Shown here one piece after another: positions 1-64,000 of a stretch of 64,000 nucleotides of DNA. Source of the stretch: Desulfurococcales archaeon (GTDB taxonomy: Archaea; Thermoproteota; Thermoprotei_A; Sulfolobales; Desulfurococcaceae); assembly GCA_027022365.1 (NCBI GenBank), contig JALVYU010000011.1, forward strand, positions 99,742-163,741, written 5' to 3'. Below the pieces are notes generated by a model, which was not told the origin of the DNA, made no database searches, and saw nothing but the letters and a program-made list of their open reading frames with translations. Position 1 is the stretch's first letter, and each line of letters opens with the position of its first letter. The position numbers and the translations under genes are program-made.

Positions 1-146
1 TTGTTTAATTAATTATTTAAATTACCTATCACACATTTGTGGGATTCAACACATTTTATCAATAACCACATCAATGTATGCAATAATTTTTATATATCTA
101 ATGTAAATTTTTTAAAAGAGAGATTTTAAGCTTAGCGGTTGTAAAA

Positions 147-199
147 TTTATATATCATTTTATAAAAATACATAAATATCTAATCTGAGGAGAAGAGGT
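147..199 (+). promoter_or_regulatory. TATA box and Shine-Dalgarno of the sugar ABC operon
   Basis: A TTTATATA-like box lies at about 147-154, roughly 55 bases before the ATG at 207, so a leader of about 25-30 nt is expected. A purine-rich ribosome-binding site (GAGGAGAAGAGGT, 187-199) ends 7 bases before the ATG. The rest of 1-146 is very AT-rich and holds no gene that I can see. Confidence 0.55.
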
Positions 200-206
200 T
201 CATATT

Positions 207-1556
207 ATGAATAACTTATACACGCACCGGATGTATCGTGCCCTCTCCAAGAGTGTAGCGATCGCGATCATCGTTATAATAATCGCGGCAATAATCGCTG
301 GAGTTGGATACTATTATTATACATCACAGCAACAGAAGACAGTATCGATCATATGGGCTTCAACACAGCTCGTACCACCAGAAGAACAGGCATTCGTTAA
401 AGGAACACTCTTGACCGACTTCGAGAAACAGACAGACATTAAGGTCAGCTTCGTAGGCATGTCCTACTCCGACATGATAACAAGGATAACCAGCGAGGAG
501 CAGGCAGGAAAAGTAACTATTAGTCTGATAGGCGATCTACATGGAAACCTAGACCTGATGGCGAGCAAGGGATACCTGATGGACCTCTCGAAATTCGGCA
601 CACTACCAGGTAGAACGTTCCCAGACGTCTTGATGAATTATGCGCATCTACACGGGATCCTCGCCTACATACCGTGGATGACAGCCACATACGTCATGGT
701 AGTCAATAAGGAGGCGTTCAACTATCTGCCGCAGGGCCTGACCAAGGAGGATGTCATAACAGGCTCGACCAAGTGGACATACCAGGCACTCCTAGAATGG
801 GCTAAGAACCTATACGAGAAGACCGGGAAGAAACTACTAGGCTTCCCCGCAGGCCCTAACGGCCTATTCGTGAGGTTCCTCCACGGGTACCTCTATCCGG
901 CCTTCACCGGCGCACAAGTCAAGAACTTTAACAGCCAGGACGCGATAAAGATGTGGAACTACCTGAAAGAGCTATGGCAGTACGTCAACCCAGCGAGCAC
1001 AACATGGGATGCCATGGCCGACCCTCTCCTCAAGGGAGAGGTCTGGATAGCGTGGGACCACACCGCCAGGATCAAGGACGCTATAGAGCAGAAGCCCGAC
1101 CAGTTCGTAGTAGTGCCAGTGCCAATGGGGCCTAAGGGCAGAGGATACATACTAGTGGTGGCTGGACTAGCAATACCCAAGGGAGCACCAGACCCACAGG
1201 CTGCCTGGAAACTCATAGACTATCTGACGAAGCCCTCGACACAGGTAAAGGTGCTGGAGAAGACAGGGTTCTTCCCAACCGTTAAAGAAGCCTCAACCCA
1301 GGCCCCAGCTGGAGCACTACAGGTTCTGATAAAGGGTGTCAACGCGCAGCTAAACGCCCCCAACCCGGTTGTTGCGATGATACCTAGCCTTGGAAGCAGG
1401 TCAGGAGACTTCAAGAGTGTATATATAACGGCGTTCAAGCAGATCGTCCTGCAGGGACAAGATCCGCAGAAGGTACTGAACGAGCTATACCCGCAGCTAT
1501 TGAACCTCTTCAAAGAGACGGGGGCCCCGCTACCGCCACCGGACTCGGGCACGTAA
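207..1556 (+). CDS. Sugar ABC transporter, membrane-anchored substrate-binding protein
   Basis: This 449-residue protein is an extracytoplasmic solute-binding protein of the family-1 (sugar) type. After a short basic N-terminus it has one hydrophobic segment (about residues 17-38) and then a typical periplasmic-binding fold; the region around WIAWDHTARIKDAI and the late VAGLAIPKGAPDP stretch are characteristic of the family. There is no lipobox cysteine. The N-terminus (LSKS followed by a hydrophobic helix) resembles the class III, prepilin-like signal peptides of crenarchaeal sugar-binding proteins, so PibD processing is possible (inference). Two permease genes and an ATPase gene follow directly, forming a complete importer operon. 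The substrate cannot be told from sequence; a mono- or oligosaccharide is most likely. Confidence 0.9.
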   Translation: MNNLYTHRMYRALSKSVAIAIIVIIIAAIIAGVGYYYYTSQQQKTVSIIWASTQLVPPEEQAFVKGTLLTDFEKQTDIKVSFVGMSYSDMITRITSEEQAGKVTISLIGDLHGNLDLMASKGYLMDLSKFGTLPGRTFPDVLMNYAHLHGILAYIPWMTATYVMVVNKEAFNYLPQGLTKEDVITGSTKWTYQALLEWAKNLYEKTGKKLLGFPAGPNGLFVRFLHGYLYPAFTGAQVKNFNSQDAIKMWNYLKELWQYVNPASTTWDAMADPLLKGEVWIAWDHTARIKDAIEQKPDQFVVVPVPMGPKGRGYILVVAGLAIPKGAPDPQAAWKLIDYLTKPSTQVKVLEKTGFFPTVKEASTQAPAGALQVLIKGVNAQLNAPNPVVAMIPSLGSRSGDFKSVYITAFKQIVLQGQDPQKVLNELYPQLLNLFKETGAPLPPPDSGT

Positions 1557-1585
1557 CCAAGTAGTTGGGTCTCCGGGGGATTATA

Positions 1586-2473
1586 GTGCCCAGCAAAAAG
1601 CAGGGATACTCCCTAGTAGAGCGATACCTGCCATACCTGCTGATAGCCCCCGCACTAGGTTATCTCCTTTTTTTCATAGGGTACCCCCTCACCCAGGGAG
1701 TACTCCTAGCATTCACTGATCAGAATGGTCACTTCACGCTCCAACACGTCTACTACCTCCTGTATTCTCCGAGCTCCAACTTCTGGCCAGCACTGGAGGA
1801 TACATTGGCGCTCGCCGCAGTCATAATACCGATCCAGATCATGCTCGCCCTGGGTTTCTCGCTGATGCTAAGCGCTAATTTCAAGGGCAAGGACATGGCC
1901 CTCTACATACTGATAATACCGTTGACGATAAGCGATGTGGCCGGCGGTCTGATATGGTACTCGCTACTAACAGCGAACGGGTTCTTCAACAAGCTCTTCA
2001 TGGCGCTGGGGATTATTAACCAGCCAATACAGTTCTTCGGATACCAGTTCAGGCCAATGGAATTCATAGCCATAGTGCTCGCAGAGGTCTGGAGGGCCAC
2101 GGCCCTCGTCTTCGTGATAATATTCGCGGGCCTCCAGATGATCAGCAAGGAGTACATTGAGGCCGCAGAAGTATTCGGTGCAGGGACGTGGACGAAGCTA
2201 CGGCACATAATATTCCCCATGCTGAAGCCGAGCGTGCAGACAGCCCTACTGATAAGAACATTGTTCGCTTTCCAGGTGTTCGGAGTAGTGATGGTTCTTG
2301 CTGGGCGCGATATACCTGTCTTGGCCGGCGAAGCATACTATGAGCAAACAGTGCTTTATCACTACGGCGTCGCAGCCCTGTATGCCCTGATAATAGCCGC
2401 GATATCAGTTGTCATAGGCTATATCTACATCAGGATGTTCAAAGCCCAGTACCTCAGGGAGGTGACAATGTAG
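1586..2473 (+). CDS. Sugar ABC transporter permease 1 (MalF-like)
   Basis: This is an inner-membrane permease of the binding-protein-dependent family, with about six transmembrane helices. The EAA loop that docks the ATPase is visible as EYIEAAEVFGAGTWTKLRHI, followed by FPMLKPS. I place the start at the GTG at 1586, preceded by GGGGATT; an in-frame TTG at 1565 would add seven residues. Its stop codon overlaps the GTG of the next permease by one base, so the two are translationally coupled. It should pair with the 2473-3303 permease to form the sugar channel. Confidence 0.88.
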   Translation: MPSKKQGYSLVERYLPYLLIAPALGYLLFFIGYPLTQGVLLAFTDQNGHFTLQHVYYLLYSPSSNFWPALEDTLALAAVIIPIQIMLALGFSLMLSANFKGKDMALYILIIPLTISDVAGGLIWYSLLTANGFFNKLFMALGIINQPIQFFGYQFRPMEFIAIVLAEVWRATALVFVIIFAGLQMISKEYIEAAEVFGAGTWTKLRHIIFPMLKPSVQTALLIRTLFAFQVFGVVMVLAGRDIPVLAGEAYYEQTVLYHYGVAALYALIIAAISVVIGYIYIRMFKAQYLREVTM

Positions 2474-3303
2474 TGAGTACACCAGGTGAAACCCCGCCTA
2501 TCCGGTATTATTTGCTCAGGATACTGTTCGCTGGGATAGTAGTACTATCATGTACATGGGTGCTACTACCGATCATAATATCAATACTATATGCCTTCTC
2601 GACGCCACAGGACTTCTACAGCCCCAAAATGATCATCCCGCTACACTACACTCTCTCGAACATCCAGAAACTACTGGCACTTGGAGCGGCTAAGGCAACA
2701 ATGAACAGCATAATAGTCGCGGTAATGACTGTGATCTTCAGTTTCGCGCTCGGGCTACCCGCCGGGTACGCGTTCGCTAGATTCGCCTTCAAGGGCAAGG
2801 ACTCGTTGAAGCTGCTGATTATAGGGCTGAGAATGTTCCCGATGCTGGTCATCGCTGTCCCGCTGGTAACACTATATATTAGGCTCGGCCTCAACGATAC
2901 ATTGCTCGGTGTAGCATTAGCACATACCACCATGGCCCTCCCCTTCGTCATACTGATCACCTCGAGCATATTCGTCAGCGTACCAATAGAGCTCGAGGAA
3001 GCAGGCTACGTCTTCGGTCTCGACAGGAAGCAGACATTCCTAAGGATAACGCTGCCCCTAGCCCTTCCGGGACTAACCGCGGCCGCAATCTTCACTTTCA
3101 TAATGTCCTGGAACGAAGTATTCATGGCGGCAGTACTTACACTAACGAACAGGACGTTGCCAGCATTCATACTGACATCGGCGATGGCGGCGCCCGATAT
3201 AATTAAGTTCGCGGCATCATTCATAATGATCCTACCTGCACTGATCTTCGTATTCATCGCTCGTAAGTACCTCATATCCATGTGGGGTATAACCGTGAAA
3301 TAA
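2473..3303 (+). CDS. Sugar ABC transporter permease 2 (MalG-like)
   Basis: This 276-residue protein is the second permease of the importer, with about six membrane helices. The EAA motif reads ELEEAGYVFGLDRKQTFLRI, followed by TLPLALPG, as in MalG and LacG relatives. The GTG start overlaps the previous stop (GTAGTGAG context), which fixes the start. The ATPase gene follows 11 bases after the stop. The short N-terminal cytoplasmic segment and the single EAA loop are normal for the family. Confidence 0.9.
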   Translation: MSTPGETPPIRYYLLRILFAGIVVLSCTWVLLPIIISILYAFSTPQDFYSPKMIIPLHYTLSNIQKLLALGAAKATMNSIIVAVMTVIFSFALGLPAGYAFARFAFKGKDSLKLLIIGLRMFPMLVIAVPLVTLYIRLGLNDTLLGVALAHTTMALPFVILITSSIFVSVPIELEEAGYVFGLDRKQTFLRITLPLALPGLTAAAIFTFIMSWNEVFMAAVLTLTNRTLPAFILTSAMAAPDIIKFAASFIMILPALIFVFIARKYLISMWGITVK

Positions 3304-3314
3304 GGGTGAGGAAA

Positions 3315-4412
3315 ATGGTGGATGTTAAGCTAAGAGGTCTCGTTAAAAGGTTCGGTAAAACGGTAGCACTAAGAGGCATAGACCTGGATATAAGGGATGG
3401 CGAGTTCATCGTCCTCCTAGGCCCATCAGGATGCGGAAAAACAACAACGCTCAGAATCATAGCTGGTCTTGAGAAGCCGGATGAAGGCAGGGTATTGTTC
3501 GGCGAGAAAGACGTGACTTACCTGCCGCCTAAAGACAGGAATGTCTCCATGGTTTTCCAGAGCTATGCCGTCTGGCCCCACATGAAGGTTAGAGACAATA
3601 TTGCCTTCCCACTCAAAATAAGGGGTGTCCCGCAGGAAGAGATCGATAAGAGGGTCAAGTGGGCGGCCGAACTACTCCAGATAGACGAGCTACTCGACAG
3701 GTACCCGCACCAGCTGAGCGGTGGGCAGAGGCAAAGGGTAGCAGTAGCCCGTGCAATAGTCATAGAGCCGGATGTACTACTCATGGACGAGCCTCTGAGC
3801 AACCTAGACGCATTACTAAGGGTTAAGATGAGGAGCGAGCTCAAGAAACTACAGCGCCGCATCGGCGTCACAACGATCTATGTCACCCACGACCAGGTAG
3901 AGGCAATGACGATGGGAGACAGAATAGCAGTAATGAATGCTGGCAAGATACAACAAGTTGGTACACCGGAAGAAATATACTTGAAGCCCGCAAACACGTT
4001 CGTGGCGGGATTCGTCGGCTCGCCTCAAATGAACTTCTTCGACGCAACAGTCAGGCTGGACGGAGAAAAACTATTGGATGCGGGTGAGTTCACTATCTCG
4101 TTGAGCGACGACCTAGCCGCGGCGCTTAAAGACTATAATAATAAGACCGTAATTGTCGGTATAAGGCCCGAGTACATGTATCCACGCGAGCTAGCGCCTA
4201 AAAACATGGTTGGCCCCATGATAAAAGGTGTGATAGACTTCGTCGAGGCGCTGGGAAGCGACACAATTATACATCTTAAAGTAGGGAATAAGCATCTCGT
4301 CATAAAGCTGTCGGGGAGCCATCACTACAGGATCGGAGAGGAACTAGTAGTAGTGTTTAGTCTTGACAAGCTACACATCTTCGACAAGAACACGGGCAGA
4401 GCAATAATATAG
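3315..4412 (+). CDS. Sugar ABC transporter ATP-binding protein (MalK family)
   Basis: This is the cytoplasmic ATPase that drives sugar import. It has a Walker A motif (GPSGCGKTT), Q-loop (VFQSYAVWPH), signature (LSGGQRQRVA), Walker B plus glutamate (LLMDEPLSNLD) and switch histidine (YVTHDQ). The C-terminal 130 residues match the MalK regulatory beta-barrel region (GIRPEYM). I use the ATG at 3315, which has GGTGAGG six bases upstream; an in-frame GTG at 3282 lies inside the preceding gene and adds 11 unlikely residues. It closes the operon with the 207, 1586 and 2473 genes. Confidence 0.93.
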   Translation: MVDVKLRGLVKRFGKTVALRGIDLDIRDGEFIVLLGPSGCGKTTTLRIIAGLEKPDEGRVLFGEKDVTYLPPKDRNVSMVFQSYAVWPHMKVRDNIAFPLKIRGVPQEEIDKRVKWAAELLQIDELLDRYPHQLSGGQRQRVAVARAIVIEPDVLLMDEPLSNLDALLRVKMRSELKKLQRRIGVTTIYVTHDQVEAMTMGDRIAVMNAGKIQQVGTPEEIYLKPANTFVAGFVGSPQMNFFDATVRLDGEKLLDAGEFTISLSDDLAAALKDYNNKTVIVGIRPEYMYPRELAPKNMVGPMIKGVIDFVEALGSDTIIHLKVGNKHLVIKLSGSHHYRIGEELVVVFSLDKLHIFDKNTGRAII

Positions 4413-4436
4413 CTTTCGCCCGTACCCCGCTCTCAG

Positions 4437-4468
4437 CTCAAAACACTCTTTTATCCCTCAAAACACTC
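4437..4468 (+). repeat. 12-bp direct repeat flanking a TATA-like box
   Basis: The sequence CTCAAAACACTC occurs at 4437-4448 and again at 4457-4468, exactly 20 bp apart. Between the copies lies TTTTATCC, which sits about 35 bases before the ATG at 4488 and could be that gene's TATA box. Repeats placed this way could bind a regulator on either side of the pre-initiation complex. Direct reading supports the repeat; its role is inference. Confidence 0.5.
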
Positions 4469-4487
4469 CTAACTAACGTGATCAAGC

Positions 4488-5111
4488 ATGTTTGATGATT
4501 TCAATGAGAGGAATCCCCGCTGGAGACTACGCCATGACGGGGTCTCAAGGATCATTATACAGGATAGTATCTTAAAGCTCTGTATGGGTCCGACCGAGGC
4601 ACTATATTACAGCAACGCGGAGATAAGTGACGGATCCTTCGACGAGCTCATATGGAGCGGTGGAAAACTCTCGTTAAAAGCAAGGTTTACGGGTAACGGA
4701 TACCCCCACTATGGTAGTGCAGGCTTCGGGTTCTGGAACTATAGTATGAGAATAGATCTCAGCTACCCGATATGGTTCATATACCTACGATCAGTGCGTG
4801 GGAGCTACCCTCTTCAAGGATTCTTCATCCAAGTAGGAAACAGGTTCGCGCCAATAATGCTTACCAGATCCATTGGCATATACAAGGCGTTGCTGACCCT
4901 GTTCCCCTTCGCCGCGCCCATAAGGATCCTATCCAGTAAACCAGTAATGCAAGAGATAGATCTTGGAGAGTGGCACACATACACTATAGATTGGTCGGGC
5001 GGGAAAGCCGTATTTCGTATAGATGACCGGGAAATCGCGGATGTAAGCGTAGAATACAGGGGGAGGGCGAGGATAGATGCATGGCTAGATAACGCCGTGT
5101 TCCAGCCCTAG
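4488..5111 (+). CDS. Concanavalin-like beta-sandwich protein (GH16-like)
   Basis: This 207-residue protein has no signal peptide. It resembles the jelly-roll fold of laminarinase-type (GH16) proteins: the stretch GEWHTYTIDWSGGKAVFRID matches the late strands of that fold, where the sequence usually reads H-Y-x-I-x-W followed by a D-G turn. The GH16 catalytic signature E-x-D-x-x-E is not present, so it may be a carbohydrate-binding or diverged hydrolytic protein. It lies 75 bases after the sugar ABC ATPase gene on the same strand, which suggests a role in handling the same carbohydrate. The function is not established. Confidence 0.6.
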   Translation: MFDDFNERNPRWRLRHDGVSRIIIQDSILKLCMGPTEALYYSNAEISDGSFDELIWSGGKLSLKARFTGNGYPHYGSAGFGFWNYSMRIDLSYPIWFIYLRSVRGSYPLQGFFIQVGNRFAPIMLTRSIGIYKALLTLFPFAAPIRILSSKPVMQEIDLGEWHTYTIDWSGGKAVFRIDDREIADVSVEYRGRARIDAWLDNAVFQP

Positions 5112-5225
5112 AGAAACGATCCGGCCTATGTCTACCGACATATAACCCATGAGAACAGGAGAGAGGCGTGCCTCGAGATCGACTGGATCAAGATGGAGTA
5201 ATCCCACGCGTCTCCCGGTAGAGGA

Positions 5226-5233
5226 TTTAAATA
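5226..5233 (+). promoter_or_regulatory. TATA box of the hydrogenase operon
   Basis: TTTAAATA at 5226-5233 lies 31 bases before the ATG at 5265, preceded by purine-rich GAGGA (a possible BRE). The expected start site is only about a dozen bases before the ATG, a short leader as is common in Crenarchaeota. The promoter appears intact although the operon behind it carries indels. Confidence 0.55.
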
Positions 5234-5264
5234 TAAACCAAGATAATTTTACCCGGTAATCATT

Positions 5265-6455
5265 ATGGAAGCGACAGTTATCGATCTCCAACGAGTGGGC
5301 GGTGAAGCAGAGCTATTAGCCTATGATGTGGGCGGGATCGTTGAGAAAGCATACTTCATTACGACAGCACCTGTGAGGGGCTTCGAAAGAATAGTTAAGG
5401 GCAAAAACCCTGTTTTCGCGGTTAACGCTGTTATGAGGATATGCGGTATATGCCATGCAGCACACGGAATAGCGTCGGCCGAGGCAATCGAGGACGCGAT
5501 GGGGGTCTCACCGCCAGCTAATGGCCGCTACCTCAGAGAAACGATAGGATTACTCAACAAGATACAGAGCCACCTAATGCACTTAGTAATGATAATACCT
5601 GACCTCGTCCAAGAGCCTGAAAGGATGAAATACATCGTGGCAACCCTGAATATATTGAATAAAATAAATGATGTCCTGTCAAAACTGGGAGGAAGCCCGA
5701 CACACCCGCCCTATCTAGTGATCGGGGGAGTGAGCCGGGTACCCGACGAAAAACTCTGGCGAAGCTTCTCGAAGAACTAGACAAGCTCATAGAAGAATAT
5801 ATTGGTCTTCGAAGAAGCTTCGAAACAAGTATCTCTAGTAGCGACGTCTACGAGCAACTCAGGGCTAAGAAGCTTAGGCCAAAATATCTTGCATCACATG
5901 TTCTACGGAGACAAGTACAGCATAAGGATCGATAAGATCAGGGTCGTGAGGTACGAGGATATTCACGAGGATCTACCTAGTAGGGCTCGTGAAAACACCT
6001 CAATGATCGCCCTCTATGACGACCAAGTCGTTGAGGCGGGTCCAAGGGCTAGGCTGAACAAGTATTACGACTATAGCGAAGACTCATTATGGGGACTACA
6101 AGAGGCGAGACTCATTGAGATAGAATTATTCCTTAAGAGAACAAGAGAACTGCTTGAGAAAGTCGAGGTAGGAGAGCCAGGCTACTCGAAAGTCCTCGTA
6201 TATAGGTCGGGGAAAGGAACAGGAGTTTTCGAAGCACCGAGAGGAACATTAATCCATAAGGTTGAGCTAGACGATAATGGAAGGATAAGCAAGTACAAGA
6301 TAATCGTGCCCACAATGTTCAATATACCATTAATAGAGCAGGCCGCCCAGGGATTTCCGTCGAAAAACGTTGACGTCGTCCCAAGAATATATGATCCCTG
6401 CATACCCTGCTCCACACATATAATAAGATTAAAAAGGAAGGTGACGAGGCGATGA
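5265..6455 (+). pseudogene. frhA: F420-type [NiFe] hydrogenase large subunit, two compensating frameshifts
   Basis: Both Ni-binding motifs of a group 3 hydrogenase large subunit are present: RICGICHAAHG early and DPCIPCSTH at the end. The reading frame is open from 5265 to a TAG at 5778-5780. The real coding then continues in the -1 frame from the A5 run at 5749-5753 (residues PDEK, then TLAKLLEELDKLIEEY) to about 5867-5872. There it returns to the original frame (YEQLRAK, then SLGQNILHH). One missing A and one extra base would explain this; repaired, the protein is about 396 residues, normal for FrhA. The gene is followed by small and beta subunit genes. Either it is decaying or the sequence has homopolymer errors. 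Confidence 0.85.
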
Positions 6456-7171
6456 GTGGAAAGCCGAGCATACTCATATATGATCTGGGCGGGTGTGAGG
6501 GATGCCCTCTATCAATAATGAGGAGCTATCCCAGATTAGCGAGAATATATGATGTCCACGCTAAATGCATTGGTAACGCAGATATTGAGCGACAATACGA
6601 TTACACGATCATAACTGGCCCTATTTGTCTAAACAGCCGGAGACACATTGAGGAGCTGAAGAAGATCAGGAAGAACTCGAAAATCCTAATAGCTTATGGC
6701 TCATGTGCTAGCGTTGGAGGCATAATACTCTACGCTAGGGGAGGCCAAGAGCCACGCCCCGATCATCGCGTCTATGCTCCAATATCAAAGATAGTCAGGG
6801 TAGACTACTCGATACCGGGATGCCCGCCCGCACCTCAGATGCTTATCAGCCTCCTTAGCTGTATACGTTCTGGGCGGGGATACTTCTTGGACTTGTTCAG
6901 GGCAGTTAGTGCTTACTCTAAACTGAGCGGATTCGATCTAATGGACGAGGTTGTGCTCACCGGGATATGTGTCGGATGCGGTGCCTGTGTATTATCATGT
7001 CCTACAAACGCCCTTCACATGGTCGACGGCAGGCCAGACCTTATCGTCGAGAAATGCATAAGATGTGGTACCTGTACTGTCAGATGCCCCAGATCCACTC
7101 AAATCCTAATACAGAGATATAAGTTACGGGAAAGAGCAAAAATGCTTGCTTCACTGGTAGGTGGCGAGTAA
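6452..7171 (+). CDS. frhG: F420-type [NiFe] hydrogenase small (gamma) subunit with two 4Fe-4S clusters
   Basis: This 239-residue protein is the electron-transfer subunit that pairs with the large subunit. The proximal cluster ligands are visible in LGGCEGC (Cys15, Cys18), GSCAS and PGCPPAP. The C-terminal third carries two ferredoxin motifs, CVGCGACVLSCP and CIRCGTCTVRCP. This domain order matches FrhG/MvhG-like group 3 subunits. It overlaps the large-subunit gene by 4 bases (ATGA) and the beta-subunit gene by one base (TAATG), so the three form one operon. This is the only gene of the three with an undamaged reading frame. Confidence 0.9.
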   Translation: MSGKPSILIYDLGGCEGCPLSIMRSYPRLARIYDVHAKCIGNADIERQYDYTIITGPICLNSRRHIEELKKIRKNSKILIAYGSCASVGGIILYARGGQEPRPDHRVYAPISKIVRVDYSIPGCPPAPQMLISLLSCIRSGRGYFLDLFRAVSAYSKLSGFDLMDEVVLTGICVGCGACVLSCPTNALHMVDGRPDLIVEKCIRCGTCTVRCPRSTQILIQRYKLRERAKMLASLVGGE

Positions 7172-8006
7172 TGGCCTTTCAGCCCACCACGATTGATCCT
7201 CCAATCCCCTAGGCCCATATATTGGAGCCTATATTGCCCGTTCAGCGGCAAAGAACGTTAAAGCTGAGGGAGGAGGGGCTGTAACCGCCATCCTCCTCTA
7301 TCTGCTTGATAAGAAGAAGATTGACGGAGTCGTAGCAGCCAAGAAGACAAGAGGGATTAAGGGTGAAATCGTCCTCGCTAAGACGAGGGAGGAAATCCTT
7401 ATGGCTGCTGGTAATAGGTGGAGCATAGTACCCTATACAATGAGGCTAAAAGAAACTCTCATGTCCACTGATGTAAGGAGGGTTGCGTTCGTAGGGCTCC
7501 CATGCCAGGCACAGTTCCTACGACAGATGAAGATGTTCCCGCTCATGGAGAGCGATTTCGCCAGCAAGATATTCGTGATTATAAGCCTGTTCTGTATGGG
7601 GACTTTCGCGGTTGAGAGCTTCACAGATTATCTGGCTAGGAACTATAATGTCCCCCTAGAAGAAGTAGAGAACATCGATATTGAGGGAGACTATCTAGTC
7701 ATATCCTATTCTGGTAAGAAGCTCCGATTACCTATAGAATCCATAATCTACCACATACAGCACGGCTGTATACTATGCCCGGACTACACAGGTGTATTCG
7801 CAGATATCTCTGCTGGTAGAGCGTCCAGAGAGGGATACATGCTCATATTGACACGTAATAGGTTGGCAGATAATATAGTCAATAATGCTGCCCATGACGA
7901 CTACCTCGAGATCAGTGAGGCTACGGAGGAAGAGATTAGATATGCTAGGGAGAAGGCACTGGATAAACTTAATAGATCATTAAAGTATATTATGAGGATC
8001 CTCTAG
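7171..8006 (+). pseudogene. frhB: F420-reducing hydrogenase beta subunit, one frameshift
   Basis: FrhB family proteins bind FAD and pass electrons to F420 or another carrier. The gene starts at the ATG at 7171, overlapping the stop of the small subunit. After 13 codons it stops at TAG 7210-7212, but the next frame reads LGPYIGAYIARSAAK and then runs open to 8006. One base missing from the C4 run at 7206-7209 restores a protein of about 278 residues, the usual length. Family motifs in the main part are VAFVGLPCQAQFLRQM and CILCPDYTGVFADIS. Taken alone, the ATG at 7401 would give a truncated 201-residue protein lacking the N-terminal GGG-AVTAILLY region. Confidence 0.85.
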
Positions 8007-8049
8007 GTCAGGAGTAATAGAAAAATTATTTATTAAAAATATATTCTGT

Positions 8050-10551
<2,502 letters not shown>

Positions 10552-10883
10552 CTTCGGTCACCACCGCTTCTCACATTTTTCCGGGTTCCATATCTGATTT
10601 CATAATTATTGTTGTTTAAAGATAAATAGTTTATTTCAAGAATGAATAATTTCTATGAGTTGTGGACATTTTTAGTAATAGTTTAGCCTGTTACGGAGCG
10701 ATATAAATAATTAATGGGTATGTATCAACTTTATGAACTCTTATAAATCTTTACAATAGATATATACAAATAGACTTAACCCACTCAAGTGTAAGTATCC
10801 TCCTATAATTATTACGAAACATGTTTAGCACCGTTAAACCTATACAATCAAATAATAACTGAGAAAAAACACAGTGACCTGTA
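10552..10883. other. Divergent intergenic region with promoters for both neighbours
   Basis: This 332-base AT-rich stretch separates the H+-ATPase gene (minus) from the ABC ATPase gene (plus). On the minus strand a TTTAAAC/TTTATCTTTAAA-like element near 10614-10630 could be the ATPase promoter. On the plus strand CTTATAAATC near 10739-10748 and GATATATAC near 10759-10767 are TATA-like. The last 100 bases before 10884 contain no clear Shine-Dalgarno. I see no RNA gene or open frame with coding character. Confidence 0.45.
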
Positions 10884-11630
10884 ATGCCGTCCATCGGCAA
10901 TGTAGTGATCAGACTGATCGGCGTGAAAAAAGTATATGTGACAGGCACTGTGAAGACATGGGGTCTAAGGGGGGTAGATCTGGAAGTCTATAGGGGGGAA
11001 TTTATATCGATTATGGGGCCGAGCGGGAGCGGGAAATCAACTCTCTTAAACATGATTGGGCTTCTTGACAAACCGACGGAAGGAAAAATAATTATTGATG
11101 GGAGAAATGCGGCAGAACTAACATCGAAAGAACTAGCATATCTTAGGAACAGGAAAATAGGATTTGTGTTTCAGTCATTCAACCTCATCAATAGGTACAC
11201 AGTACTTGAAAACATTGAGCTTCCACTCATTGTAAGGAGTGTGCCTAGGAGGACAAGGATTGAGAAGGTAAAGAAGGCATTACTAATGGCTGGCGGTGAT
11301 CTCTCATGGCTTCCCAAGCGTCCAATACAGCTCAGTGGTGGACAACAACAACGTGTAGCAATAGCGAGGGCTCTTGTAGGTGATCCAGAGATCATACTGG
11401 CTGATGAACCGACCGGGAACCTGGATAGGGCAAGCTCCCGCGCGGTCATCGAGACTTTTGTGAGGCTTAACAGGCAGGGCCAGACAATTGTTATGGTTAC
11501 GCATGACCCTGAGGTTGCAAATTGCACAGAGAAAATATACTTGCTTCGAGACGGCCGTATAGTAGGGGTTAAGGAGCCTGATCTCGATAAATGTATCTTA
11601 AAGACTGTATCACCTACTGCAAAGAAATAG
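10884..11630 (+). CDS. MacB/LolD-type ABC transporter ATP-binding protein
   Basis: This 248-residue ATPase belongs to the LolD/MacB family, which drives mechanical work by FtsX-like membrane subunits rather than transport through a channel. Motifs are Walker A GPSGSGKST, Q-loop FVFQSFNLI, signature LSGGQQQRVA, Walker B ILADEPTGNLD and switch VTHDPE. The ADEPTGNLD form is typical of this family. It starts an operon with the repeat protein at 11698 and the permease at 16731. The start codon has no strong Shine-Dalgarno; a GTG at 10905 is an alternative. Confidence 0.92.
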   Translation: MPSIGNVVIRLIGVKKVYVTGTVKTWGLRGVDLEVYRGEFISIMGPSGSGKSTLLNMIGLLDKPTEGKIIIDGRNAAELTSKELAYLRNRKIGFVFQSFNLINRYTVLENIELPLIVRSVPRRTRIEKVKKALLMAGGDLSWLPKRPIQLSGGQQQRVAIARALVGDPEIILADEPTGNLDRASSRAVIETFVRLNRQGQTIVMVTHDPEVANCTEKIYLLRDGRIVGVKEPDLDKCILKTVSPTAKK

Positions 11631-11697
11631 TTTATTTTCCTAGGATTACGATGTAATATATCGGTAAATATATCGGGAAACGAAATAGGTGGGAAAC

Positions 11698-14600
11698 ATG
11701 TGTAGATCAGCAAGTGTTTTAAGCCTCATACTAATTATCGCTATTCTTCTACAGCCTCTCACAACACTATATTACCTGGTACATTCCGCTACTCAACCAT
11801 ATTTCCAGCCCGTAAGTACTAGCTTCAGGTCGAGAACCGGAGGAGATGTTTATCCGGGTAGCCAGAACGCGGTGTTAAACACCGACTTCATGTTTAACGG
11901 AACGCAGAATGCGACACAAGTATTTGCATGCATTGTTTCGGCTCCAGCGGGATTTAGTTTTCATGATAGATGTAGCCCCGCCTATAACTACAATGACAAG
12001 ATAGCTTCATCCGTTGCCCCTGGCCAGATAATCTATTTCCACTACATAGTGGATGTTAATAGGACTGTTTCTCCCGGAAACTATACTGTTAAGTTCAATA
12101 TAACATATTATTATAATTTGACTCTCCATTATCAGCTTGCTAATGTAACAGTAACAGTGCACTCTTATCCAGCATTAACGGTGAGTGTTGTGGATACTTA
12201 TTGGTCGCCCGATGGATACCCGGGTGAAACGAGTGCATCGTTGAACATTGTCTTCAAGAACACCGCTGACTCGACAATAAGTCAGGCAGAAGTAAAAGCT
12301 GTACTCAATGCACCCGTCGAGCCGACGAATCCGAGGACAACCATCAGGAACATATCACCACATACTCGCTCAATAATAACATTCAATAACATATTTATAA
12401 AGCCAGAGGCAGCCCCCGGCAACTATACAGGCACTATAACCATAAATGCCGAAATGACTACAAGCGACGGAGTAACATATAACGCTACAACAACAGTCAA
12501 CATTACCTTCCAGATCCAGAGCTCACCCCCCGTAAACCTTAAGGTGATAGATTACGGGTTCGCAGGAGACTATCCAAGACCTGGTGCCAGAAATGTACAG
12601 CTATATCTAAAGATACAGAACAGGGATAGAGCAACGATAGAATCCATCGTAGCCAACATAATGCTTACCAACGCCTACTTCATGAATGGTAGTATATACG
12701 GGGTAGTCACAGTCAATGGTCCCATAGGCTACGGCGAAGTATTCACGATAGCGTCTCCCCGCATAGTAATACCAGTTAACCAGACCTATGTCCGCGCAAT
12801 ATATGATCTCGATCTGCTCATGTCTTACAGCGGCTCAACATACTGGGCCCACGTCCGATATGATCTAACATTCTCGATCAGCCGTATGCCGTACGATATA
12901 CACATACTCTACGTTCACTGGGGATCGGGGGAAGTTTATCCCGGCTCAACGGGGCAATCACTAGTTGTAGGTATGGAGAACCTTATGCGTGCAAGAATAG
13001 AAGGGGCAGAAGCTGTACTCCAGCTACCTTCGAACGTCTTCTACCCACAAAAGATTTATCTCGACAATGTTGGAATAACTGCGGGCTCTGTCGCAAGGCT
13101 CGTCTTCCAGGGAATAAACATCGAGAAAAGCGCTCGTCCGGGAAACTATACCTGTAACCTAACCATCAACGGACTACTTGTCGATACAGACGGCTCATAC
13201 CGTACTATAAAGATTAACTTCACACTACTCATAGCAGTGTCCCAGCCCAACACAAGCCTCGTAGAACTAGTCACGTACAGATGGATCACGGGCAAAGCCT
13301 ACCCGGCGATGAACAATACAGGCGTTGAAGCGCTTCTCCAAGTTATTCGTAACGCCGAACTAAGAGATATTGTAGCAACCATAATACTGCCCAAGGGAAT
13401 ATGGGCTGAGACAACGGCAAGACACAACGAGACAATAACGCTGAACGGCCCGTACGGCTATGGATCAATAATACCGCTACGATTCACAAGCATAAGCATC
13501 GATAGAGACAACATGGGCACAATATACGTGGCGATAAAACTAGCCGCTCAAGCAACTATAAACGGGGCCAACACATGGATGAACAAAACGATATTACTTA
13601 GACTAAATATTGAGCCGCCAAGCAATATCCTCGAGATAATAAGCGCTCGGTGGGGCTCGGGCAAAGCATACCCATGGACAGCACAGGCAAGCATACAGGT
13701 ACTAACAAGGATTAGTGATGACATAACCGTTGACAGGCTCTCTGCGAAAATAATCTATCCACAAGGCATATTATCATCACATACAGGCGGAGCATACGAT
13801 ACATGGTATACAAACACACCGCACCAGTACGGCGACATAATATCTGTCCAGTATACCGGGGTAAAGATAGAAGGACTGAGCCCAGGAAACTACAGCTTCA
13901 CAATAATATATACGGGAATAATAACAATCAATGGAGGAAAAGCCTACTTCAAAATAAACAAGACCGTAACACTAGAGATCAGTAGACCCGTTCTAAACAT
14001 AAAACTAGTGGATGCTTCATGGAACATACCAGATCCATCACGTGTAATGGACAATGTGGGTATCAACATACTTCTTTATAACAACCAGACGGGGACAATA
14101 ACACAATTAACAGCCAAGCTACTCCTACCACCAGGTGCCGAGAGCCTTGAGGGAAGAAAATACATTATAAAAACAATTACAAATTCAGTCGCATATGCGC
14201 AAGTCTTCAGTATATCGTTTAACGGCATCAGGATAAATACCACTAATAACATCATGTCTTTCACATTAGTGCTCACAGCAAGAATCGATGACTCAGACAC
14301 AATATACCTGCTCAACAACACATTGTGCTTCAGGTTAGAAATAAACAGTACAAACACGACGTTCATACTGTCACGGATAGCCACAACATATAACGGGCAG
14401 CCGGCACCCCTGCTCCCAACAGCAAAAGGAGTGACATTATCGATAACCCTCCTAAACATTAGGAGCTACACTATAAACAGCCTGACAGCAGAGATCATAC
14501 TGCCAAGAGGCCTTGAGACCATAGGCTATCGAAGGAGTGTCGCGGGCCCAGTATCTCCGGGCGCAACAGTGACCCTCACCTACAGGCTAAACATAGGTGA

Positions 14601-16734
14601 TCTCGAGCCCGGGGCCTACAAGGCAGTATTGAAGCTATTCTTCACGAGGACAAACAATGGAGTAGTCATAACCAATGAACAGAGCATCAACGTATATCTC
14701 GTGATAGATAACCCGGAAAAGTACTATGCAGAACTGAAGATACTGGATGTATACTGGGGAACAACAGCGCCCACATATGTTTATCCGGGAATGAGGGATC
14801 AGCCAGCCTCAATAATCATAGTCAATAACGGCCAGTATCCAGCATACAATGCAAGACTAGTGATCGATGCCGATAACGCCCGCCCACTGACCAGAGAAAT
14901 ATATGTCACGTCGACAATTGCTCCTGGAACCTCTGTCAGGGCAGTAGCTTACTTCGATCTAGGAAACAGTAAACCTGGAATAGTGCCCCTCAACATAACA
15001 GTACATTATCAGATCAGGATATATGGCGCCGATATAGACGTCATGTACATGGCGGCCGATAAACTGGTAATTACGCGGCCGGAAACAATGATCAATAATA
15101 CAGAGATCTATCTAGTCAACGCTGGCTGGAGGAACAACTGGCCGGTATACCCTGGCACAAAGAACGCCGAATATACTTTCACAATAGCGAATCTCCTCCC
15201 ATACACTGTCGAAGGAGTCTTGGCCAAACTAGTACTTCCTAGTGCGTTCAAACCATACACGAATTATTCAACGATAACCTACATAGCAGGCCCAATAAAC
15301 TCGCTTCAATCAGTGACTGGTAGTTTCAGGCTAGACGTGATCGGAAAACCCGGAGTATACACGGGATTCATAGAGATAACATACTATATGGTTAGCGGTG
15401 GCCCCGGTCTTAGAAAGACTATCTATATACCCATCAAGATATCGATCAGCAATCCGAGAAAAGCTGTCACCGTTGTGATGTATGGGTGGCAGACAGGTCA
15501 GCCCACCCTAGATATGAAGGGTGCAAGATACTATGTGGTGTTGAGGAACAACGAGATACCACAGATACGGTACCCAGTCCTATATGTGCGGTTGCCGAGC
15601 GGCATATATTATTCACCGGACAACTCAAGCATGGCGAGGGCGCCGGCATCAGCAGCCGTTATCCCACAGACCCCAAGCACAACACTGGCTGCCCAGCCAA
15701 GCGTGCAGCAGATAATGAAGCTATTAACAACCCAGACCCAGCAGACAACAGTGACAACAACCAGCAAGGGAGCACTGATCTCATTTATGCTACCCCTCAA
15801 TCTCTGCTTAAAACATCCAGGAAAATACGTGGTAGACGCTAATCTATCCTACATTGATCCTTGGGGTAGCCAGTACAACCTTACAATAGAGTTCCCCATA
15901 CTAGTGCTCGGCAAACCGGCCAAGCTAGGCATAACTGCTAGTCAGATGATAGTATTCCATAACGGTACCACATGGTTTACCATGACAATAAATAATACAT
16001 CGCCTTCACCAATATATAATGTCTACATCATACTAGCTCCAATGGCTCCCATAGCTCTGCCCATAAACAACATAAAATACATCTCTATGATTGGGCCTCG
16101 CCAGTCCATAAATATTACATATAGGCTAGTTTATAACCCGATGAACATGATAACCTATGCGGGTGGGACACCAATATCGTATACCTCAGTGCCGTTCAAG
16201 ATAGCCATAATATACCGTGACCCGACCGGGGCAATGAATATCTATAATACGACAGTATCATCGCTGGTGAGGCCATTCATAGATATAGGGATAAGCAGTG
16301 ATACTAAAGCTAAGTACAGTGGTGGGGTTCTCTCGGTATCGGGTGTACTGATAAACTATGGCATTACACAGGCGAGAAGTGTTGATGTAGCAATCATCTA
16401 CGGCGACACAAGGGCTTCAAACTTCGTCGGCGACATCGATGCGGCAAGTCAGATGGCCTTCAAGGTATCAATGAATATCCAGAGATTAACAACGCGGACG
16501 GTTACGCTGGAAATAACATATAGGGATATGTATAATAACCTGTACTATAAGACCTATACATTACCGATCGAAGTCGAAAACACGACATCACTACAACCAG
16601 TTTCAGCGGCAAGCACTGGTCAGCCCACTCCCATGCACTACCTAATAATCGGCATGGTTGCCACATTCCTAGTCGGAGTATTCATTATAATATACAGGCT
16701 TACACGGCGTCACATGAGAAGGCTCGGCGGATGA
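11698..16734 (+). CDS. Large surface protein with about 13 beta-sandwich repeats and C-terminal anchor
   Basis: This protein of about 1678 residues has an N-terminal signal peptide (SVLSLILIIAILLQPL) and a single C-terminal membrane helix followed by basic residues (RLTRRHMRRLGG), so it is anchored with its bulk outside. The interior is built of units of about 120 residues. Each begins with an aromatic-W-x-G...YPG motif, followed by an N-N/N-R turn and an ALLILP-like strand, as in COG1361/CARDB-type domains. The motif recurs near 11848, 12199, 12554, 12920, 13280, 13651, 14020, 14390, 14755, 15128 and 15484, then less clearly near 15955 and 16312. A Thr/Gln/Ala-rich linker lies near 15630-15770. 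Many N-x-S/T sequons suggest glycosylation. I prefer the ATG at 11698 (AGGTGGGA upstream) over GTG 11689. It overlaps the permease gene by ATGA. Confidence 0.85.
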   Translation: MCRSASVLSLILIIAILLQPLTTLYYLVHSATQPYFQPVSTSFRSRTGGDVYPGSQNAVLNTDFMFNGTQNATQVFACIVSAPAGFSFHDRCSPAYNYNDKIASSVAPGQIIYFHYIVDVNRTVSPGNYTVKFNITYYYNLTLHYQLANVTVTVHSYPALTVSVVDTYWSPDGYPGETSASLNIVFKNTADSTISQAEVKAVLNAPVEPTNPRTTIRNISPHTRSIITFNNIFIKPEAAPGNYTGTITINAEMTTSDGVTYNATTTVNITFQIQSSPPVNLKVIDYGFAGDYPRPGARNVQLYLKIQNRDRATIESIVANIMLTNAYFMNGSIYGVVTVNGPIGYGEVFTIASPRIVIPVNQTYVRAIYDLDLLMSYSGSTYWAHVRYDLTFSISRMPYDIHILYVHWGSGEVYPGSTGQSLVVGMENLMRARIEGAEAVLQLPSNVFYPQKIYLDNVGITAGSVARLVFQGINIEKSARPGNYTCNLTINGLLVDTDGSYRTIKINFTLLIAVSQPNTSLVELVTYRWITGKAYPAMNNTGVEALLQVIRNAELRDIVATIILPKGIWAETTARHNETITLNGPYGYGSIIPLRFTSISIDRDNMGTIYVAIKLAAQATINGANTWMNKTILLRLNIEPPSNILEIISARWGSGKAYPWTAQASIQVLTRISDDITVDRLSAKIIYPQGILSSHTGGAYDTWYTNTPHQYGDIISVQYTGVKIEGLSPGNYSFTIIYTGIITINGGKAYFKINKTVTLEISRPVLNIKLVDASWNIPDPSRVMDNVGINILLYNNQTGTITQLTAKLLLPPGAESLEGRKYIIKTITNSVAYAQVFSISFNGIRINTTNNIMSFTLVLTARIDDSDTIYLLNNTLCFRLEINSTNTTFILSRIATTYNGQPAPLLPTAKGVTLSITLLNIRSYTINSLTAEIILPRGLETIGYRRSVAGPVSPGATVTLTYRLNIGDLEPGAYKAVLKLFFTRTNNGVVITNEQSINVYLVIDNPEKYYAELKILDVYWGTTAPTYVYPGMRDQPASIIIVNNGQYPAYNARLVIDADNARPLTREIYVTSTIAPGTSVRAVAYFDLGNSKPGIVPLNITVHYQIRIYGADIDVMYMAADKLVITRPETMINNTEIYLVNAGWRNNWPVYPGTKNAEYTFTIANLLPYTVEGVLAKLVLPSAFKPYTNYSTITYIAGPINSLQSVTGSFRLDVIGKPGVYTGFIEITYYMVSGGPGLRKTIYIPIKISISNPRKAVTVVMYGWQTGQPTLDMKGARYYVVLRNNEIPQIRYPVLYVRLPSGIYYSPDNSSMARAPASAAVIPQTPSTTLAAQPSVQQIMKLLTTQTQQTTVTTTSKGALISFMLPLNLCLKHPGKYVVDANLSYIDPWGSQYNLTIEFPILVLGKPAKLGITASQMIVFHNGTTWFTMTINNTSPSPIYNVYIILAPMAPIALPINNIKYISMIGPRQSINITYRLVYNPMNMITYAGGTPISYTSVPFKIAIIYRDPTGAMNIYNTTVSSLVRPFIDIGISSDTKAKYSGGVLSVSGVLINYGITQARSVDVAIIYGDTRASNFVGDIDAASQMAFKVSMNIQRLTTRTVTLEITYRDMYNNLYYKTYTLPIEVENTTSLQPVSAASTGQPTPMHYLIIGMVATFLVGVFIIIYRLTRRHMRRLGG

Positions 16735-17972
16735 CTGGAGTCTACAAGGGATCAATTATGTTAATAACAGATGTACTTAGACTAGCTTCTAAAGCCCTAT
16801 CTGAGAAGAAGACACGTGCCATACTAACGATAATAGGGATTATGATTGGGCCCATGGCCCTGGTAATGATAAACGGGGTAGTGTCTGGTTACAGCAACTA
16901 TATACTCCAGCAGATCAAGGGGCTGGGAGAGAACCTGATAGTTGTAACTCCTAAGGAGAACTTCAAGCTGGGAGAAGCTGACCTGAACTATATCAAGTCA
17001 TTGCCGGGAGTAGCAGATGCAACCCCGTTTTATTCGACACAGGGAGAGACACGGGTTGGAACACAGAAGAAAACCGTGTTCATATATGCTGTATCATACT
17101 CCTTCCTATTCAAGGCCATACCTAGCCTAAAGATAGCTGAGGGAAGCATACCTGCCGATAGCGATATATCGAAATGCATCATCGGCCACGACATAGCCTA
17201 CACGAGCCTGGGAACAAGAGCATACAGTGTAGGCGATGTGATAACCATCCAAATATACCGTGTCAAGAGCGGCGGTAAAATCGAGGTAAAGCATGTGGCG
17301 TTTCTAATACAGGGAATACTTAAAAAATACGGTGGAGCAGCGTTCCTTAACCCTGACCAGACAGTATTCATAAGCATGGAGGCAGCCAAAAGGATCATAG
17401 GTATAAGTCAATGGACGGGCATCCTCATCCTCGCAAAGAGCCCGGCGCTTGTAAACAATATAACTGAGACACTCAAGCAAAGCTATGGAGGCAACATCGA
17501 CATAGTCTCGTTCCTAGCCATAGCACAGATAACGTCATCAATAACAGGGGCAATAAACTTCATGACATTCGCCGCCAGCCTAGCAGCATTCGCCGTGGCG
17601 ATAGCTGGTGTGGCCGCAACTATGATCACATCCGTTATCGAGCGGACGAAAGAAATAGGGGTAATGAAGGCCCTCGGTTTCACTGACGGCCAAGTATTGA
17701 TTCTCATAATAGCTGAGGGCATAGTCATGAGCCTCATAGGCGGAATAGTAGGAGTTTCTCTAGGAATAGTCGGGGCCTACGTACTCGCGTCGAGGGGGAT
17801 GGTTATACATGCGGGTACGACAACGATACTTATCAAGGCTAATCCAGCAATATCGCCGGAATTCATAGGGTTAACAATGATCATGACCCTAATGATCGGT
17901 GTTGCCGGCAGTATATTCCCAGCATACAGAGCCGCCAAGATACCGCCAGCAGTCGCTTTAAGATACGAGTAA
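16731..17972 (+). CDS. MacB/FtsX-type ABC permease
   Basis: This 413-residue membrane protein has the MacB topology: one N-terminal helix (RAILTIIGIMIGPMALVMI), an external domain of about 220 residues, then three C-terminal helices with the FtsX domain (ERTKEIGVMKALGFTDGQVL and a final FPAYRAAKIPPAVALRYE). The E-R-x-K-E-I-G-x-x-K-A motif contacts the ATPase. The start is the ATG in the ATGA overlap with the preceding gene; an ATG at 16758 would give a shorter N-terminus. With the 10884 ATPase it forms the motor, and the 11698 protein is the likely external partner. Confidence 0.92.
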   Translation: MTGVYKGSIMLITDVLRLASKALSEKKTRAILTIIGIMIGPMALVMINGVVSGYSNYILQQIKGLGENLIVVTPKENFKLGEADLNYIKSLPGVADATPFYSTQGETRVGTQKKTVFIYAVSYSFLFKAIPSLKIAEGSIPADSDISKCIIGHDIAYTSLGTRAYSVGDVITIQIYRVKSGGKIEVKHVAFLIQGILKKYGGAAFLNPDQTVFISMEAAKRIIGISQWTGILILAKSPALVNNITETLKQSYGGNIDIVSFLAIAQITSSITGAINFMTFAASLAAFAVAIAGVAATMITSVIERTKEIGVMKALGFTDGQVLILIIAEGIVMSLIGGIVGVSLGIVGAYVLASRGMVIHAGTTTILIKANPAISPEFIGLTMIMTLMIGVAGSIFPAYRAAKIPPAVALRYE

Positions 17973-18074
17973 TAACCATTGACAAAGACTATTTTAATAA
18001 AGAATACATTATATTGATCCGGAGCTGGGAAGAAACATCCACGTTCTAACACCAACTACATGGATGGCTAGTCG

Positions 18075-18578
18075 GTGGTATCGTTGCGAAGCGTCTTAGA
18101 CGTATATGCCAAATACAGAGGGATCATAAGGCTATTAATACTCTATGTCTTAAGCAAGAAACCGCTCCACGGCTATGGTATAATGAAGGAGCTCAAAGAG
18201 ATCATGGGCAAGATGCCTGGTCCGGGAAACATTTATCCACAGATAAGATACTTGCTTCGCAAGAACTATATCGAGATACACGAGGAGGTTAGGCAGGGCC
18301 GTAAAAGAAAAGTATATAGGATAACCGAGAAAGGCCTGGAGTACTTAGCGGAGAACATGGATAGGGTCAACGAAGCTATAGAGATGTTCTCAAGGCTTAA
18401 ACACTTATTTGACTGTGGTTTCAGAGAAATAATGGCGGAGCTATGGGTTCTAATTAAAGTATGGGATAAGCTTAGCGACAAGGACAAGGCATATGTAAAA
18501 GAAATTCTTGGCAGGATGAAGGAAGAAATAGCAAAGATCCTCGTCAGATATACTAGGGAGACAAAGGCTTCGGCATAA
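18075..18578 (+). CDS. PadR-family transcriptional regulator
   Basis: This 167-residue DNA-binding protein has the PadR winged helix: LSKKPLHGYGIMKEL, then GPGNIYPQIRYLLRKNYI and the wing GRKRKVYRITEKGLEYL. A C-terminal helical part (residues 90-165) probably dimerises or senses a ligand. It starts at GTG 18075 and lies about 100 bases after the MacB-like permease on the same strand. PadR proteins often repress an adjacent ABC exporter, so it may control the 10884-17972 operon. That link is inference. Confidence 0.85.
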   Translation: MVSLRSVLDVYAKYRGIIRLLILYVLSKKPLHGYGIMKELKEIMGKMPGPGNIYPQIRYLLRKNYIEIHEEVRQGRKRKVYRITEKGLEYLAENMDRVNEAIEMFSRLKHLFDCGFREIMAELWVLIKVWDKLSDKDKAYVKEILGRMKEEIAKILVRYTRETKASA

Positions 18579-18605
18579 GACATAAACCATTTCCTTTCCG
18601 ATCCT

Positions 18606-19814
18606 TTATCCACCCATTACGATGAGCATTAGGGCTAAGCTACTTGTGCCTATTATGTCTGCTATGCTTGTAAGTATGGGCGCCAACGTATTATCTGGAT
18701 CTATGCCTGCCTTAAAGCTCGCCATCGCCGCATAGTATGTGAGAATAGTTATTATTGCTGTGAGCAATAAACCTGCTGACATAACTATTTCAATGACCTT
18801 AAATCCCCACATAATGGTTGCCCCACGAGAAATTGCGACAGCAAAACCAAATATGCTTAGAGAACCAAATATCATCAGGGCGTGTATTAGGTTTAGTAGG
18901 AACTGTTTTAGGGTCCATGAATCGCTAGGGATCCATTTAATCTTAATGGAGCCTATGTGGAGGCTCGTGGAGAGCCTGGATGAGAACCTGCAGGCGATGG
19001 CACCTCCATCTTCTAGGAATGCGGGTATGACCGCCAGTATGCCTAATCCCTTTACAATATTATTTATATTAGTCATGAGTATCACTCCGGCGAACATGCT
19101 CATACTGCTTGAGAACATTATTATAGGCATGTTCTGGACGAGTATGTTCCATGTTCTCTCCAACGGATCGTTTTCTTCTCTGGTAACAACCCTGTAGAAC
19201 ACATAAGCAGGAATGATCAGTAGGACGAGTGTAAATAACAACATAAAGAGTCTTGGTACGTCTGTTGCGATGAGGTAAGCAAATACAATCGTAGGTACTG
19301 TAACCATGTCTCCGAAGAGCGTCGCTATAGGTGCAACAACGTTATCTGGATTAATTCCTCGCTTAAAACTGGTGAAAGCGAGCCATGTGGTTGATGGTAT
19401 CATGATGATACTTGAGATCACGGCTGATAAAACGGCTACAAAGACGGTTGAGTAAGGCTCGAGATTATACTTGCCAAATACAATGGATACAATGAAAGTG
19501 AGAAGACCTATCCACGTATTGATCAAGATGAGGATCGAGGACAAAGCCATGAGTTCTGCCCGGATTAGCTTCTTGGCCATACCGAGGTGAAGCAGAGTGC
19601 CGAGCCTTGAACCATAGCTGGAGTAAACATCTCCACGTGCATCACTAGCCGCTGGAAGAAGTGCGAGAAGGATCTCCGCATGCATGATAATGGGTTGGAA
19701 GATCTGGAGGAAATAACCGGATATATAGTCGCCGAGATTACAGAGCATAAGTGAGACCGCGCCTTCTTTCAAGTCCTTCTTGAACTCTTCATCAAAGATC
19801 ATAGATCTCACCAT
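18606..19814 (-). CDS. MgtE/SLC41-type divalent cation transporter (two MgtE domains)
   Basis: This 402-residue membrane protein contains two tandem MgtE transmembrane domains, as in eukaryotic SLC41A1. The first has LPAASDARGDVYSSYGSRL and GINPDNVVAPIATLFGDM; the second has IPAFLEDGGAIACRFSSRL and GIDPDNTLAPILTSIADI. These paired P-x-x-x-x-x-G and D-P-D-N motifs line the cation path. The cytoplasmic N-domain and CBS domains of bacterial MgtE are absent. It probably moves Mg2+ or a related divalent cation. It is a single gene, convergent with the PadR gene. Confidence 0.87.
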   Translation of the reverse strand: MVRSMIFDEEFKKDLKEGAVSLMLCNLGDYISGYFLQIFQPIIMHAEILLALLPAASDARGDVYSSYGSRLGTLLHLGMAKKLIRAELMALSSILILINTWIGLLTFIVSIVFGKYNLEPYSTVFVAVLSAVISSIIMIPSTTWLAFTSFKRGINPDNVVAPIATLFGDMVTVPTIVFAYLIATDVPRLFMLLFTLVLLIIPAYVFYRVVTREENDPLERTWNILVQNMPIIMFSSSMSMFAGVILMTNINNIVKGLGILAVIPAFLEDGGAIACRFSSRLSTSLHIGSIKIKWIPSDSWTLKQFLLNLIHALMIFGSLSIFGFAVAISRGATIMWGFKVIEIVMSAGLLLTAIITILTYYAAMASFKAGIDPDNTLAPILTSIADIIGTSSLALMLIVMGG

Positions 19815-19929
19815 GAACCGGTATTACACCTGCTCATCACCCTACCTCTTAGGTATCGTTGTCGCTGACTCGGTCAAACTGTGATATGGGTGTTAAATCT
19901 TATTTAAATAAAACCTTATGATCAAATAG

Positions 19930-20439
19930 ATGAGAACAGCTATTACTCTTGCAGGTGTAACTATCATGCCTATAAGGATTAGAGGTCCAGGTCGAGAACC
20001 GCGGAGAATACGCCCGGAAGACGCTATCAAAGCAATCAGTCTTGTGAAGGAGGGTATTAAATTATTCACTGCTGGTCCACCGATAATTCATCGCGGTCCC
20101 GCCGGGGAAATCCATGTTGATGTCCCCTTGATGTATAATGGCTATGCTTTGGACAGAATACATTATGATCCGTACACGAATACTTTCTCTCCGAAAGGGA
20201 GGCCTGTGCATGCTATAAATGTACAAATATCTCGTGATACTGTCTGGCAGCTCTCTAAGCAGTATGTTAAAGAACTATATGTTATCGAAGCCGTTGAGTA
20301 CAGAGAGCCCGAAGACGTGTGGGTAGTGCCTCTCGCATGGAGATGCTTTATCGTTGCTCACATTAAGGTTAGCTATGACGGTGAAGAGCTGGTTCCAGAT
20401 TACCCCCTGACCGAGGAAATAACGGGACGCCTTATGTGA
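19930..20439 (+). CDS. Conserved hypothetical protein
   Basis: I do not recognise this 169-residue soluble protein. It has no signal peptide or membrane segment. A proline- and arginine-rich start (RIRGPGREPRRIRPEDAIKA) is followed by an alpha/beta part containing IHRGPAGEIHVDVPLMYNGYALDRIHYDP. A TTAAATCTTATTTAAATAA box lies about 30 bases before the ATG at 19930, so the transcript is nearly leaderless. The permease gene at 20453 follows after 13 bases, so the two are probably co-transcribed. Confidence 0.6.
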   Translation: MRTAITLAGVTIMPIRIRGPGREPRRIRPEDAIKAISLVKEGIKLFTAGPPIIHRGPAGEIHVDVPLMYNGYALDRIHYDPYTNTFSPKGRPVHAINVQISRDTVWQLSKQYVKELYVIEAVEYREPEDVWVVPLAWRCFIVAHIKVSYDGEELVPDYPLTEEITGRLM

Positions 20440-20452
20440 TCAGGCGGTTAGC

Positions 20453-21565
20453 GTGAAGCTTCGGAGAAGGATCTTTGATTTCATCATGAGAGAAAAGCTC
20501 TTGGTAACTCTATTCATATTATTCATTTCGTTCCTCATGTATGATCATGGCCTAGTTGAACGCATACCTGAATGTGTAAACATAAATGCTCTCATAGTTA
20601 TTTTCACGCTACTCGTGATCAGCCGCTCCCTACATGTTTCAGGACTCACAAACCAGGTAGCAGTGAGGATACTATCTCGTACAAAGGGCTTGCCACGCGC
20701 TACATTGTTCTATATAGTCTTAATCACGTATCTTCTCGCACCACTCATAATGAATGATGGGGCCATATTCGTGATGGTGCCTTTAGTAGTAGTTGTTGCT
20801 GAGCTGTCCGGCCACGAAGAAGCATTACTTGTGACCCTTGTGGCTATCTCGGCTAACCTGGCCTCCATCATCTTGCCGATAGGTAATCCCCAGGACATCG
20901 TGATCTGGACACACTATGGGGTATCCCTGCCCGAGTACGTATTGGCTTCTCTTCCACTCTACCTCCTATCACTAGGGCTTCTTGCCCTATATGTTGTTTT
21001 CTTGTCCAGGAGGCTCGTCATTAAGGAACTGCCTCATCTTCCTAGGGTAAGACTTGATAAGAAGCTCTCCATAGCATCTATATCCTCGTTAATCGCTATC
21101 ATTATTACTGCCCAGCTCAAAAACCCGTTGATCGGCCTCATAATAACCCTTGCGCTAATATTATTGTCTAGGCCCAGGATATTGGTTGAGGTCGATTACC
21201 CCTTGCTTGTAGTGTTCCTTCTAATGTTTATTGATTTCTCCGAGATACCTCACCTCCTCGGCGTACAGTCATTGATAAGCATGCTAACTCCCGTCCAGGT
21301 TTATGGCGTGTCACTTGTTTTGAGCCAGCTTATAAGCAATGTCCCGGCAACAATAGCCATTATCAGGCACACGGTTTACTGGAAACCATTGTTTGCGGGT
21401 GTAAATATTGGTGGTGTGGGTTTTCTCCCAGGGAGCATGGCTAATATTATTGCTTTGAGGCTGTCCAGGGTGAAAACACGTGATTATCACCGGTACGCGC
21501 TCCCCTTCTTCATCGTGTTGGGGCTACTGGGTCTGTTCCTGGTCTATATCGGTCTTTATGGTTAG
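20453..21565 (+). CDS. Ion permease of the ArsB/NhaD/CitM superfamily
   Basis: This 370-residue integral membrane protein has about ten helices. The re-entrant motif ANLASIILPIGNPQDIVI and the later LSQLISNVPATIAI match the two S-N-x-G/P-x-x-x-x-x-G-N-P motifs of the IT superfamily (arsenite, citrate, Na+/H+ carriers). The substrate cannot be assigned. It starts at GTG 20453, preceded by AGGCGGTTAGC, 13 bases after the 19930 gene. It ends two bases before the convergent ABC ATPase gene. Confidence 0.8.
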   Translation: MKLRRRIFDFIMREKLLVTLFILFISFLMYDHGLVERIPECVNINALIVIFTLLVISRSLHVSGLTNQVAVRILSRTKGLPRATLFYIVLITYLLAPLIMNDGAIFVMVPLVVVVAELSGHEEALLVTLVAISANLASIILPIGNPQDIVIWTHYGVSLPEYVLASLPLYLLSLGLLALYVVFLSRRLVIKELPHLPRVRLDKKLSIASISSLIAIIITAQLKNPLIGLIITLALILLSRPRILVEVDYPLLVVFLLMFIDFSEIPHLLGVQSLISMLTPVQVYGVSLVLSQLISNVPATIAIIRHTVYWKPLFAGVNIGGVGFLPGSMANIIALRLSRVKTRDYHRYALPFFIVLGLLGLFLVYIGLYG

Positions 21566-21567
21566 CG

Positions 21568-22341
21568 CTAATAGTGTGAATCGGCTATGTGGACGTGCTT
21601 CATCACGGGGATTGCTGCTCCTCCATATATTTTCCGTGTATTTTCTATTGTTAAGACCTCATTGGGCGGGCCAGCAATGTATACTCCTTTATTCACCATA
21701 ATGATGTAATTGGTATAGGGTAGGAGAAGCATTGGGTCATGACTCGTTATTATCAACAGGTGGTCATGCCCCATCTCGCCTATTCTCCGGGCAAGCTCCG
21801 CTCTGCCTGCGGGGTCAATGCTTGATAATGGCTCATCCATAACTATTATTGGTGGATCGGTTACAAGGGCTCTTGCTATAAAGCCCCTCTGCCTCTGCCC
21901 ACCGCTTAGCTCCCAGAAATTCCTGTGCCAGTACTTCTCGTCGAGCCCAACGCTTTTGAGAGCCTTTGCGACGCGCTCCCTGTGTTTCTTACGTGGTATC
22001 CTCGGCCACTTCTCCCGCATCAGGAGACAGCACTCCACCATCTCCCATACTGTTATCGGGAATCGTGAACCAGGAGCATGTGTTATCTGGGGGACATAGC
22101 CGGCGTATTTCCCGGCTTTTCCCGGATCACCTGTCACGTCTTCCTTGTTAATAATTATTTTTCCCTTGATGGGTCTTATTAGTCCCAGAATAGTTCTTAT
22201 CAACGTTGTCTTACCTGCTCCATTAGGCCCCAGTATCTGTACTACTCCATAGTTTTCGATAACTATGTTTAGATCTCTTATCAATGGTTCACCGTTATAC
22301 CCCGTCGTGACGTCGATCAACTCTATTCTAGGCAAAGCCAA
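21568..22341 (-). CDS. Metal ABC transporter ATP-binding protein (ZnuC/MntB-like)
   Basis: This 257-residue ATPase belongs to the family that imports Zn2+, Mn2+ or Fe2+. Motifs are Walker A GPNGAGKTT, signature LSGGQRQRGF, Walker B IIVMDEPLSSID and switch ITSHDP. It starts with TTG at 22341. It is transcribed away from the binding protein and permease genes (22419 and 23411), sharing a 77-base promoter region with them, and should form one transporter with those products. Confidence 0.88.
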   Translation of the reverse strand: MALPRIELIDVTTGYNGEPLIRDLNIVIENYGVVQILGPNGAGKTTLIRTILGLIRPIKGKIIINKEDVTGDPGKAGKYAGYVPQITHAPGSRFPITVWEMVECCLLMREKWPRIPRKKHRERVAKALKSVGLDEKYWHRNFWELSGGQRQRGFIARALVTDPPIIVMDEPLSSIDPAGRAELARRIGEMGHDHLLIITSHDPMLLLPYTNYIIMVNKGVYIAGPPNEVLTIENTRKIYGGAAIPVMKHVHIADSHY

Positions 22342-22368
22342 TATTTATCTACCCCTAAACACTATACT

Positions 22369-22410
22369 CTATGCACGGCTAAAGATAAAGATAACAATTA
22401 CTGTGCACAG
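22369..22410. promoter_or_regulatory. Candidate operator between divergent metal-transport genes
   Basis: A perfect 10-bp palindrome CTGTGCACAG lies at 22401-22410, nine bases before the ATG at 22419. A related half-site, CTATGCAC, lies at 22369-22376 and is the reverse complement of GTGCACAG with one mismatch. The two face each other across 26 bp in the shared promoter region of the divergent ABC genes. The NikR-like protein encoded in the same operon (24265) is the natural candidate to bind here. Confidence 0.45.
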
Positions 22411-22418
22411 GGGATAAT

Positions 22419-23414
22419 ATGAGGTTCGCCCCAGTATTAATTTTGCTAATCACACTATCCACAACTATGGCGTTACAGCATGTATGGGCTGGGCAAAACA
22501 ATAGTTTACTTGTAGTAACTACGTTTGACAACCTAAAATACGATGTTAAACAGCTCCTAGCTCCTGGAGATAGGGTCGTAAGTCTTGTTCCTCCTGGAGT
22601 AGATCCGCACAGCTATAGTTTGAGGCCACAGGACATCGAGTTGTTGGAGAAGGCCGATCTAATTGTATCTACTGGTCATGTAGCCTTTGAGAAACAAATA
22701 GAGAAAATGGTTAAGGAAGGAATTATAAAGGCGGAACTGATCGAGATACCGGATATACCGGGTATTAAGGTGCTGGATAACCCTGTAACGGGGGAGCCTA
22801 ATCTACATATGCCAATCTATGATCCATATAACTATATTGTATTTATCTCTAGACTAGCTAGTGCAATGGCTTCTCTGAGACCGAGCATGAAGGACGTGTA
22901 TATCGAGAAGGAAACACAAGTGATCAATAAAGTGGCCGAGATAATATCGAGTACTAGGAGAATCACAGGTATTGGTGTTGGGGAAGCACCACCCGTACAA
23001 TATGCTGTCGAGTGGATGGGCCTTAAGATAAAATATCTTGCCTTGATCCAGCCCGGAGTACCTGCGCCTCCGTCGCTTCTTAAACAAATCGAGGAGCAAG
23101 CCGAACAACACAAGATAGAATACATCGTAGTTATAGGGAACAGTACAAATCCAGCCCATAAACTCCTCCTCGGCCTAGCGGAGAAATATGGTTTGAAAAC
23201 AATAGTTGTTCCGAGCCCAACATCTCCTTCGAGTATCCTCGATAAGCTCGAGTATATTGTCCAGGAGATCAATTCCTCTGTCGCATTAAACAACTCGGTT
23301 AGCCCGATGGGCAGACGCGATGAACAACTCCTAACTAGTCAGGCGGCACTACTGCTCGGTCTATGCACGGGCTTCGTGACAGCATTCTATGTCTTAAGGA
23401 GGGAGGAGAAGTGA
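22419..23414 (+). CDS. Metal ABC transporter substrate-binding protein (ZnuA/TroA-like)
   Basis: This 331-residue protein has an N-terminal signal sequence, a TroA-type cluster 9 binding fold and a C-terminal membrane helix (LLLGLCTGFVTAFYVL), so it is anchored outside. Likely metal ligands are His in VDPHSY, His in STGHVAFE, and His in EPNLHMPIYDPYNY, in the positions expected for ZnuA relatives. The His-rich loop seen in many ZnuA proteins is missing. It overlaps the permease gene by GTGA at 23411-23414. Confidence 0.85.
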   Translation: MRFAPVLILLITLSTTMALQHVWAGQNNSLLVVTTFDNLKYDVKQLLAPGDRVVSLVPPGVDPHSYSLRPQDIELLEKADLIVSTGHVAFEKQIEKMVKEGIIKAELIEIPDIPGIKVLDNPVTGEPNLHMPIYDPYNYIVFISRLASAMASLRPSMKDVYIEKETQVINKVAEIISSTRRITGIGVGEAPPVQYAVEWMGLKIKYLALIQPGVPAPPSLLKQIEEQAEQHKIEYIVVIGNSTNPAHKLLLGLAEKYGLKTIVVPSPTSPSSILDKLEYIVQEINSSVALNNSVSPMGRRDEQLLTSQAALLLGLCTGFVTAFYVLRREEK

Positions 23415-24268
23415 GGCTCGAACTAATTCTAGTTATTATGATCAGCGTATACGCTGTCCTTCTCTCGATAACGACTAGTTGGGTATGGGTAGCCGTGATG
23501 GCTTCATCCGCATTAACGCTAGGGGCGATAAGCGCGCTTGTTGGTGCTCGGAGGCTCTTCTTCCTTGCTGGTGCAGCGCCTCATAGTGGTTTACTCGCGG
23601 TTCTCGTGGCAATTCCTTTAGCATATATCACCGGGTACGATCCGGTAGTGATAGCCTCGCTTACGGGAGTATTACTAGTATATATGGTTGGATACGCTAT
23701 ACATCGCGGCCACGACCCGGACGTATCTACCTCGGTCTTCATAGCTTTCTCGGCCTCCCTCAGCGTTATTCTCGCCTATTATGTCCTCACAAACTATCCT
23801 GTACAGACAGATATATCGGCGATCATACTAGGTGATCCACTACTGGCAACGCCGACAGAAGCGTTATTCATGACGGGCTTATCTATTGTTTCATTTATCA
23901 TTGTCTGGACAACCTATAGGGAACAGGTTAGCATCGGGATAGACCGTGACTCGGCCCGATTGGCGGGAATAAAGGTCTGGGTATACGACCTAATAGTCTT
24001 CACGCTTCTGGGCCTAGCTGCCGCCGCCCTGCTTAGAATCATAGGCTTTATCTTGGAGCATGTACTCATATTGATACCCGTGAGCATAGCATTAACTGCA
24101 TCAAAGTCGTCGGGGAAAGCATTCGCGATATCGATTCTATCAGCATTAACAGCTGGTCTACTCGGCCTCAACATTGCACTCGTCCTTAATCTACCGCCGA
24201 GCGGTGTTACTGGAGCCGTTCTCCTCGCGTATTATCTACTATCACTTCTTGGGAGGGGGAGAAAATGA
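23411..24268 (+). CDS. Metal ABC transporter permease (ZnuB-like, ABC-3 family)
   Basis: This permease of about 285 residues has eight or nine helices and the ABC-3 family pattern: GAAPHSGLLAVLVA early and GAVLLAYYLLSLLGRG at the end. I place the start at the GTG at 23411, which overlaps the upstream stop and has GGGAGGAGAA directly before it. An upstream in-frame codon at 23363 would add 16 residues that lack membrane character. It overlaps the next gene by ATGA at 24265-24268. Confidence 0.88.
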   Translation: MRLELILVIMISVYAVLLSITTSWVWVAVMASSALTLGAISALVGARRLFFLAGAAPHSGLLAVLVAIPLAYITGYDPVVIASLTGVLLVYMVGYAIHRGHDPDVSTSVFIAFSASLSVILAYYVLTNYPVQTDISAIILGDPLLATPTEALFMTGLSIVSFIIVWTTYREQVSIGIDRDSARLAGIKVWVYDLIVFTLLGLAAAALLRIIGFILEHVLILIPVSIALTASKSSGKAFAISILSALTAGLLGLNIALVLNLPPSGVTGAVLLAYYLLSLLGRGRK

Positions 24269-24645
24269 CCATGAAGAGAAGGTTCGGGATAAGCATACCC
24301 TCTAATCTAGCGGATAAGCTCGACCAGTTATCCGAAAAGCTAGGATGCGATAGGAGCAGGATCGTGAGGATGGCTATAGAGAATATTGTCCATGATCATT
24401 TGTATTATCTCGTAAAACATAGATGTAAAGGAATAATAGTTGTAAAAGGATCAGAAGATATCCTGGATCTCATTGAGAAGTATCACGACCTCGTCATAGC
24501 ATATAATCATTACCATTTATCCAATACATGTATAGCGACCATAGTGGTGGACGGCTTCTCAACCGAAATTATTAGATTGCACCGCGAAATACTGAACAGA
24601 GGATGTAGTTCGAGATACATACCGATAGATTATGGGAGCGAATAA
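24265..24645 (+). CDS. NikR-like ribbon-helix-helix metal-responsive regulator
   Basis: This 126-residue protein has an N-terminal ribbon-helix-helix (RRFGISIPSNLADKLDQLSE) and a C-terminal ACT-like domain as in NikR. Possible metal ligands are in YNHYHLSNTCIATIVV and the terminal cysteines. Standard NikR uses H-x13-H-x10-C-x5-C; the H-x-H and later Cys here are similar but not identical. It is translationally coupled to the metal permease, so it probably regulates this transporter in response to its metal. It could bind the GTGCAC palindrome at 22401. Confidence 0.8.
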   Translation: MTMKRRFGISIPSNLADKLDQLSEKLGCDRSRIVRMAIENIVHDHLYYLVKHRCKGIIVVKGSEDILDLIEKYHDLVIAYNHYHLSNTCIATIVVDGFSTEIIRLHREILNRGCSSRYIPIDYGSE

Positions 24646-24648
24646 GAT

Positions 24649-25533
24649 ATGGGGTTGCAAGACATCCTTAATAGATATGAAGTACAATTCAAGCCAAGAG
24701 AAGGCTATTGGCTCACAAAATGGCTCGTAGACGAGATAACAGGATCCAGGTCATGCATAGACGCAAGCCTAGACCTTGGGATAACCTGGAGCAAGCTATG
24801 CCTGGCCGATAATAAGATACTTGTAAACGATGTCCAGATCCCCCTTCTAGTGCCCAGGGAGCCTGACAGGATAATCTACATCAATGATCAAGGGATGGAT
24901 GCATACGAAGTAGTCAGGAGAACAGATACTGGTTTTTACAAGTTAAAAGCCATTAAGAAATACGGTGCCCCTACTCTCGAGATAAACGGGATACACATGC
25001 ACCGGATAGTAGGAGTTGATCCCTGGACTGATTCACGGATAAAGGTAAGGGCCGCCAGGATAAAGAAGGGCGTAAAGGTCCTCGATACATGTATGGGCCT
25101 GGGATATACTGCCATACACTCCGTTCTAAGAGGCGCAGAACTAGTTGTGACCATCGAGAAAGATGAGAACGTCTACTGGGTTGCAACACATAATCCCTGG
25201 AGCCATGGGCTTAGTGATGCACGTGTAAAGACATTATTGGGTGACGCCTCCAAGATCATAGGCTTGTTCCCGGACTCTTCTTTCGACAGGATAATTCATG
25301 ACCCTCCAAGATTCACGCGTAGAACAGGAGACTTATACAGTCTCGAGTTCTATCGCGAAGCCTACAGGGTTCTCCGTATAGGCGGGATTATGTTCCATTA
25401 CACGGGAGAGCCGCGGAGACACGGTGCTCCAAGCATATTGAAAGGTATAAGTGAGCGGTTGAGGAAAGCTGGTTTCTATCCTGTGGTCTACGATAGGAGG
25501 GCTCAGGGGTTTGTCTGCCATAAACGTATATGA
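24649..25533 (+). CDS. SAM-dependent methyltransferase (COG2521-like)
   Basis: This 294-residue protein has a class I methyltransferase fold in its C-terminal half: motif I VLDTCMGLGYTAIHSVL, acidic motif II VVTIEKDE and the catalytic-type motif IIHDPPRFT. The DPP(R/Y) motif is seen in enzymes that modify amino groups or bases. The N-terminal 120 residues look like a separate substrate-binding domain. It matches the archaeal predicted methyltransferase group COG2521; its substrate is unknown. It follows the NikR-like gene by three bases. Confidence 0.8.
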   Translation: MGLQDILNRYEVQFKPREGYWLTKWLVDEITGSRSCIDASLDLGITWSKLCLADNKILVNDVQIPLLVPREPDRIIYINDQGMDAYEVVRRTDTGFYKLKAIKKYGAPTLEINGIHMHRIVGVDPWTDSRIKVRAARIKKGVKVLDTCMGLGYTAIHSVLRGAELVVTIEKDENVYWVATHNPWSHGLSDARVKTLLGDASKIIGLFPDSSFDRIIHDPPRFTRRTGDLYSLEFYREAYRVLRIGGIMFHYTGEPRRHGAPSILKGISERLRKAGFYPVVYDRRAQGFVCHKRI

Positions 25534-25544
25534 TTATATGGTGC

Positions 25545-25910
25545 TTACCCAGTCTTCTCGATCTTTTCTAGTATCTCGTAGATATCTTTGCTGAACCCCG
25601 GGCGGAGCTCTCCATAGGCTTTCTTGATCTCCTCCCTGATCCTAGCGTTCACATTATAACATCCCGACTCATGTACTAGGAATTTCTTATTCACAAGCCT
25701 TGCTATGGCCCTGTTAACGGTCAGCTCGATGATAACGTCATCGAACTCTGGGACTAGCTCGGGGTCTCTGAGCCTCTTGATTTCCTCTCTGATTTCTATA
25801 ACGCTGATGATCTCGCCTGCACTAATGTGTTTCAGGAAATACTCCATGATCAGTCTTTCGAGCTTAGGGAGAGAAAGTATGTCTTTAACACCTGGTAGTT
25901 CGTCGAACAA
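25545..25910 (-). CDS. Small conserved protein, probable helical regulator or partner
   Basis: I do not recognise this protein of about 121 residues. It is helical and charged, with EIISVIEIREEIKRL and TVNRAIARLVNKKFLVHES, the latter resembling the second half of a winged helix. The long open frame to 26099 overlaps the upstream gene in another frame, so I prefer TTG at 25910 with GAGGGTGAT eight bases upstream. This places the start 17 bases after the stop of the 25927 gene, and the two are probably co-transcribed. Confidence 0.55.
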   Translation of the reverse strand: MFDELPGVKDILSLPKLERLIMEYFLKHISAGEIISVIEIREEIKRLRDPELVPEFDDVIIELTVNRAIARLVNKKFLVHESGCYNVNARIREEIKKAYGELRPGFSKDIYEILEKIEKTG

Positions 25911-25926
25911 ACATTCATCACCCTCA

Positions 25927-26889
25927 CTAATAATACCATGTATTATAATATGTGTGTTCGTCAACCATGAATTTAGGGTTCTTCCTAGCCATACAGAAGT
26001 TTCTGAACAAACACTTATTGCATAAGGGTTCTTTATCCCGTAGACATATCTTGCGCCCCATAATCCATAGATGATCATCGAGAAGCCCGGGATGTACACC
26101 GCTTTTGCGGGCCAATAATCTATATGCTCTTCTTATAGTCATTCTGAGCAGGACGTCCTCTTCCCATGTGACCTCTACACCTCTTGTAATCTTGTCCCAT
26201 AGGGGACCACTAACCATTACTATGCCGAGCCTATAAGCTATCCTCGACAAGTGGTTATCAATTGCAAGGTCTAGCTCATCCATTATCTCTATGAGATCCC
26301 TTGCCTCAAGGAACTTGGCGAGAAGCATTGCCTTCTTTTCAACAGGGTCTTCGTACGCCCTGAAGACTCTTAGCCTCTCGACAAAACCCGGAGAGCTGAT
26401 CGAACCGTGGAGTCTAACCTTATACCCTCCTATTAGCTTCTCAACGCTTCCATCATAGAGTTTAACGAGTTTCAATCCAAGATCTCTGAGGAGATAAGTT
26501 CTCACAACGATATCTGGGGGAGAAACATCACCGACCGATAACCATTCTCTTACCTCATCAGCGCTTATCTCCGTGAGGTGTTCTGGCGAGAAGAAATCAG
26601 GGTCATCATAATATTTCTTGGCCCCAAGCCTGTAGAGCAGGTCTGCACCGTGATAGAATTCTCCATCAACATAGCCTTCGTACGGCTTCCCCGGCCGGCT
26701 GAGCCTGTGATCCATAGCTACCATGACGAGGAAATATCTTAGAACCTTTTCACGCTCATCATCTCTTGGCGGATAGTATTTCGGGTCATAGACGTCCAGC
26801 TTCGACAGACTCGGCTTGTTTTTGCCCAGGACTCTTGCAGCTTTCTCGATAATCCGAGTATCAATGCCTATGACTTCCAAGAAACACAC
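25927..26889 (-). CDS. Qng1/DUF2419-like N-glycosylase-related protein with C-terminal Cys cluster
   Basis: The body of this 320-residue protein resembles the queuosine-salvage (DUF2419, Qng1) family. Comparable segments are KVLRYFLVMVAMDHRLSRPG, a GYVDGEFYHGADLLYRLG segment, KAMLLAKFLEAR, the acidic IDNHLSRIAYRLG and LLDDHLWIMGR. That family is structurally related to helix-hairpin-helix DNA glycosylases. Unusually, the C-terminus adds a cluster C-x7-C-x2-C-x5-C (KICLRDKEPLC, then NKCLFRNFC), close to the [4Fe-4S] loop of endonuclease III. So it may be a nucleoside, tRNA or DNA glycosylase; the substrate is unknown. The match is by eye only. A small gene follows it. Confidence 0.55.
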   Translation of the reverse strand: MCFLEVIGIDTRIIEKAARVLGKNKPSLSKLDVYDPKYYPPRDDEREKVLRYFLVMVAMDHRLSRPGKPYEGYVDGEFYHGADLLYRLGAKKYYDDPDFFSPEHLTEISADEVREWLSVGDVSPPDIVVRTYLLRDLGLKLVKLYDGSVEKLIGGYKVRLHGSISSPGFVERLRVFRAYEDPVEKKAMLLAKFLEARDLIEIMDELDLAIDNHLSRIAYRLGIVMVSGPLWDKITRGVEVTWEEDVLLRMTIRRAYRLLARKSGVHPGLLDDHLWIMGRKICLRDKEPLCNKCLFRNFCMARKNPKFMVDEHTYYNTWYY

Positions 26890-26950
26890 CTCTACCAGGA
26901 CAAGAGATTATTGTTTCCATCAACCTAAAAAATCGTAGGGAGAAGAAGAC

Positions 26951-27487
26951 TTGGTGGAGACTATCTACGACTATGTTATTTCGAAGAAACTAGAACTGGT
27001 AAAGCCCACGATCATAGTCGGTGGCATCAAGTCGACGACGATCAAAGCCATCGATCTAACAATCATAGGACGAGTACAAGTCAATGGCACGATATCGGCT
27101 GACAAACTAACGGTCATAGGCCACGGACTTGCATCCACGATAGAAGTAAAAGAGGCATATCTGATCGCCAATGGTCCGTTATTCATTGATGTCCTTAAAG
27201 CAAACAAGGCTCTGATCATAGGCCGAAGAGGTTCCATCATAGCTGATTTCATCGAGGCAGACACGCTGTTCATGGAGAGATCATATGCTTCGAGAATAGT
27301 TGTTCAAACACTTAAACTATCGTGGGGGGTTGGGATAAGAATACTGGAAAATGCCCGCGAAATAGTGTTCTATGATCCACATGTGTGGTTCGAGGAGATC
27401 CGGGCCGAAAACCCAGCGATCACTTATAAGTACAGCATTCAAAAGCTCTCATCCGCGCCTCAACGACTTTCTCGCGAAGATTCATGA
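26951..27487 (+). CDS. Bactofilin-like beta-solenoid protein
   Basis: This 178-residue protein is made of short repeated strands with alternating hydrophobic residues and glycine turns (VQVNGTISADKLTVIG, then IEVKEAYLIANGPLFID). This pattern is typical of right-handed beta-solenoids such as bactofilins and other polymer-forming scaffolds. There is no signal peptide. It starts at TTG 26951 (GGGAGAAGAAGAC upstream); GTG 26954 is equally possible. Its 3' end overlaps the convergent 27420-27632 gene by 68 bases. The role is unknown. Confidence 0.55.
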   Translation: MVETIYDYVISKKLELVKPTIIVGGIKSTTIKAIDLTIIGRVQVNGTISADKLTVIGHGLASTIEVKEAYLIANGPLFIDVLKANKALIIGRRGSIIADFIEADTLFMERSYASRIVVQTLKLSWGVGIRILENAREIVFYDPHVWFEEIRAENPAITYKYSIQKLSSAPQRLSREDS

Positions 27488-27632
27488 GGGTAGACGCTAT
27501 AAGAAACAGTTCTCCAGGACTTATCTTGTCTCCGGGCTTGATCCTGCCTATCCGGCTTTCAATCTTATCGATAAGGTCTATTGCTTCCTCAAGCACCGGG
27601 ACAAGATCCTTACAGTCGCTCTCTGAAGCCAT
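27420..27632 (-). CDS. Small helical protein
   Basis: This 70-residue acidic protein begins MASESDCKDLVPVLEEAI and is predicted to form two or three amphipathic helices. Its composition is protein-like and it starts at a clear ATG, but I do not recognise a family. It runs convergent to and overlaps the bactofilin-like gene by 68 bases, so one of the two 3' ends may be over-called. Confidence 0.45.
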   Translation of the reverse strand: MASESDCKDLVPVLEEAIDLIDKIESRIGRIKPGDKISPGELFLIASTLMNLREKVVEARMRAFECCTYK

Positions 27633-28001
27633 CTTAGCACCTATATGAATCCTGGTTATGACAGTGTTAAAAATAATTTCTTACCGGAAAACATAGGAAG
27701 ATAATATATGTTGATAGAATTACTTATCATACATAATTATAAGTCCGGATACAAAGCTAACAAGGCTACCCAAGTATCAGCGGAAAACTTGTCGATTCAT
27801 ACTTGCTACGCCTTGGCTAGTACTCTGTGTTTAAATACGATGGAGCCTAGCACCGTATCTACAATTATGTGGTAAGCTCGAGAAGGCATCTTAAAAATCC
27901 GGCTGAGCATAGGAAGCGTAGGGAGATATCCTTATCTTAGCATCTATAGAATAACTATGAGGAGCTAGTACTCTGATGTTGTAGATAAATACATAGTATT
28001 A
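27633..28001. other. Long intergenic region, no gene recognised
   Basis: This is the longest apparently gene-free stretch in the window; with the 28002-28117 leader it spans 485 bases. There is a TATA-like GTTTAAATAC near 27830 followed by about 130 bases without an open frame of note. I looked for tRNA arms and C/D-box motifs and did not find a convincing set. A small RNA starting near 27855 is possible but not shown. Confidence 0.35.
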
Positions 28002-28105
28002 CCCCCCGGGGGAAAGATTTAAAGGCATATATATTCTCTTCTTGAGGTATAATGAGACCTCCTCATCGGAGGGGTGGGGGGTATCTTTTTATTTCCCCCC
28101 GGGGG
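28002..28105 (+). promoter_or_regulatory. Paired CCCCCCGGGGG elements around the decarboxylase promoter
   Basis: The 11-mer CCCCCCGGGGG occurs at 28002-28012 and at 28095-28105, both preceded by ATT and followed by A-rich sequence. The first copy ends five bases before a TTTAAA box (28018-28023). The second lies in the probable leader, and its G5 run is also the best Shine-Dalgarno for the ATG at 28118. Between them are a CCTCC-TCATC-GGAGG hairpin (28058-28072) and a G6 run (28076-28081) that can pair with the C6 of the second copy. The layout fits a regulated leader or a paired operator. Confidence 0.5.
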
Positions 28106-28117
28106 AGAAAACATTGA

Positions 28118-28522
28118 ATGGGGGTGTCTGGGATGACGGGGGTTATCTATATGGTTCGGGAGGAGGGGGGAGAAACTCCCGTTGTGGGGAGACATGTTTA
28201 CGGCGAGCTTTACGGCTGCAACCCGGAGATCCTCAGCAATGAGAAAATGATTGAAGAGATAATCAAAGAGGCTGCAGAGATAGGGGGTTTCACATTACTT
28301 GATGTGAAGTCATGGAAGATAAGCCCGGGAGTCAGTGCTGTTGGAATAGTCTTGGAGAGCCATATCTCCATCCATACGTGGCCCGAGTATGGTTTTGCAA
28401 CTGTTGATGTTTATACTTGTGGCTCTGAGGGAGACCCCATAGCTGCTTTCAAGCATATAGCCAAAAGGTTTGAGGCTAAAAGATATACCATGAAATACAC
28501 TGATCGAAGCTACCGGGAATAG
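28118..28522 (+). CDS. SAM decarboxylase / arginine decarboxylase family proenzyme
   Basis: This 134-residue pyruvoyl-dependent decarboxylase is made as a proenzyme that cleaves itself at the Ser of LESHISIHTWPEYGFATVD. The Ser of ESH becomes the pyruvoyl group, and the Cys of VDVYTCG is the conserved catalytic acid. The N-terminus has GRHVYGELYGCNPEIL. In Crenarchaeota two paralogues exist, S-adenosylmethionine decarboxylase (spermidine) and arginine decarboxylase (agmatine); the C-terminal KRYTMKYTDRSYRE leans towards the arginine enzyme, but I cannot decide. Alternative ATGs lie at 28133 and 28151. The leader is unusual (28002-28105). Confidence 0.85.
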   Translation: MGVSGMTGVIYMVREEGGETPVVGRHVYGELYGCNPEILSNEKMIEEIIKEAAEIGGFTLLDVKSWKISPGVSAVGIVLESHISIHTWPEYGFATVDVYTCGSEGDPIAAFKHIAKRFEAKRYTMKYTDRSYRE

Positions 28523-28526
28523 TGGT

Positions 28527-29648
28527 TTGGACAGAATATATATCGTCGGAGCTGGGCCTGCAGGACTTACCACGAGTTTTTTCCTAAGCAGAGAAATCCC
28601 TTCTAGCAGTATAACCGTTTTCGATCATAGGAGAAAACCCGGTGTTCCACCTTACTGCACAAGCATAGTTGGTATAGAAACCGCTGAGTTCTACAAGGAA
28701 ATACTTGGGGAGAAGGTGATAGAGAAGAAATACTATTCTATAACCTTCCATACGCCCACAAGGAAATACACGGTGTACTCTAAGAAACCAATAGCATATA
28801 GGCTTGCTCGCCCCTATCTCGAGCAGAAACTATGTGATAAACTACTAGACATGGGTGTCGAGATAAGGTTGGGGGAGCATGTTCTCCCCGCCCGCCCCGG
28901 GGCCTTGGTTGCTGGTGGGAAGGAGTATGAAGGCCTTGTAATAGCGGCCGATGGTGCTTATAGTCTCTTCAGGAAGAAATACTGTGGATGGATGCCGGAG
29001 ACAATTATGGGTCTACAAAGAATAGTTAGAGTCGATAAACGGTTAGAGAATAGTTTCCATGTCTTCTTCGATCTTGACACACCCTGTTTCTATCAATGGA
29101 TTGTGCCTGTGGATGGAGATAAAACTGTACTAGTTGGATACGCCGACTGCAAGATTCGCTCTGACCCAAATAGGATATTTGATAAGGTGCTCAGAAAAGC
29201 CGGTTTACGCCTCCTATCGAGTGAACGTATTTTCGGCGGCCCAATAATAAGGGATCTACCATACAGACCGTACAACATAGGAGGGAGAATATATTTCATA
29301 GGAGATAGTCTTCCAGCCTCCAAACCGGTCACTGGGGGAGGCCTTTACGGTATAAAGGAGTTAGTGCCAGCCCTGACTAGGGCTATCGTGAAGGGTGATC
29401 CCAGGATCTATGACCAGAGCGTTGAACGCCTTAAGAAAAGGTTTCGAAAGTCATGGCTTCTAACAAGGCTGTTTAAGCATAAGTACTGGGTGATAGCGGA
29501 CCTGTTCTCTGTTTTTCAGGGAGAATTTGAGCCGGGCCTATTTGATCTTCATGAAAAAATTGTTTGGAGAGCCCTACCCCGTCTACCCACGCTCCTGTAT
29601 ATCCTATTATGTTCTCTGTTTATCCGAACACGGCGATCTCGTGGATGA
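28527..29648 (+). CDS. Geranylgeranyl reductase family FAD oxidoreductase
   Basis: This 373-residue flavoprotein has an N-terminal FAD-binding motif (IYIVGAGPAGLTTSFFLSRE), a mid-protein FYQWIVPVDGDKTVLVGYAD that matches the F-Y-x-W-x-x-P...G box of geranylgeranyl reductases, and a second FAD motif (YFIGDSLPASKPVTGGGLYG). Relatives saturate the isoprenoid chains of archaeal lipids or quinones. The start is TTG at 28527, four bases after the decarboxylase stop, so the genes are probably co-transcribed. The 3' end overlaps the convergent pdhB gene by 29 bases. Confidence 0.82.
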   Translation: MDRIYIVGAGPAGLTTSFFLSREIPSSSITVFDHRRKPGVPPYCTSIVGIETAEFYKEILGEKVIEKKYYSITFHTPTRKYTVYSKKPIAYRLARPYLEQKLCDKLLDMGVEIRLGEHVLPARPGALVAGGKEYEGLVIAADGAYSLFRKKYCGWMPETIMGLQRIVRVDKRLENSFHVFFDLDTPCFYQWIVPVDGDKTVLVGYADCKIRSDPNRIFDKVLRKAGLRLLSSERIFGGPIIRDLPYRPYNIGGRIYFIGDSLPASKPVTGGGLYGIKELVPALTRAIVKGDPRIYDQSVERLKKRFRKSWLLTRLFKHKYWVIADLFSVFQGEFEPGLFDLHEKIVWRALPRLPTLLYILLCSLFIRTRRSRG

Positions 29649-30753
29649 GCCTTCCTTCCTTGAACCTGTCTATGGTGAGGTTTTCGGCCTCTCTTATCCC
29701 TGGCTTACCCCTGACTATCCATTCCGCAACCGCCTCGGAGGCGGCTGGGGCTATCATAAACCCGTGGCCACTAAACCCTGTTGAGACGTAGAGGCTCTCC
29801 ACATCTTTTACCGGGCCGAGGATGGGGTGGTGATCTGGCGTCATGACATAATAGCCTGTCCAGTACCTTATGATGTGTGTTGATGGGAACCAGTCGAAGT
29901 ATTTGCTCCATATCCTCACGGCCGTGTATAAGAACTCTATCCTGTTCATCGGGGGTCTATTGTATTCTTCTTCGAGCTCAGCGCCGATGAGGAAGCCTCC
30001 CGACACTGTTTGCACCATGTAGGATGCAGTCTCCCAGTCGACGAGGAGGGGCTTGAATACCTCTCTGTATTTTTCCGTAATCAGTGCGTGTTTGGGCAGA
30101 TTGTTTATTGGAGCATCAACCCCGCATGTACTGAGTATGTCTCTACTGCCATACCCGGCGGCAACCAGTATTGTTTCCGCCTCAACCCTCTCTTTCTCGG
30201 TCAATACACCCTTGGCTTCCCTATTCTCCACAATTATTTTCTCGGCTTTCTCCGGATACCTTACCTCTACGCCGCTCTTTTTTAGGTACTCCAGAACGTT
30301 TAGGAGCGCGGTGAACGGGTTTGATTTCCCAGCAATAGGATCATGTACCCCAGCGACGAGGGTGTCGGTCTTAATGGTTGGGACGAGTTCCTTTATCTCG
30401 TCGGGGTCGACTATACGTGTCGGGACGCCTAGGCTGTGGTGGAAGCGAACATACTCCTTGAAGTTCCTAAGATGTTCTTCACGCGACAACAGCCAGACGT
30501 ACCCGCCCTGTACAAAGGGGAAGCCGAACCTATTGGATAATTCCTTCCACTTCTCTATACTCCTCTTCATCAATACCACGTGTTCTCTGCTCGTGAAGCT
30601 AGCCCTTATACCGGTCGCGCACCTGAACGTGCCCCCGCTCCCCGGGTAGTTTTTCTCTATAATTGCTATTTTCTCGATGCCACGGTCGAGGAGCTCGAGC
30701 GCTGTGTATACCCCGTTTATCCCTGCCCCGATCACGGCCACATCGTATCTCAA
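29620..30753 (-). CDS. pdhB: Dye-linked L-proline dehydrogenase beta subunit (DAO family)
   Basis: This is a 377-residue FAD enzyme of the D-amino acid oxidase/sarcosine oxidase beta fold. The dinucleotide motif is VIGAGINGVYTALELLDRG, and the C-terminal FAD contact is YVSTGFSGHGFMIAPAASEA. In Thermococcales PDH1, the beta subunit of this length oxidises L-proline to pyrroline-5-carboxylate. The gene is the last of a four-gene unit in the order A-F-X-B, identical to the pdhAFXB cluster. It starts with TTG in a TTGA overlap with pdhX. Sarcosine or another secondary amine is the alternative substrate. Confidence 0.8.
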   Translation of the reverse strand: MRYDVAVIGAGINGVYTALELLDRGIEKIAIIEKNYPGSGGTFRCATGIRASFTSREHVVLMKRSIEKWKELSNRFGFPFVQGGYVWLLSREEHLRNFKEYVRFHHSLGVPTRIVDPDEIKELVPTIKTDTLVAGVHDPIAGKSNPFTALLNVLEYLKKSGVEVRYPEKAEKIIVENREAKGVLTEKERVEAETILVAAGYGSRDILSTCGVDAPINNLPKHALITEKYREVFKPLLVDWETASYMVQTVSGGFLIGAELEEEYNRPPMNRIEFLYTAVRIWSKYFDWFPSTHIIRYWTGYYVMTPDHHPILGPVKDVESLYVSTGFSGHGFMIAPAASEAVAEWIVRGKPGIREAENLTIDRFKEGRLIHEIAVFG

Positions 30754-31025
30754 TAATTATCGCCTCCCAGGAAGTACTTTGCCTGTACGGGGTGTAGTGG
30801 GGGCCTAGATGTTGGGAGCATCAGTTCCTCCGCGTTCTTGCCCGTGGCTCTCCGGAGTATTCTCAGTACTATGGGTATACAGTGGGTGCCCTGGCAGGGC
30901 CCCATACCTATCCTTAGATAGCGCTTGAGGCTCTCGAGGTCGGTGTATCCCTTCTCTATGGCTTCTAGGACATCGGCGAGCGTTACTTCCTCGCATCTAC
31001 ATATGATTATTTTTCGGGGATCCAT
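30750..31025 (-). CDS. pdhX: BFD-like [2Fe-2S] protein of the proline dehydrogenase cluster
   Basis: This 91-residue protein has a bacterioferritin-associated ferredoxin-like cluster site, IIICRCEEVTLADV then GMGPCQGTHC, i.e. C-x-C followed by C-x4-C. It likely relays electrons between the flavins of the alpha and beta subunits. I place the start at ATG 31025 with GGAGGTGAG six bases upstream; a GTG at 31046 would add seven residues. It overlaps pdhF by 19 bases and pdhB by four, so the genes are tightly coupled. Confidence 0.78.
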   Translation of the reverse strand: MDPRKIIICRCEEVTLADVLEAIEKGYTDLESLKRYLRIGMGPCQGTHCIPIVLRILRRATGKNAEELMLPTSRPPLHPVQAKYFLGGDNY

Positions 31026-31492
31026 ATGGCTCTCACCTCCAACCACTTATCCTTTGGGACGGAAACGGTTACAGCCCATGTACGGTCATGCTGCCACGCC
31101 TTAACGATCACGCCCTCACCCACAGGTTCTCCACGTCTATTGAGAAGTGTCACCCACATACCTTTCTCTGGTCTTGGCAGGAACTCGTACGGCAGTGTTA
31201 TTAGTGCTTGGCCGGGCTTGGAGAGGTCGACAACGAACAAGGCCTGGCCCGGGCACTGTGGGACGCAGACCCCGCACCCTATACATTTGTCCCAGTCTAT
31301 CCTGGGTATCTCGTAGATCTTATCCATTCTTATCGCTTTGAACGGGCATACATGTACACATATATTGCAGGGTATCTCCTCAGGGCACTCCGCTATGACG
31401 ACGGGGCCTTTCTCGAGCCTCTCCCTTGGTGGGAGGAGGCCTAGCTTCTCGAGCTCCTCGGGCGTGATATATCCTTTCTCCTTATAGCTCAC
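31007..31492 (-). CDS. pdhF: Ferredoxin-like subunit of the proline dehydrogenase cluster
   Basis: This 161-residue protein holds two [4Fe-4S] motifs, CNICVHVCPFKAI and CIGCGVCVPQCPGQALF, followed by a beta-rich C-terminal domain of about 70 residues. It would carry electrons from the PDH1 complex to a membrane or soluble acceptor. It starts at GTG in the GTGA overlap with pdhA and itself overlaps pdhX. The extra C-terminal domain makes it longer than a plain ferredoxin, as in pdhF of Thermococcales. Confidence 0.78.
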   Translation of the reverse strand: MSYKEKGYITPEELEKLGLLPPRERLEKGPVVIAECPEEIPCNICVHVCPFKAIRMDKIYEIPRIDWDKCIGCGVCVPQCPGQALFVVDLSKPGQALITLPYEFLPRPEKGMWVTLLNRRGEPVGEGVIVKAWQHDRTWAVTVSVPKDKWLEVRAIWIPEK

Positions 31493-32973
31493 GTGTACTC
31501 ACCTATCCTGATCTTCTCCATTTCCTCTTCCGAGACAGTCACCTTGAGCTTTCCCTCCCTAGCCCTCCTTACGACCGGGGCCATCCTGTACTCGTTCCAG
31601 AGGAAATCTATGAGCTTTCCACGTCTCTCCTCGACCTCTTTGCCGCCGATGCCTAGTTTTAGGAGTGCGGATAAAGCAGCTATTTCTCCCTCGATGAACG
31701 CAGTCGTTGCCTCTTCTATGCCCGAAGCATCACCTGCTACGAAGAGGTTTTCAACACTTGTCTCCTGGCCCCACGTCCTTATAGGCACTAATCCTCCTGC
31801 CTCCGGAACCCATTTCATAACTGCGCCTGCCTGGGCGAAGAACTTTGTGTCGGGCTGGAGGCCTATCGATATGAGTACTAGGTCGACACCGAACTCTTTC
31901 TCGGTGCCTGGGATGGGGTGGAAATGCTCATCGTATGCTTGGAGCACTGCTTTCTCAACCCTTTCCGTCCCGATGGCTCTGACTATGCTGTGCCTCGTCA
32001 GTATTTTGACGCCTAGTCTCCTGATCTTGGCGGCGTGGACGAACCAGCCGCCTATCCTCGGCAGTATCTCCGCTAGAGCCTCTACCTTCACACCCGCTTG
32101 GAGCAACTGATACGCTATGATCAATCCGACGTTACCGCTGCCGATAACAACTGCCTTGTCTCCGGGCCGGACACCGTATTGGTTCATGAGGGTTTGAGCA
32201 CCCCCAGCACCCATTACACCGGGTAGATAGTTGCCCTCGAAATCCAATCCTTTCTCAGCTGCGCCGGGGGCAGCGATGACCGTCTTGGCTTTGACAAGGA
32301 GATTGAGTGGATGCTCTCCGTGTACCGCTACCCCCACTACTCCGCCTTTGAAGTACCCATATGCGAACCCATTAGTGTAGACACGTATGTTGTTATACTC
32401 TTTGATCTTCTTGGAGAGCATCTCTGCTATCCTGAACCCTCTTGTTCCGCCGAAATAGTCTCTTGAGCCGAAGAACTTGTGTGTCTGCTTGACGAGCTGG
32501 CCTCCTAGCACGAAGTGATCATTGACCAGGACGACGTCCGCCCCATGCTCAGCGGCCACAAGAGCCGCTTTAAGCCCAGCGGGGCCCCCACCCACAACCA
32601 GAAGATCCGTCTCTACCCTGATTGTTTCGACGTTCTCCTGCCTCCTAGCCCTACGTATATCTGCTAGGCCCTCCTGAGGCTCAACATGAATTCCTTCCCT
32701 GACAGGCTCAACACATATCCTAGTATTAGGCACACCATCAACTACTGATAGACAGCTACTACACTTACCTATCATACAGTAGGCTCCCCTGGGAAGCCCT
32801 AGTTTTGGGCTCCTATTGAACACCCTGTAACCCACAGCGTAGAGAGCCGCTAAGATGCTCTCCCCCTCATAGGCTTCGATGACCTTATCTCTATAGTAGA
32901 ACTTGACACGTCGGCCGCGCTTGAAATCCAGGATCGGGTGCTCATAGATCCTATAATCAGGCAAGACCAACAC
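31489..32973 (-). CDS. pdhA: Dye-linked L-proline dehydrogenase alpha subunit (SoxA-like)
   Basis: This 494-residue flavoprotein begins with a [2Fe-2S] domain (CMIGKCSSCLSVVDG, later RICVEPV) like the alpha subunit of sarcosine oxidase. It has two dinucleotide-binding motifs, VVGGGPAGLKAALVAAEHGA and VIGSGNVGLIIAYQLLQAG, and ends in a helical domain. PDH1 alpha subunits of about 55 kDa have this order and carry NADH dehydrogenase activity. It is the first gene of the A-F-X-B unit and is divergent from argS with 132 bases between starts. Confidence 0.82.
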   Translation of the reverse strand: MLVLPDYRIYEHPILDFKRGRRVKFYYRDKVIEAYEGESILAALYAVGYRVFNRSPKLGLPRGAYCMIGKCSSCLSVVDGVPNTRICVEPVREGIHVEPQEGLADIRRARRQENVETIRVETDLLVVGGGPAGLKAALVAAEHGADVVLVNDHFVLGGQLVKQTHKFFGSRDYFGGTRGFRIAEMLSKKIKEYNNIRVYTNGFAYGYFKGGVVGVAVHGEHPLNLLVKAKTVIAAPGAAEKGLDFEGNYLPGVMGAGGAQTLMNQYGVRPGDKAVVIGSGNVGLIIAYQLLQAGVKVEALAEILPRIGGWFVHAAKIRRLGVKILTRHSIVRAIGTERVEKAVLQAYDEHFHPIPGTEKEFGVDLVLISIGLQPDTKFFAQAGAVMKWVPEAGGLVPIRTWGQETSVENLFVAGDASGIEEATTAFIEGEIAALSALLKLGIGGKEVEERRGKLIDFLWNEYRMAPVVRRAREGKLKVTVSEEEMEKIRIGEYT

Positions 32974-33105
32974 CTATCCGGGAGTAAACACTATACGCTC
33001 TACGGTAAAAACTAAGTGATTATCGGGTTGCACAAGAACTAATAAGTTAGTGTTTTCTAAATTAATTTAATCCCATTAACCATTGATCAATGGGGGGAAA
33101 TACTG

Positions 33106-35328
33106 GTGGAGATAAAGGAATGCTTGATGCGCGCACTTATCGAGACAATCCCTAGGGTCATAGGTCTCGACGAAAAGGTCGTCGAGGACCTTGTGGCTAA
33201 GCGCAGGCTCAAATTAGCGAGAACACCTGATCCGAAGTACGGGGACTATGGTGTGGCGCTCCACGTAGTCCTCCATATGGTTAAGGCCCCCCGCCAAGAA
33301 TGGGATAAGCTCCTCTCCAGGATAGCCAATGAAATAATGGGTTCCAGCAGGGCCAAGGAATGCTTCATATATAGGATAGATTATTCAAATGGTTACCTCA
33401 ACTTCTACATAGACTATAGAAAGCTCTCCAGGATAATCTTCAAGAAAATAATAGATGAAGCCCTATTCGACGAGATAAGGTCTTATGGGCGGGGAGAAAA
33501 GATACTCGTAGAACACACGAGCGCGAATCCTATTCATCCCCTCCATATTGGGAGCGGGAGAAACGCCGTTATAGGCAACACCTTCGCGAGAATATTGCGC
33601 AGACTAGGTTTCAGCGTCCGTGAGCACTTCTACGTTGACGATATGGGTAGACAAGTAGCCGTAATGGTTTACGGATACACGAAGGTCAAGGAGAAAGGGA
33701 TAGAGCCTCCCCCGAAAATCAAGCCTGACCATTGGATCGGAGCGATCTATGCTCTCACAAACATCTTTGTCTCGATAAAGAACATGCACCACGAACAAGA
33801 GAAAATAGCGGGCGAGATCAGAACCCTTATCGAGCACCTAAAGGAGGAAGCGTTCGGGAAACGCGGCGACGGATACCTGTTGGCTGTCACTAGGATAGCC
33901 GAGTCCCAGCTAAGCCTAAAACACGACCCAGGAGCAGTCCTAGAAATGATCGTTTCTGCACTGAAGAAACAGGAGGGAAAGAAGCCTACCGGGATACGTA
34001 GAGAGGCAGAGTCCCTTCTATTAAGATACAGGGATATTAGAAATAAACTAGCTGAGCTATACGAGTGCGCCGAAGACCTCAGAACAGTTTTCCCACGGCT
34101 CTACGACGTCCTATCCCAATCTATCGATGAACCAGAGGTGTTCGAGGAGAAAGTATCTGAGCTCATGAAGCTGTACGAGGAAGAAGACCCGAGGATAACA
34201 AGGCTCTTCAGGGAAGCAATAGACCTCGTACTGAGGGGTTTCGATTCAACACTTAGAAGGATAGGTATAGTCTTCGATTCTTACGACTGGGAGAGCGACC
34301 CAGAGATCAAGAAGTTGACCAGAGAGATCATCGAGGCATCCCTGAGGACAAGGTATGGTGGTAGCGAGGGCCAGGCAGTAATAGTTGATCTAGGGAAAGC
34401 CTACGAGGAAGACGATTATATCCGTAGCATATTCGGGGCGGAGAAGCCCGAGCGCGTAGTGCTGAGGAGAAGCGATGGGACAACACTCTACGTCTCAAGA
34501 GACATAGCGTATACTATATACAAGTACAGGGTGACCGGGGCGAAGAAAGTATACAATGTGATCGCGACCGAGCAGAACCTCGAGCAGAAACAAGTTAGGA
34601 GCGTCCTCTACCTGCTGGGATACAAGGACTATGCCGACAATACCATACACCTCGCCTATGAAATGGTGCACCTTAAAGGCTATAGGATGCGTGGAAGATA
34701 CGGAAGATACATCAGCATGGACGAGCTTATTGAGAGATACCGTAAGCTCATGCTAGACCAATACATGGAATCACACAAGAAACTCGGGGTTGAGGAGGCT
34801 GAGAGCATTCTTGACAAGGCCGAGAAGCTAGCCGTAGCAAATACTAGATATCTATTGCTAAGCATTGAACCCCTCAAAGTACTAACGTTCGATCCTGGGA
34901 AACTGGCTGAGCATACAGAAGGATCATGGATACAATACACGTATGCGAGACTCCTAAGTATACTCAGGAAAGCGTATGGAGAAGACATTGATAGACCGGA
35001 CGATGTAAGAAGGGAGGTAACGCGTGACTATGACGGAATAGACATCGATGCGATAGGGCTGACGAGGGAGGAAGAGGAGATCATTGAAAAACTCATGGGC
35101 TATAAAGACGTGCTGGTAACCGCCTATGAGGAGATGAAGCCTAACAAGGTGGCGGAATACGCCTACGAGCTATCATCAGTACTTAATCTCTTCTATGAGA
35201 AGATCCCCGTCATAAAGGAGAGGATTGAAAACAAGAAGAAATTCAGGCTTGTACTCATCTATTGTGCCGCGAAAATACTTGGTGACGCAATGTACGTGAT
35301 GGGAATCCCTGTTCTCCCAAGGATCTAG
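33106..35328 (+). CDS. argS: Arginyl-tRNA synthetase with an enlarged insertion
   Basis: This class I synthetase charges tRNA-Arg. The first signature is HPLHIGSGRNA within EHTSANPIHPLHIGSGRN; the second, in the KMSKS position, reads YRMRGRYGRYISMDELI, and the anticodon-binding helices follow (EGSWIQYTYARLLSILRKA). The N-terminal additional domain is present. At 740 residues it is about 100 longer than most archaeal ArgRS, because of a helical insertion between PDHWIGAIYAL and the LMKLYEEEDPRI segment (roughly residues 240-345). It starts at GTG 33106 (GGGGGGAAA upstream). Confidence 0.93.
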   Translation: MEIKECLMRALIETIPRVIGLDEKVVEDLVAKRRLKLARTPDPKYGDYGVALHVVLHMVKAPRQEWDKLLSRIANEIMGSSRAKECFIYRIDYSNGYLNFYIDYRKLSRIIFKKIIDEALFDEIRSYGRGEKILVEHTSANPIHPLHIGSGRNAVIGNTFARILRRLGFSVREHFYVDDMGRQVAVMVYGYTKVKEKGIEPPPKIKPDHWIGAIYALTNIFVSIKNMHHEQEKIAGEIRTLIEHLKEEAFGKRGDGYLLAVTRIAESQLSLKHDPGAVLEMIVSALKKQEGKKPTGIRREAESLLLRYRDIRNKLAELYECAEDLRTVFPRLYDVLSQSIDEPEVFEEKVSELMKLYEEEDPRITRLFREAIDLVLRGFDSTLRRIGIVFDSYDWESDPEIKKLTREIIEASLRTRYGGSEGQAVIVDLGKAYEEDDYIRSIFGAEKPERVVLRRSDGTTLYVSRDIAYTIYKYRVTGAKKVYNVIATEQNLEQKQVRSVLYLLGYKDYADNTIHLAYEMVHLKGYRMRGRYGRYISMDELIERYRKLMLDQYMESHKKLGVEEAESILDKAEKLAVANTRYLLLSIEPLKVLTFDPGKLAEHTEGSWIQYTYARLLSILRKAYGEDIDRPDDVRREVTRDYDGIDIDAIGLTREEEEIIEKLMGYKDVLVTAYEEMKPNKVAEYAYELSSVLNLFYEKIPVIKERIENKKKFRLVLIYCAAKILGDAMYVMGIPVLPRI

Positions 35329-35386
35329 GCCTCCCAGTCGCCTGTAGATAATTTTTTCTATGTATTCAATTCATAGAATCCTATAG

Positions 35387-36748
<1,362 letters not shown>

Positions 36749-36828
36749 AGTTATCCCTCTTTTTCCGCAGAATCCTATTGTCCGTACATATTTTTAAGAG
36801 AGGCCTATTTATATAGTCTAGAAAGTCC

Positions 36829-37614
36829 ATGACGGATAGCGGTCTCTCAGAATATTTTACCAAAAGATCAGGGCTGGTGAGGATATTGAGCAATATTGAA
36901 TACGAAATACTTTCATGCTGCTCTTTGCTCCCGCTTTACCTTGGGGAGGGACGCCGTAGACTCATCGCAACAATAGCCGAGGAACTAAGAAACATATATG
37001 GTTATGATCTTGTGGTCAATGGCTTGGATGCGATCATAGTGGATATGAAGGAGTTCATCAAGGATCACGCGGTTGCAGCCCATATATACACCTTCATAAA
37101 CGGCGATATAATTGTATGGAGCAGTAAAGACATATCGCTAGAAGGAATGATATTACCCGACAACATAGTTGTTCTGCCCAAGAGTGATTTCGAAGATATG
37201 ATCAAATCACTAAAGGAGCTCAGCAACGGCGTTGTAAGTAAACCGAAACTGCTCTTATCCGGCAAGACCAAGTGCTTCAAGAAAGAGCTTCTAGAATGCT
37301 ATATCAGTAGCTACAAGGAGTTCGTATACCGCTATGATGATATTAGTCTTCAGCTCAAATGCAATGGAGCGACGCTGAAGATAGATACAGTAATGCTGGC
37401 CGATAAGTTCGTCTCAAGCCTAATCGATGGGACGGGAAAGCTGGTCGAAACTATAGCATCACATCTCCCACGGCGTAGCAGAAGATTCTTTGCTAAGAAG
37501 GTAAAGGATGAAATAACAGATGAAGCTTTAAGATATCTCGCCGAGCTAGCTAAAAAATACATGGTAGTCTTCCCGAAAACCCCGGAATATATGGAGCTAT
37601 TTAAGATAACCTAG
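36829..37614 (+). CDS. Hypothetical protein
   Basis: I do not recognise this 261-residue soluble protein. It is mixed alpha/beta, with six cysteines including SCCSLLPLY and KTKCFKKELLECY, and a helical end. A TATTTATATAG box about 20 bases before the ATG suggests a leaderless transcript. Its 3' end overlaps the convergent isoaspartyl peptidase gene by 14 bases. Confidence 0.55.
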   Translation: MTDSGLSEYFTKRSGLVRILSNIEYEILSCCSLLPLYLGEGRRRLIATIAEELRNIYGYDLVVNGLDAIIVDMKEFIKDHAVAAHIYTFINGDIIVWSSKDISLEGMILPDNIVVLPKSDFEDMIKSLKELSNGVVSKPKLLLSGKTKCFKKELLECYISSYKEFVYRYDDISLQLKCNGATLKIDTVMLADKFVSSLIDGTGKLVETIASHLPRRSRRFFAKKVKDEITDEALRYLAELAKKYMVVFPKTPEYMELFKIT

Positions 37615-38581
37615 GTGTCCTAGGAGGCTTTATCAATGCTTTGATGTTGTCGCCCTCATAGTATCCTATGAGCATTGCCTCGGTATTGTAGGCCCAGACG
37701 ATCTCCCCGTTTTTATCGATTGCTATAAAGCCCATAGTGTTCTCTCCAACGGCTTTGTTAACGTATTCAAGGGTTTTCTCGGCGGCCGCAACCAGATCCT
37801 TGGTTTTCCTATACATTGTGTCGAGGTACTTGCACGTCATGCACTCCATGATCTTCTCCCCGATACCTGTGGCGGAACACGCAGTGTAAGCGGAGGCGTA
37901 AAAGCCCGCGCCGGGAACAGGCGAGTCGCCTATTCTTCCCGGGAACTTGAGTATGACTCCACCAGTGCTTACCGCGGCGGCTAGCCTGCCCTGCGAGTCA
38001 ACAGCGACCGCGCCGACAGTATCTCCCACATCAAGGGTTTCCTCAATGATCTTCTTTATGAAGCCATAGTCTTCGAGGAAACGCGTTATTTTCCTGTATA
38101 CCTCCGGCTCGCCCTCCAGAAGCTTCCTGACTGCTTCCTGGTACCTCTCCCAAACATGAGGTGGTGGAGGCGGCAATGGGGGCAGGCCGTTGAGGAATGC
38201 GAGTAGGTCGGCTCCCTTTCCCCCTATAAGGTGATGGTCTGTCTTCTCCATGACTATCCTGGCGAGGACAACAGGGTTCCTCGTAGCTGTTACCGATGCT
38301 ACAGCGCCTATTCTCCCAGTGGCTCCATCCATTACGCCTGCATCAAGGCTTCTACTTCCCATGAAGTCTAATACGCTTCCGACCCCGGCGTTGAGGTATC
38401 CTGAGTCCTCCATACACTTAACTGCTTCAACCACAGCATCTATAGCTGATCCATTGTCTCGCAGTATATTCATCCCCTTCTCCACGCATTTCATGACAGC
38501 TTCTCTAGCCTTATCCGCGTATTTGGAGCGGCTCCACCTGCCTGCTCCGCCATGTAGGATTATGTTTGGCCTCATAAGCAT
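37601..38581 (-). CDS. Isoaspartyl peptidase / plant-type L-asparaginase (Ntn hydrolase)
   Basis: This 326-residue proenzyme belongs to the type 2 asparaginase family, which hydrolyses isoaspartyl dipeptides and asparagine. The N-terminal IILHGGAGRW motif is typical. The autocleavage site is before the Thr in DVGDTVGAVAVDSQG, and substrate residues follow in AAAVSTGGVILKFPGRIGDS and GAGFYAS. Isoaspartate repair is relevant at high temperature. It starts at ATG 38581 and is divergent from the 38661 membrane protein. Confidence 0.9.
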   Translation of the reverse strand: MLMRPNIILHGGAGRWSRSKYADKAREAVMKCVEKGMNILRDNGSAIDAVVEAVKCMEDSGYLNAGVGSVLDFMGSRSLDAGVMDGATGRIGAVASVTATRNPVVLARIVMEKTDHHLIGGKGADLLAFLNGLPPLPPPPPHVWERYQEAVRKLLEGEPEVYRKITRFLEDYGFIKKIIEETLDVGDTVGAVAVDSQGRLAAAVSTGGVILKFPGRIGDSPVPGAGFYASAYTACSATGIGEKIMECMTCKYLDTMYRKTKDLVAAAEKTLEYVNKAVGENTMGFIAIDKNGEIVWAYNTEAMLIGYYEGDNIKALIKPPRTPRLS

Positions 38582-38660
38582 GTTCGCCTCTCATTATTTC
38601 CTGCAAATTAATAATTGAATGAGGTGATAGAAAAATAATTAGCGCCTCCCAAATATAGTC

Positions 38661-40010
38661 ATGATACAATCGATGCGGTGTTGGATATTGACAGTTCTAG
38701 GCAGACTTGTATCGAGGATAAGGTTTAAGCGTGAGCCCCTGATCAACCATATACTCGTCCCAATAGGCCTGATAATCTCTCTCCCCGTTATTGCATCTCT
38801 CTCAGTCAAGGTAGAGATGAGTGGTTTATCGTCATTGCAGGAGACATGGTATTATCCTCTTGCGAGCCTTTATCTTGCCTATATAGCGTTCTCAGCATAT
38901 TCCGCCTACAGGTTATCCAAGATAGTCACGAGGCATCTGGTGGACAGCGGCTTGACGAGCTATTACTGGCTCCGAAACATGGGTGATGACGATGCCGTGG
39001 TGAGGCTCTACAAGTCAGGGCTTAGAAAGAAGAACTTGCCGTCACCACTGAGCTCTCTAGTCCTATGCCTTATCACCGGGGGGCTTGCCTATCCTTTAAT
39101 CCTACATATGGCTGAACGCGTGTTCAGCCACCACGCATATGGTGAGGAGAAGAAGTTCTTGGGCCGTAGCCAGGCAAGGCCTTTGAGCCTGGGCCAGGGT
39201 ATTCTCGATATAGCGGCCTCTATGCTGACCATTGGCGTCTACATGTTCTACTGGATAAGACGGTTCATCAAGACATACAATAACCATATAGAACTAGTTC
39301 ATTCTCGGCACCCAGAACCACCTGTTCCGGGTGAGGCTAGTGTTCCTGAGAGATTCTATCCTAGCGGCCCCATTCTAGCAGTGTCTATGCTCCTCATCGG
39401 CCTAGGGGTAGCTGTGTTCATGGTTGTCAGCGGTCTGCCAGTCTACTTGCCCTACATCGTAGGTGTGGGGCTCATTACTTGTTATTTCTCCTACAGGCTT
39501 TCCCGGAGAGTCTTCGGCCTCCAATTCCTAGGAACGCTTATGATGATATATTTTCTCTTTATCTCAACCAGTTTCATCGGGTTCGCTGGCCAAGGCCTCT
39601 TCTCAACGCTATATAAGAGCTTGGAACAAATGACGAGCAGGTTCAGCCTAAATAATCCATGGCTTCTCTCAGTCCAGATATATACGAACAACTTGGTCCC
39701 AAGTACTGTCGCTCTCGCCCCAATTATTGGTGCCCCGTACCTCGCGTACGCTATTGGGCAAGCAGGGATCATTTATGGCTTCATGATCAGCGCCAAGCTC
39801 GCCTCCTCCGGCCCCGCCATACTTTTGCTCCCAGTTATGCCTCACTCGATACTAGAGCTATCCGCTTACGCCCTCTTCATAGCTTCTTCGATAAGGCTGT
39901 TAACCGGAGATAGGAGGGTAGCGCCGAAAATAATTGGCTCCTATGCCTTGCTCTACGTTGCTGCCCTGGTAGAGGCCTTTTCGATTTACTTGGCGCATCT
40001 TATTTCCTAG
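38661..40010 (+). CDS. Polytopic membrane protein with C-terminal SpoIIM-like domain
   Basis: This 449-residue protein has about ten membrane helices in two halves. The C-terminal half (about 295-440) resembles SpoIIM/DUF95: SVQIYTNNLVPSTVALAP, then AIGQAGIIYGFMISAKL and a VMPHSILELSAYALFIASS motif, where P-H-x-x-L-E is characteristic. The N-terminal half has four helices and cytosolic loops and is not recognised. Archaeal SpoIIM relatives have no known function. It overlaps the convergent glycosidase gene by 11 bases. Confidence 0.65.
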   Translation: MIQSMRCWILTVLGRLVSRIRFKREPLINHILVPIGLIISLPVIASLSVKVEMSGLSSLQETWYYPLASLYLAYIAFSAYSAYRLSKIVTRHLVDSGLTSYYWLRNMGDDDAVVRLYKSGLRKKNLPSPLSSLVLCLITGGLAYPLILHMAERVFSHHAYGEEKKFLGRSQARPLSLGQGILDIAASMLTIGVYMFYWIRRFIKTYNNHIELVHSRHPEPPVPGEASVPERFYPSGPILAVSMLLIGLGVAVFMVVSGLPVYLPYIVGVGLITCYFSYRLSRRVFGLQFLGTLMMIYFLFISTSFIGFAGQGLFSTLYKSLEQMTSRFSLNNPWLLSVQIYTNNLVPSTVALAPIIGAPYLAYAIGQAGIIYGFMISAKLASSGPAILLLPVMPHSILELSAYALFIASSIRLLTGDRRVAPKIIGSYALLYVAALVEAFSIYLAHLIS

Positions 40011-42246
40011 GCTCTACAACGACAACCTCGTATTCTTCGAGCTTTGGTAGCTTGAGCATTATCTGTCCCGGCGTCTCTTTGAAGTTCACGACGTAGTCTA
40101 GCTCTTTGTCTCTAAGCGGCAGATATACCCTGTACTTTGTCCCATGGCTTATGGCTAGCTTTATGCTTATATCAGGGACAGGTATGATTGCCCGTGGCGG
40201 GTGTACTGATTCGACACTACTATATGGTGGTAATGGTTGCTTGGTCGTGCCGGTCCCCATTGCTTGGATCAACTGGTTATAGGTGTGGTTCAATAAGTGT
40301 ATTATGATCCTTTCTCCCTGCCTATACGTATCAACATGTATGGTTTCAGGGGCATCAACTATTATGGGCGGCGTACCCCCCGAATATCTCGCGCTGTTCC
40401 TTATCAGCTTCATGAATGTTGGGAGGCCGGTGCGCCAGTAGTGGCGTCCCAGCTGGCTGGTGAAGTAGACGCTCTTGCCCTTGCCATAATTGTTTATGAT
40501 CACTGCAGGGTTATCCGTGGCCTTCGCCATTGGAGGCGGTGATCTGCCGAGTGTGTACTCGTGCCCCCAATTACCGACAGCTAGCCCTATCCTGCCGAGG
40601 GCTTGGCCGTGGACGTAGTCTAGTAGTGTCTGGTACCCCATGTTTGGCGTTACTCTCCTGACTCTGAACTCGTAACTCATATCCCCGAACAGGATCATTT
40701 TCTCCTCTATGTCCTTGAACAATGGATGCTTGATATCATCAATGTACATGTATGTCCATGGCTTCCTCAGGACTCCTATGAAGCTTGCACCAATAACATC
40801 CTTATAGGCAAAGTCATACATACGTATGCAGTTCTCGTCCCTTGTGCCAGTTAGATAAGTTGATACTACTCCCCCACCTCTCTCGACGTACTTCTTGATA
40901 GCGTCTCCGATCTCTTTCTTCATACACACCATGTTCTCTACAAACAATACCTTGTACTCGCCTAGCTTATCTAGTGATGAGGCGTCTCGCTCTGCTACGA
41001 ATTCGACCGGTATATGGCTGTGTGTGAGCGCGTAGTATACTCCCCTTATACCGTCAACATATTTCTGAGGGTGTTCTCGGCCGTAGAAGTCACGGGTATT
41101 ATTCGAGACTATTATTCCGGCGTACCTGACGGGCTCTGCGTCCTCGAGGTACTCCTCGATCTTCTCGTGCTCCCTGAATACCTGCTCCGCCGCGTCGAGG
41201 TGCTCCGGGTTCTGCCTATAGCTGACACTGAACACTAGGAGCCACGGTGATCCTCCTGCGATTATTGCTTCTCTAAGGCCCTGCTTAATAGCAATCCTGG
41301 TCGTGGCTTTCACGGTTCTATATAGGTGGAAGTAGTTCCTACTGCTCCAAACAGGCTTTCCACCGCTCATAGCCTTGGTTAGCTTGGTCATCTCGGTTAT
41401 GAATCCCGGTGGTTGGTGGTCTACCTCGCTGCACTCCGCGAAGATCACGTCCATGTAGTCACGGGCATCCTCGACAACCTTGTTTGTTCTACCCGCCCAT
41501 CCCCCTGGGTGGCTATTGTACATGAATAGCTTGTCGGGGGCGGCCTGCTTGGCAGTCTCGTAGAGCTCTTTTATCCTGCTGACGACCACCTCATATCTCC
41601 ACTTCCATAGTTCCCTCCACCTGCTGTCCGTCCAATCGGCCTCCCTAGGCATATCGTAGTCGTGATCCTCTTTGAATCTGCGTTGACACCATTTACAGTA
41701 GCATGCTCGCTCTACGTCGGGCTGGTACCTGAAGCTGTCCAGGAATACGCCGTCGGCGTCTAGGCTTATACCCTCTATTATCTCGCGCTTCACGTGATCT
41801 ATGAATGGACTGTTTATACAGAGCTGGGGCCACTCGGGCTCGTAGTGCTGCGTCTCCAGGGGTACGTGCTCCAAGAGTATGATCTCGCCGTTCCTATTTA
41901 TCTGGGCCCAGTCGCTGTGCTGGTGGTACAGGTACTTGTTGGCGGTGTGGCCTACCATGACTACTACGCGTATTCCTCTCTCCCTACCATGCCGTATAGC
42001 GTCTCTTACGAGGTCTCCCTTCATCTTGGGGTGTGTCGGCCCGACTGTTCCTCCGCGGTAGAATGTACGGCCCCAAGGGTCTCGGGCAAATATTACGAGG
42101 ACGTTTGCATGTATCTTCTCGGCGAGCTCCACCAGCTCTTTCCCAGTAATAGTCTCGACGTATCTTCCATACCTGTCCTCTATGTTGAACTGAAGGACAC
42201 GTACGGGCTTCATCCACCAGGGCTTGTCTTTACTCATGAATATCAT
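40000..42246 (-). CDS. GHL6-type glycoside hydrolase with beta-galactosidase trimerisation-like domain
   Basis: This 748-residue cytosolic protein starts with a TIM-barrel-like domain of the hypothetical glycosyl hydrolase 6 type. Visible segments are FNIEDRYGRYVETITGKEL, VVVMVGHTANKYLYHQHSDW, DADGVFLDSFRYQPDVERAC, and a C-x2-C pair (ACYCKWC) that may bind metal. A flavodoxin-like domain follows at about 375-480 (YKVLFVENMVCMKKEIGDAI, then GGGVVST), as in GH42 trimerisation domains, and then a beta-sandwich end. There is no signal peptide. The substrate is unknown. ATG 42237 is an alternative start. Confidence 0.75.
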   Translation of the reverse strand: MIFMSKDKPWWMKPVRVLQFNIEDRYGRYVETITGKELVELAEKIHANVLVIFARDPWGRTFYRGGTVGPTHPKMKGDLVRDAIRHGRERGIRVVVMVGHTANKYLYHQHSDWAQINRNGEIILLEHVPLETQHYEPEWPQLCINSPFIDHVKREIIEGISLDADGVFLDSFRYQPDVERACYCKWCQRRFKEDHDYDMPREADWTDSRWRELWKWRYEVVVSRIKELYETAKQAAPDKLFMYNSHPGGWAGRTNKVVEDARDYMDVIFAECSEVDHQPPGFITEMTKLTKAMSGGKPVWSSRNYFHLYRTVKATTRIAIKQGLREAIIAGGSPWLLVFSVSYRQNPEHLDAAEQVFREHEKIEEYLEDAEPVRYAGIIVSNNTRDFYGREHPQKYVDGIRGVYYALTHSHIPVEFVAERDASSLDKLGEYKVLFVENMVCMKKEIGDAIKKYVERGGGVVSTYLTGTRDENCIRMYDFAYKDVIGASFIGVLRKPWTYMYIDDIKHPLFKDIEEKMILFGDMSYEFRVRRVTPNMGYQTLLDYVHGQALGRIGLAVGNWGHEYTLGRSPPPMAKATDNPAVIINNYGKGKSVYFTSQLGRHYWRTGLPTFMKLIRNSARYSGGTPPIIVDAPETIHVDTYRQGERIIIHLLNHTYNQLIQAMGTGTTKQPLPPYSSVESVHPPRAIIPVPDISIKLAISHGTKYRVYLPLRDKELDYVVNFKETPGQIMLKLPKLEEYEVVVVEPRK

Positions 42247-42336
42247 CCTTGTAGGGGTGTGGGGACTGGTTTTCCGGGTTATTTGATTGGCTATATTAGT
42301 CTAATTATTGATCACAATTCATATTTAATGGTTATC

Positions 42337-43479
42337 CTAGTAGTCATTGCCGAGAAGCCATGCGTTCTCCACATATATTCTTCGTAGCCCGTTCTTCCTA
42401 GCGATCTCAACGGCTCTCAACGCGTGTCTCCTGCTTGTGCGAGGAAGGTCTCCCAGCATATAGTCTGGGTGGAAGCCGAGGAACACATAGGGCGTATTCC
42501 TATCCAGCTCCGCCACGTATCTCGTCATCATGTCTATCTCGTACTCATCAATATATCCCGGGACTAGGAGCGTAGAGACCACTAGGAGCGGAGGCTCACG
42601 CCTCTCCCCCGCTCGTCCCGCGACATAGGCTATGTTCTCTCTTATCGTCCTGACATGCCCGGGCTCTATCCCGGTGAGAGCATAGTATATCTCCGGGCTC
42701 CAGGCCTTGAAATCTATCTTGACTATCCCACCCGTCTCAAGGCTCAATCTAACAGCTTCTCGGAAGAAGTTCTTGTTCCAAAGACCGTTCGTCTCCCAGC
42801 ATATCCTGAAAACACGTAGGCCTATCTCCTCGGCTCTCTCCTTCATCCTTCTGGCCGACAGGAGGGCGTGAGGAGCAACGGGGCCAGGGTCTCCGCCGAA
42901 GAAACAGACGCAAGTCGTTCTCGCATTAACGCTCTCCACGAGTTCCTCAACGCTGATCCTCGGGGATAGGTCGCGGGCCATCCTCCGGTACTCCCAGTTC
43001 TGACAATACAGGCAATCCATGTTGCATACACCGTAGAACACCGCGACATTATAGTAGCCGTGCTCTCCGCTGGGCGACAAGCAGTAGTCCGGGTAACCAT
43101 TACCGTGTACTGCGGGGCAGACGGGATAGGCAACACAGTTCGTAGGGTGTGGGTCATAGTAGTAGGTCCCAGGAACAACGAGATAAGAGCCAGTACGGGG
43201 AACACTCCTCCCGCCACGTCTCTCCACAAGGCCACAATAACCCTTCATTCCTTCTCGTAAACCACACCTCCTACCACATACGCCGCAAGGAACACCGCCA
43301 GAAACCCTGTGTGGTAGGCGGAACAATGCCCGGCTCCGGGCATGGGCTTCACCGACTATATCGCGGGCCTCACTCCTGCTCCTAATACAGTCTACACAAA
43401 CACCCAGCGTACCCGATACAAGTCTTGTTTCCCGGCCGCAGAGAACGCATTTCCCCAATGTTAACGCCCACCATAGCAC
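42337..43479 (-). CDS. amrS: AmmeMemoRadiSam-type radical SAM protein (PflA-like)
   Basis: This 380-residue radical SAM enzyme has the cluster motif GVCNMDCLYCQNW (C-x3-C-x2-C). The N-terminus carries zinc-ribbon-like pairs (CVLCG...CVDC, then CGVCGRRCGLREG), and the stretch VAYPVCPAVHGNGYPDYC is typical of the AmrS/PflA-related group. Late motifs include VKIDFKAWSPEIYYALTG and LGFHPDYML. These enzymes belong to the conserved but poorly understood Memo-AMMECR1-radical SAM set; the partners are not in this window. It starts near 43479, divergent from the epimerase gene. Confidence 0.85.
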   Translation of the reverse strand: MLWWALTLGKCVLCGRETRLVSGTLGVCVDCIRSRSEARDIVGEAHARSRALFRLPHRVSGGVPCGVCGRRCGLREGMKGYCGLVERRGGRSVPRTGSYLVVPGTYYYDPHPTNCVAYPVCPAVHGNGYPDYCLSPSGEHGYYNVAVFYGVCNMDCLYCQNWEYRRMARDLSPRISVEELVESVNARTTCVCFFGGDPGPVAPHALLSARRMKERAEEIGLRVFRICWETNGLWNKNFFREAVRLSLETGGIVKIDFKAWSPEIYYALTGIEPGHVRTIRENIAYVAGRAGERREPPLLVVSTLLVPGYIDEYEIDMMTRYVAELDRNTPYVFLGFHPDYMLGDLPRTSRRHALRAVEIARKNGLRRIYVENAWLLGNDY

Positions 43480-43582
43480 TGCGGAAGATATGCTCAGGCC
43501 TCCTGCTCCTGTGTCCAGATATAATATATTAGATGTAGCTCCAGTAAATATTAGGGGACTGGATCACCTGGTGCCATGGAGC

Positions 43583-44527
43583 ATGCCGGAGAAAATACTA
43601 GTGACGGGCGGGGCGGGCTTTATAGGTAGCTGGACGGTCGAGCTACTAGTTAGGGAGGGCTACCGTGTCGTTGTCCTCGATAATTTCTCGACGGGTAGTC
43701 CAGGAAACCTGGCCCGTGTCCTCGACAGGATCAAGGTTGTGAAGGGAGATATAAGAAATCATATCCTCCTAGACGAGATCATTAAGCGCTACGAGATAGA
43801 CTCGATAATACATCTCGCAGCACTGGTCAGCGTAGAAGAAGCCACGAGGAACCCCGGCGAAGCCGTAAGAATAAATGTTAATGGAACCCACAACGTGCTG
43901 GAGACCGCTAGGAAGCATGACCTCGAGAGAATAGTCTATGCATCAAGCGCCGCTGTCTACGGAGACCCAAAATACCTCCCAATAGATGAGGATCACCCCC
44001 TCAACCCTAAGAACATATATGGCGCAACCAAGCTCGGCGGGGAAGCCCTGGTCAACGCCTACCACGATAACTACGGATTATCAACAATAAGCCTAAGATA
44101 CTTCAACGTATATGGTCCCAGAATGAGGTCTGGGCCATATGCGGGCGTGATAATGAGCTTCATCCAGAGAATATTGCAGGGCAAGCCGCCAGTAATATAT
44201 GGTGATGGGCACCAGACGAGGGACTTCATATACGTAGAGGACGTGGCCGCGGCAAACCTATTAGCGCTGAGATCGAAGACTACGGGATCATACAATGTTG
44301 GGACCGGTAGAGAGGTGAGTATAAGGGAGTTGCTGAGGATCATTTGTGAGGAAATAGGTAGAGACATTAAACCTGCCTATGCGGAGCCGAGGCCGGGCGA
44401 TATAAGGAGGAGCGTGGCGTCGATAAACAGATCAGCAACGGATCTCGGATTCAAGCCTAGAACAAGCCTCAGACAAGGCCTGAAGAATACCATATCATAT
44501 CTTATCAAGAATCCGCCTTTTTCCTAG
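43583..44527 (+). CDS. galE: UDP-glucose 4-epimerase-like NAD-dependent sugar epimerase
   Basis: This 314-residue extended SDR enzyme interconverts nucleotide sugars. The NAD motif is ILVTGGAGFIGSWTVELL, the catalytic Ser lies in VYASSAAVYGD, the catalytic Y-x3-K in IYGATKLGGEALV, and the end has the usual GTGREVSIRELL. I choose the ATG at 43583, directly before the Rossmann strand; an open frame to 43490 would add 31 unrelated residues. It leads a stretch of glycan-related genes. Its end overlaps the convergent sulfatase-like pseudogene by 33 bases. Confidence 0.88.
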   Translation: MPEKILVTGGAGFIGSWTVELLVREGYRVVVLDNFSTGSPGNLARVLDRIKVVKGDIRNHILLDEIIKRYEIDSIIHLAALVSVEEATRNPGEAVRINVNGTHNVLETARKHDLERIVYASSAAVYGDPKYLPIDEDHPLNPKNIYGATKLGGEALVNAYHDNYGLSTISLRYFNVYGPRMRSGPYAGVIMSFIQRILQGKPPVIYGDGHQTRDFIYVEDVAAANLLALRSKTTGSYNVGTGREVSIRELLRIICEEIGRDIKPAYAEPRPGDIRRSVASINRSATDLGFKPRTSLRQGLKNTISYLIKNPPFS

Positions 44528-45489
44528 GAGTAGCTTATATACTAGCGAGAACCTATTATACAGAGCGCGATCACAATACATTACCGCCCTAGGCCTAAAA
44601 ACAAATGTCTCTCTCAACTCACGGAATTCTTTAAAGCATGGATGATCAATCCATCCACGTTCCCCCAAGCATTCACCATGATCGGTTGTGATCACTATCT
44701 CATCTAGATCAACATCCAAATGATCCGAAATAAATCGAATTAGTGTCGACACTATCCTTAGAATATAGATTAGGTTTCTCGCGTAAGCGATAGGAAGCTC
44801 CTTAAGCCCAAACTGTCTCCTAAAAGCATCTGTAGGCAGAAGTGGTAGGAAATTGAATATATCCCTTAGTCTAAATGCATATAAGTTGGGTAATCCCATC
44901 ATTATTAGTCGTCTTTCAACAACTTTATAGAATTTGAATAGCACTTTCTTAAAGCCCTGAGGACTCAAATAGTACGATGGATTCTTTGCCCATCGAATAG
45001 GGTCTTTTGGATATTGTTTGTAATTATGACCAAGTAATTATAACCAATATAAGGGGCATGGGGCTGTAAATAATGGATCACATATCTATAATTGCCGCCT
45101 CTTCAGATATATGTTTTAATAAAGGATTCCGTGAGGCATATGGGGTCTGCTGTGCCAGGATATGACCAGCAAGAATTAAACCCATTGACGATATTGTTTT
45201 TGGGAATAAATTCATTAGCACAAAAACGGCGTCCTCTCAGTTCGAAACAAATATTTCTATTGACATATTGATTCCCCGATATATACACTAAGTCAACCAT
45301 AGAACGATTTATAGTATTAATAAGCCATTCAAGTGTACATGATCCAAGACTTCTTATATGATGTATTGTGCCTCTCATAAATTTAGAAATAAAATGTTGG
45401 AAATAATCTCTTCTACAGGCGTCAATAATAATCGATATTTTCCAGCTTATATCTAAAAATATATTGTTAGTTTTTGATATATTGTCCAA
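44495..45489 (-). pseudogene. Sulfatase-like (alkaline phosphatase superfamily) gene, broken by a stop and a frameshift
   Basis: Read on the minus strand, the N-terminal part has the metal-binding IIIDACRRDYF, then SLGSCTLEWL and VYISGNQY, and meets TGA at 45103-45105. The same frame continues with RGGNYRYVIHYLQPHAPYIG, an excellent match to the V-H-Y-x-Q-P-H-x-P-F motif of archaeal sulfatase-like proteins. Coding then shifts to the -1 frame near 45045-45050 (LLGHNYKQYPKDPIRWAK) and runs to the ITTDHGECLGERG active-site motif and a stop at 44495. One nonsense change and one missing base therefore split a gene of about 330 codons. Lower GC and neighbouring glycan genes suggest a transferred cluster. 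Sequencing error is an alternative. Confidence 0.85.
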
Positions 45490-45523
45490 ACATTGTTCAC
45501 CTTAATACCGGGTAATCAGTTCA

Positions 45524-47077
45524 TCATTTGCTTTTACTTATCGAAGTAAATAAGAATGTGCTTCGATGATTTTTTACTCCGGAAGACTCGATCGTAGCGA
45601 TTCTTCTGAAGAGTCTCCACGCTCTAACGTAGTCTTTAAAGCCTCTGTTCTTCCGGCCAACGATCTTCTCAGCTAACTCTATAGAATCTGCGTGGTTTGA
45701 TAATGGCTGGTTTAGGAGCAACATTATTATATTTGCTACTACGTGGTTCGGTACTATATTGGCGCCGGCTTCTCTACTTGTTTCTTCGATTGGTCCTGAT
45801 AGAATAAATATTCCTATGGGGTGATGATTGTTTACTTCTTTTCTCCTATAAACGATGTTGGTGATCTTATTTTTGCCTAGGCAGTACCCTGAATCATAGT
45901 CGGGAAATACTAGCAGATCGGGTGCCCGTCCAATATATGGTCCGTCATAGATTTTGGTTGAATCTCTAACCTCTGCTATCCCCTCTAGCGTCTTTAGCTC
46001 GCTAACAAGTCTTTCCTTGACCAACGTATCATTTAATATGATCCCGTGAGAATATGTCGATAATAAAAATGCCTTCGATGCCCCGACATCAACGTTGTAT
46101 TCAGCAGTGCGGATTTTCTTTCCTGTTATTTTTTCGATGAGATTTTTTATAGGCGGGATCATCTTAGAGAACAACTTATTATTAGCTATTCTTAGCACCA
46201 ACCTGTTACTAATGCCCAAATAATCCTTGTTTTCTCCGTGCTCCCAGAACTCCTGTAGTCCTTTACCCTCTTTATCCTCGACGGCGTATCCTCGTCTAAA
46301 TAAGAAGCTATTGATGTTTATGATTGTATGATAATGTGCGAACCCATGATCGGATACTATTACGAGGTAGTCTGATTCCCTGAGCATCATCTTGACAATT
46401 CGATCTATTTTCCCAAATATGTTGTCTTCAAAATAATATTGTTTTTCAAACACCCATTTCTCGTCGAATTTATGGAGTATGGCGTCTGGATAATGCAGGT
46501 TTAACCAAAACAGGTTCCAGTCAAACCTATCTATTAGTGATTCTACTAATGCCAAGTAATCATCGAGCGTGTTAGCCACGTTTTCAAGATACTCTTCCCT
46601 TGTACTCGAGCGATAACTGTGTTCGCTGAGTAGTTTTGCATATTTCCCGATGTGCTCAGGATACCAGACGAGACGTGGTGTGAAGAACATGTGCGATATG
46701 ATGAGCGTGTTTTTAACGGGTATCAAGGGATACGAGGGGATAGGATTGATCACTATGGATTTCAGCCCGTTTATTCCCAGCATCTCGTGTACGCGTGGGT
46801 GCTCCAGATGTAAGGCGCTGGTCAGATAGGTTCTTCCCGTCGCCTTGTCATAGTGCTGGAACCCGTATATTCCGTGTTTTCCCGGGTTAACCCCGGACAT
46901 TATGCTGGACCATGATGGAGGAGTACAGGGTGGGAACGCGTATAATTTAAAGTAGCCGTGTTTGCCAACTATCTGTTTTATTGTTGGAACGAACCCGTAA
47001 CTCAGTATCTTTTCTAAGTATTTTGGGCTACATCCATCAAGCCCTATCACGGCGATTTTTGGTGGGTTCTTCATCAT
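45524..47077 (-). CDS. Type I phosphodiesterase/nucleotide pyrophosphatase family protein
   Basis: This 517-residue enzyme belongs to the alkaline phosphatase superfamily. Metal ligands and nucleophile region are visible in IAVIGLDGCSPKYL and CTPPSWSSIMSGVNPGKHGI (the Ser/Thr nucleophile near PSWSSI), with FWLNLHYPDAILHK, LVIVSDHGFAHY and a late NHHPIGIFILSG. Relatives act on nucleotide sugars, phosphodiesters or glycans. It has no signal peptide. It lies 34 bases upstream of the broken sulfatase-like gene on the same strand and is divergent from the GT2 gene. Confidence 0.85.
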   Translation of the reverse strand: MMKNPPKIAVIGLDGCSPKYLEKILSYGFVPTIKQIVGKHGYFKLYAFPPCTPPSWSSIMSGVNPGKHGIYGFQHYDKATGRTYLTSALHLEHPRVHEMLGINGLKSIVINPIPSYPLIPVKNTLIISHMFFTPRLVWYPEHIGKYAKLLSEHSYRSSTREEYLENVANTLDDYLALVESLIDRFDWNLFWLNLHYPDAILHKFDEKWVFEKQYYFEDNIFGKIDRIVKMMLRESDYLVIVSDHGFAHYHTIININSFLFRRGYAVEDKEGKGLQEFWEHGENKDYLGISNRLVLRIANNKLFSKMIPPIKNLIEKITGKKIRTAEYNVDVGASKAFLLSTYSHGIILNDTLVKERLVSELKTLEGIAEVRDSTKIYDGPYIGRAPDLLVFPDYDSGYCLGKNKITNIVYRRKEVNNHHPIGIFILSGPIEETSREAGANIVPNHVVANIIMLLLNQPLSNHADSIELAEKIVGRKNRGFKDYVRAWRLFRRIATIESSGVKNHRSTFLFTSISKSK

Positions 47078-47186
47078 GGTTCATCCAAGACTCTGAATGC
47101 TTCAGTATCGGGAATAAAAAATACTAGGCATTAATAATAATTGGACGAGAATCTTAAACAAGTTGCTGTTACGGAGGAACAATGAC

Positions 47187-48107
47187 TTGGACACTGTTTT
47201 CACGCTTAGAAAAATACTGGGTAGACGTGGAATAACCTTTGCTAGGAGGATCTGCGCATCTATCTATAGAGCTTTAGGGATTCAAAGACCACCATCTGCT
47301 TATAGGCCACTAGGAGTTAGCGCTTTAATTGTTTCTTATAACGAGGAGGACTGGATTGAGGAATCTATGGAGAGCATCTCTGATCTCGTTGATGAATATG
47401 TAGTTGTGGACTCATCAACCGATTCAACGCCGGAAAAAGCTCGGAGGACCGCTAAAAGGCTGGACAAGCCCTTAAAGCTGATCAGAAGACCTCCTGGGGA
47501 TCTCGCCGAGCTAAGAAATATCGGCCTCCATAATACTAGTTATCGATGGATAATGGTATGGGATCCGGACTTCATACTGCATGAAAAATATGTGGAGTAC
47601 CTTAAAAGGATCATTTATGATCTTTCACGTAATGACTGGTATTATGCTCTTTATTGGCCACATGTCTGTCTCGACATAGATACTAGACACTATGACCCTA
47701 AAAACTACTTGCAGACCGAGCACTGGATATACACATATCACCCCACTCTGAAATACAAAACAATTAATCATCTAGAACGCCTAGTGCTCCCCCTTTACTA
47801 TATCCGTATAGATATTGAAAAACCGCTATCATTTCACCTAAGAACAGTGAAAAAACCAGTTAGACTACTCTATAGACACTACTGGTACAAAGCATTATGG
47901 TCCGGCCTAGTAGGTAGGATCAACCTGGACGAATACATAAGGGAGAATATCGTAAAGGATTTCCACACATCGTCCATAGAAGAAGCGGCTATGAAATTTG
48001 TTGCGGGGAAGTTGGCTAGTCTCGCGGAATACAGAGGGTCGCCTCTTCCATATTCTAAATATATACTGAGAAAACGCGAAATAAACAGCAAAAACATGGT
48101 ACGATAA
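47187..48107 (+). CDS. Family 2 glycosyltransferase
   Basis: This protein of about 306 residues has a GT-A fold at its centre: VSALIVSYNEEDWIEESMES, DEYVVVDSSTDSTPEKARR and the D-x-D region RWIMVWDPDFILHEKYVEYL. It transfers a sugar from a nucleotide sugar, probably in surface glycan assembly. I prefer TTG at 47187, since CGGAGGA lies eight bases upstream; a TTG at 47163 is in frame. It has no obvious C-terminal membrane helix. Confidence 0.82.
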   Translation: MDTVFTLRKILGRRGITFARRICASIYRALGIQRPPSAYRPLGVSALIVSYNEEDWIEESMESISDLVDEYVVVDSSTDSTPEKARRTAKRLDKPLKLIRRPPGDLAELRNIGLHNTSYRWIMVWDPDFILHEKYVEYLKRIIYDLSRNDWYYALYWPHVCLDIDTRHYDPKNYLQTEHWIYTYHPTLKYKTINHLERLVLPLYYIRIDIEKPLSFHLRTVKKPVRLLYRHYWYKALWSGLVGRINLDEYIRENIVKDFHTSSIEEAAMKFVAGKLASLAEYRGSPLPYSKYILRKREINSKNMVR

Positions 48108-48146
48108 ACTTCTTTGAATTGTAAACAGCTTCCGCTGTATTGTCTT

Positions 48147-48365
48147 CTAGTCTATATATCCTAGTGCTCTTAGTCTTTCCTTTACTTTTTCTTCATCTTC
48201 TTCGGTGAGCTCTGCCGGTTCTTCTTCGCCTAGTAGTTGTTCTAGGACGAATACTATGAACTCGTCTATTGTGCAGAATCCTGCTTCTTCTGCTTTTGCC
48301 TGGGCTTCCCTATAGAGTTTTTCAGGTAGCTTTATCTTGATCTCGACTATTTTCTCTCCTGTCAT
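48147..48365 (-). CDS. Ribbon-helix-helix protein with a sulfatase-like C-terminal tail
   Basis: This 72-residue protein starts with a ribbon-helix-helix fold (EIKIKLPEKLYREAQAKAEE, GFCTIDEFIVFVLEQLL) and ends LTEEDEEKVKERLRALGYID. The R-L-x-x-L-G-Y-I ending is common at the C-terminus of many bacterial and archaeal sulfatases and phosphodiesterases. It is encoded 14 bases after the 48380 regulator on the same strand, so the two are probably one operon. It probably binds DNA; its target is unknown. Confidence 0.72.
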   Translation of the reverse strand: MTGEKIVEIKIKLPEKLYREAQAKAEEAGFCTIDEFIVFVLEQLLGEEEPAELTEEDEEKVKERLRALGYID

Positions 48366-48379
48366 CTTTTTTCACCAGC

Positions 48380-48763
48380 TTATTTCTTATCGATATAGAT
48401 TATTTCTGGTCTCGGTTCTTCCCCGACTACTTCCCGGTATAGGTCTGGCTTCTCCCTTATCTTGCGGAGTATATCATCTATTGTCCGCATTAGTTTTATG
48501 CGGTTGTTCTCGACAAGGCATTTAGCCACCTCCTTGATCAGACCGTAGATCTCTGGGTCTTTCTTCAAGGCTGTAGCTCCGCGTCCCCCGCGTCTGCTGG
48601 ATATGTAGTGGCTTATTGCTGGTTGGCTGACGCCGAGTAGTTCGGCTGCCTTGACCTGCGTCAGCCCGTATTCTTTGATCAGTATCTCTGCCACGACGCA
48701 GCGGATCGCGGGCAGTATCTTCTTTGCTACTATCTCGTACCAGGTAATCAGGGTCAAAACCAT
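48380..48763 (-). CDS. HTH transcriptional regulator (COG2522-like)
   Basis: This 127-residue DNA-binding protein has a helix-turn-helix TQVKAAELLGVSQPAISHYI and a basic SSRRGGRG after it, typical of the archaeal COG2522 predicted regulators. The N-terminal MVLTLITWYEIVAKKILPAI is helical. It starts at ATG 48763 and is followed by the ribbon-helix-helix gene. Its target is not evident. Confidence 0.82.
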   Translation of the reverse strand: MVLTLITWYEIVAKKILPAIRCVVAEILIKEYGLTQVKAAELLGVSQPAISHYISSRRGGRGATALKKDPEIYGLIKEVAKCLVENNRIKLMRTIDDILRKIREKPDLYREVVGEEPRPEIIYIDKK

Positions 48764-48890
48764 ACCACCATGTAAGCACTGGTCATTGATCGTATTTGCT
48801 GGTTTGTCTATATATTGTTATCTTTCAGATCATTAAAACAACTACGTATTAGTACCGTCAAACCACAGATATAGTTCATAGGAGAGAGAC

Positions 48891-49496
48891 ATGATTGAAG
48901 AACCCCTTAACCTCAGCCACTATAGGTGCAGGTGCATTTATTCACGACGGCCAGGCCTCCCTATAGTGTTTCTCCACGGATACAACTATACGAGCTATGT
49001 GTGGCGAGACATAGGGCTCTTACAGAGACTCGATGAGGAGAAAATCCCCTATCTAGCCTTAGACATGCCCTATGGAGCTAGAAGCATGTGTAGCCCTAGG
49101 ACAAGGGATCCGGAGGAAAACGTCGAGATACTCGCCACCGCCATCAAGGGATTATATGGGGGCGCGGCGCCCCTACTGGTTGGGGCAAGCCTGGGCGGAT
49201 ACATAGCGCTCAGATACGCGGTCAGGAGACCTGTCTCCGGGCTCCTACTTATTGCTCCTGTTAAGGCGCTCGAGGAAGAACTGGTCTCTCGATACGATGA
49301 CATGGTTGTCCCAACAATGATCATATGGGGTAGCAGGGATCGAGTGGTATCGAGGGAAGAGATGGTGAGGCTTGCTGAACACCTTGACGCCAGACTAATA
49401 ATATATGAGGAGGCCCGGCATGCGGCCTACCTAGACTACCCCGAGAGGTTCGCGAAAGACCTAATAGCGTTCTACAGGGCACTGCATCTCCGCTAA
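48891..49496 (+). CDS. Alpha/beta hydrolase
   Basis: This 201-residue protein has the alpha/beta hydrolase core: VFLHGYNYTSYVW (oxyanion region), nucleophile elbow LVGASLGGYIAL with Ser in G-A-S-L-G, an acid in IIWGSRDRVV and catalytic His in EEARHAAYLDYP. It is shorter than most, with a small cap. The substrate is unknown. It starts at ATG 48891 with GGAGAGAGAC before it. Confidence 0.87.
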   Translation: MIEEPLNLSHYRCRCIYSRRPGLPIVFLHGYNYTSYVWRDIGLLQRLDEEKIPYLALDMPYGARSMCSPRTRDPEENVEILATAIKGLYGGAAPLLVGASLGGYIALRYAVRRPVSGLLLIAPVKALEEELVSRYDDMVVPTMIIWGSRDRVVSREEMVRLAEHLDARLIIYEEARHAAYLDYPERFAKDLIAFYRALHLR

Positions 49497-49573
49497 ACCA
49501 AAACGTCTTTTTACATTTTTCATGGTGAGATATTATCTCATGGATAAATGAATGTTTCATCGGGTGATCAGTT

Positions 49574-50575
49574 ATCAAGATCTATATAGGCGTAGACATA
49601 GGGGCAACCCATACCCGCGTAGCGGTAAGCGATGGGAAAACCCTTCTCGATAAACGTGATTTTCCGACACCTAGGCAGGGGCCTCCAGAATCGGTGGCTA
49701 ATACCATCTATGAGAACATAATAGGGCTTGTCGGAGAAGACGCGGATATAGTTGCAGTGGGAATAGGAACAATAGGTCCTCTTGACATCAGGCGGGGCAT
49801 AGTAGTCAATACCCCTAATCTCCCATTACGCACATTTCCCTTGAAACAACCCCTCGAGGAGAAACTTGGTGTGCCCGTATACGTCATAAATGATGCCGAG
49901 GCGGTTGCCTGGGGAGAAAAATTATTCGGAGCAGGGAAGGAGGCGGAGAACCTGGTATACCTAACCATAAGTACGGGTATAGGGGCAGGAGTGATCGTTG
50001 ATGGGAGGCTTATCCTGGGCAAAGACGGGAACGCCCACGAAGTAGGCCACATGGTCATAGACTTATCGGACGGCCTACCCTGCAAATGTGGTGGGAGAGG
50101 ACACTGGGAAGCATATGCGAGCGGGTCCAACATCCCCAGGTACGCGGCATGGCTAGCGCGGAGGAAGAGCCCGACACGCTTCGGCGACAGCAAAGCATAC
50201 CTATTAGCCCTGCAAGGCAAGCTCGACGCACCAACACTCTACAGGCTAGCAAGAGAACACGACCGGTTCGCCGAATACATGGTCCACAAGCTCAACAAGA
50301 TACATGCGGCGGGAATAGCCAATATAGCGAACGTCTACGACCCAGAAATAATAACGATAGGGGGAAGCGTGTTCCTCCACAACATAGACCTGATGCTCAA
50401 CGAAATAGTAGAACTGGCCCGGGAAAACATGATAGTAAAACCCCCAGAAATCAGGCCAACACCACTAGGATTCGACGCAGGACTCTACGGCGCAATAGCA
50501 ATAGCAGTAAAACCACCCGAAGCCCTAGTAAAGATTCAGAAAGCAACGATTAGACAAGACAATGCCACAAATTAG
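49574..50575 (+). CDS. ROK-family sugar kinase (glucokinase-like), non-standard start
   Basis: ROK kinases phosphorylate glucose or related sugars using ATP. The N-terminal phosphate-binding segment IYIGVDIGATHTRVAVSDGK is encoded in frame from 49580 on. No ATG, GTG or TTG occurs in this frame between the TGA at 49565 and that segment. The first standard start is the GTG at 49694, which would remove the ATP-binding motif. GGGTGAT at 49563-49569 lies four bases before an ATC at 49574. Either an ATC/ATA-type start is used or one base is wrong near 49570. Other motifs are VYVINDAEAVAWGE, GIGAGVIVDG and the zinc motif CKCGGRGHWEAYASG. Confidence 0.82.
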   Translation: MKIYIGVDIGATHTRVAVSDGKTLLDKRDFPTPRQGPPESVANTIYENIIGLVGEDADIVAVGIGTIGPLDIRRGIVVNTPNLPLRTFPLKQPLEEKLGVPVYVINDAEAVAWGEKLFGAGKEAENLVYLTISTGIGAGVIVDGRLILGKDGNAHEVGHMVIDLSDGLPCKCGGRGHWEAYASGSNIPRYAAWLARRKSPTRFGDSKAYLLALQGKLDAPTLYRLAREHDRFAEYMVHKLNKIHAAGIANIANVYDPEIITIGGSVFLHNIDLMLNEIVELARENMIVKPPEIRPTPLGFDAGLYGAIAIAVKPPEALVKIQKATIRQDNATN

Positions 50576-50826
50576 AGAGTATACCGACAACCAAGTAGGC
50601 TTATCGATTACTCACTCTTTTTCAAAAGCCTTCGGGAACCCCACTATTCCCGATATTCTAGGGGATTAGAGAAGCATGCATAGATAAGAACACCCCCGTG
50701 CGCGCCTAGCTATAAATCCATGAACAACAATAATAGATCGGCTCGATCTACGTTGATCACTTAATAATTTCCGCACCAAGAAATAAACCATGCTTTGATA
50801 AGACTATATAGGGCTCCGCATGAAAG

Positions 50827-50902
<76 letters not shown>

Positions 50903-50967
50903 ACCATGTAAACAGTTCTAGTAGTCTGGCTCTTTATTATGTTTTCTCCACAACCCATAATCCCTGG

Positions 50968-52578
50968 CTAATCATATTGTGTGTTAGGCACGTTCTTGTG
51001 GACAGCAACTACGGGGGCATTGCTCCCTTTTAGATGCCGCATTACCAGGCGTACCTGTCCCCTTGAACCCTGTATTGTTACTGGAGCGAACAGGCTCGCC
51101 ACGTAGGTCAGTAGGCTTGCCGCTATGCTCACATAGAATTTGCCGTAGATGCTATCGGTTCCGAGCGGTTTATCGCTGTGACCAATATAGGCGCAGGCGA
51201 CCTTGCCGCGGCAGACGTTGAGGGTTTGCCATGCAGTGTAGGCTTTACGGTCGGCGGTTATGAGGAGTATGCGTGGCTCATTGAGGTTGGGGGCTTCGAC
51301 GGCTATGGCTGCTTCGCATGGCTGTGCCGTCGCGGCGAGGCATTTCGCGTCGTAATAATATTTTGTCTCGAGCAAACACCTGTTGGCCAGGAGTGCGAGA
51401 GTATAGGGTATCCTCTGCTGTATTCCCGCATCCGGATCGGTCTCGGCGACCTTGCCGTTTATCTCGGCCTCGGCGCACCGCGGAATATAGATTGCCAGCC
51501 CCCTTATAGGGGCCCAGGGGTTTCCGGAGCGTATGCTTGCCTTGAGCAAAGCCATGTTGAGGCCCTGATAGAACAAGTTGGTGTCGGGAATCAATGCTAG
51601 CCTACCGGTCTTATCGCTAACGTACCTAAGTAGGACGCGGTGGAGCTTCTCCCCAACATTATCAAACCAGCCACTGCTGGCGGACTCCTTGATAATCAGG
51701 TCTGCTGCTCCTACATATCGCTGGAGCTGCATAAGCATCCTGTCAAGGCTTTGCCTATCCTGGTAGATAGGCTCGAGTACATCTGCTATCTTCTTCCAAG
51801 CACTATAGATCATGCTCGCCGTGTCCTCGTCCGGGCCCCCCAACTCGTCTATGCTGAAGAGCTTAGCCCTCTTAGAGCTACTGGTCAGAGAACTTATCCA
51901 TGCTTCCAGCTTATAGCCCTTCGATACGTGTTTACGTACACCCATACTAACTGTCTCCCTACACCCACAGCTGGTGAGGCTGTTGAAGATCTTCGCTACG
52001 CCAATATATATTCCACGGGTCCCCCTCCACTCGATGATCCGGGGATACTCCTCCACTAATGGCTCATCGTAGCCACTTATGTCCTCCCCCATAACATATA
52101 CCCGGTGAAGCCACCGGGGGCTCCCGGGATAAGCCGGTATGCCGTACATTGGTATGGTGTTGACGACTGTGTAGATAGTTTTTCCCCGTAGTTCGTGGGA
52201 CGAGACATATATTATTGATGCCGCCGTACTACCGCTAGCCCCTGTCAGGTCAATTATTATCTTCTTATCATCCAGAGAATCTATGAGTCTTTTAAACCTA
52301 ATAGCAGTGTCAAACACGTTGTCGTTGATCACATGCCCCCCATAGTGATAGTCAACTATAATCCTCAGATCCATACTCCTGACATGATTTATCCCATCTT
52401 CGATAAAAGGCTTGGCGTGCATGTCTGTGATCAGCACAAAATCCCGGATGCCAAGCTCTTCGCTTATCCTCCCAAGAATAGTTGGTGCAAGCCAGGGATG
52501 TTTATCGAGAACAACTATGCCTACACGATCACCGGTTATTGACTCCCTTATCTTATCGAGAAGCTCCTCGCTCACCAA
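50968..52578 (-). CDS. CARF-like sensor fused to a PIN nuclease domain
   Basis: This 536-residue protein is not a standard family member. Residues 18-165 form a Rossmann-like domain with IVVLDKHPWLAPTILGRISE, FVLITDMHA and IIIDLTGASGSTAASIIYVS. The D-x-T-G-x-x-x-S/T pattern after a beta strand (Asp110, Thr112, Gly113) is like the D-x-T-G-G-T-K motif of CARF domains that bind cyclic oligoadenylates. A helical middle (220-320) follows. Residues 326-485 look like a PIN RNase: LALIPDTNLFYQGL (Asp332), IPRCAEAEI (Glu370/372) and LLITADRKAYTAW (Asp443). No CRISPR genes are present. It could be a ligand-gated RNase. The start is TTG 52578 or GTG 52575. Confidence 0.6.
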   Translation of the reverse strand: MVSEELLDKIRESITGDRVGIVVLDKHPWLAPTILGRISEELGIRDFVLITDMHAKPFIEDGINHVRSMDLRIIVDYHYGGHVINDNVFDTAIRFKRLIDSLDDKKIIIDLTGASGSTAASIIYVSSHELRGKTIYTVVNTIPMYGIPAYPGSPRWLHRVYVMGEDISGYDEPLVEEYPRIIEWRGTRGIYIGVAKIFNSLTSCGCRETVSMGVRKHVSKGYKLEAWISSLTSSSKRAKLFSIDELGGPDEDTASMIYSAWKKIADVLEPIYQDRQSLDRMLMQLQRYVGAADLIIKESASSGWFDNVGEKLHRVLLRYVSDKTGRLALIPDTNLFYQGLNMALLKASIRSGNPWAPIRGLAIYIPRCAEAEINGKVAETDPDAGIQQRIPYTLALLANRCLLETKYYYDAKCLAATAQPCEAAIAVEAPNLNEPRILLITADRKAYTAWQTLNVCRGKVACAYIGHSDKPLGTDSIYGKFYVSIAASLLTYVASLFAPVTIQGSRGQVRLVMRHLKGSNAPVVAVHKNVPNTQYD

Positions 52579-52748
52579 AACAAAACACCAAAACCAAATA
52601 CTTCATCATATTTCTTCTATCGAATCATTATAATTGGTATGGAACATTATAAAATGGATGCTACCAGTACGTTTTTCTCTCCATAGTTTTCCTACATCAC
52701 CTATAAAAATCGTTGGACAAAACCATGGTATCAAGGGTGTTTTAAGTA

Positions 52749-53330
52749 TTGGAAACAATTAACCCGCAAATAATAAAGAGTAAGGCCGAGGCGAAAATAA
52801 TCGATCTCTACAGAGTAATGAACTGCACTATCTGGCTCATGGACTCAAGCAGCAGGATCTATGGCAGGCTATCAGACGATATAGCATTACCCTACAGTAG
52901 GACACTAAATGTAGTATCCGAGGAGACGAAAAACAGTGCAGAGCTCCTCAAAATCCTTCTTGACGACTTACTCCACATGCAATATAATGGTTCATCCTGC
53001 CGAAACATACTGGAAAACAAAGGACTAGTCACAACTACACTGATCCTGCTAGACAGGATAATCGATCCAGAAAAGATAACTATTGAGGAAGCCCTATGGA
53101 TGCTCCAGCAAATGCTGGGTCTCGAGGGAAGCATGGGTGTCGATAGGTATGTCTCCGAGATCCTGCCAAGCATAAAGGCATCTCTAAGACTCCTAGACAG
53201 CAGACGGACAGCTTACTGGGAAGCAGTACTAGATTATATCGCCTCTAAGCATGAAAACCATTTAGTGGTACTGGCCGAAACCTACCGCCTACTTATGGAT
53301 GACCTGCTGTCTTTGTGGAGGCCGGATTAA
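52749..53330 (+). CDS. Hypothetical helical protein
   Basis: I do not recognise this 193-residue protein, which appears almost entirely helical (for example SAELLKILLDDLLHMQYNG and EEALWMLQQMLGLEG). It starts at TTG 52749 with no visible Shine-Dalgarno; GTGTTTTAAGT just upstream may serve as promoter. It is divergent from the CARF-like/PIN gene (170 bases apart). Its TAA shares the tetramer TTAA with the stop of the convergent PA14 gene. Confidence 0.5.
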   Translation: METINPQIIKSKAEAKIIDLYRVMNCTIWLMDSSSRIYGRLSDDIALPYSRTLNVVSEETKNSAELLKILLDDLLHMQYNGSSCRNILENKGLVTTTLILLDRIIDPEKITIEEALWMLQQMLGLEGSMGVDRYVSEILPSIKASLRLLDSRRTAYWEAVLDYIASKHENHLVVLAETYRLLMDDLLSLWRPD

Positions 53331-54076
53331 CCAATAATACTTATCTTGATCTCATCCCCGCCCCAAAGGAGCATTGGCTGGCCGGTCTCATGTATAATTT
53401 CTCCACTGGGACTAAGCACACGTATAACTGCCTTTAACGGCATCTCTTCGAAGCCGGCCTTCACACTGCATACGCCGTGCACAGAGACGCATCTCTTACG
53501 AGGCAGCTCTGCCGGCAAAACCTCGACGATATAACCATTAGGGACGTCGGTGAAGAGGATCGTGTCGCTTACGGGATAATAGTATGTCTCCTTGGGGATA
53601 ACTCCCGCCTGGCCTTTAGGCGGTATCCAGCCCAGTATTGCTTCGGCGAACTTATACCTGTTATAGAAATAGTATTTCAGTCTATGATAGCCTGCCTCGA
53701 GCATTACTGGTTCACTAATATACGTGGTCGGGCTCTGATCCCTCCAGGCATCTATTATCAGCTTATCATCTATCCAGACCCTGCTCCCATCGTCCGTTGT
53801 AATATAGAACCTGTAGAGCCCTGTATGAGGTACACGTATGAATCCTTTCCAGACGATCGCAAAGTACTCGGCGGGGACGTCCTCTGCGGGTTTATCCCAC
53901 CAGGTATAGTTTATCCATGGGAGAATATCTTCTCTTAGAGGTTCTAGCTTTTCGAGATCATCAGGCGGCATCTCACCGCTCCATTTATAGTATAGCGTCT
54001 TGACGCCCTGTACGAGTCCCTCCTTAACCTTAATAATAACTGCTCTAGGCACAGACAACGAGCTTACAACCCCCAA
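53327..54076 (-). CDS. PA14-domain protein without a signal peptide
   Basis: Residues about 25-155 form a PA14 beta-barrel: GFIRVPHTGLYRFYITTDDG, SRVWIDDKLIIDAWRDQSP and LEAGYHRLKYYFYNRYKFAE. The T-D-D-G and paired acids are the usual calcium/carbohydrate site of PA14 lectin domains. The remaining 90 residues are beta-rich and not recognised. There is no signal peptide or membrane helix, which is unusual for a PA14 protein. It starts at TTG 54076. The function is unknown; glycan binding is the best guess. Confidence 0.72.
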   Translation of the reverse strand: MGVVSSLSVPRAVIIKVKEGLVQGVKTLYYKWSGEMPPDDLEKLEPLREDILPWINYTWWDKPAEDVPAEYFAIVWKGFIRVPHTGLYRFYITTDDGSRVWIDDKLIIDAWRDQSPTTYISEPVMLEAGYHRLKYYFYNRYKFAEAILGWIPPKGQAGVIPKETYYYPVSDTILFTDVPNGYIVEVLPAELPRKRCVSVHGVCSVKAGFEEMPLKAVIRVLSPSGEIIHETGQPMLLWGGDEIKISIIG

Positions 54077-54215
54077 ACAGTATTATCAACATAGATATTA
54101 CGGGGCCCTAGGTTTTTAATAGGTGGGATATATCGTTTTCTTCAAACCACAATCATTATATCCCCGTATAACAACCATTACTTTCCAAAATAGTTGTTTC
54201 TGAGAGGTGATAGAA

Positions 54216-55031
54216 GTGCCGACAGTTTCACCGAAACTCCTAGAAGAAGTTGTGAACACCAATACATTCCTCCGCACAGCATATCGTGTACTAGTCAGGG
54301 ATCCCGAGGTAAGGACGCTCTGGGAGATGAGCAACGTAATGGCTGTCAAGAGACTGAAATACAATGACCACGGTCCAGTACACGCTATAATTGCGGCGGG
54401 AGCAGCTGTCTACCTCTACAAGCTATTGAGAGAAGCAGGCGTCGAGTCAAGCCTCGTGAGAGACAGAGTGGTCAATGATCCGGAGCTGGCATGGATAGTA
54501 CCACTGTACGGTGCTCTCCTCCACGATGTAGGAAACGCCATACACAGGGATCTACACGAGAAGCTTGGGAGTCTTCTCGCTAAACCAATAATCGACCGGG
54601 CGCTCGCAAAGATCATAAGCGATTATGAGACAAGGATCAGGCTAAGGCAAGAAATAATGCATAGCATACACTGCACAGCCTACGATGCCGAGTGCCTGAC
54701 AATAGAGGCCGGATGCGTAGCGGTCGGGGACGGCCTAGATATGGCTGAGGGGAGAGCAAGAGTACCATATAGGCTCGGAGGCATATCAATACACCATATA
54801 TCGGCTCTCAGCATAAAGAAGGTCGAGATACAGAAGGGTGACGAAGTACCGATAAAGATACTAGTACATATGACGGAGAGAGCGGGGATATTCCAAGTAG
54901 ACGAGGTACTCATGCCGAAGCTCAAGACGACTCCGCTAAAGGATCTTGTAGAGATATATGCTATAATCGACGGAGAAACCCTGAAAACATATACCCCATA
55001 CAAGCAGTCATCTCCTAAGCAGGTATCTTAG
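54216..55031 (+). CDS. HD-domain phosphohydrolase
   Basis: This protein of about 271 residues has an HD metal-dependent phosphohydrolase core. The first His is in KYNDHGPVHAII, the H-D pair in YGALLHDVGNAIHRD, a later His in HSIHCTAYD, and the C-terminal Asp is probably in VGDGLDMAEG. Relatives hydrolyse nucleotides or cyclic dinucleotides. I prefer GTG 54216 with GAGGTGAT four bases upstream over GTG 54207. Its end overlaps the convergent flippase gene by 24 bases. The substrate is unknown. Confidence 0.83.
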   Translation: MPTVSPKLLEEVVNTNTFLRTAYRVLVRDPEVRTLWEMSNVMAVKRLKYNDHGPVHAIIAAGAAVYLYKLLREAGVESSLVRDRVVNDPELAWIVPLYGALLHDVGNAIHRDLHEKLGSLLAKPIIDRALAKIISDYETRIRLRQEIMHSIHCTAYDAECLTIEAGCVAVGDGLDMAEGRARVPYRLGGISIHHISALSIKKVEIQKGDEVPIKILVHMTERAGIFQVDEVLMPKLKTTPLKDLVEIYAIIDGETLKTYTPYKQSSPKQVS

Positions 55032-56552
55032 CCCTTCCCTAACAAAATCCCTTGTCCACCTAGACCCCGCGAGGAGAACGAGCCCGTATACTATTAGCCA
55101 TAATACTAAGTATCTGAGAAGAACGAATGCCTCAGTCCAGAAGCTACTGATTATGATATGAGTGCCGCCCAGGAGACCGACAGGGATCGATGCAATCACT
55201 CCCGCCAGAACCGCGGACAGGATCTCACGCCACGGGACCATGAATTCGAGTTTCCGCTTAGCACTCCAATACGTATATACCAGGTATGGTATAGCTGAGA
55301 GCATCCACATAAGCGGGTAAGGCAGAGCTATCAGAACGGGATCGCTGATCCCTGCCAGTATGAGGGCGTAGGAGGCGAAGGAACCCGTCAGCAGTGCAAC
55401 AGTGCATCTGATAAGGTACGCCATGCTGAGCTTGAAGAGCGGTGTAGATCTAAGCTCTATACCGAAACTATGCAGATCCTTAGTCTCCGAGGAAACAGCA
55501 ACAGTCCTGAATATGTTTGCATACGTTATCAGTATCGCCTCTAGTGAATATAGGACAAATAAGATATAGGCAGATGCATACTCAACCCTGAACAGGCTGA
55601 GTATACTGGTACCAAACACAAGCATCAGGATCGTCATACCGATAGATATGATACTTGTAATCCTCAACACGTCCTCTGTATCCCTACGCGATGGAGTACG
55701 GAGAAGCTTAGCACTAAGACCTAGGGTCAGCTTCCCGCTTGTCTGTGTAATAACGCTTCGCGGGATATAGGAAACACCAAAGTACGCGGCTATTACTGTT
55801 GTCCTCGTTATCAGCGTCACTAATGGTCTTTCGAAAACCATCATTATGTTACTGATCATATTCACGAAGGGGATATAACTATTAAGAAGTATCATACGGA
55901 TATACTTCCATATCAGTTTAGGTCTGGGTATCTCGAGCTTGTATTTCCTGATATAGTACCCGCTAAGAAGCAATGCAACAATTATCGAGCATAAGACGGC
56001 AAATAAAGCGCCGAGGACTCTATATGTAAGGACTACGACAAAAACGTAGGCAGTAGAAAATCTTACTGTTTCTTGGAAAATCCTTACTTTACCGTCTAAG
56101 AACGGCTTTGTAGAGACTAGTATAGACATTAGTGTTAACCAAACAATACTGGTCCCGACAATAGTTCCAGCTATAGCGAAGAACAGCGTGTTCGAGCCAC
56201 TAATACCTATGAATAAGTAGCCGGCCATGAAGGATAGGGCGAAGCCCAGCGGAACATATAGAAGAGCGAGGGCTAGGGCAGCCGATACAACTTCATATCT
56301 TTTTCGGGCATAGAAGCGCGTTATCCACATGTTCGTAAATATCGTTGGGGCTGTAAATATCGATGTCAAAGCCATTATTGTTGTGAATAAACCATATTCT
56401 CGAACACTAAGTTTTCTCGTTATGAAGAGCGTAAACCCGATCGATATAACTAATTTGTAGAGGCGGCTCAGAAAGTTAATTATTGTTGAATACCTTACCC
56501 TGATGCCTCTGAGCTCTTCCTCCGTATAGGTTACATGTTCTTCGCTATGCAA
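55008..56552 (-). CDS. Polysaccharide flippase (MATE/Wzx-like)
   Basis: This 514-residue membrane protein has about fourteen helices and the pattern of oligosaccharide flippases: ISIGFTLFITRKLSVREYGLFTTIMALTS-type first segments, a mid-protein FERPLVTLITRTT loop and a basic C-terminus. It would move lipid-linked glycans across the membrane for protein glycosylation. It forms a probable operon with the glycosyltransferase at 56612, 59 bases upstream on the minus strand. It starts at ATG 56552. Confidence 0.82.
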   Translation of the reverse strand: MHSEEHVTYTEEELRGIRVRYSTIINFLSRLYKLVISIGFTLFITRKLSVREYGLFTTIMALTSIFTAPTIFTNMWITRFYARKRYEVVSAALALALLYVPLGFALSFMAGYLFIGISGSNTLFFAIAGTIVGTSIVWLTLMSILVSTKPFLDGKVRIFQETVRFSTAYVFVVVLTYRVLGALFAVLCSIIVALLLSGYYIRKYKLEIPRPKLIWKYIRMILLNSYIPFVNMISNIMMVFERPLVTLITRTTVIAAYFGVSYIPRSVITQTSGKLTLGLSAKLLRTPSRRDTEDVLRITSIISIGMTILMLVFGTSILSLFRVEYASAYILFVLYSLEAILITYANIFRTVAVSSETKDLHSFGIELRSTPLFKLSMAYLIRCTVALLTGSFASYALILAGISDPVLIALPYPLMWMLSAIPYLVYTYWSAKRKLEFMVPWREILSAVLAGVIASIPVGLLGGTHIIISSFWTEAFVLLRYLVLWLIVYGLVLLAGSRWTRDFVREGLRYLLRR

Positions 56553-56611
56553 TCTGTGTGACCAGACTCCTTGTTGTGAATACCATTAACTCTGTATATG
56601 CATGGATTTAT

Positions 56612-57577
56612 TCAAAAACCAATAGATGATAGTATTTCCGCTATGTACTTGGCACCGTTCGGGTAGACTCGGGGCTTAAACCACTGTTTGACGCTCCTGA
56701 TATCTCTGAGTAGTTTTTCCTTATCCGGCCATAGATAGAATCGTGCCCCTATCTTTTCCGCTAAAAGATACGTGTCCAGCACGGTCTGCGCTCTGATCCA
56801 TCTTGGATTATTAACGATAATCACGGGTTTTCCATAAGTAAGGGCTGCATCGACGGCTGTCCTGCCCTGATGACATATTACTACGTCAGCTCCCGCTATC
56901 CAGCGTGCAATATCTGGGTCGAAATCAAATATTATTAGATCGGGTCGTTTAGCCCTGTATTTTTCCGGATCATCTCTCCCAGTCTGTATAACGAGGTTGT
57001 CTAGCCCAGTCTTTAGCATAGTATCTACTAGCTCGGGATAACCATATGTACCGGTGACGACCAGTATGTAGCCTTTATTCTTCGGCTCATACACCCTGTT
57101 CTCGTAGAGCGGCCCCACATAGATTCCCCGAGGATATATCCTCTTCTGCTCGGGCCAGGAGAGGAAAATGTAGTTCGATATTCTTGAGAGAAGCTTGACG
57201 GCGCGGCTGGGAGTCACGATCCTCATTACGTCTTCTACGACAGCGCCGAGCACGCCGTGTAGACGTGCGGTTACGAAGGGGGCTATGCAGTGATTACTGC
57301 CGAAACAAACCACTATATTGTACTCGTGGAAGGGTATCCTACGTGACTCGATTAATGCTCTTATGAACCCAGGTATTGATCTTGGAAGAGGTGTTTTCGG
57401 CTCCAAAGGCTTCAAAACGGGATAGAGTACCCCTAGTCCCTTCAGCTTCTTGATGGTGAAGGAGTCGTTCTCGGGGACAATGAAGTCGGCCTTGATCCTC
57501 CCTGCTATGAACTGGTAGACTGTGTATGCGTGCCCTGTGTGGCCACCACCGCTCGCGATAAGGAGAACCCTACGCAT
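56612..57577 (-). CDS. Glycosyltransferase with Alg14-like and Alg13-like halves
   Basis: This 321-residue protein resembles a fusion of the two halves of the Alg13/Alg14 enzyme that adds the second GlcNAc to a lipid-linked sugar. The N-terminal half has LLIASGGGHTGHAYTVYQFI and later IVVCFGSNHC; the C-terminal half has YILVVTGTYGYPELVDTML, NLVIQTGRDDPEKY and the nucleotide-sugar site ADVVICHQGRTAVDAALTYG. It probably works with the flippase encoded next to it. It starts at ATG 57577. GT28 (MurG-like) is a broader assignment. Confidence 0.8.
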   Translation of the reverse strand: MRRVLLIASGGGHTGHAYTVYQFIAGRIKADFIVPENDSFTIKKLKGLGVLYPVLKPLEPKTPLPRSIPGFIRALIESRRIPFHEYNIVVCFGSNHCIAPFVTARLHGVLGAVVEDVMRIVTPSRAVKLLSRISNYIFLSWPEQKRIYPRGIYVGPLYENRVYEPKNKGYILVVTGTYGYPELVDTMLKTGLDNLVIQTGRDDPEKYRAKRPDLIIFDFDPDIARWIAGADVVICHQGRTAVDAALTYGKPVIIVNNPRWIRAQTVLDTYLLAEKIGARFYLWPDKEKLLRDIRSVKQWFKPRVYPNGAKYIAEILSSIGF

Positions 57578-57700
57578 AGCCTTATCCTCCGCGTCGGGTA
57601 ACAGGGGTATTCCTCATCGCCTCTCCCTAGGCTCAGCTGTCCTGGCCTTCCCCACCACGATAAATAGGTTATTCATGAGGGGGTTAATTCCTTGTTGGAA

Positions 57701-58558
57701 CTAACCCCTGACGATCCCTGTTAGCAGTAGTCCTTTGACTACTCTGCCGTTGAGGAACTTGTTCCTTACGCCACGCTTACTTAGTATCTCGTCTATCTGT
57801 TCGGGATCGAGGCTATATGGGTCGTGTTTTTTGCTTGCTAGCACGAAGTTACAGGTGTAGGCGAAGCTCGGCACGTAGTTCCAGTACTCTGCTACTACGG
57901 GGAAGACCTTCTTGACATTATTGTAGACATAATCATATGCTTCGCGGTAGAAGAAGCTGTTCCCGGCCTGGGTAACCATTACTCCATCATCGCTTAATAC
58001 CCGGTATACGTCGCGGTAGAACTCCTCACTATAGAGAGGTCTTGCGGCGGGACCTGCATAGGGGTCTGTCAGGTCCAGTATCACAACGTCGAAGCTGTTC
58101 TCCGGGGATTCCTTCACATATTTCAGCCCATCCATGATCACTACCTCGGCTCTCGGATCATCAAAGCTCCCCTGGTGCATGAAGCCAAGATATTGTTTCG
58201 CGAACTCAACTACTTTCTCATCTATATCAACCATAACGGCCTTCTCGACCGTATTATGCTTCAGTACTTCTCTGAGGGTTGCTCCCTCACCCCCGCCTAT
58301 TATCAGGACACGCTTCGGGTTCGGGTGGAGAACCATGGCTGGATGAACTAATACTTCATGGTAAAGAAACTCGTCGCGCTCTGTGCTCTGGATCAAGTTG
58401 TCTATTACTAGTGCGCGGCCGAACTCCTCTAGATCCACAAGCAGTACTTCCTGGTATGGGGTCTTCGCCTGGGCCAAGATCCTTTTGATCTTGAAGAGCG
58501 ACACCATGTTTGGGCTTGTCGGCTCAGACAAGATTATGCCGTCTCTCATAATTATCAC
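57701..58558 (-). CDS. speE: Polyamine aminopropyltransferase (spermidine synthase family)
   Basis: This 285-residue enzyme transfers the aminopropyl group of decarboxylated SAM to putrescine, agmatine or a longer polyamine. The binding motif is VLIIGGGEGATLREVLKH, catalytic residues are in VVILDLTDPYAGPA (Asp), and EVLVHPAMVLHPNPKR is the family signature. Agmatine is possible, since crenarchaeal enzymes use it and a related decarboxylase gene lies at 28118. It starts at ATG 58558, or ATG 58549 in the sequence MIIMRDG. Confidence 0.92.
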   Translation of the reverse strand: MIIMRDGIILSEPTSPNMVSLFKIKRILAQAKTPYQEVLLVDLEEFGRALVIDNLIQSTERDEFLYHEVLVHPAMVLHPNPKRVLIIGGGEGATLREVLKHNTVEKAVMVDIDEKVVEFAKQYLGFMHQGSFDDPRAEVVIMDGLKYVKESPENSFDVVILDLTDPYAGPAARPLYSEEFYRDVYRVLSDDGVMVTQAGNSFFYREAYDYVYNNVKKVFPVVAEYWNYVPSFAYTCNFVLASKKHDPYSLDPEQIDEILSKRGVRNKFLNGRVVKGLLLTGIVRG

Positions 58559-58606
58559 CTTAACTACTAACTATGTAGGATAGCTTAAAATGATATTTAT
58601 CATGTA

Positions 58607-60328
58607 CTATTCTGTTGGTGTCGCCGTGAAGGACTTCATGTAGCCGCTCAAGAACCCTGATATCAGTGCGTTCATGAAGTACTGGCCTAGATAATAAGAT
58701 ATACCGCCTACTATCATCAGTATTGATGCATAGAGTAACACCGTGTACTTTGACCCGGGATTGGCAGCCATCAGTGCTACAGCGTTAGCAGCGGTCATTA
58801 TGAAAGCCGCTACCGATATAAGGAAGGCGATTTCCTCTGGGGACATACTAACTATAAAGAACAAGCCGGCGAACTCTGGGGGAATTGATTTGACGAAGGT
58901 TGACAATATCTTTGAGAAGAGGACTATGAGCTGGGTTATGAATGTGAGGAGCAGTATCGAGGTGGAGTGCATTAGGTAGACAGTGGTCTCGAACGTCTTG
59001 AATATCTGCAACATGTTTCTCCGTAGCCTTATGAGCTCGTTTGAGTGGTCGGATAATAGTATTCCTGCTTGTTTTACGTCCCCACCATACTCGACGGTAT
59101 CTATGAAGATGTGGGTACAACGCCTTATAAGTTCGCTACCCGATTCTCCTGCGAAGTACCTCCAGACTATTCTTGGGTCGATGTAGTTTACAAGCCTAGC
59201 ATATGCCCTCTCGATCAGTTTTTTAAGCTTGCCAAGCTGAGCCACGAGAATGGGTTTGAGGCTTTCCGCCATATTGGGTACTATAGACAAATGCTCTCCG
59301 AAAGCCCTAATGAAGACAGGGAAATAATCGTCTAGCTCGAAAACAGTGTTTTCATGCCTCTTAGCTAGTAGTCCTGCTGGTAGAAATGCTAGCCCGATGA
59401 GAACCATTACTATTGGTGCTAGTTGTAGGCTTGACAGGAAGGGCTTACCTAGGATCAGGAGGAAAGGTATGCAGGCCGCTGCCCCACCTATTGTGGCTAT
59501 CTTGATGTTCCTTACCCTTACTGGCTGTATCTTCATATTGTGCTCGAATCTGCCCCTCTTAATAGCGAAGAACAATAGTATTGCTACAGCTAGCTCTGCT
59601 AGGGAGACTCCGAGGATCCCGGTTCGAACGATATCTATTTCTCCGCCAAAGAAAAGGGCTAGTAGTATGAAGTTAGCTAGCATAAATATGAATGCTCCTA
59701 TTAGGGTCGAATACACTCCAAGGATGACTCTGAGGCTCTCTATTTTTCTCAAATAACTCGTTCTGTACTCGCTGAACAGCGTATTATACTCTATTTTGAG
59801 ATACTCACCGACATCTGCGCCAAGTGCTAGGACAGCTGATAGCCTCTGGAGGAACATCTCGACAACACGGTTCGGTGCCTCCCTTGAGACAAGTCTGAGG
59901 GCCTCTGGGGAGGCGTAGCTCCAGTGCTTTATTAAGACATAGATCTTCTTGAAGAGGTCGCGGTATATTTTCGAATAACATTCGGAGTCGCCGACGAGTT
60001 TGAATAGGAGATTGATAGGTGGACTGCCTGTTACGACTGTGCGCATGTGGACTAGAATGTATATTAGGTCCTCGTCTATGTAGACAGGCTTCAGTTTCTT
60101 TATGACGTCAAAAAACATGATTAACATGAATGCACCGACGACAGTGAGTATACCTGACAAGATATTGATAGGATAGGCTAAGAACTTGTTCTCGAGAAAA
60201 ACAAGGATGGAGACGAGAACCACGAGTATGACTATGGTTTGTTTACTAGCCCTGATATGCCCCGAGAGCCCCTCAGCTATTCTTCCAGTCCATTTTCCTT
60301 TAAGCCTTGGTTTTTTAAGGCGGGGCAT
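58607..60328 (-). CDS. arlJ: Archaellum membrane platform protein ArlJ (FlaJ)
   Basis: This 573-residue protein is the membrane anchor of the archaellum motor, from the TadC/GspF superfamily. It has about nine helices in groups, a large basic cytoplasmic domain (residues 80-200) and the family pattern HENTVFELDDYFPVFIRAFG and VEYGGDVKQAGILLSDHSNE. It starts 19 bases after the stop of arlI on the minus strand. The usual partner order H-I-J is preserved. A relative of the type IV pilus platform is a less likely alternative. Confidence 0.85.
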   Translation of the reverse strand: MPRLKKPRLKGKWTGRIAEGLSGHIRASKQTIVILVVLVSILVFLENKFLAYPINILSGILTVVGAFMLIMFFDVIKKLKPVYIDEDLIYILVHMRTVVTGSPPINLLFKLVGDSECYSKIYRDLFKKIYVLIKHWSYASPEALRLVSREAPNRVVEMFLQRLSAVLALGADVGEYLKIEYNTLFSEYRTSYLRKIESLRVILGVYSTLIGAFIFMLANFILLALFFGGEIDIVRTGILGVSLAELAVAILLFFAIKRGRFEHNMKIQPVRVRNIKIATIGGAAACIPFLLILGKPFLSSLQLAPIVMVLIGLAFLPAGLLAKRHENTVFELDDYFPVFIRAFGEHLSIVPNMAESLKPILVAQLGKLKKLIERAYARLVNYIDPRIVWRYFAGESGSELIRRCTHIFIDTVEYGGDVKQAGILLSDHSNELIRLRRNMLQIFKTFETTVYLMHSTSILLLTFITQLIVLFSKILSTFVKSIPPEFAGLFFIVSMSPEEIAFLISVAAFIMTAANAVALMAANPGSKYTVLLYASILMIVGGISYYLGQYFMNALISGFLSGYMKSFTATPTE

Positions 60329-60347
60329 ACCGAGCCACCAGAAGACG

Positions 60348-63203
60348 CTATAGCGTCAGGTCACCACGTAGGAGCTTCTTGTATGCTTCCTCGACGCCGA
60401 GCTGGTACGCCTTGACTATGGCTTTGAATACCTTAAAGTAATCAACGATATTTCGTTCAACGAGTAGTCTCAGATACTTTGCCCGAAGGTCTAGTTCTTC
60501 GTAGATGAGTTTTATGTCTCTCCTACTGATACCCCTCATTACCGCTATCTTCTCTTCTAGCAAGTAACTTGATCCTCTGCCAGCGAACCTGAACTGGTCG
60601 GTAGCTGGATCCCAGGTGAATACGGGTATAGCTGATATTGCGTCGCTCTCCGGATCGTATCCCACTATCTCGTTTATCGTTATAACGCGGCGGACCAGTA
60701 GTCCTGTCTTGCTGTATACTGCGCTTTGGAACCATGCTATGTTCAGGCTATCCATGTTGGTTTTAGGCACGTTGATCGGCGGGTTTGTGAGCCTCTGTAT
60801 CAGTCTCTCAAGGTTTGCTGCGTGGAAAGTCGCCATGACGGGGTGGCCGGTATTATGGAGTGCGACAGGTATCTCTCCGCCTATGAAGAGCTCTGTATCG
60901 GGCACCGATAAGTCGTAGACGTAGCCATTATACTTCTTCTTGTCTATGCTCAGTACCTCGAGGAATGATAGGTCACTCTTAACGATCATTCTCGTGCGTT
61001 CTATGAGCCTCCTTGATTCCCCGTCCATAGCATCCATGTGTTTCTCAAGAAACTCTAGGAGGCGCTCAACCGTCTTCCTCTGAGCATACTTCTGTCTTCC
61101 CTCAGCATATCTTTTCACTAAGTACGTGAGGGATAAGGGCATCTTCTCGTCTAGTCCATATTTCCTTATTAATTCCACGAGGGGTTTCAATGGTATCCTG
61201 TCTTTCCAAGACCTTATGCCTCTGCCCTTATACAGTCTTAGGTACACAATATAGTATGGTGCATTGCTGCCCCTCTTGATCTCGAACATCTTAGACTCTA
61301 TCCCAGCTAGGCGTGCCAGCCATACAAGTTTAGTGGCCGCCTCCCTGTCTTTCATAGAGACGGATATCAGGCCCCCACGTAGCTTACTGGCACCCCTGGC
61401 GTTGATGAATTTCTTGATGAATACCCTTATTGTTCTTGGATGGGCCGTCCATAGCTTGTCAGGTATAACTAGTTTCTCTGCCTTTACAGATGCTACCCAG
61501 TATCTCCCCGCTTCCGCTGTTCCTTCGATCGAGTTTTCGGCGTATCCTCTATGTAGTAATTCCTCGGCGGCGTCGATTCCTCCAGCAATTTCTGTTTCTT
61601 CGATATCAGTCCTTGTTTTAACAAATGTGACGAGCAGGTCTCCGGGCTTGAGATCGGTGACGAGCTTCGGGACTATTTCCATTGTGTCTTGGTCTAGAAC
61701 GAAGACGCTGTGTGAGCCGGTTGCTTTAATGATACCCTTGCCCTCATATCTTATCTCGTATATCTCGCTGGCCCGATGTCTCAAGACATATTTGATCTCC
61801 GCCCATCCAACCCTGCCCATTTTATCTATGCTGAGTACCTCGAACCCATCTATTGTTTTGGGCTTCCTCTCTTCTCCGGGACAATAATGCTTGTCTACGA
61901 ACTCGCCTATCCTGACAAGCCTTACTTCCCCTGTCCTCTTATCCCTGATCAGGACCGGTGTCTCCCATGCAACGCTCTGCATTGCTTGGAACGCTATGTT
62001 GCCCTCTGCTCCTCTTATCTCACCGACGATTATGTAGTTGGGCCTCTGTCTAAGGGCCGCTCTCAGCAGATCGAACATTGTGACGCTGCTCTCGGGCTTG
62101 CCCGTGTCTCTTGTCAGTTCTCTAACCCAGTTAGGGTGTGGGAGCACGACCTCGGCAGTGTCCTCTATGGTGACTATCTTGTAGTTCGGCCTGATGAAGG
62201 CCGAGATCGCGTTTAGCGAGGTTGTTTTTCCTGATGCTGTCTCTCCACATATGAATACGCTCATCCCCTCGCTGAGCATCATCCAGATGTAGGCTGCTAT
62301 GTATTCGTTGAAGGTGCCCCACTTGATCAGCTGTGTCACGCTTATCGGTATCTTTGCTACACGTCTGATTGTGAAGTTGCTTCCGTGGAGGCTTACATCC
62401 TTACCATACACTATGTTTATACGGCTGCCATCCGGAAGGGTTGCGTCAACTACTGGTCTCGCATGCGTTATGGGTTTTCCGATCTTTTCGCCCAGCTTTA
62501 TTATGAATTCGTCCAGTTCAGCCTCGTTCTTGAAGCCTAGGTTGCTCTCCATGGAGCCGAATATCTTGTGTACGATGTAGATGTTTCCTACTCCCCTACA
62601 GCTGATATCCTCTATGTAGGGGTCTCGGAGGAACGGCTCGAGTATTCCCACGCCAATCTTATCTCTTATCAAGTGGTACTTGACATAGTCGACATCATCC
62701 TTGTACACGGGGATCGTTGTGTTCTTAAGCTCCAGCTCCTCATAGTCTACTGGCTGGTCGACGACCTCTATGACATCGTCCAGTAGTAGTAGGAGTAGTT
62801 TCTTCTTCTCCTCCGCCGACTCCGCCACATGGTATGGCTGGATCTTCGCGGCCAATGCAACCTCTATTAGTCTGAAGAGCTTGGACGGAGGCCTCGGAGG
62901 CTCGATAATGATGTATTTGGCGTACCCCGACTCCGTGCCTTCCCTAGGCATGTATGCGTGGATGAATACGCCTCCGCCTATTGGGTAGATCACGCTGAAG
63001 AACTTCCACTTCTTCATATCGCCGGTGGGCTTATCTACGAGGAGGGGTTCCTCCCCTGTCTCCTTCTTGATCTTCTCGATATATTCTTCGAGGTAGGGCG
63101 GCCTCTCGCCAAACTCCGGCATCTTCACTTCTTTCTCGGGTATGAATCGGCCACGCTTCTTTATCTTGAAAACAGGTTTGAGCCTGAGCTTGAGCCTGGG
63201 CAT
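60348..63203 (-). CDS. arlI: Archaellum motor ATPase ArlI (FlaI) interrupted by an intein
   Basis: The host protein is a GspE/VirB11-like secretion ATPase that drives assembly and rotation of the archaellum. Residues 1-409 hold the N-terminal domain, Walker A GETASGKTT (320-328), IVTIEDTAEVVLPHPNW and Walker B IIVGEIRG (391-398). The sequence FQAMQ at 405-409 is followed by a 375-residue intein (410-784), and TGHPVMATFHA resumes the conserved His box at 785. Splicing gives a 576-residue protein. The gene lies between arlH and arlJ. It starts at ATG 63203. Gene context supports ArlI over other pilus ATPases. Confidence 0.9.
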   Translation of the reverse strand: MPRLKLRLKPVFKIKKRGRFIPEKEVKMPEFGERPPYLEEYIEKIKKETGEEPLLVDKPTGDMKKWKFFSVIYPIGGGVFIHAYMPREGTESGYAKYIIIEPPRPPSKLFRLIEVALAAKIQPYHVAESAEEKKKLLLLLLDDVIEVVDQPVDYEELELKNTTIPVYKDDVDYVKYHLIRDKIGVGILEPFLRDPYIEDISCRGVGNIYIVHKIFGSMESNLGFKNEAELDEFIIKLGEKIGKPITHARPVVDATLPDGSRINIVYGKDVSLHGSNFTIRRVAKIPISVTQLIKWGTFNEYIAAYIWMMLSEGMSVFICGETASGKTTSLNAISAFIRPNYKIVTIEDTAEVVLPHPNWVRELTRDTGKPESSVTMFDLLRAALRQRPNYIIVGEIRGAEGNIAFQAMQSVAWETPVLIRDKRTGEVRLVRIGEFVDKHYCPGEERKPKTIDGFEVLSIDKMGRVGWAEIKYVLRHRASEIYEIRYEGKGIIKATGSHSVFVLDQDTMEIVPKLVTDLKPGDLLVTFVKTRTDIEETEIAGGIDAAEELLHRGYAENSIEGTAEAGRYWVASVKAEKLVIPDKLWTAHPRTIRVFIKKFINARGASKLRGGLISVSMKDREAATKLVWLARLAGIESKMFEIKRGSNAPYYIVYLRLYKGRGIRSWKDRIPLKPLVELIRKYGLDEKMPLSLTYLVKRYAEGRQKYAQRKTVERLLEFLEKHMDAMDGESRRLIERTRMIVKSDLSFLEVLSIDKKKYNGYVYDLSVPDTELFIGGEIPVALHNTGHPVMATFHAANLERLIQRLTNPPINVPKTNMDSLNIAWFQSAVYSKTGLLVRRVITINEIVGYDPESDAISAIPVFTWDPATDQFRFAGRGSSYLLEEKIAVMRGISRRDIKLIYEELDLRAKYLRLLVERNIVDYFKVFKAIVKAYQLGVEEAYKKLLRGDLTL
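60852..61976 (-). mobile_element. Intein in arlI with degenerate homing-endonuclease domain
   Basis: This 375-residue intein begins with Ser (SVAWETPVLI; block A), has T-x-x-H in block B (ATGSHSVFVLD, Thr86 and His89), block F GYVYDLSVPDTELFIGG and ends in VALHN with Thr as the +1 residue. So the splicing residues (Ser1, His-Asn, Thr+1) look intact. The middle includes a LAGLIDADG-like half (FIKKFINARGASKL...KLVWLARLAGI) where the normal D-A-D-G is N-A-R-G, so nuclease activity is probably lost. The insertion point lies between FQAMQ and TGH of the ATPase. Confidence 0.88.
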
Positions 63204-63221
63204 GCATGATCACCTCCGGGT

Positions 63222-63935
63222 CTAGGCCTTAGCCAGTGCTATGGGCACGAGTTTGACGCCGAAAGCAGGGTCTACATCGAAGGTTATGTTTGAATCGAAG
63301 ATTGTCGGTGCTCCCTTCAGCTTGACGACGCTCATGATCTTGACGGCTCTCCCGCCTACAACCGCGTTGCGTAGCTTGAAGTATCCGTCCGCCATAGCCC
63401 TTATCCTTGTCGATAGGGATTCTGGTATAGTGCCTGGATGTAGGGTTATTATGATGAGTTTGCCCTGGTCAACGATCTGGCGGGCTATGGTGAAGAAGCC
63501 TAGTATCTCGTTGGTCGAAGCATAGGTTGCTAGGTGACTTAGGCTGTCCACGAGAAATACGTCGTATTTCTTTATGAGATTCATCATTATCTTCGAGGTT
63601 ATCAGGAGAAGCTTTGAAGCATACTTTTTCTCCCAGCTGATCCCAGGGATCTGGGTCGAGAATATTGTAAGCTTCCCCCTTATGAAGTAATCAAGTACGG
63701 GGAACCCGGCAGTGATCATCCTCTTGACATAACCCTTCGTTGTGGCCTCGGTCACAACGGCTATGACTCTAAGACAGGATTTCAGAGCTCCATAGACGAA
63801 TTGCTGAGCAACAACGGATTTACCTGTTCCATGCTCGCCCTCAATAATGATCAGGCTGGGAAACGGTAAACCTCCAGCAAGCTTTAAGTCAAGCTCCTCG
63901 TTACCCGTCGATATAACTTCTCTCTCCTCACTCAT
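63222..63935 (-). CDS. arlH: Archaellum ATP-binding protein ArlH (FlaH)
   Basis: This 237-residue KaiC/RecA-like protein partners ArlI in the archaellum motor. It has a Walker A GEHGTGKS (33-40), VFLVDSLSHLATYAS as Walker B, and a FlaH-typical C-terminus. ArlH usually lacks strong ATPase activity and controls the motor by nucleotide binding. It starts at ATG 63935, after the stop of the upstream gene at 63940, and ends 18 bases before arlI. Confidence 0.87.
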   Translation of the reverse strand: MSEEREVISTGNEELDLKLAGGLPFPSLIIIEGEHGTGKSVVAQQFVYGALKSCLRVIAVVTEATTKGYVKRMITAGFPVLDYFIRGKLTIFSTQIPGISWEKKYASKLLLITSKIMMNLIKKYDVFLVDSLSHLATYASTNEILGFFTIARQIVDQGKLIIITLHPGTIPESLSTRIRAMADGYFKLRNAVVGGRAVKIMSVVKLKGAPTIFDSNITFDVDPAFGVKLVPIALAKA

Positions 63936-63939
63936 CGTC

Positions 63940-64000
63940 TCACCCCAGCGGCACCCATGTCGATGCTTTTGAACCGTACTGTGAGACGAAGGTTATCCTG
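63940..64000 (-). CDS. C-terminal end of an archaellum accessory protein (ArlG/ArlF-like), partial
   Basis: Only the last 19 codons are inside the window. They read RITFVSQYGSKASTWVPLG, ending with TGA at 63940-63942. This resembles the C-terminal strand of ArlG or ArlF, the beta-sandwich stator proteins that normally precede arlH. The identity is inferred from this short end and the gene order. Confidence 0.6.
   Translation of the reverse strand, partial: RITFVSQYGSKASTWVPLG

Follow-up and report, generated by a model that had tools for sequence, protein, structure and literature searches.

Two CARF families carry a PIN domain according to the excerpts of a 2014 survey cited here (PMC4012209), and PIN RNases appear among the cOA-activated effectors in the corresponding excerpts of a 2025 classification (PMC12669027). 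In the same excerpts of the 2014 survey, effector-bearing CARF proteins are strongly tied to type III systems, nine of 145 CARF-bearing genomes have neither cas1 nor cas10, and every CARF family includes genes unlinked to CRISPR-Cas (PMC4012209). The frequent CARF signature after strand 4 is given there as [DN]x[ST]xxx[RK], and families without its basic residue are said to possibly bind other ligands.

Several described proteins are close to the one studied here. Csx1/Csm6 proteins also fuse a CARF sensor to an RNase, with a HEPN domain in place of PIN. The CARF domain of RtcR has a ligand that lies outside CRISPR: it binds fragments of tRNA that end in a 2',3'-cyclic phosphate (excerpts of PMC7790460). 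RtcR activates transcription and has an AAA+ domain; it is no RNase. SiRe_0806 of Sulfolobus islandicus is deposited in the apo form (PDB 9jxw) and with cA4 (PDB 9jxx). In the literature searched, nothing was found on SiRe_0806, on CARFm12 (among the papers listed), on CARF–PIN by name, or on CARF together with PIN in Desulfurococcales, nor on the combination of Sulfolobus islandicus, CARF, PIN domain and cA4 from 2023 on. The terms CARF domain, cyclic oligoadenylate and PIN domain led to RtcR and an NYN RNase only. The 2020 CARF classification was not among the literature searched, and earlier statements on CARF–PIN distribution may exist.

Architecture and classification of the CARF–PIN protein

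In this study, a stretch of 64,000 nucleotides from a Desulfurococcales archaeon, hereafter the window, was analysed, and one of its genes encodes a CARF sensor domain joined to a PIN nuclease domain (Table 1). Such a fusion had been proposed in a first-pass annotation and is corroborated at the levels of both profile and structure. The PADLOC-DB 2.0.0 model CARF_m12–CARF_PIN (PDLC01979) matches the protein over its full length, residues 5-528 aligning with positions 9-530 of the 533-position profile (E 3e-201), and the N-terminus is thereby assigned to CARF and not to another Rossmann family. The predicted structure is confident (pLDDT 91.7), and its best fold match, across both domains, is SiRe_0806. 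Since the PADLOC match runs from end to end, the CARF–PIN architecture is already catalogued; the window protein is a member by profile with no difference found, and the model names an architecture without a tested function. Pfam and NCBIfam assigned no family to the protein. A protein search gave 42 homologues, 39 of which were aligned with the window protein in a 40-row alignment that left out P0001 and P0002 (near-identical) and P0042 (short). All 40 rows match the same PADLOC model.

SiRe_0806 shares the two-domain fold of the window protein at 13% identity. Single-sequence and profile queries of a PDB chain library, in which the presence of the SiRe_0806 entry is uncertain, gave chance matches only, so it is the fold that links the two proteins. 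From its fold, the window protein is predicted to couple a CARF receptor to a PIN nuclease, in the same layout as in SiRe_0806 crystallised with cA4.

Homology at the profile level was found with CARF_m3–CARF_PIN proteins, comprising S. tokodaii STK_00350 and its relatives (379 columns, E 2e-20). The hhalign alignment spans the middle region too, and the two groups have YPxxP, DTN, E, C(D/E) and TxD motifs in common. The m3 proteins are shorter in the rows seen and their strand-4 motif is different, with R or K in eight of the 17 aligned m3 rows; this alignment omits three of the 20 loci fetched, L078, L079 and L083, which were truncated or in the wrong frame. The model of a Sulfolobales m3 protein is poor (pLDDT 66), and its top fold match, again SiRe_0806, lends weak support. 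The names m12 and m3 presumably stem from the 2020 CARF classification. A rare CARF–PIN protein with a canonical DLTGGTK motif was also observed in Sulfolobus tengchongensis (L072:6756-8054). The idea that it is the orthologue of SiRe_0806 was dropped, as its search gave just three proteins including itself.

Ligand site and nuclease site

The first-pass annotation had read a D-x-T-G-x-x-x-S ligand motif at residues 110-117. This motif is present and occurs once in the protein, but such a motif also turns up in 39 of 5000 shuffled versions of the sequence, so that by itself it is weak and its conservation is the stronger evidence. D110, located in model strand 106-113, is invariant in all 40 rows; at residue 112, 34 rows have T and six have S; and [DN]x[ST] after strand 4 is found in every row. 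G113, by contrast, is G in just 25 of the 40 rows. The position of the basic residue in the published signature is occupied by G (33 rows), S (six) or A (one), and none of the 40 rows has K or R within 12 residues of it. This is not decisive, because the Csx1 of the same genome also lacks the basic residue (N there, by eye). Further invariant CARF positions include R37, E40, E41, D76 and P148, together with five positions of the loop from Y150 to H158. That loop likely lies beside the ligand pocket, and the other invariant positions may line it.

In the PIN domain, the acids named beforehand (Asp332, Glu370/372 and Asp443) are all invariant, and E422, equally invariant, can be added to them as a candidate. 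By their conservation in the 40 rows, D332, E370, E372, E422 and D443 are the putative active-site acids of the PIN domain.

Table 1. Coordinates of the CARF–PIN gene, its domains and sites, and associated loci. Coordinates refer to the window unless a locus is given; conservation refers to the 40-row alignment.
Feature	Coordinates	Strand	Remarks
CARF–PIN gene	50968..52578	-	ORF of 536 aa, TTG start
CARF domain, residues about 15-174	52057..52536	-	Rossmann-like CARF fold
D110-L-T-G-A-S-G-S117	52228..52251	-	follows CARF strand 4; lacks the basic residue of the published signature
Loop Y150-P-x-x-P-x-W-x-H158	52105..52131	-	Y150, P151, P154, W156, H158 invariant, 40/40
Middle region, residues 175-325	51604..52056	-	between the domains; invariant W184, N199, E208
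PIN domain, residues about 326-472	51163..51603	-	PIN fold
PIN acid D332 (PDTN)	51583..51585	-	invariant, 40/40
PIN acids E370, E372	51463..51471	-	invariant, 40/40
Candidate PIN acid E422 (PCE)	51313..51315	-	invariant, 40/40; putative catalytic role
PIN acid D443 (TAD)	51250..51252	-	invariant, 40/40
tRNA-Ala (cgc)	50827..50902	-	65 nt past the CARF–PIN stop codon, same strand
Type III-A csm locus	L003:5215-18915, contig C31		Csx1, CARF7, cas6 and Cas7d-like gene close by

Inheritance, selection and gene neighbourhood

The CARF–PIN gene is under purifying selection and inherited genus by genus, with gene order kept within genera. A maximum-likelihood tree was constructed from 23 CARF–PIN proteins of 23 family genomes (one of the three copies in draft genome G059 being used) and one outgroup. 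The seven genera represented by at least two rows each fall on one branch; six of these branches are strongly supported and one (g5) weakly. The CARF and PIN residues listed above are kept in 23 of 23 CARF–PIN genomes, the copy in G093 having an internal run of N. Close relatives of the window gene gave dN/dS values of 0.02-0.06, with one further relative saturated. Among pairs including a genome without Cas markers (see below), the four with finite dS gave 0.049, 0.051, 0.098 and 0.106, three of the dS values exceeding 2, and in a fifth pair dS was saturated. The three CARF–PIN matches in G059 lie on contigs C202, C242 and C252 and possibly reflect a strain mixture.

Gene order around CARF–PIN, listed for 19 of 28 stretches, is common within genera and partly between them. 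It is identical in G080 and G081, which have no type III, and in G082, which has it. A small gene, c1, and genes c2 and c17 recur nearby in several genera, but not in all, and none was accepted as a conserved partner. Neighbours were checked as nine families from relatives by Pfam, and as seven of these plus three window neighbours by PADLOC. A TFX regulator, a cytidylyltransferase and a carboxymuconolactone decarboxylase-family protein were identified, as well as a helicase by eye; the PADLOC search of ten neighbours gave one very weak match (LmuA). This match concerns the neighbour at 52749, and its E value of 7e-4 is too weak for an identity to be used. The neighbour itself (52749-53330) is a divergent 193-aa protein without Pfam family, whose relatives were found within the genus only among the stretches compared. 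A PA14-domain protein (53327-54076) and an HD-domain protein (54207-55031) are also encoded close to CARF–PIN. The tRNA-Ala gene that the first-pass annotation placed next to CARF–PIN is indeed there, and this adjacency is confined to the window's genus among the stretches scanned.

CRISPR loci in the host genome

The remark that no CRISPR locus is in sight holds for contig C11, which carries the window and has none of the genome's matches to Cas1, Cas10, RAMP, DevR, Cas6 and Csx1, but it does not extend to the genome. A search for type III loci elsewhere, as had been suggested, revealed a type III-A locus on contig C31 with csm2, csm3, csm4, csm5, cas10, Csx1 (CARF9–HEPN), a CARF7 protein, cas6 and a Cas7d-like gene. 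In the 969-aa product of its cas10, the motifs HD (LLHDIGK) and GGDD were recognised by eye. Given this GGDD motif and the accompanying Csx1, the host cell likely has a source of cyclic oligoadenylate (cA4) at hand. Contig C39 (6.3 kb) possesses cas1, Csa3 and a repeat array, whose 15 repeats have a spacing of 62-71 nt. Cas4-like and Cas2-like ORFs were recognised there by eye together with the array, Csa3 and cas1 (L004:1459-2431 and 2698-6128).

Distribution relative to CRISPR markers

CARF–PIN matches were found in 29 of 214 genomes of the order. Twenty-three matches are strong, all in the window's family (40 genomes), and six are weak and partial. Type III marks in the 40 family genomes amount to 12 for the Cas10 palm (PF22335), 13 for RAMPs (PF03787) and 11 for the PADLOC Cas10 model, with a union of 16. 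Ten genomes have both CARF–PIN and a type III mark, 13 CARF–PIN alone, six a mark alone and 11 neither (Fisher p 0.75). Thus 10 of 23 carriers compare with 6 of 17 non-carriers, and no co-occurrence is seen. The picture is the same in the 23 good genomes (at least 90% complete, at most 5% contamination; 15 with CARF–PIN), where the four classes in the same order count 5, 10, 2 and 6 (p 1.0). Csx1 served as control and, in contrast to CARF–PIN, tracks type III in the 15 good CARF–PIN genomes: it is present in four of five genomes with type III (G069 being the miss) versus none of ten without (p 0.004). A Csx1 gene fragment with four internal stop codons was observed in G075 (C1:330110-330493), a genome with another Csx1 without stops.

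Cas1 is associated with CARF–PIN, both in the good genomes (9/15 versus 0/8, p 0.007) and in all 40 (12/23 versus 3/17, p 0.046). Because one genus supplies six of the eight good genomes that lack CARF–PIN, this association is confounded by ancestry, and it may still be real. DevR, Cas6, Csx1 and SMODS were searched in the 15 good CARF–PIN genomes. Four of these (G055, G057, G078 and G081) gave no match to Cas1, DevR/Cas7, Cas6, RAMP, either Cas10 model or Csx1, in profile searches that may miss divergent genes, as exemplified by DevR, which gave no match in an S. acidocaldarius control. G055 (1,307,099 bp) and G081 (1,305,106 bp) are single contigs.

CARF–PIN has a Cas marker on its own contig in seven genomes, and in six of them the two are at least 153 kb apart. 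A type III mark is on the CARF–PIN contig in G074 and G075, at a distance of at least 443 kb, and the type III locus of the window's genome is on another contig. In G093, Cas6 and DevR matches are located 6.8 kb and 12.9 kb from CARF–PIN on one contig (C65). This is a type I neighbourhood and the sole such case among the 23 CARF–PIN genomes for the markers compared. Between CARF–PIN and Cas6 lie ordinary genes (by eye, a transporter among them), partly common to G069. An HD-domain, Cas3-like ORF was noted by eye along with this Cas6 (L063:392-2196), about 7 kb from CARF–PIN.

A CBASS-type cyclase was considered as another signal source and rejected. Pfam SMODS has matches in all 15 good CARF–PIN genomes (above its cut-off in 12), and the two proteins checked (L093:152-1564 and L094:970-2370) are CCA-adding enzymes. 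Since SMODS matches archaeal CCA-adding enzymes, it may overcount CBASS cyclases in archaea. The SMODS search of these 15 genomes found no other signal-making synthetase.

Possible function of CARF–PIN

In our view CARF–PIN is a putative ligand-gated RNase whose role probably lies outside type III CRISPR, a reading to which we give a probability of roughly 55%. Four related genomes keep an intact CARF–PIN without any Cas marker searched, and the signal is therefore probably not from CRISPR. The ligand, made by something other than Cas10, would be a small nucleotide or the end of an oligonucleotide, bound by two paired CARF domains. Binding is predicted to rearrange the middle region and to switch on a metal-dependent PIN site formed by D332, E370/E372, E422 and D443. 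Once active, this site would cleave the cell's RNA and hold back growth during stress or infection. Dimerisation, gating by a cyclic nucleotide, activation, RNase activity, the RNA substrate and growth arrest are all assigned here by inference.

The main rival to a signal not made by Cas10 is an ancillary effector of type III CRISPR acting in trans, in which a distant Cas10 makes cA4, the CARF domain binds it and the PIN RNase becomes active. The fold match speaks for this reading, as SiRe_0806 matches over both domains and is deposited with cA4, a type III signal. The window's own genome, with a GGDD Cas10, Csx1 and a CARF7 protein in its III-A locus, would provide the means. The excerpts of the 2014 survey, with their link between effector-bearing CARF proteins and type III and nine exceptions in 145 (PMC4012209), and the 2025 listing of PIN RNases among cOA effectors (PMC12669027, excerpts) point the same way. 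The Cas1 association and the type I genes 6.8 kb off in G093 also count against a role outside CRISPR. CARF–PIN nevertheless shows no co-occurrence with type III marks, whereas Csx1 does, and four good CARF–PIN genomes have no Cas marker searched; the absent basic residue is a weak further point, the genome's own Csx1 being likewise without it. We therefore regard activation by type III in trans as unlikely, though deserving serious attention. An effector acting at a distance and a separate system had both been offered in the first-pass annotation, and the distribution weakens the former and fits the latter better. Activation by cA4 where Cas10 is present might coexist with a mainly Cas10-independent role, and would leave the upkeep of the gene in lineages without Cas markers unexplained.

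Two further explanations would do without a CRISPR signal. CARF–PIN might be a housekeeping RNA-processing enzyme whose CARF domain is now a structural or RNA-binding module without small-ligand gating, which would agree with its genus-wise inheritance and purifying selection, the missing basic residue after strand 4 and the many invariant residues beyond the strand-4 motif. This is improbable in our view, since the gene is absent in 17 of 40 family genomes, including eight of the 23 good ones, and hence not essential across the family, and since the CARF fold and D110 are kept. The CARF domain might instead sense broken RNA ends as RtcR does, such as tRNA fragments with 2',3'-cyclic phosphate, with the PIN domain clearing or further cutting the RNA. 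RtcR offers a precedent for a CARF ligand outside CRISPR (PMC7790460, excerpts), and the basic residue after strand 4 is missing from most of its family (PMC4012209, excerpts), as it is from CARF–PIN. Yet the neighbours examined included no recognisable rtc-type gene, and adjacency to tRNA-Ala was found in the window's genus only; we hold broken-end sensing to be very improbable.

Returning to the ligand-gated RNase outside type III CRISPR, we tentatively propose, at less than even confidence, that CARF_m12–PIN may be the receptor and executioner of a Cas10-independent nucleotide alarm in archaea. It would be part of a core stress or antiviral pathway of Desulfurococcaceae with its own synthetase, in which cellular RNA is cut, and type III systems would not have invented such receptors but shared or borrowed them. 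Nuclease-fused CARF domains are usually read as receptors of the type III Cas10 signal. In the good genomes without any Cas marker searched the catalytic residues are kept; if this holds true, archaea would have a second source or kind of CARF ligand, an idea that can be tested directly in G055 and G081, the single-contig genomes of this group.
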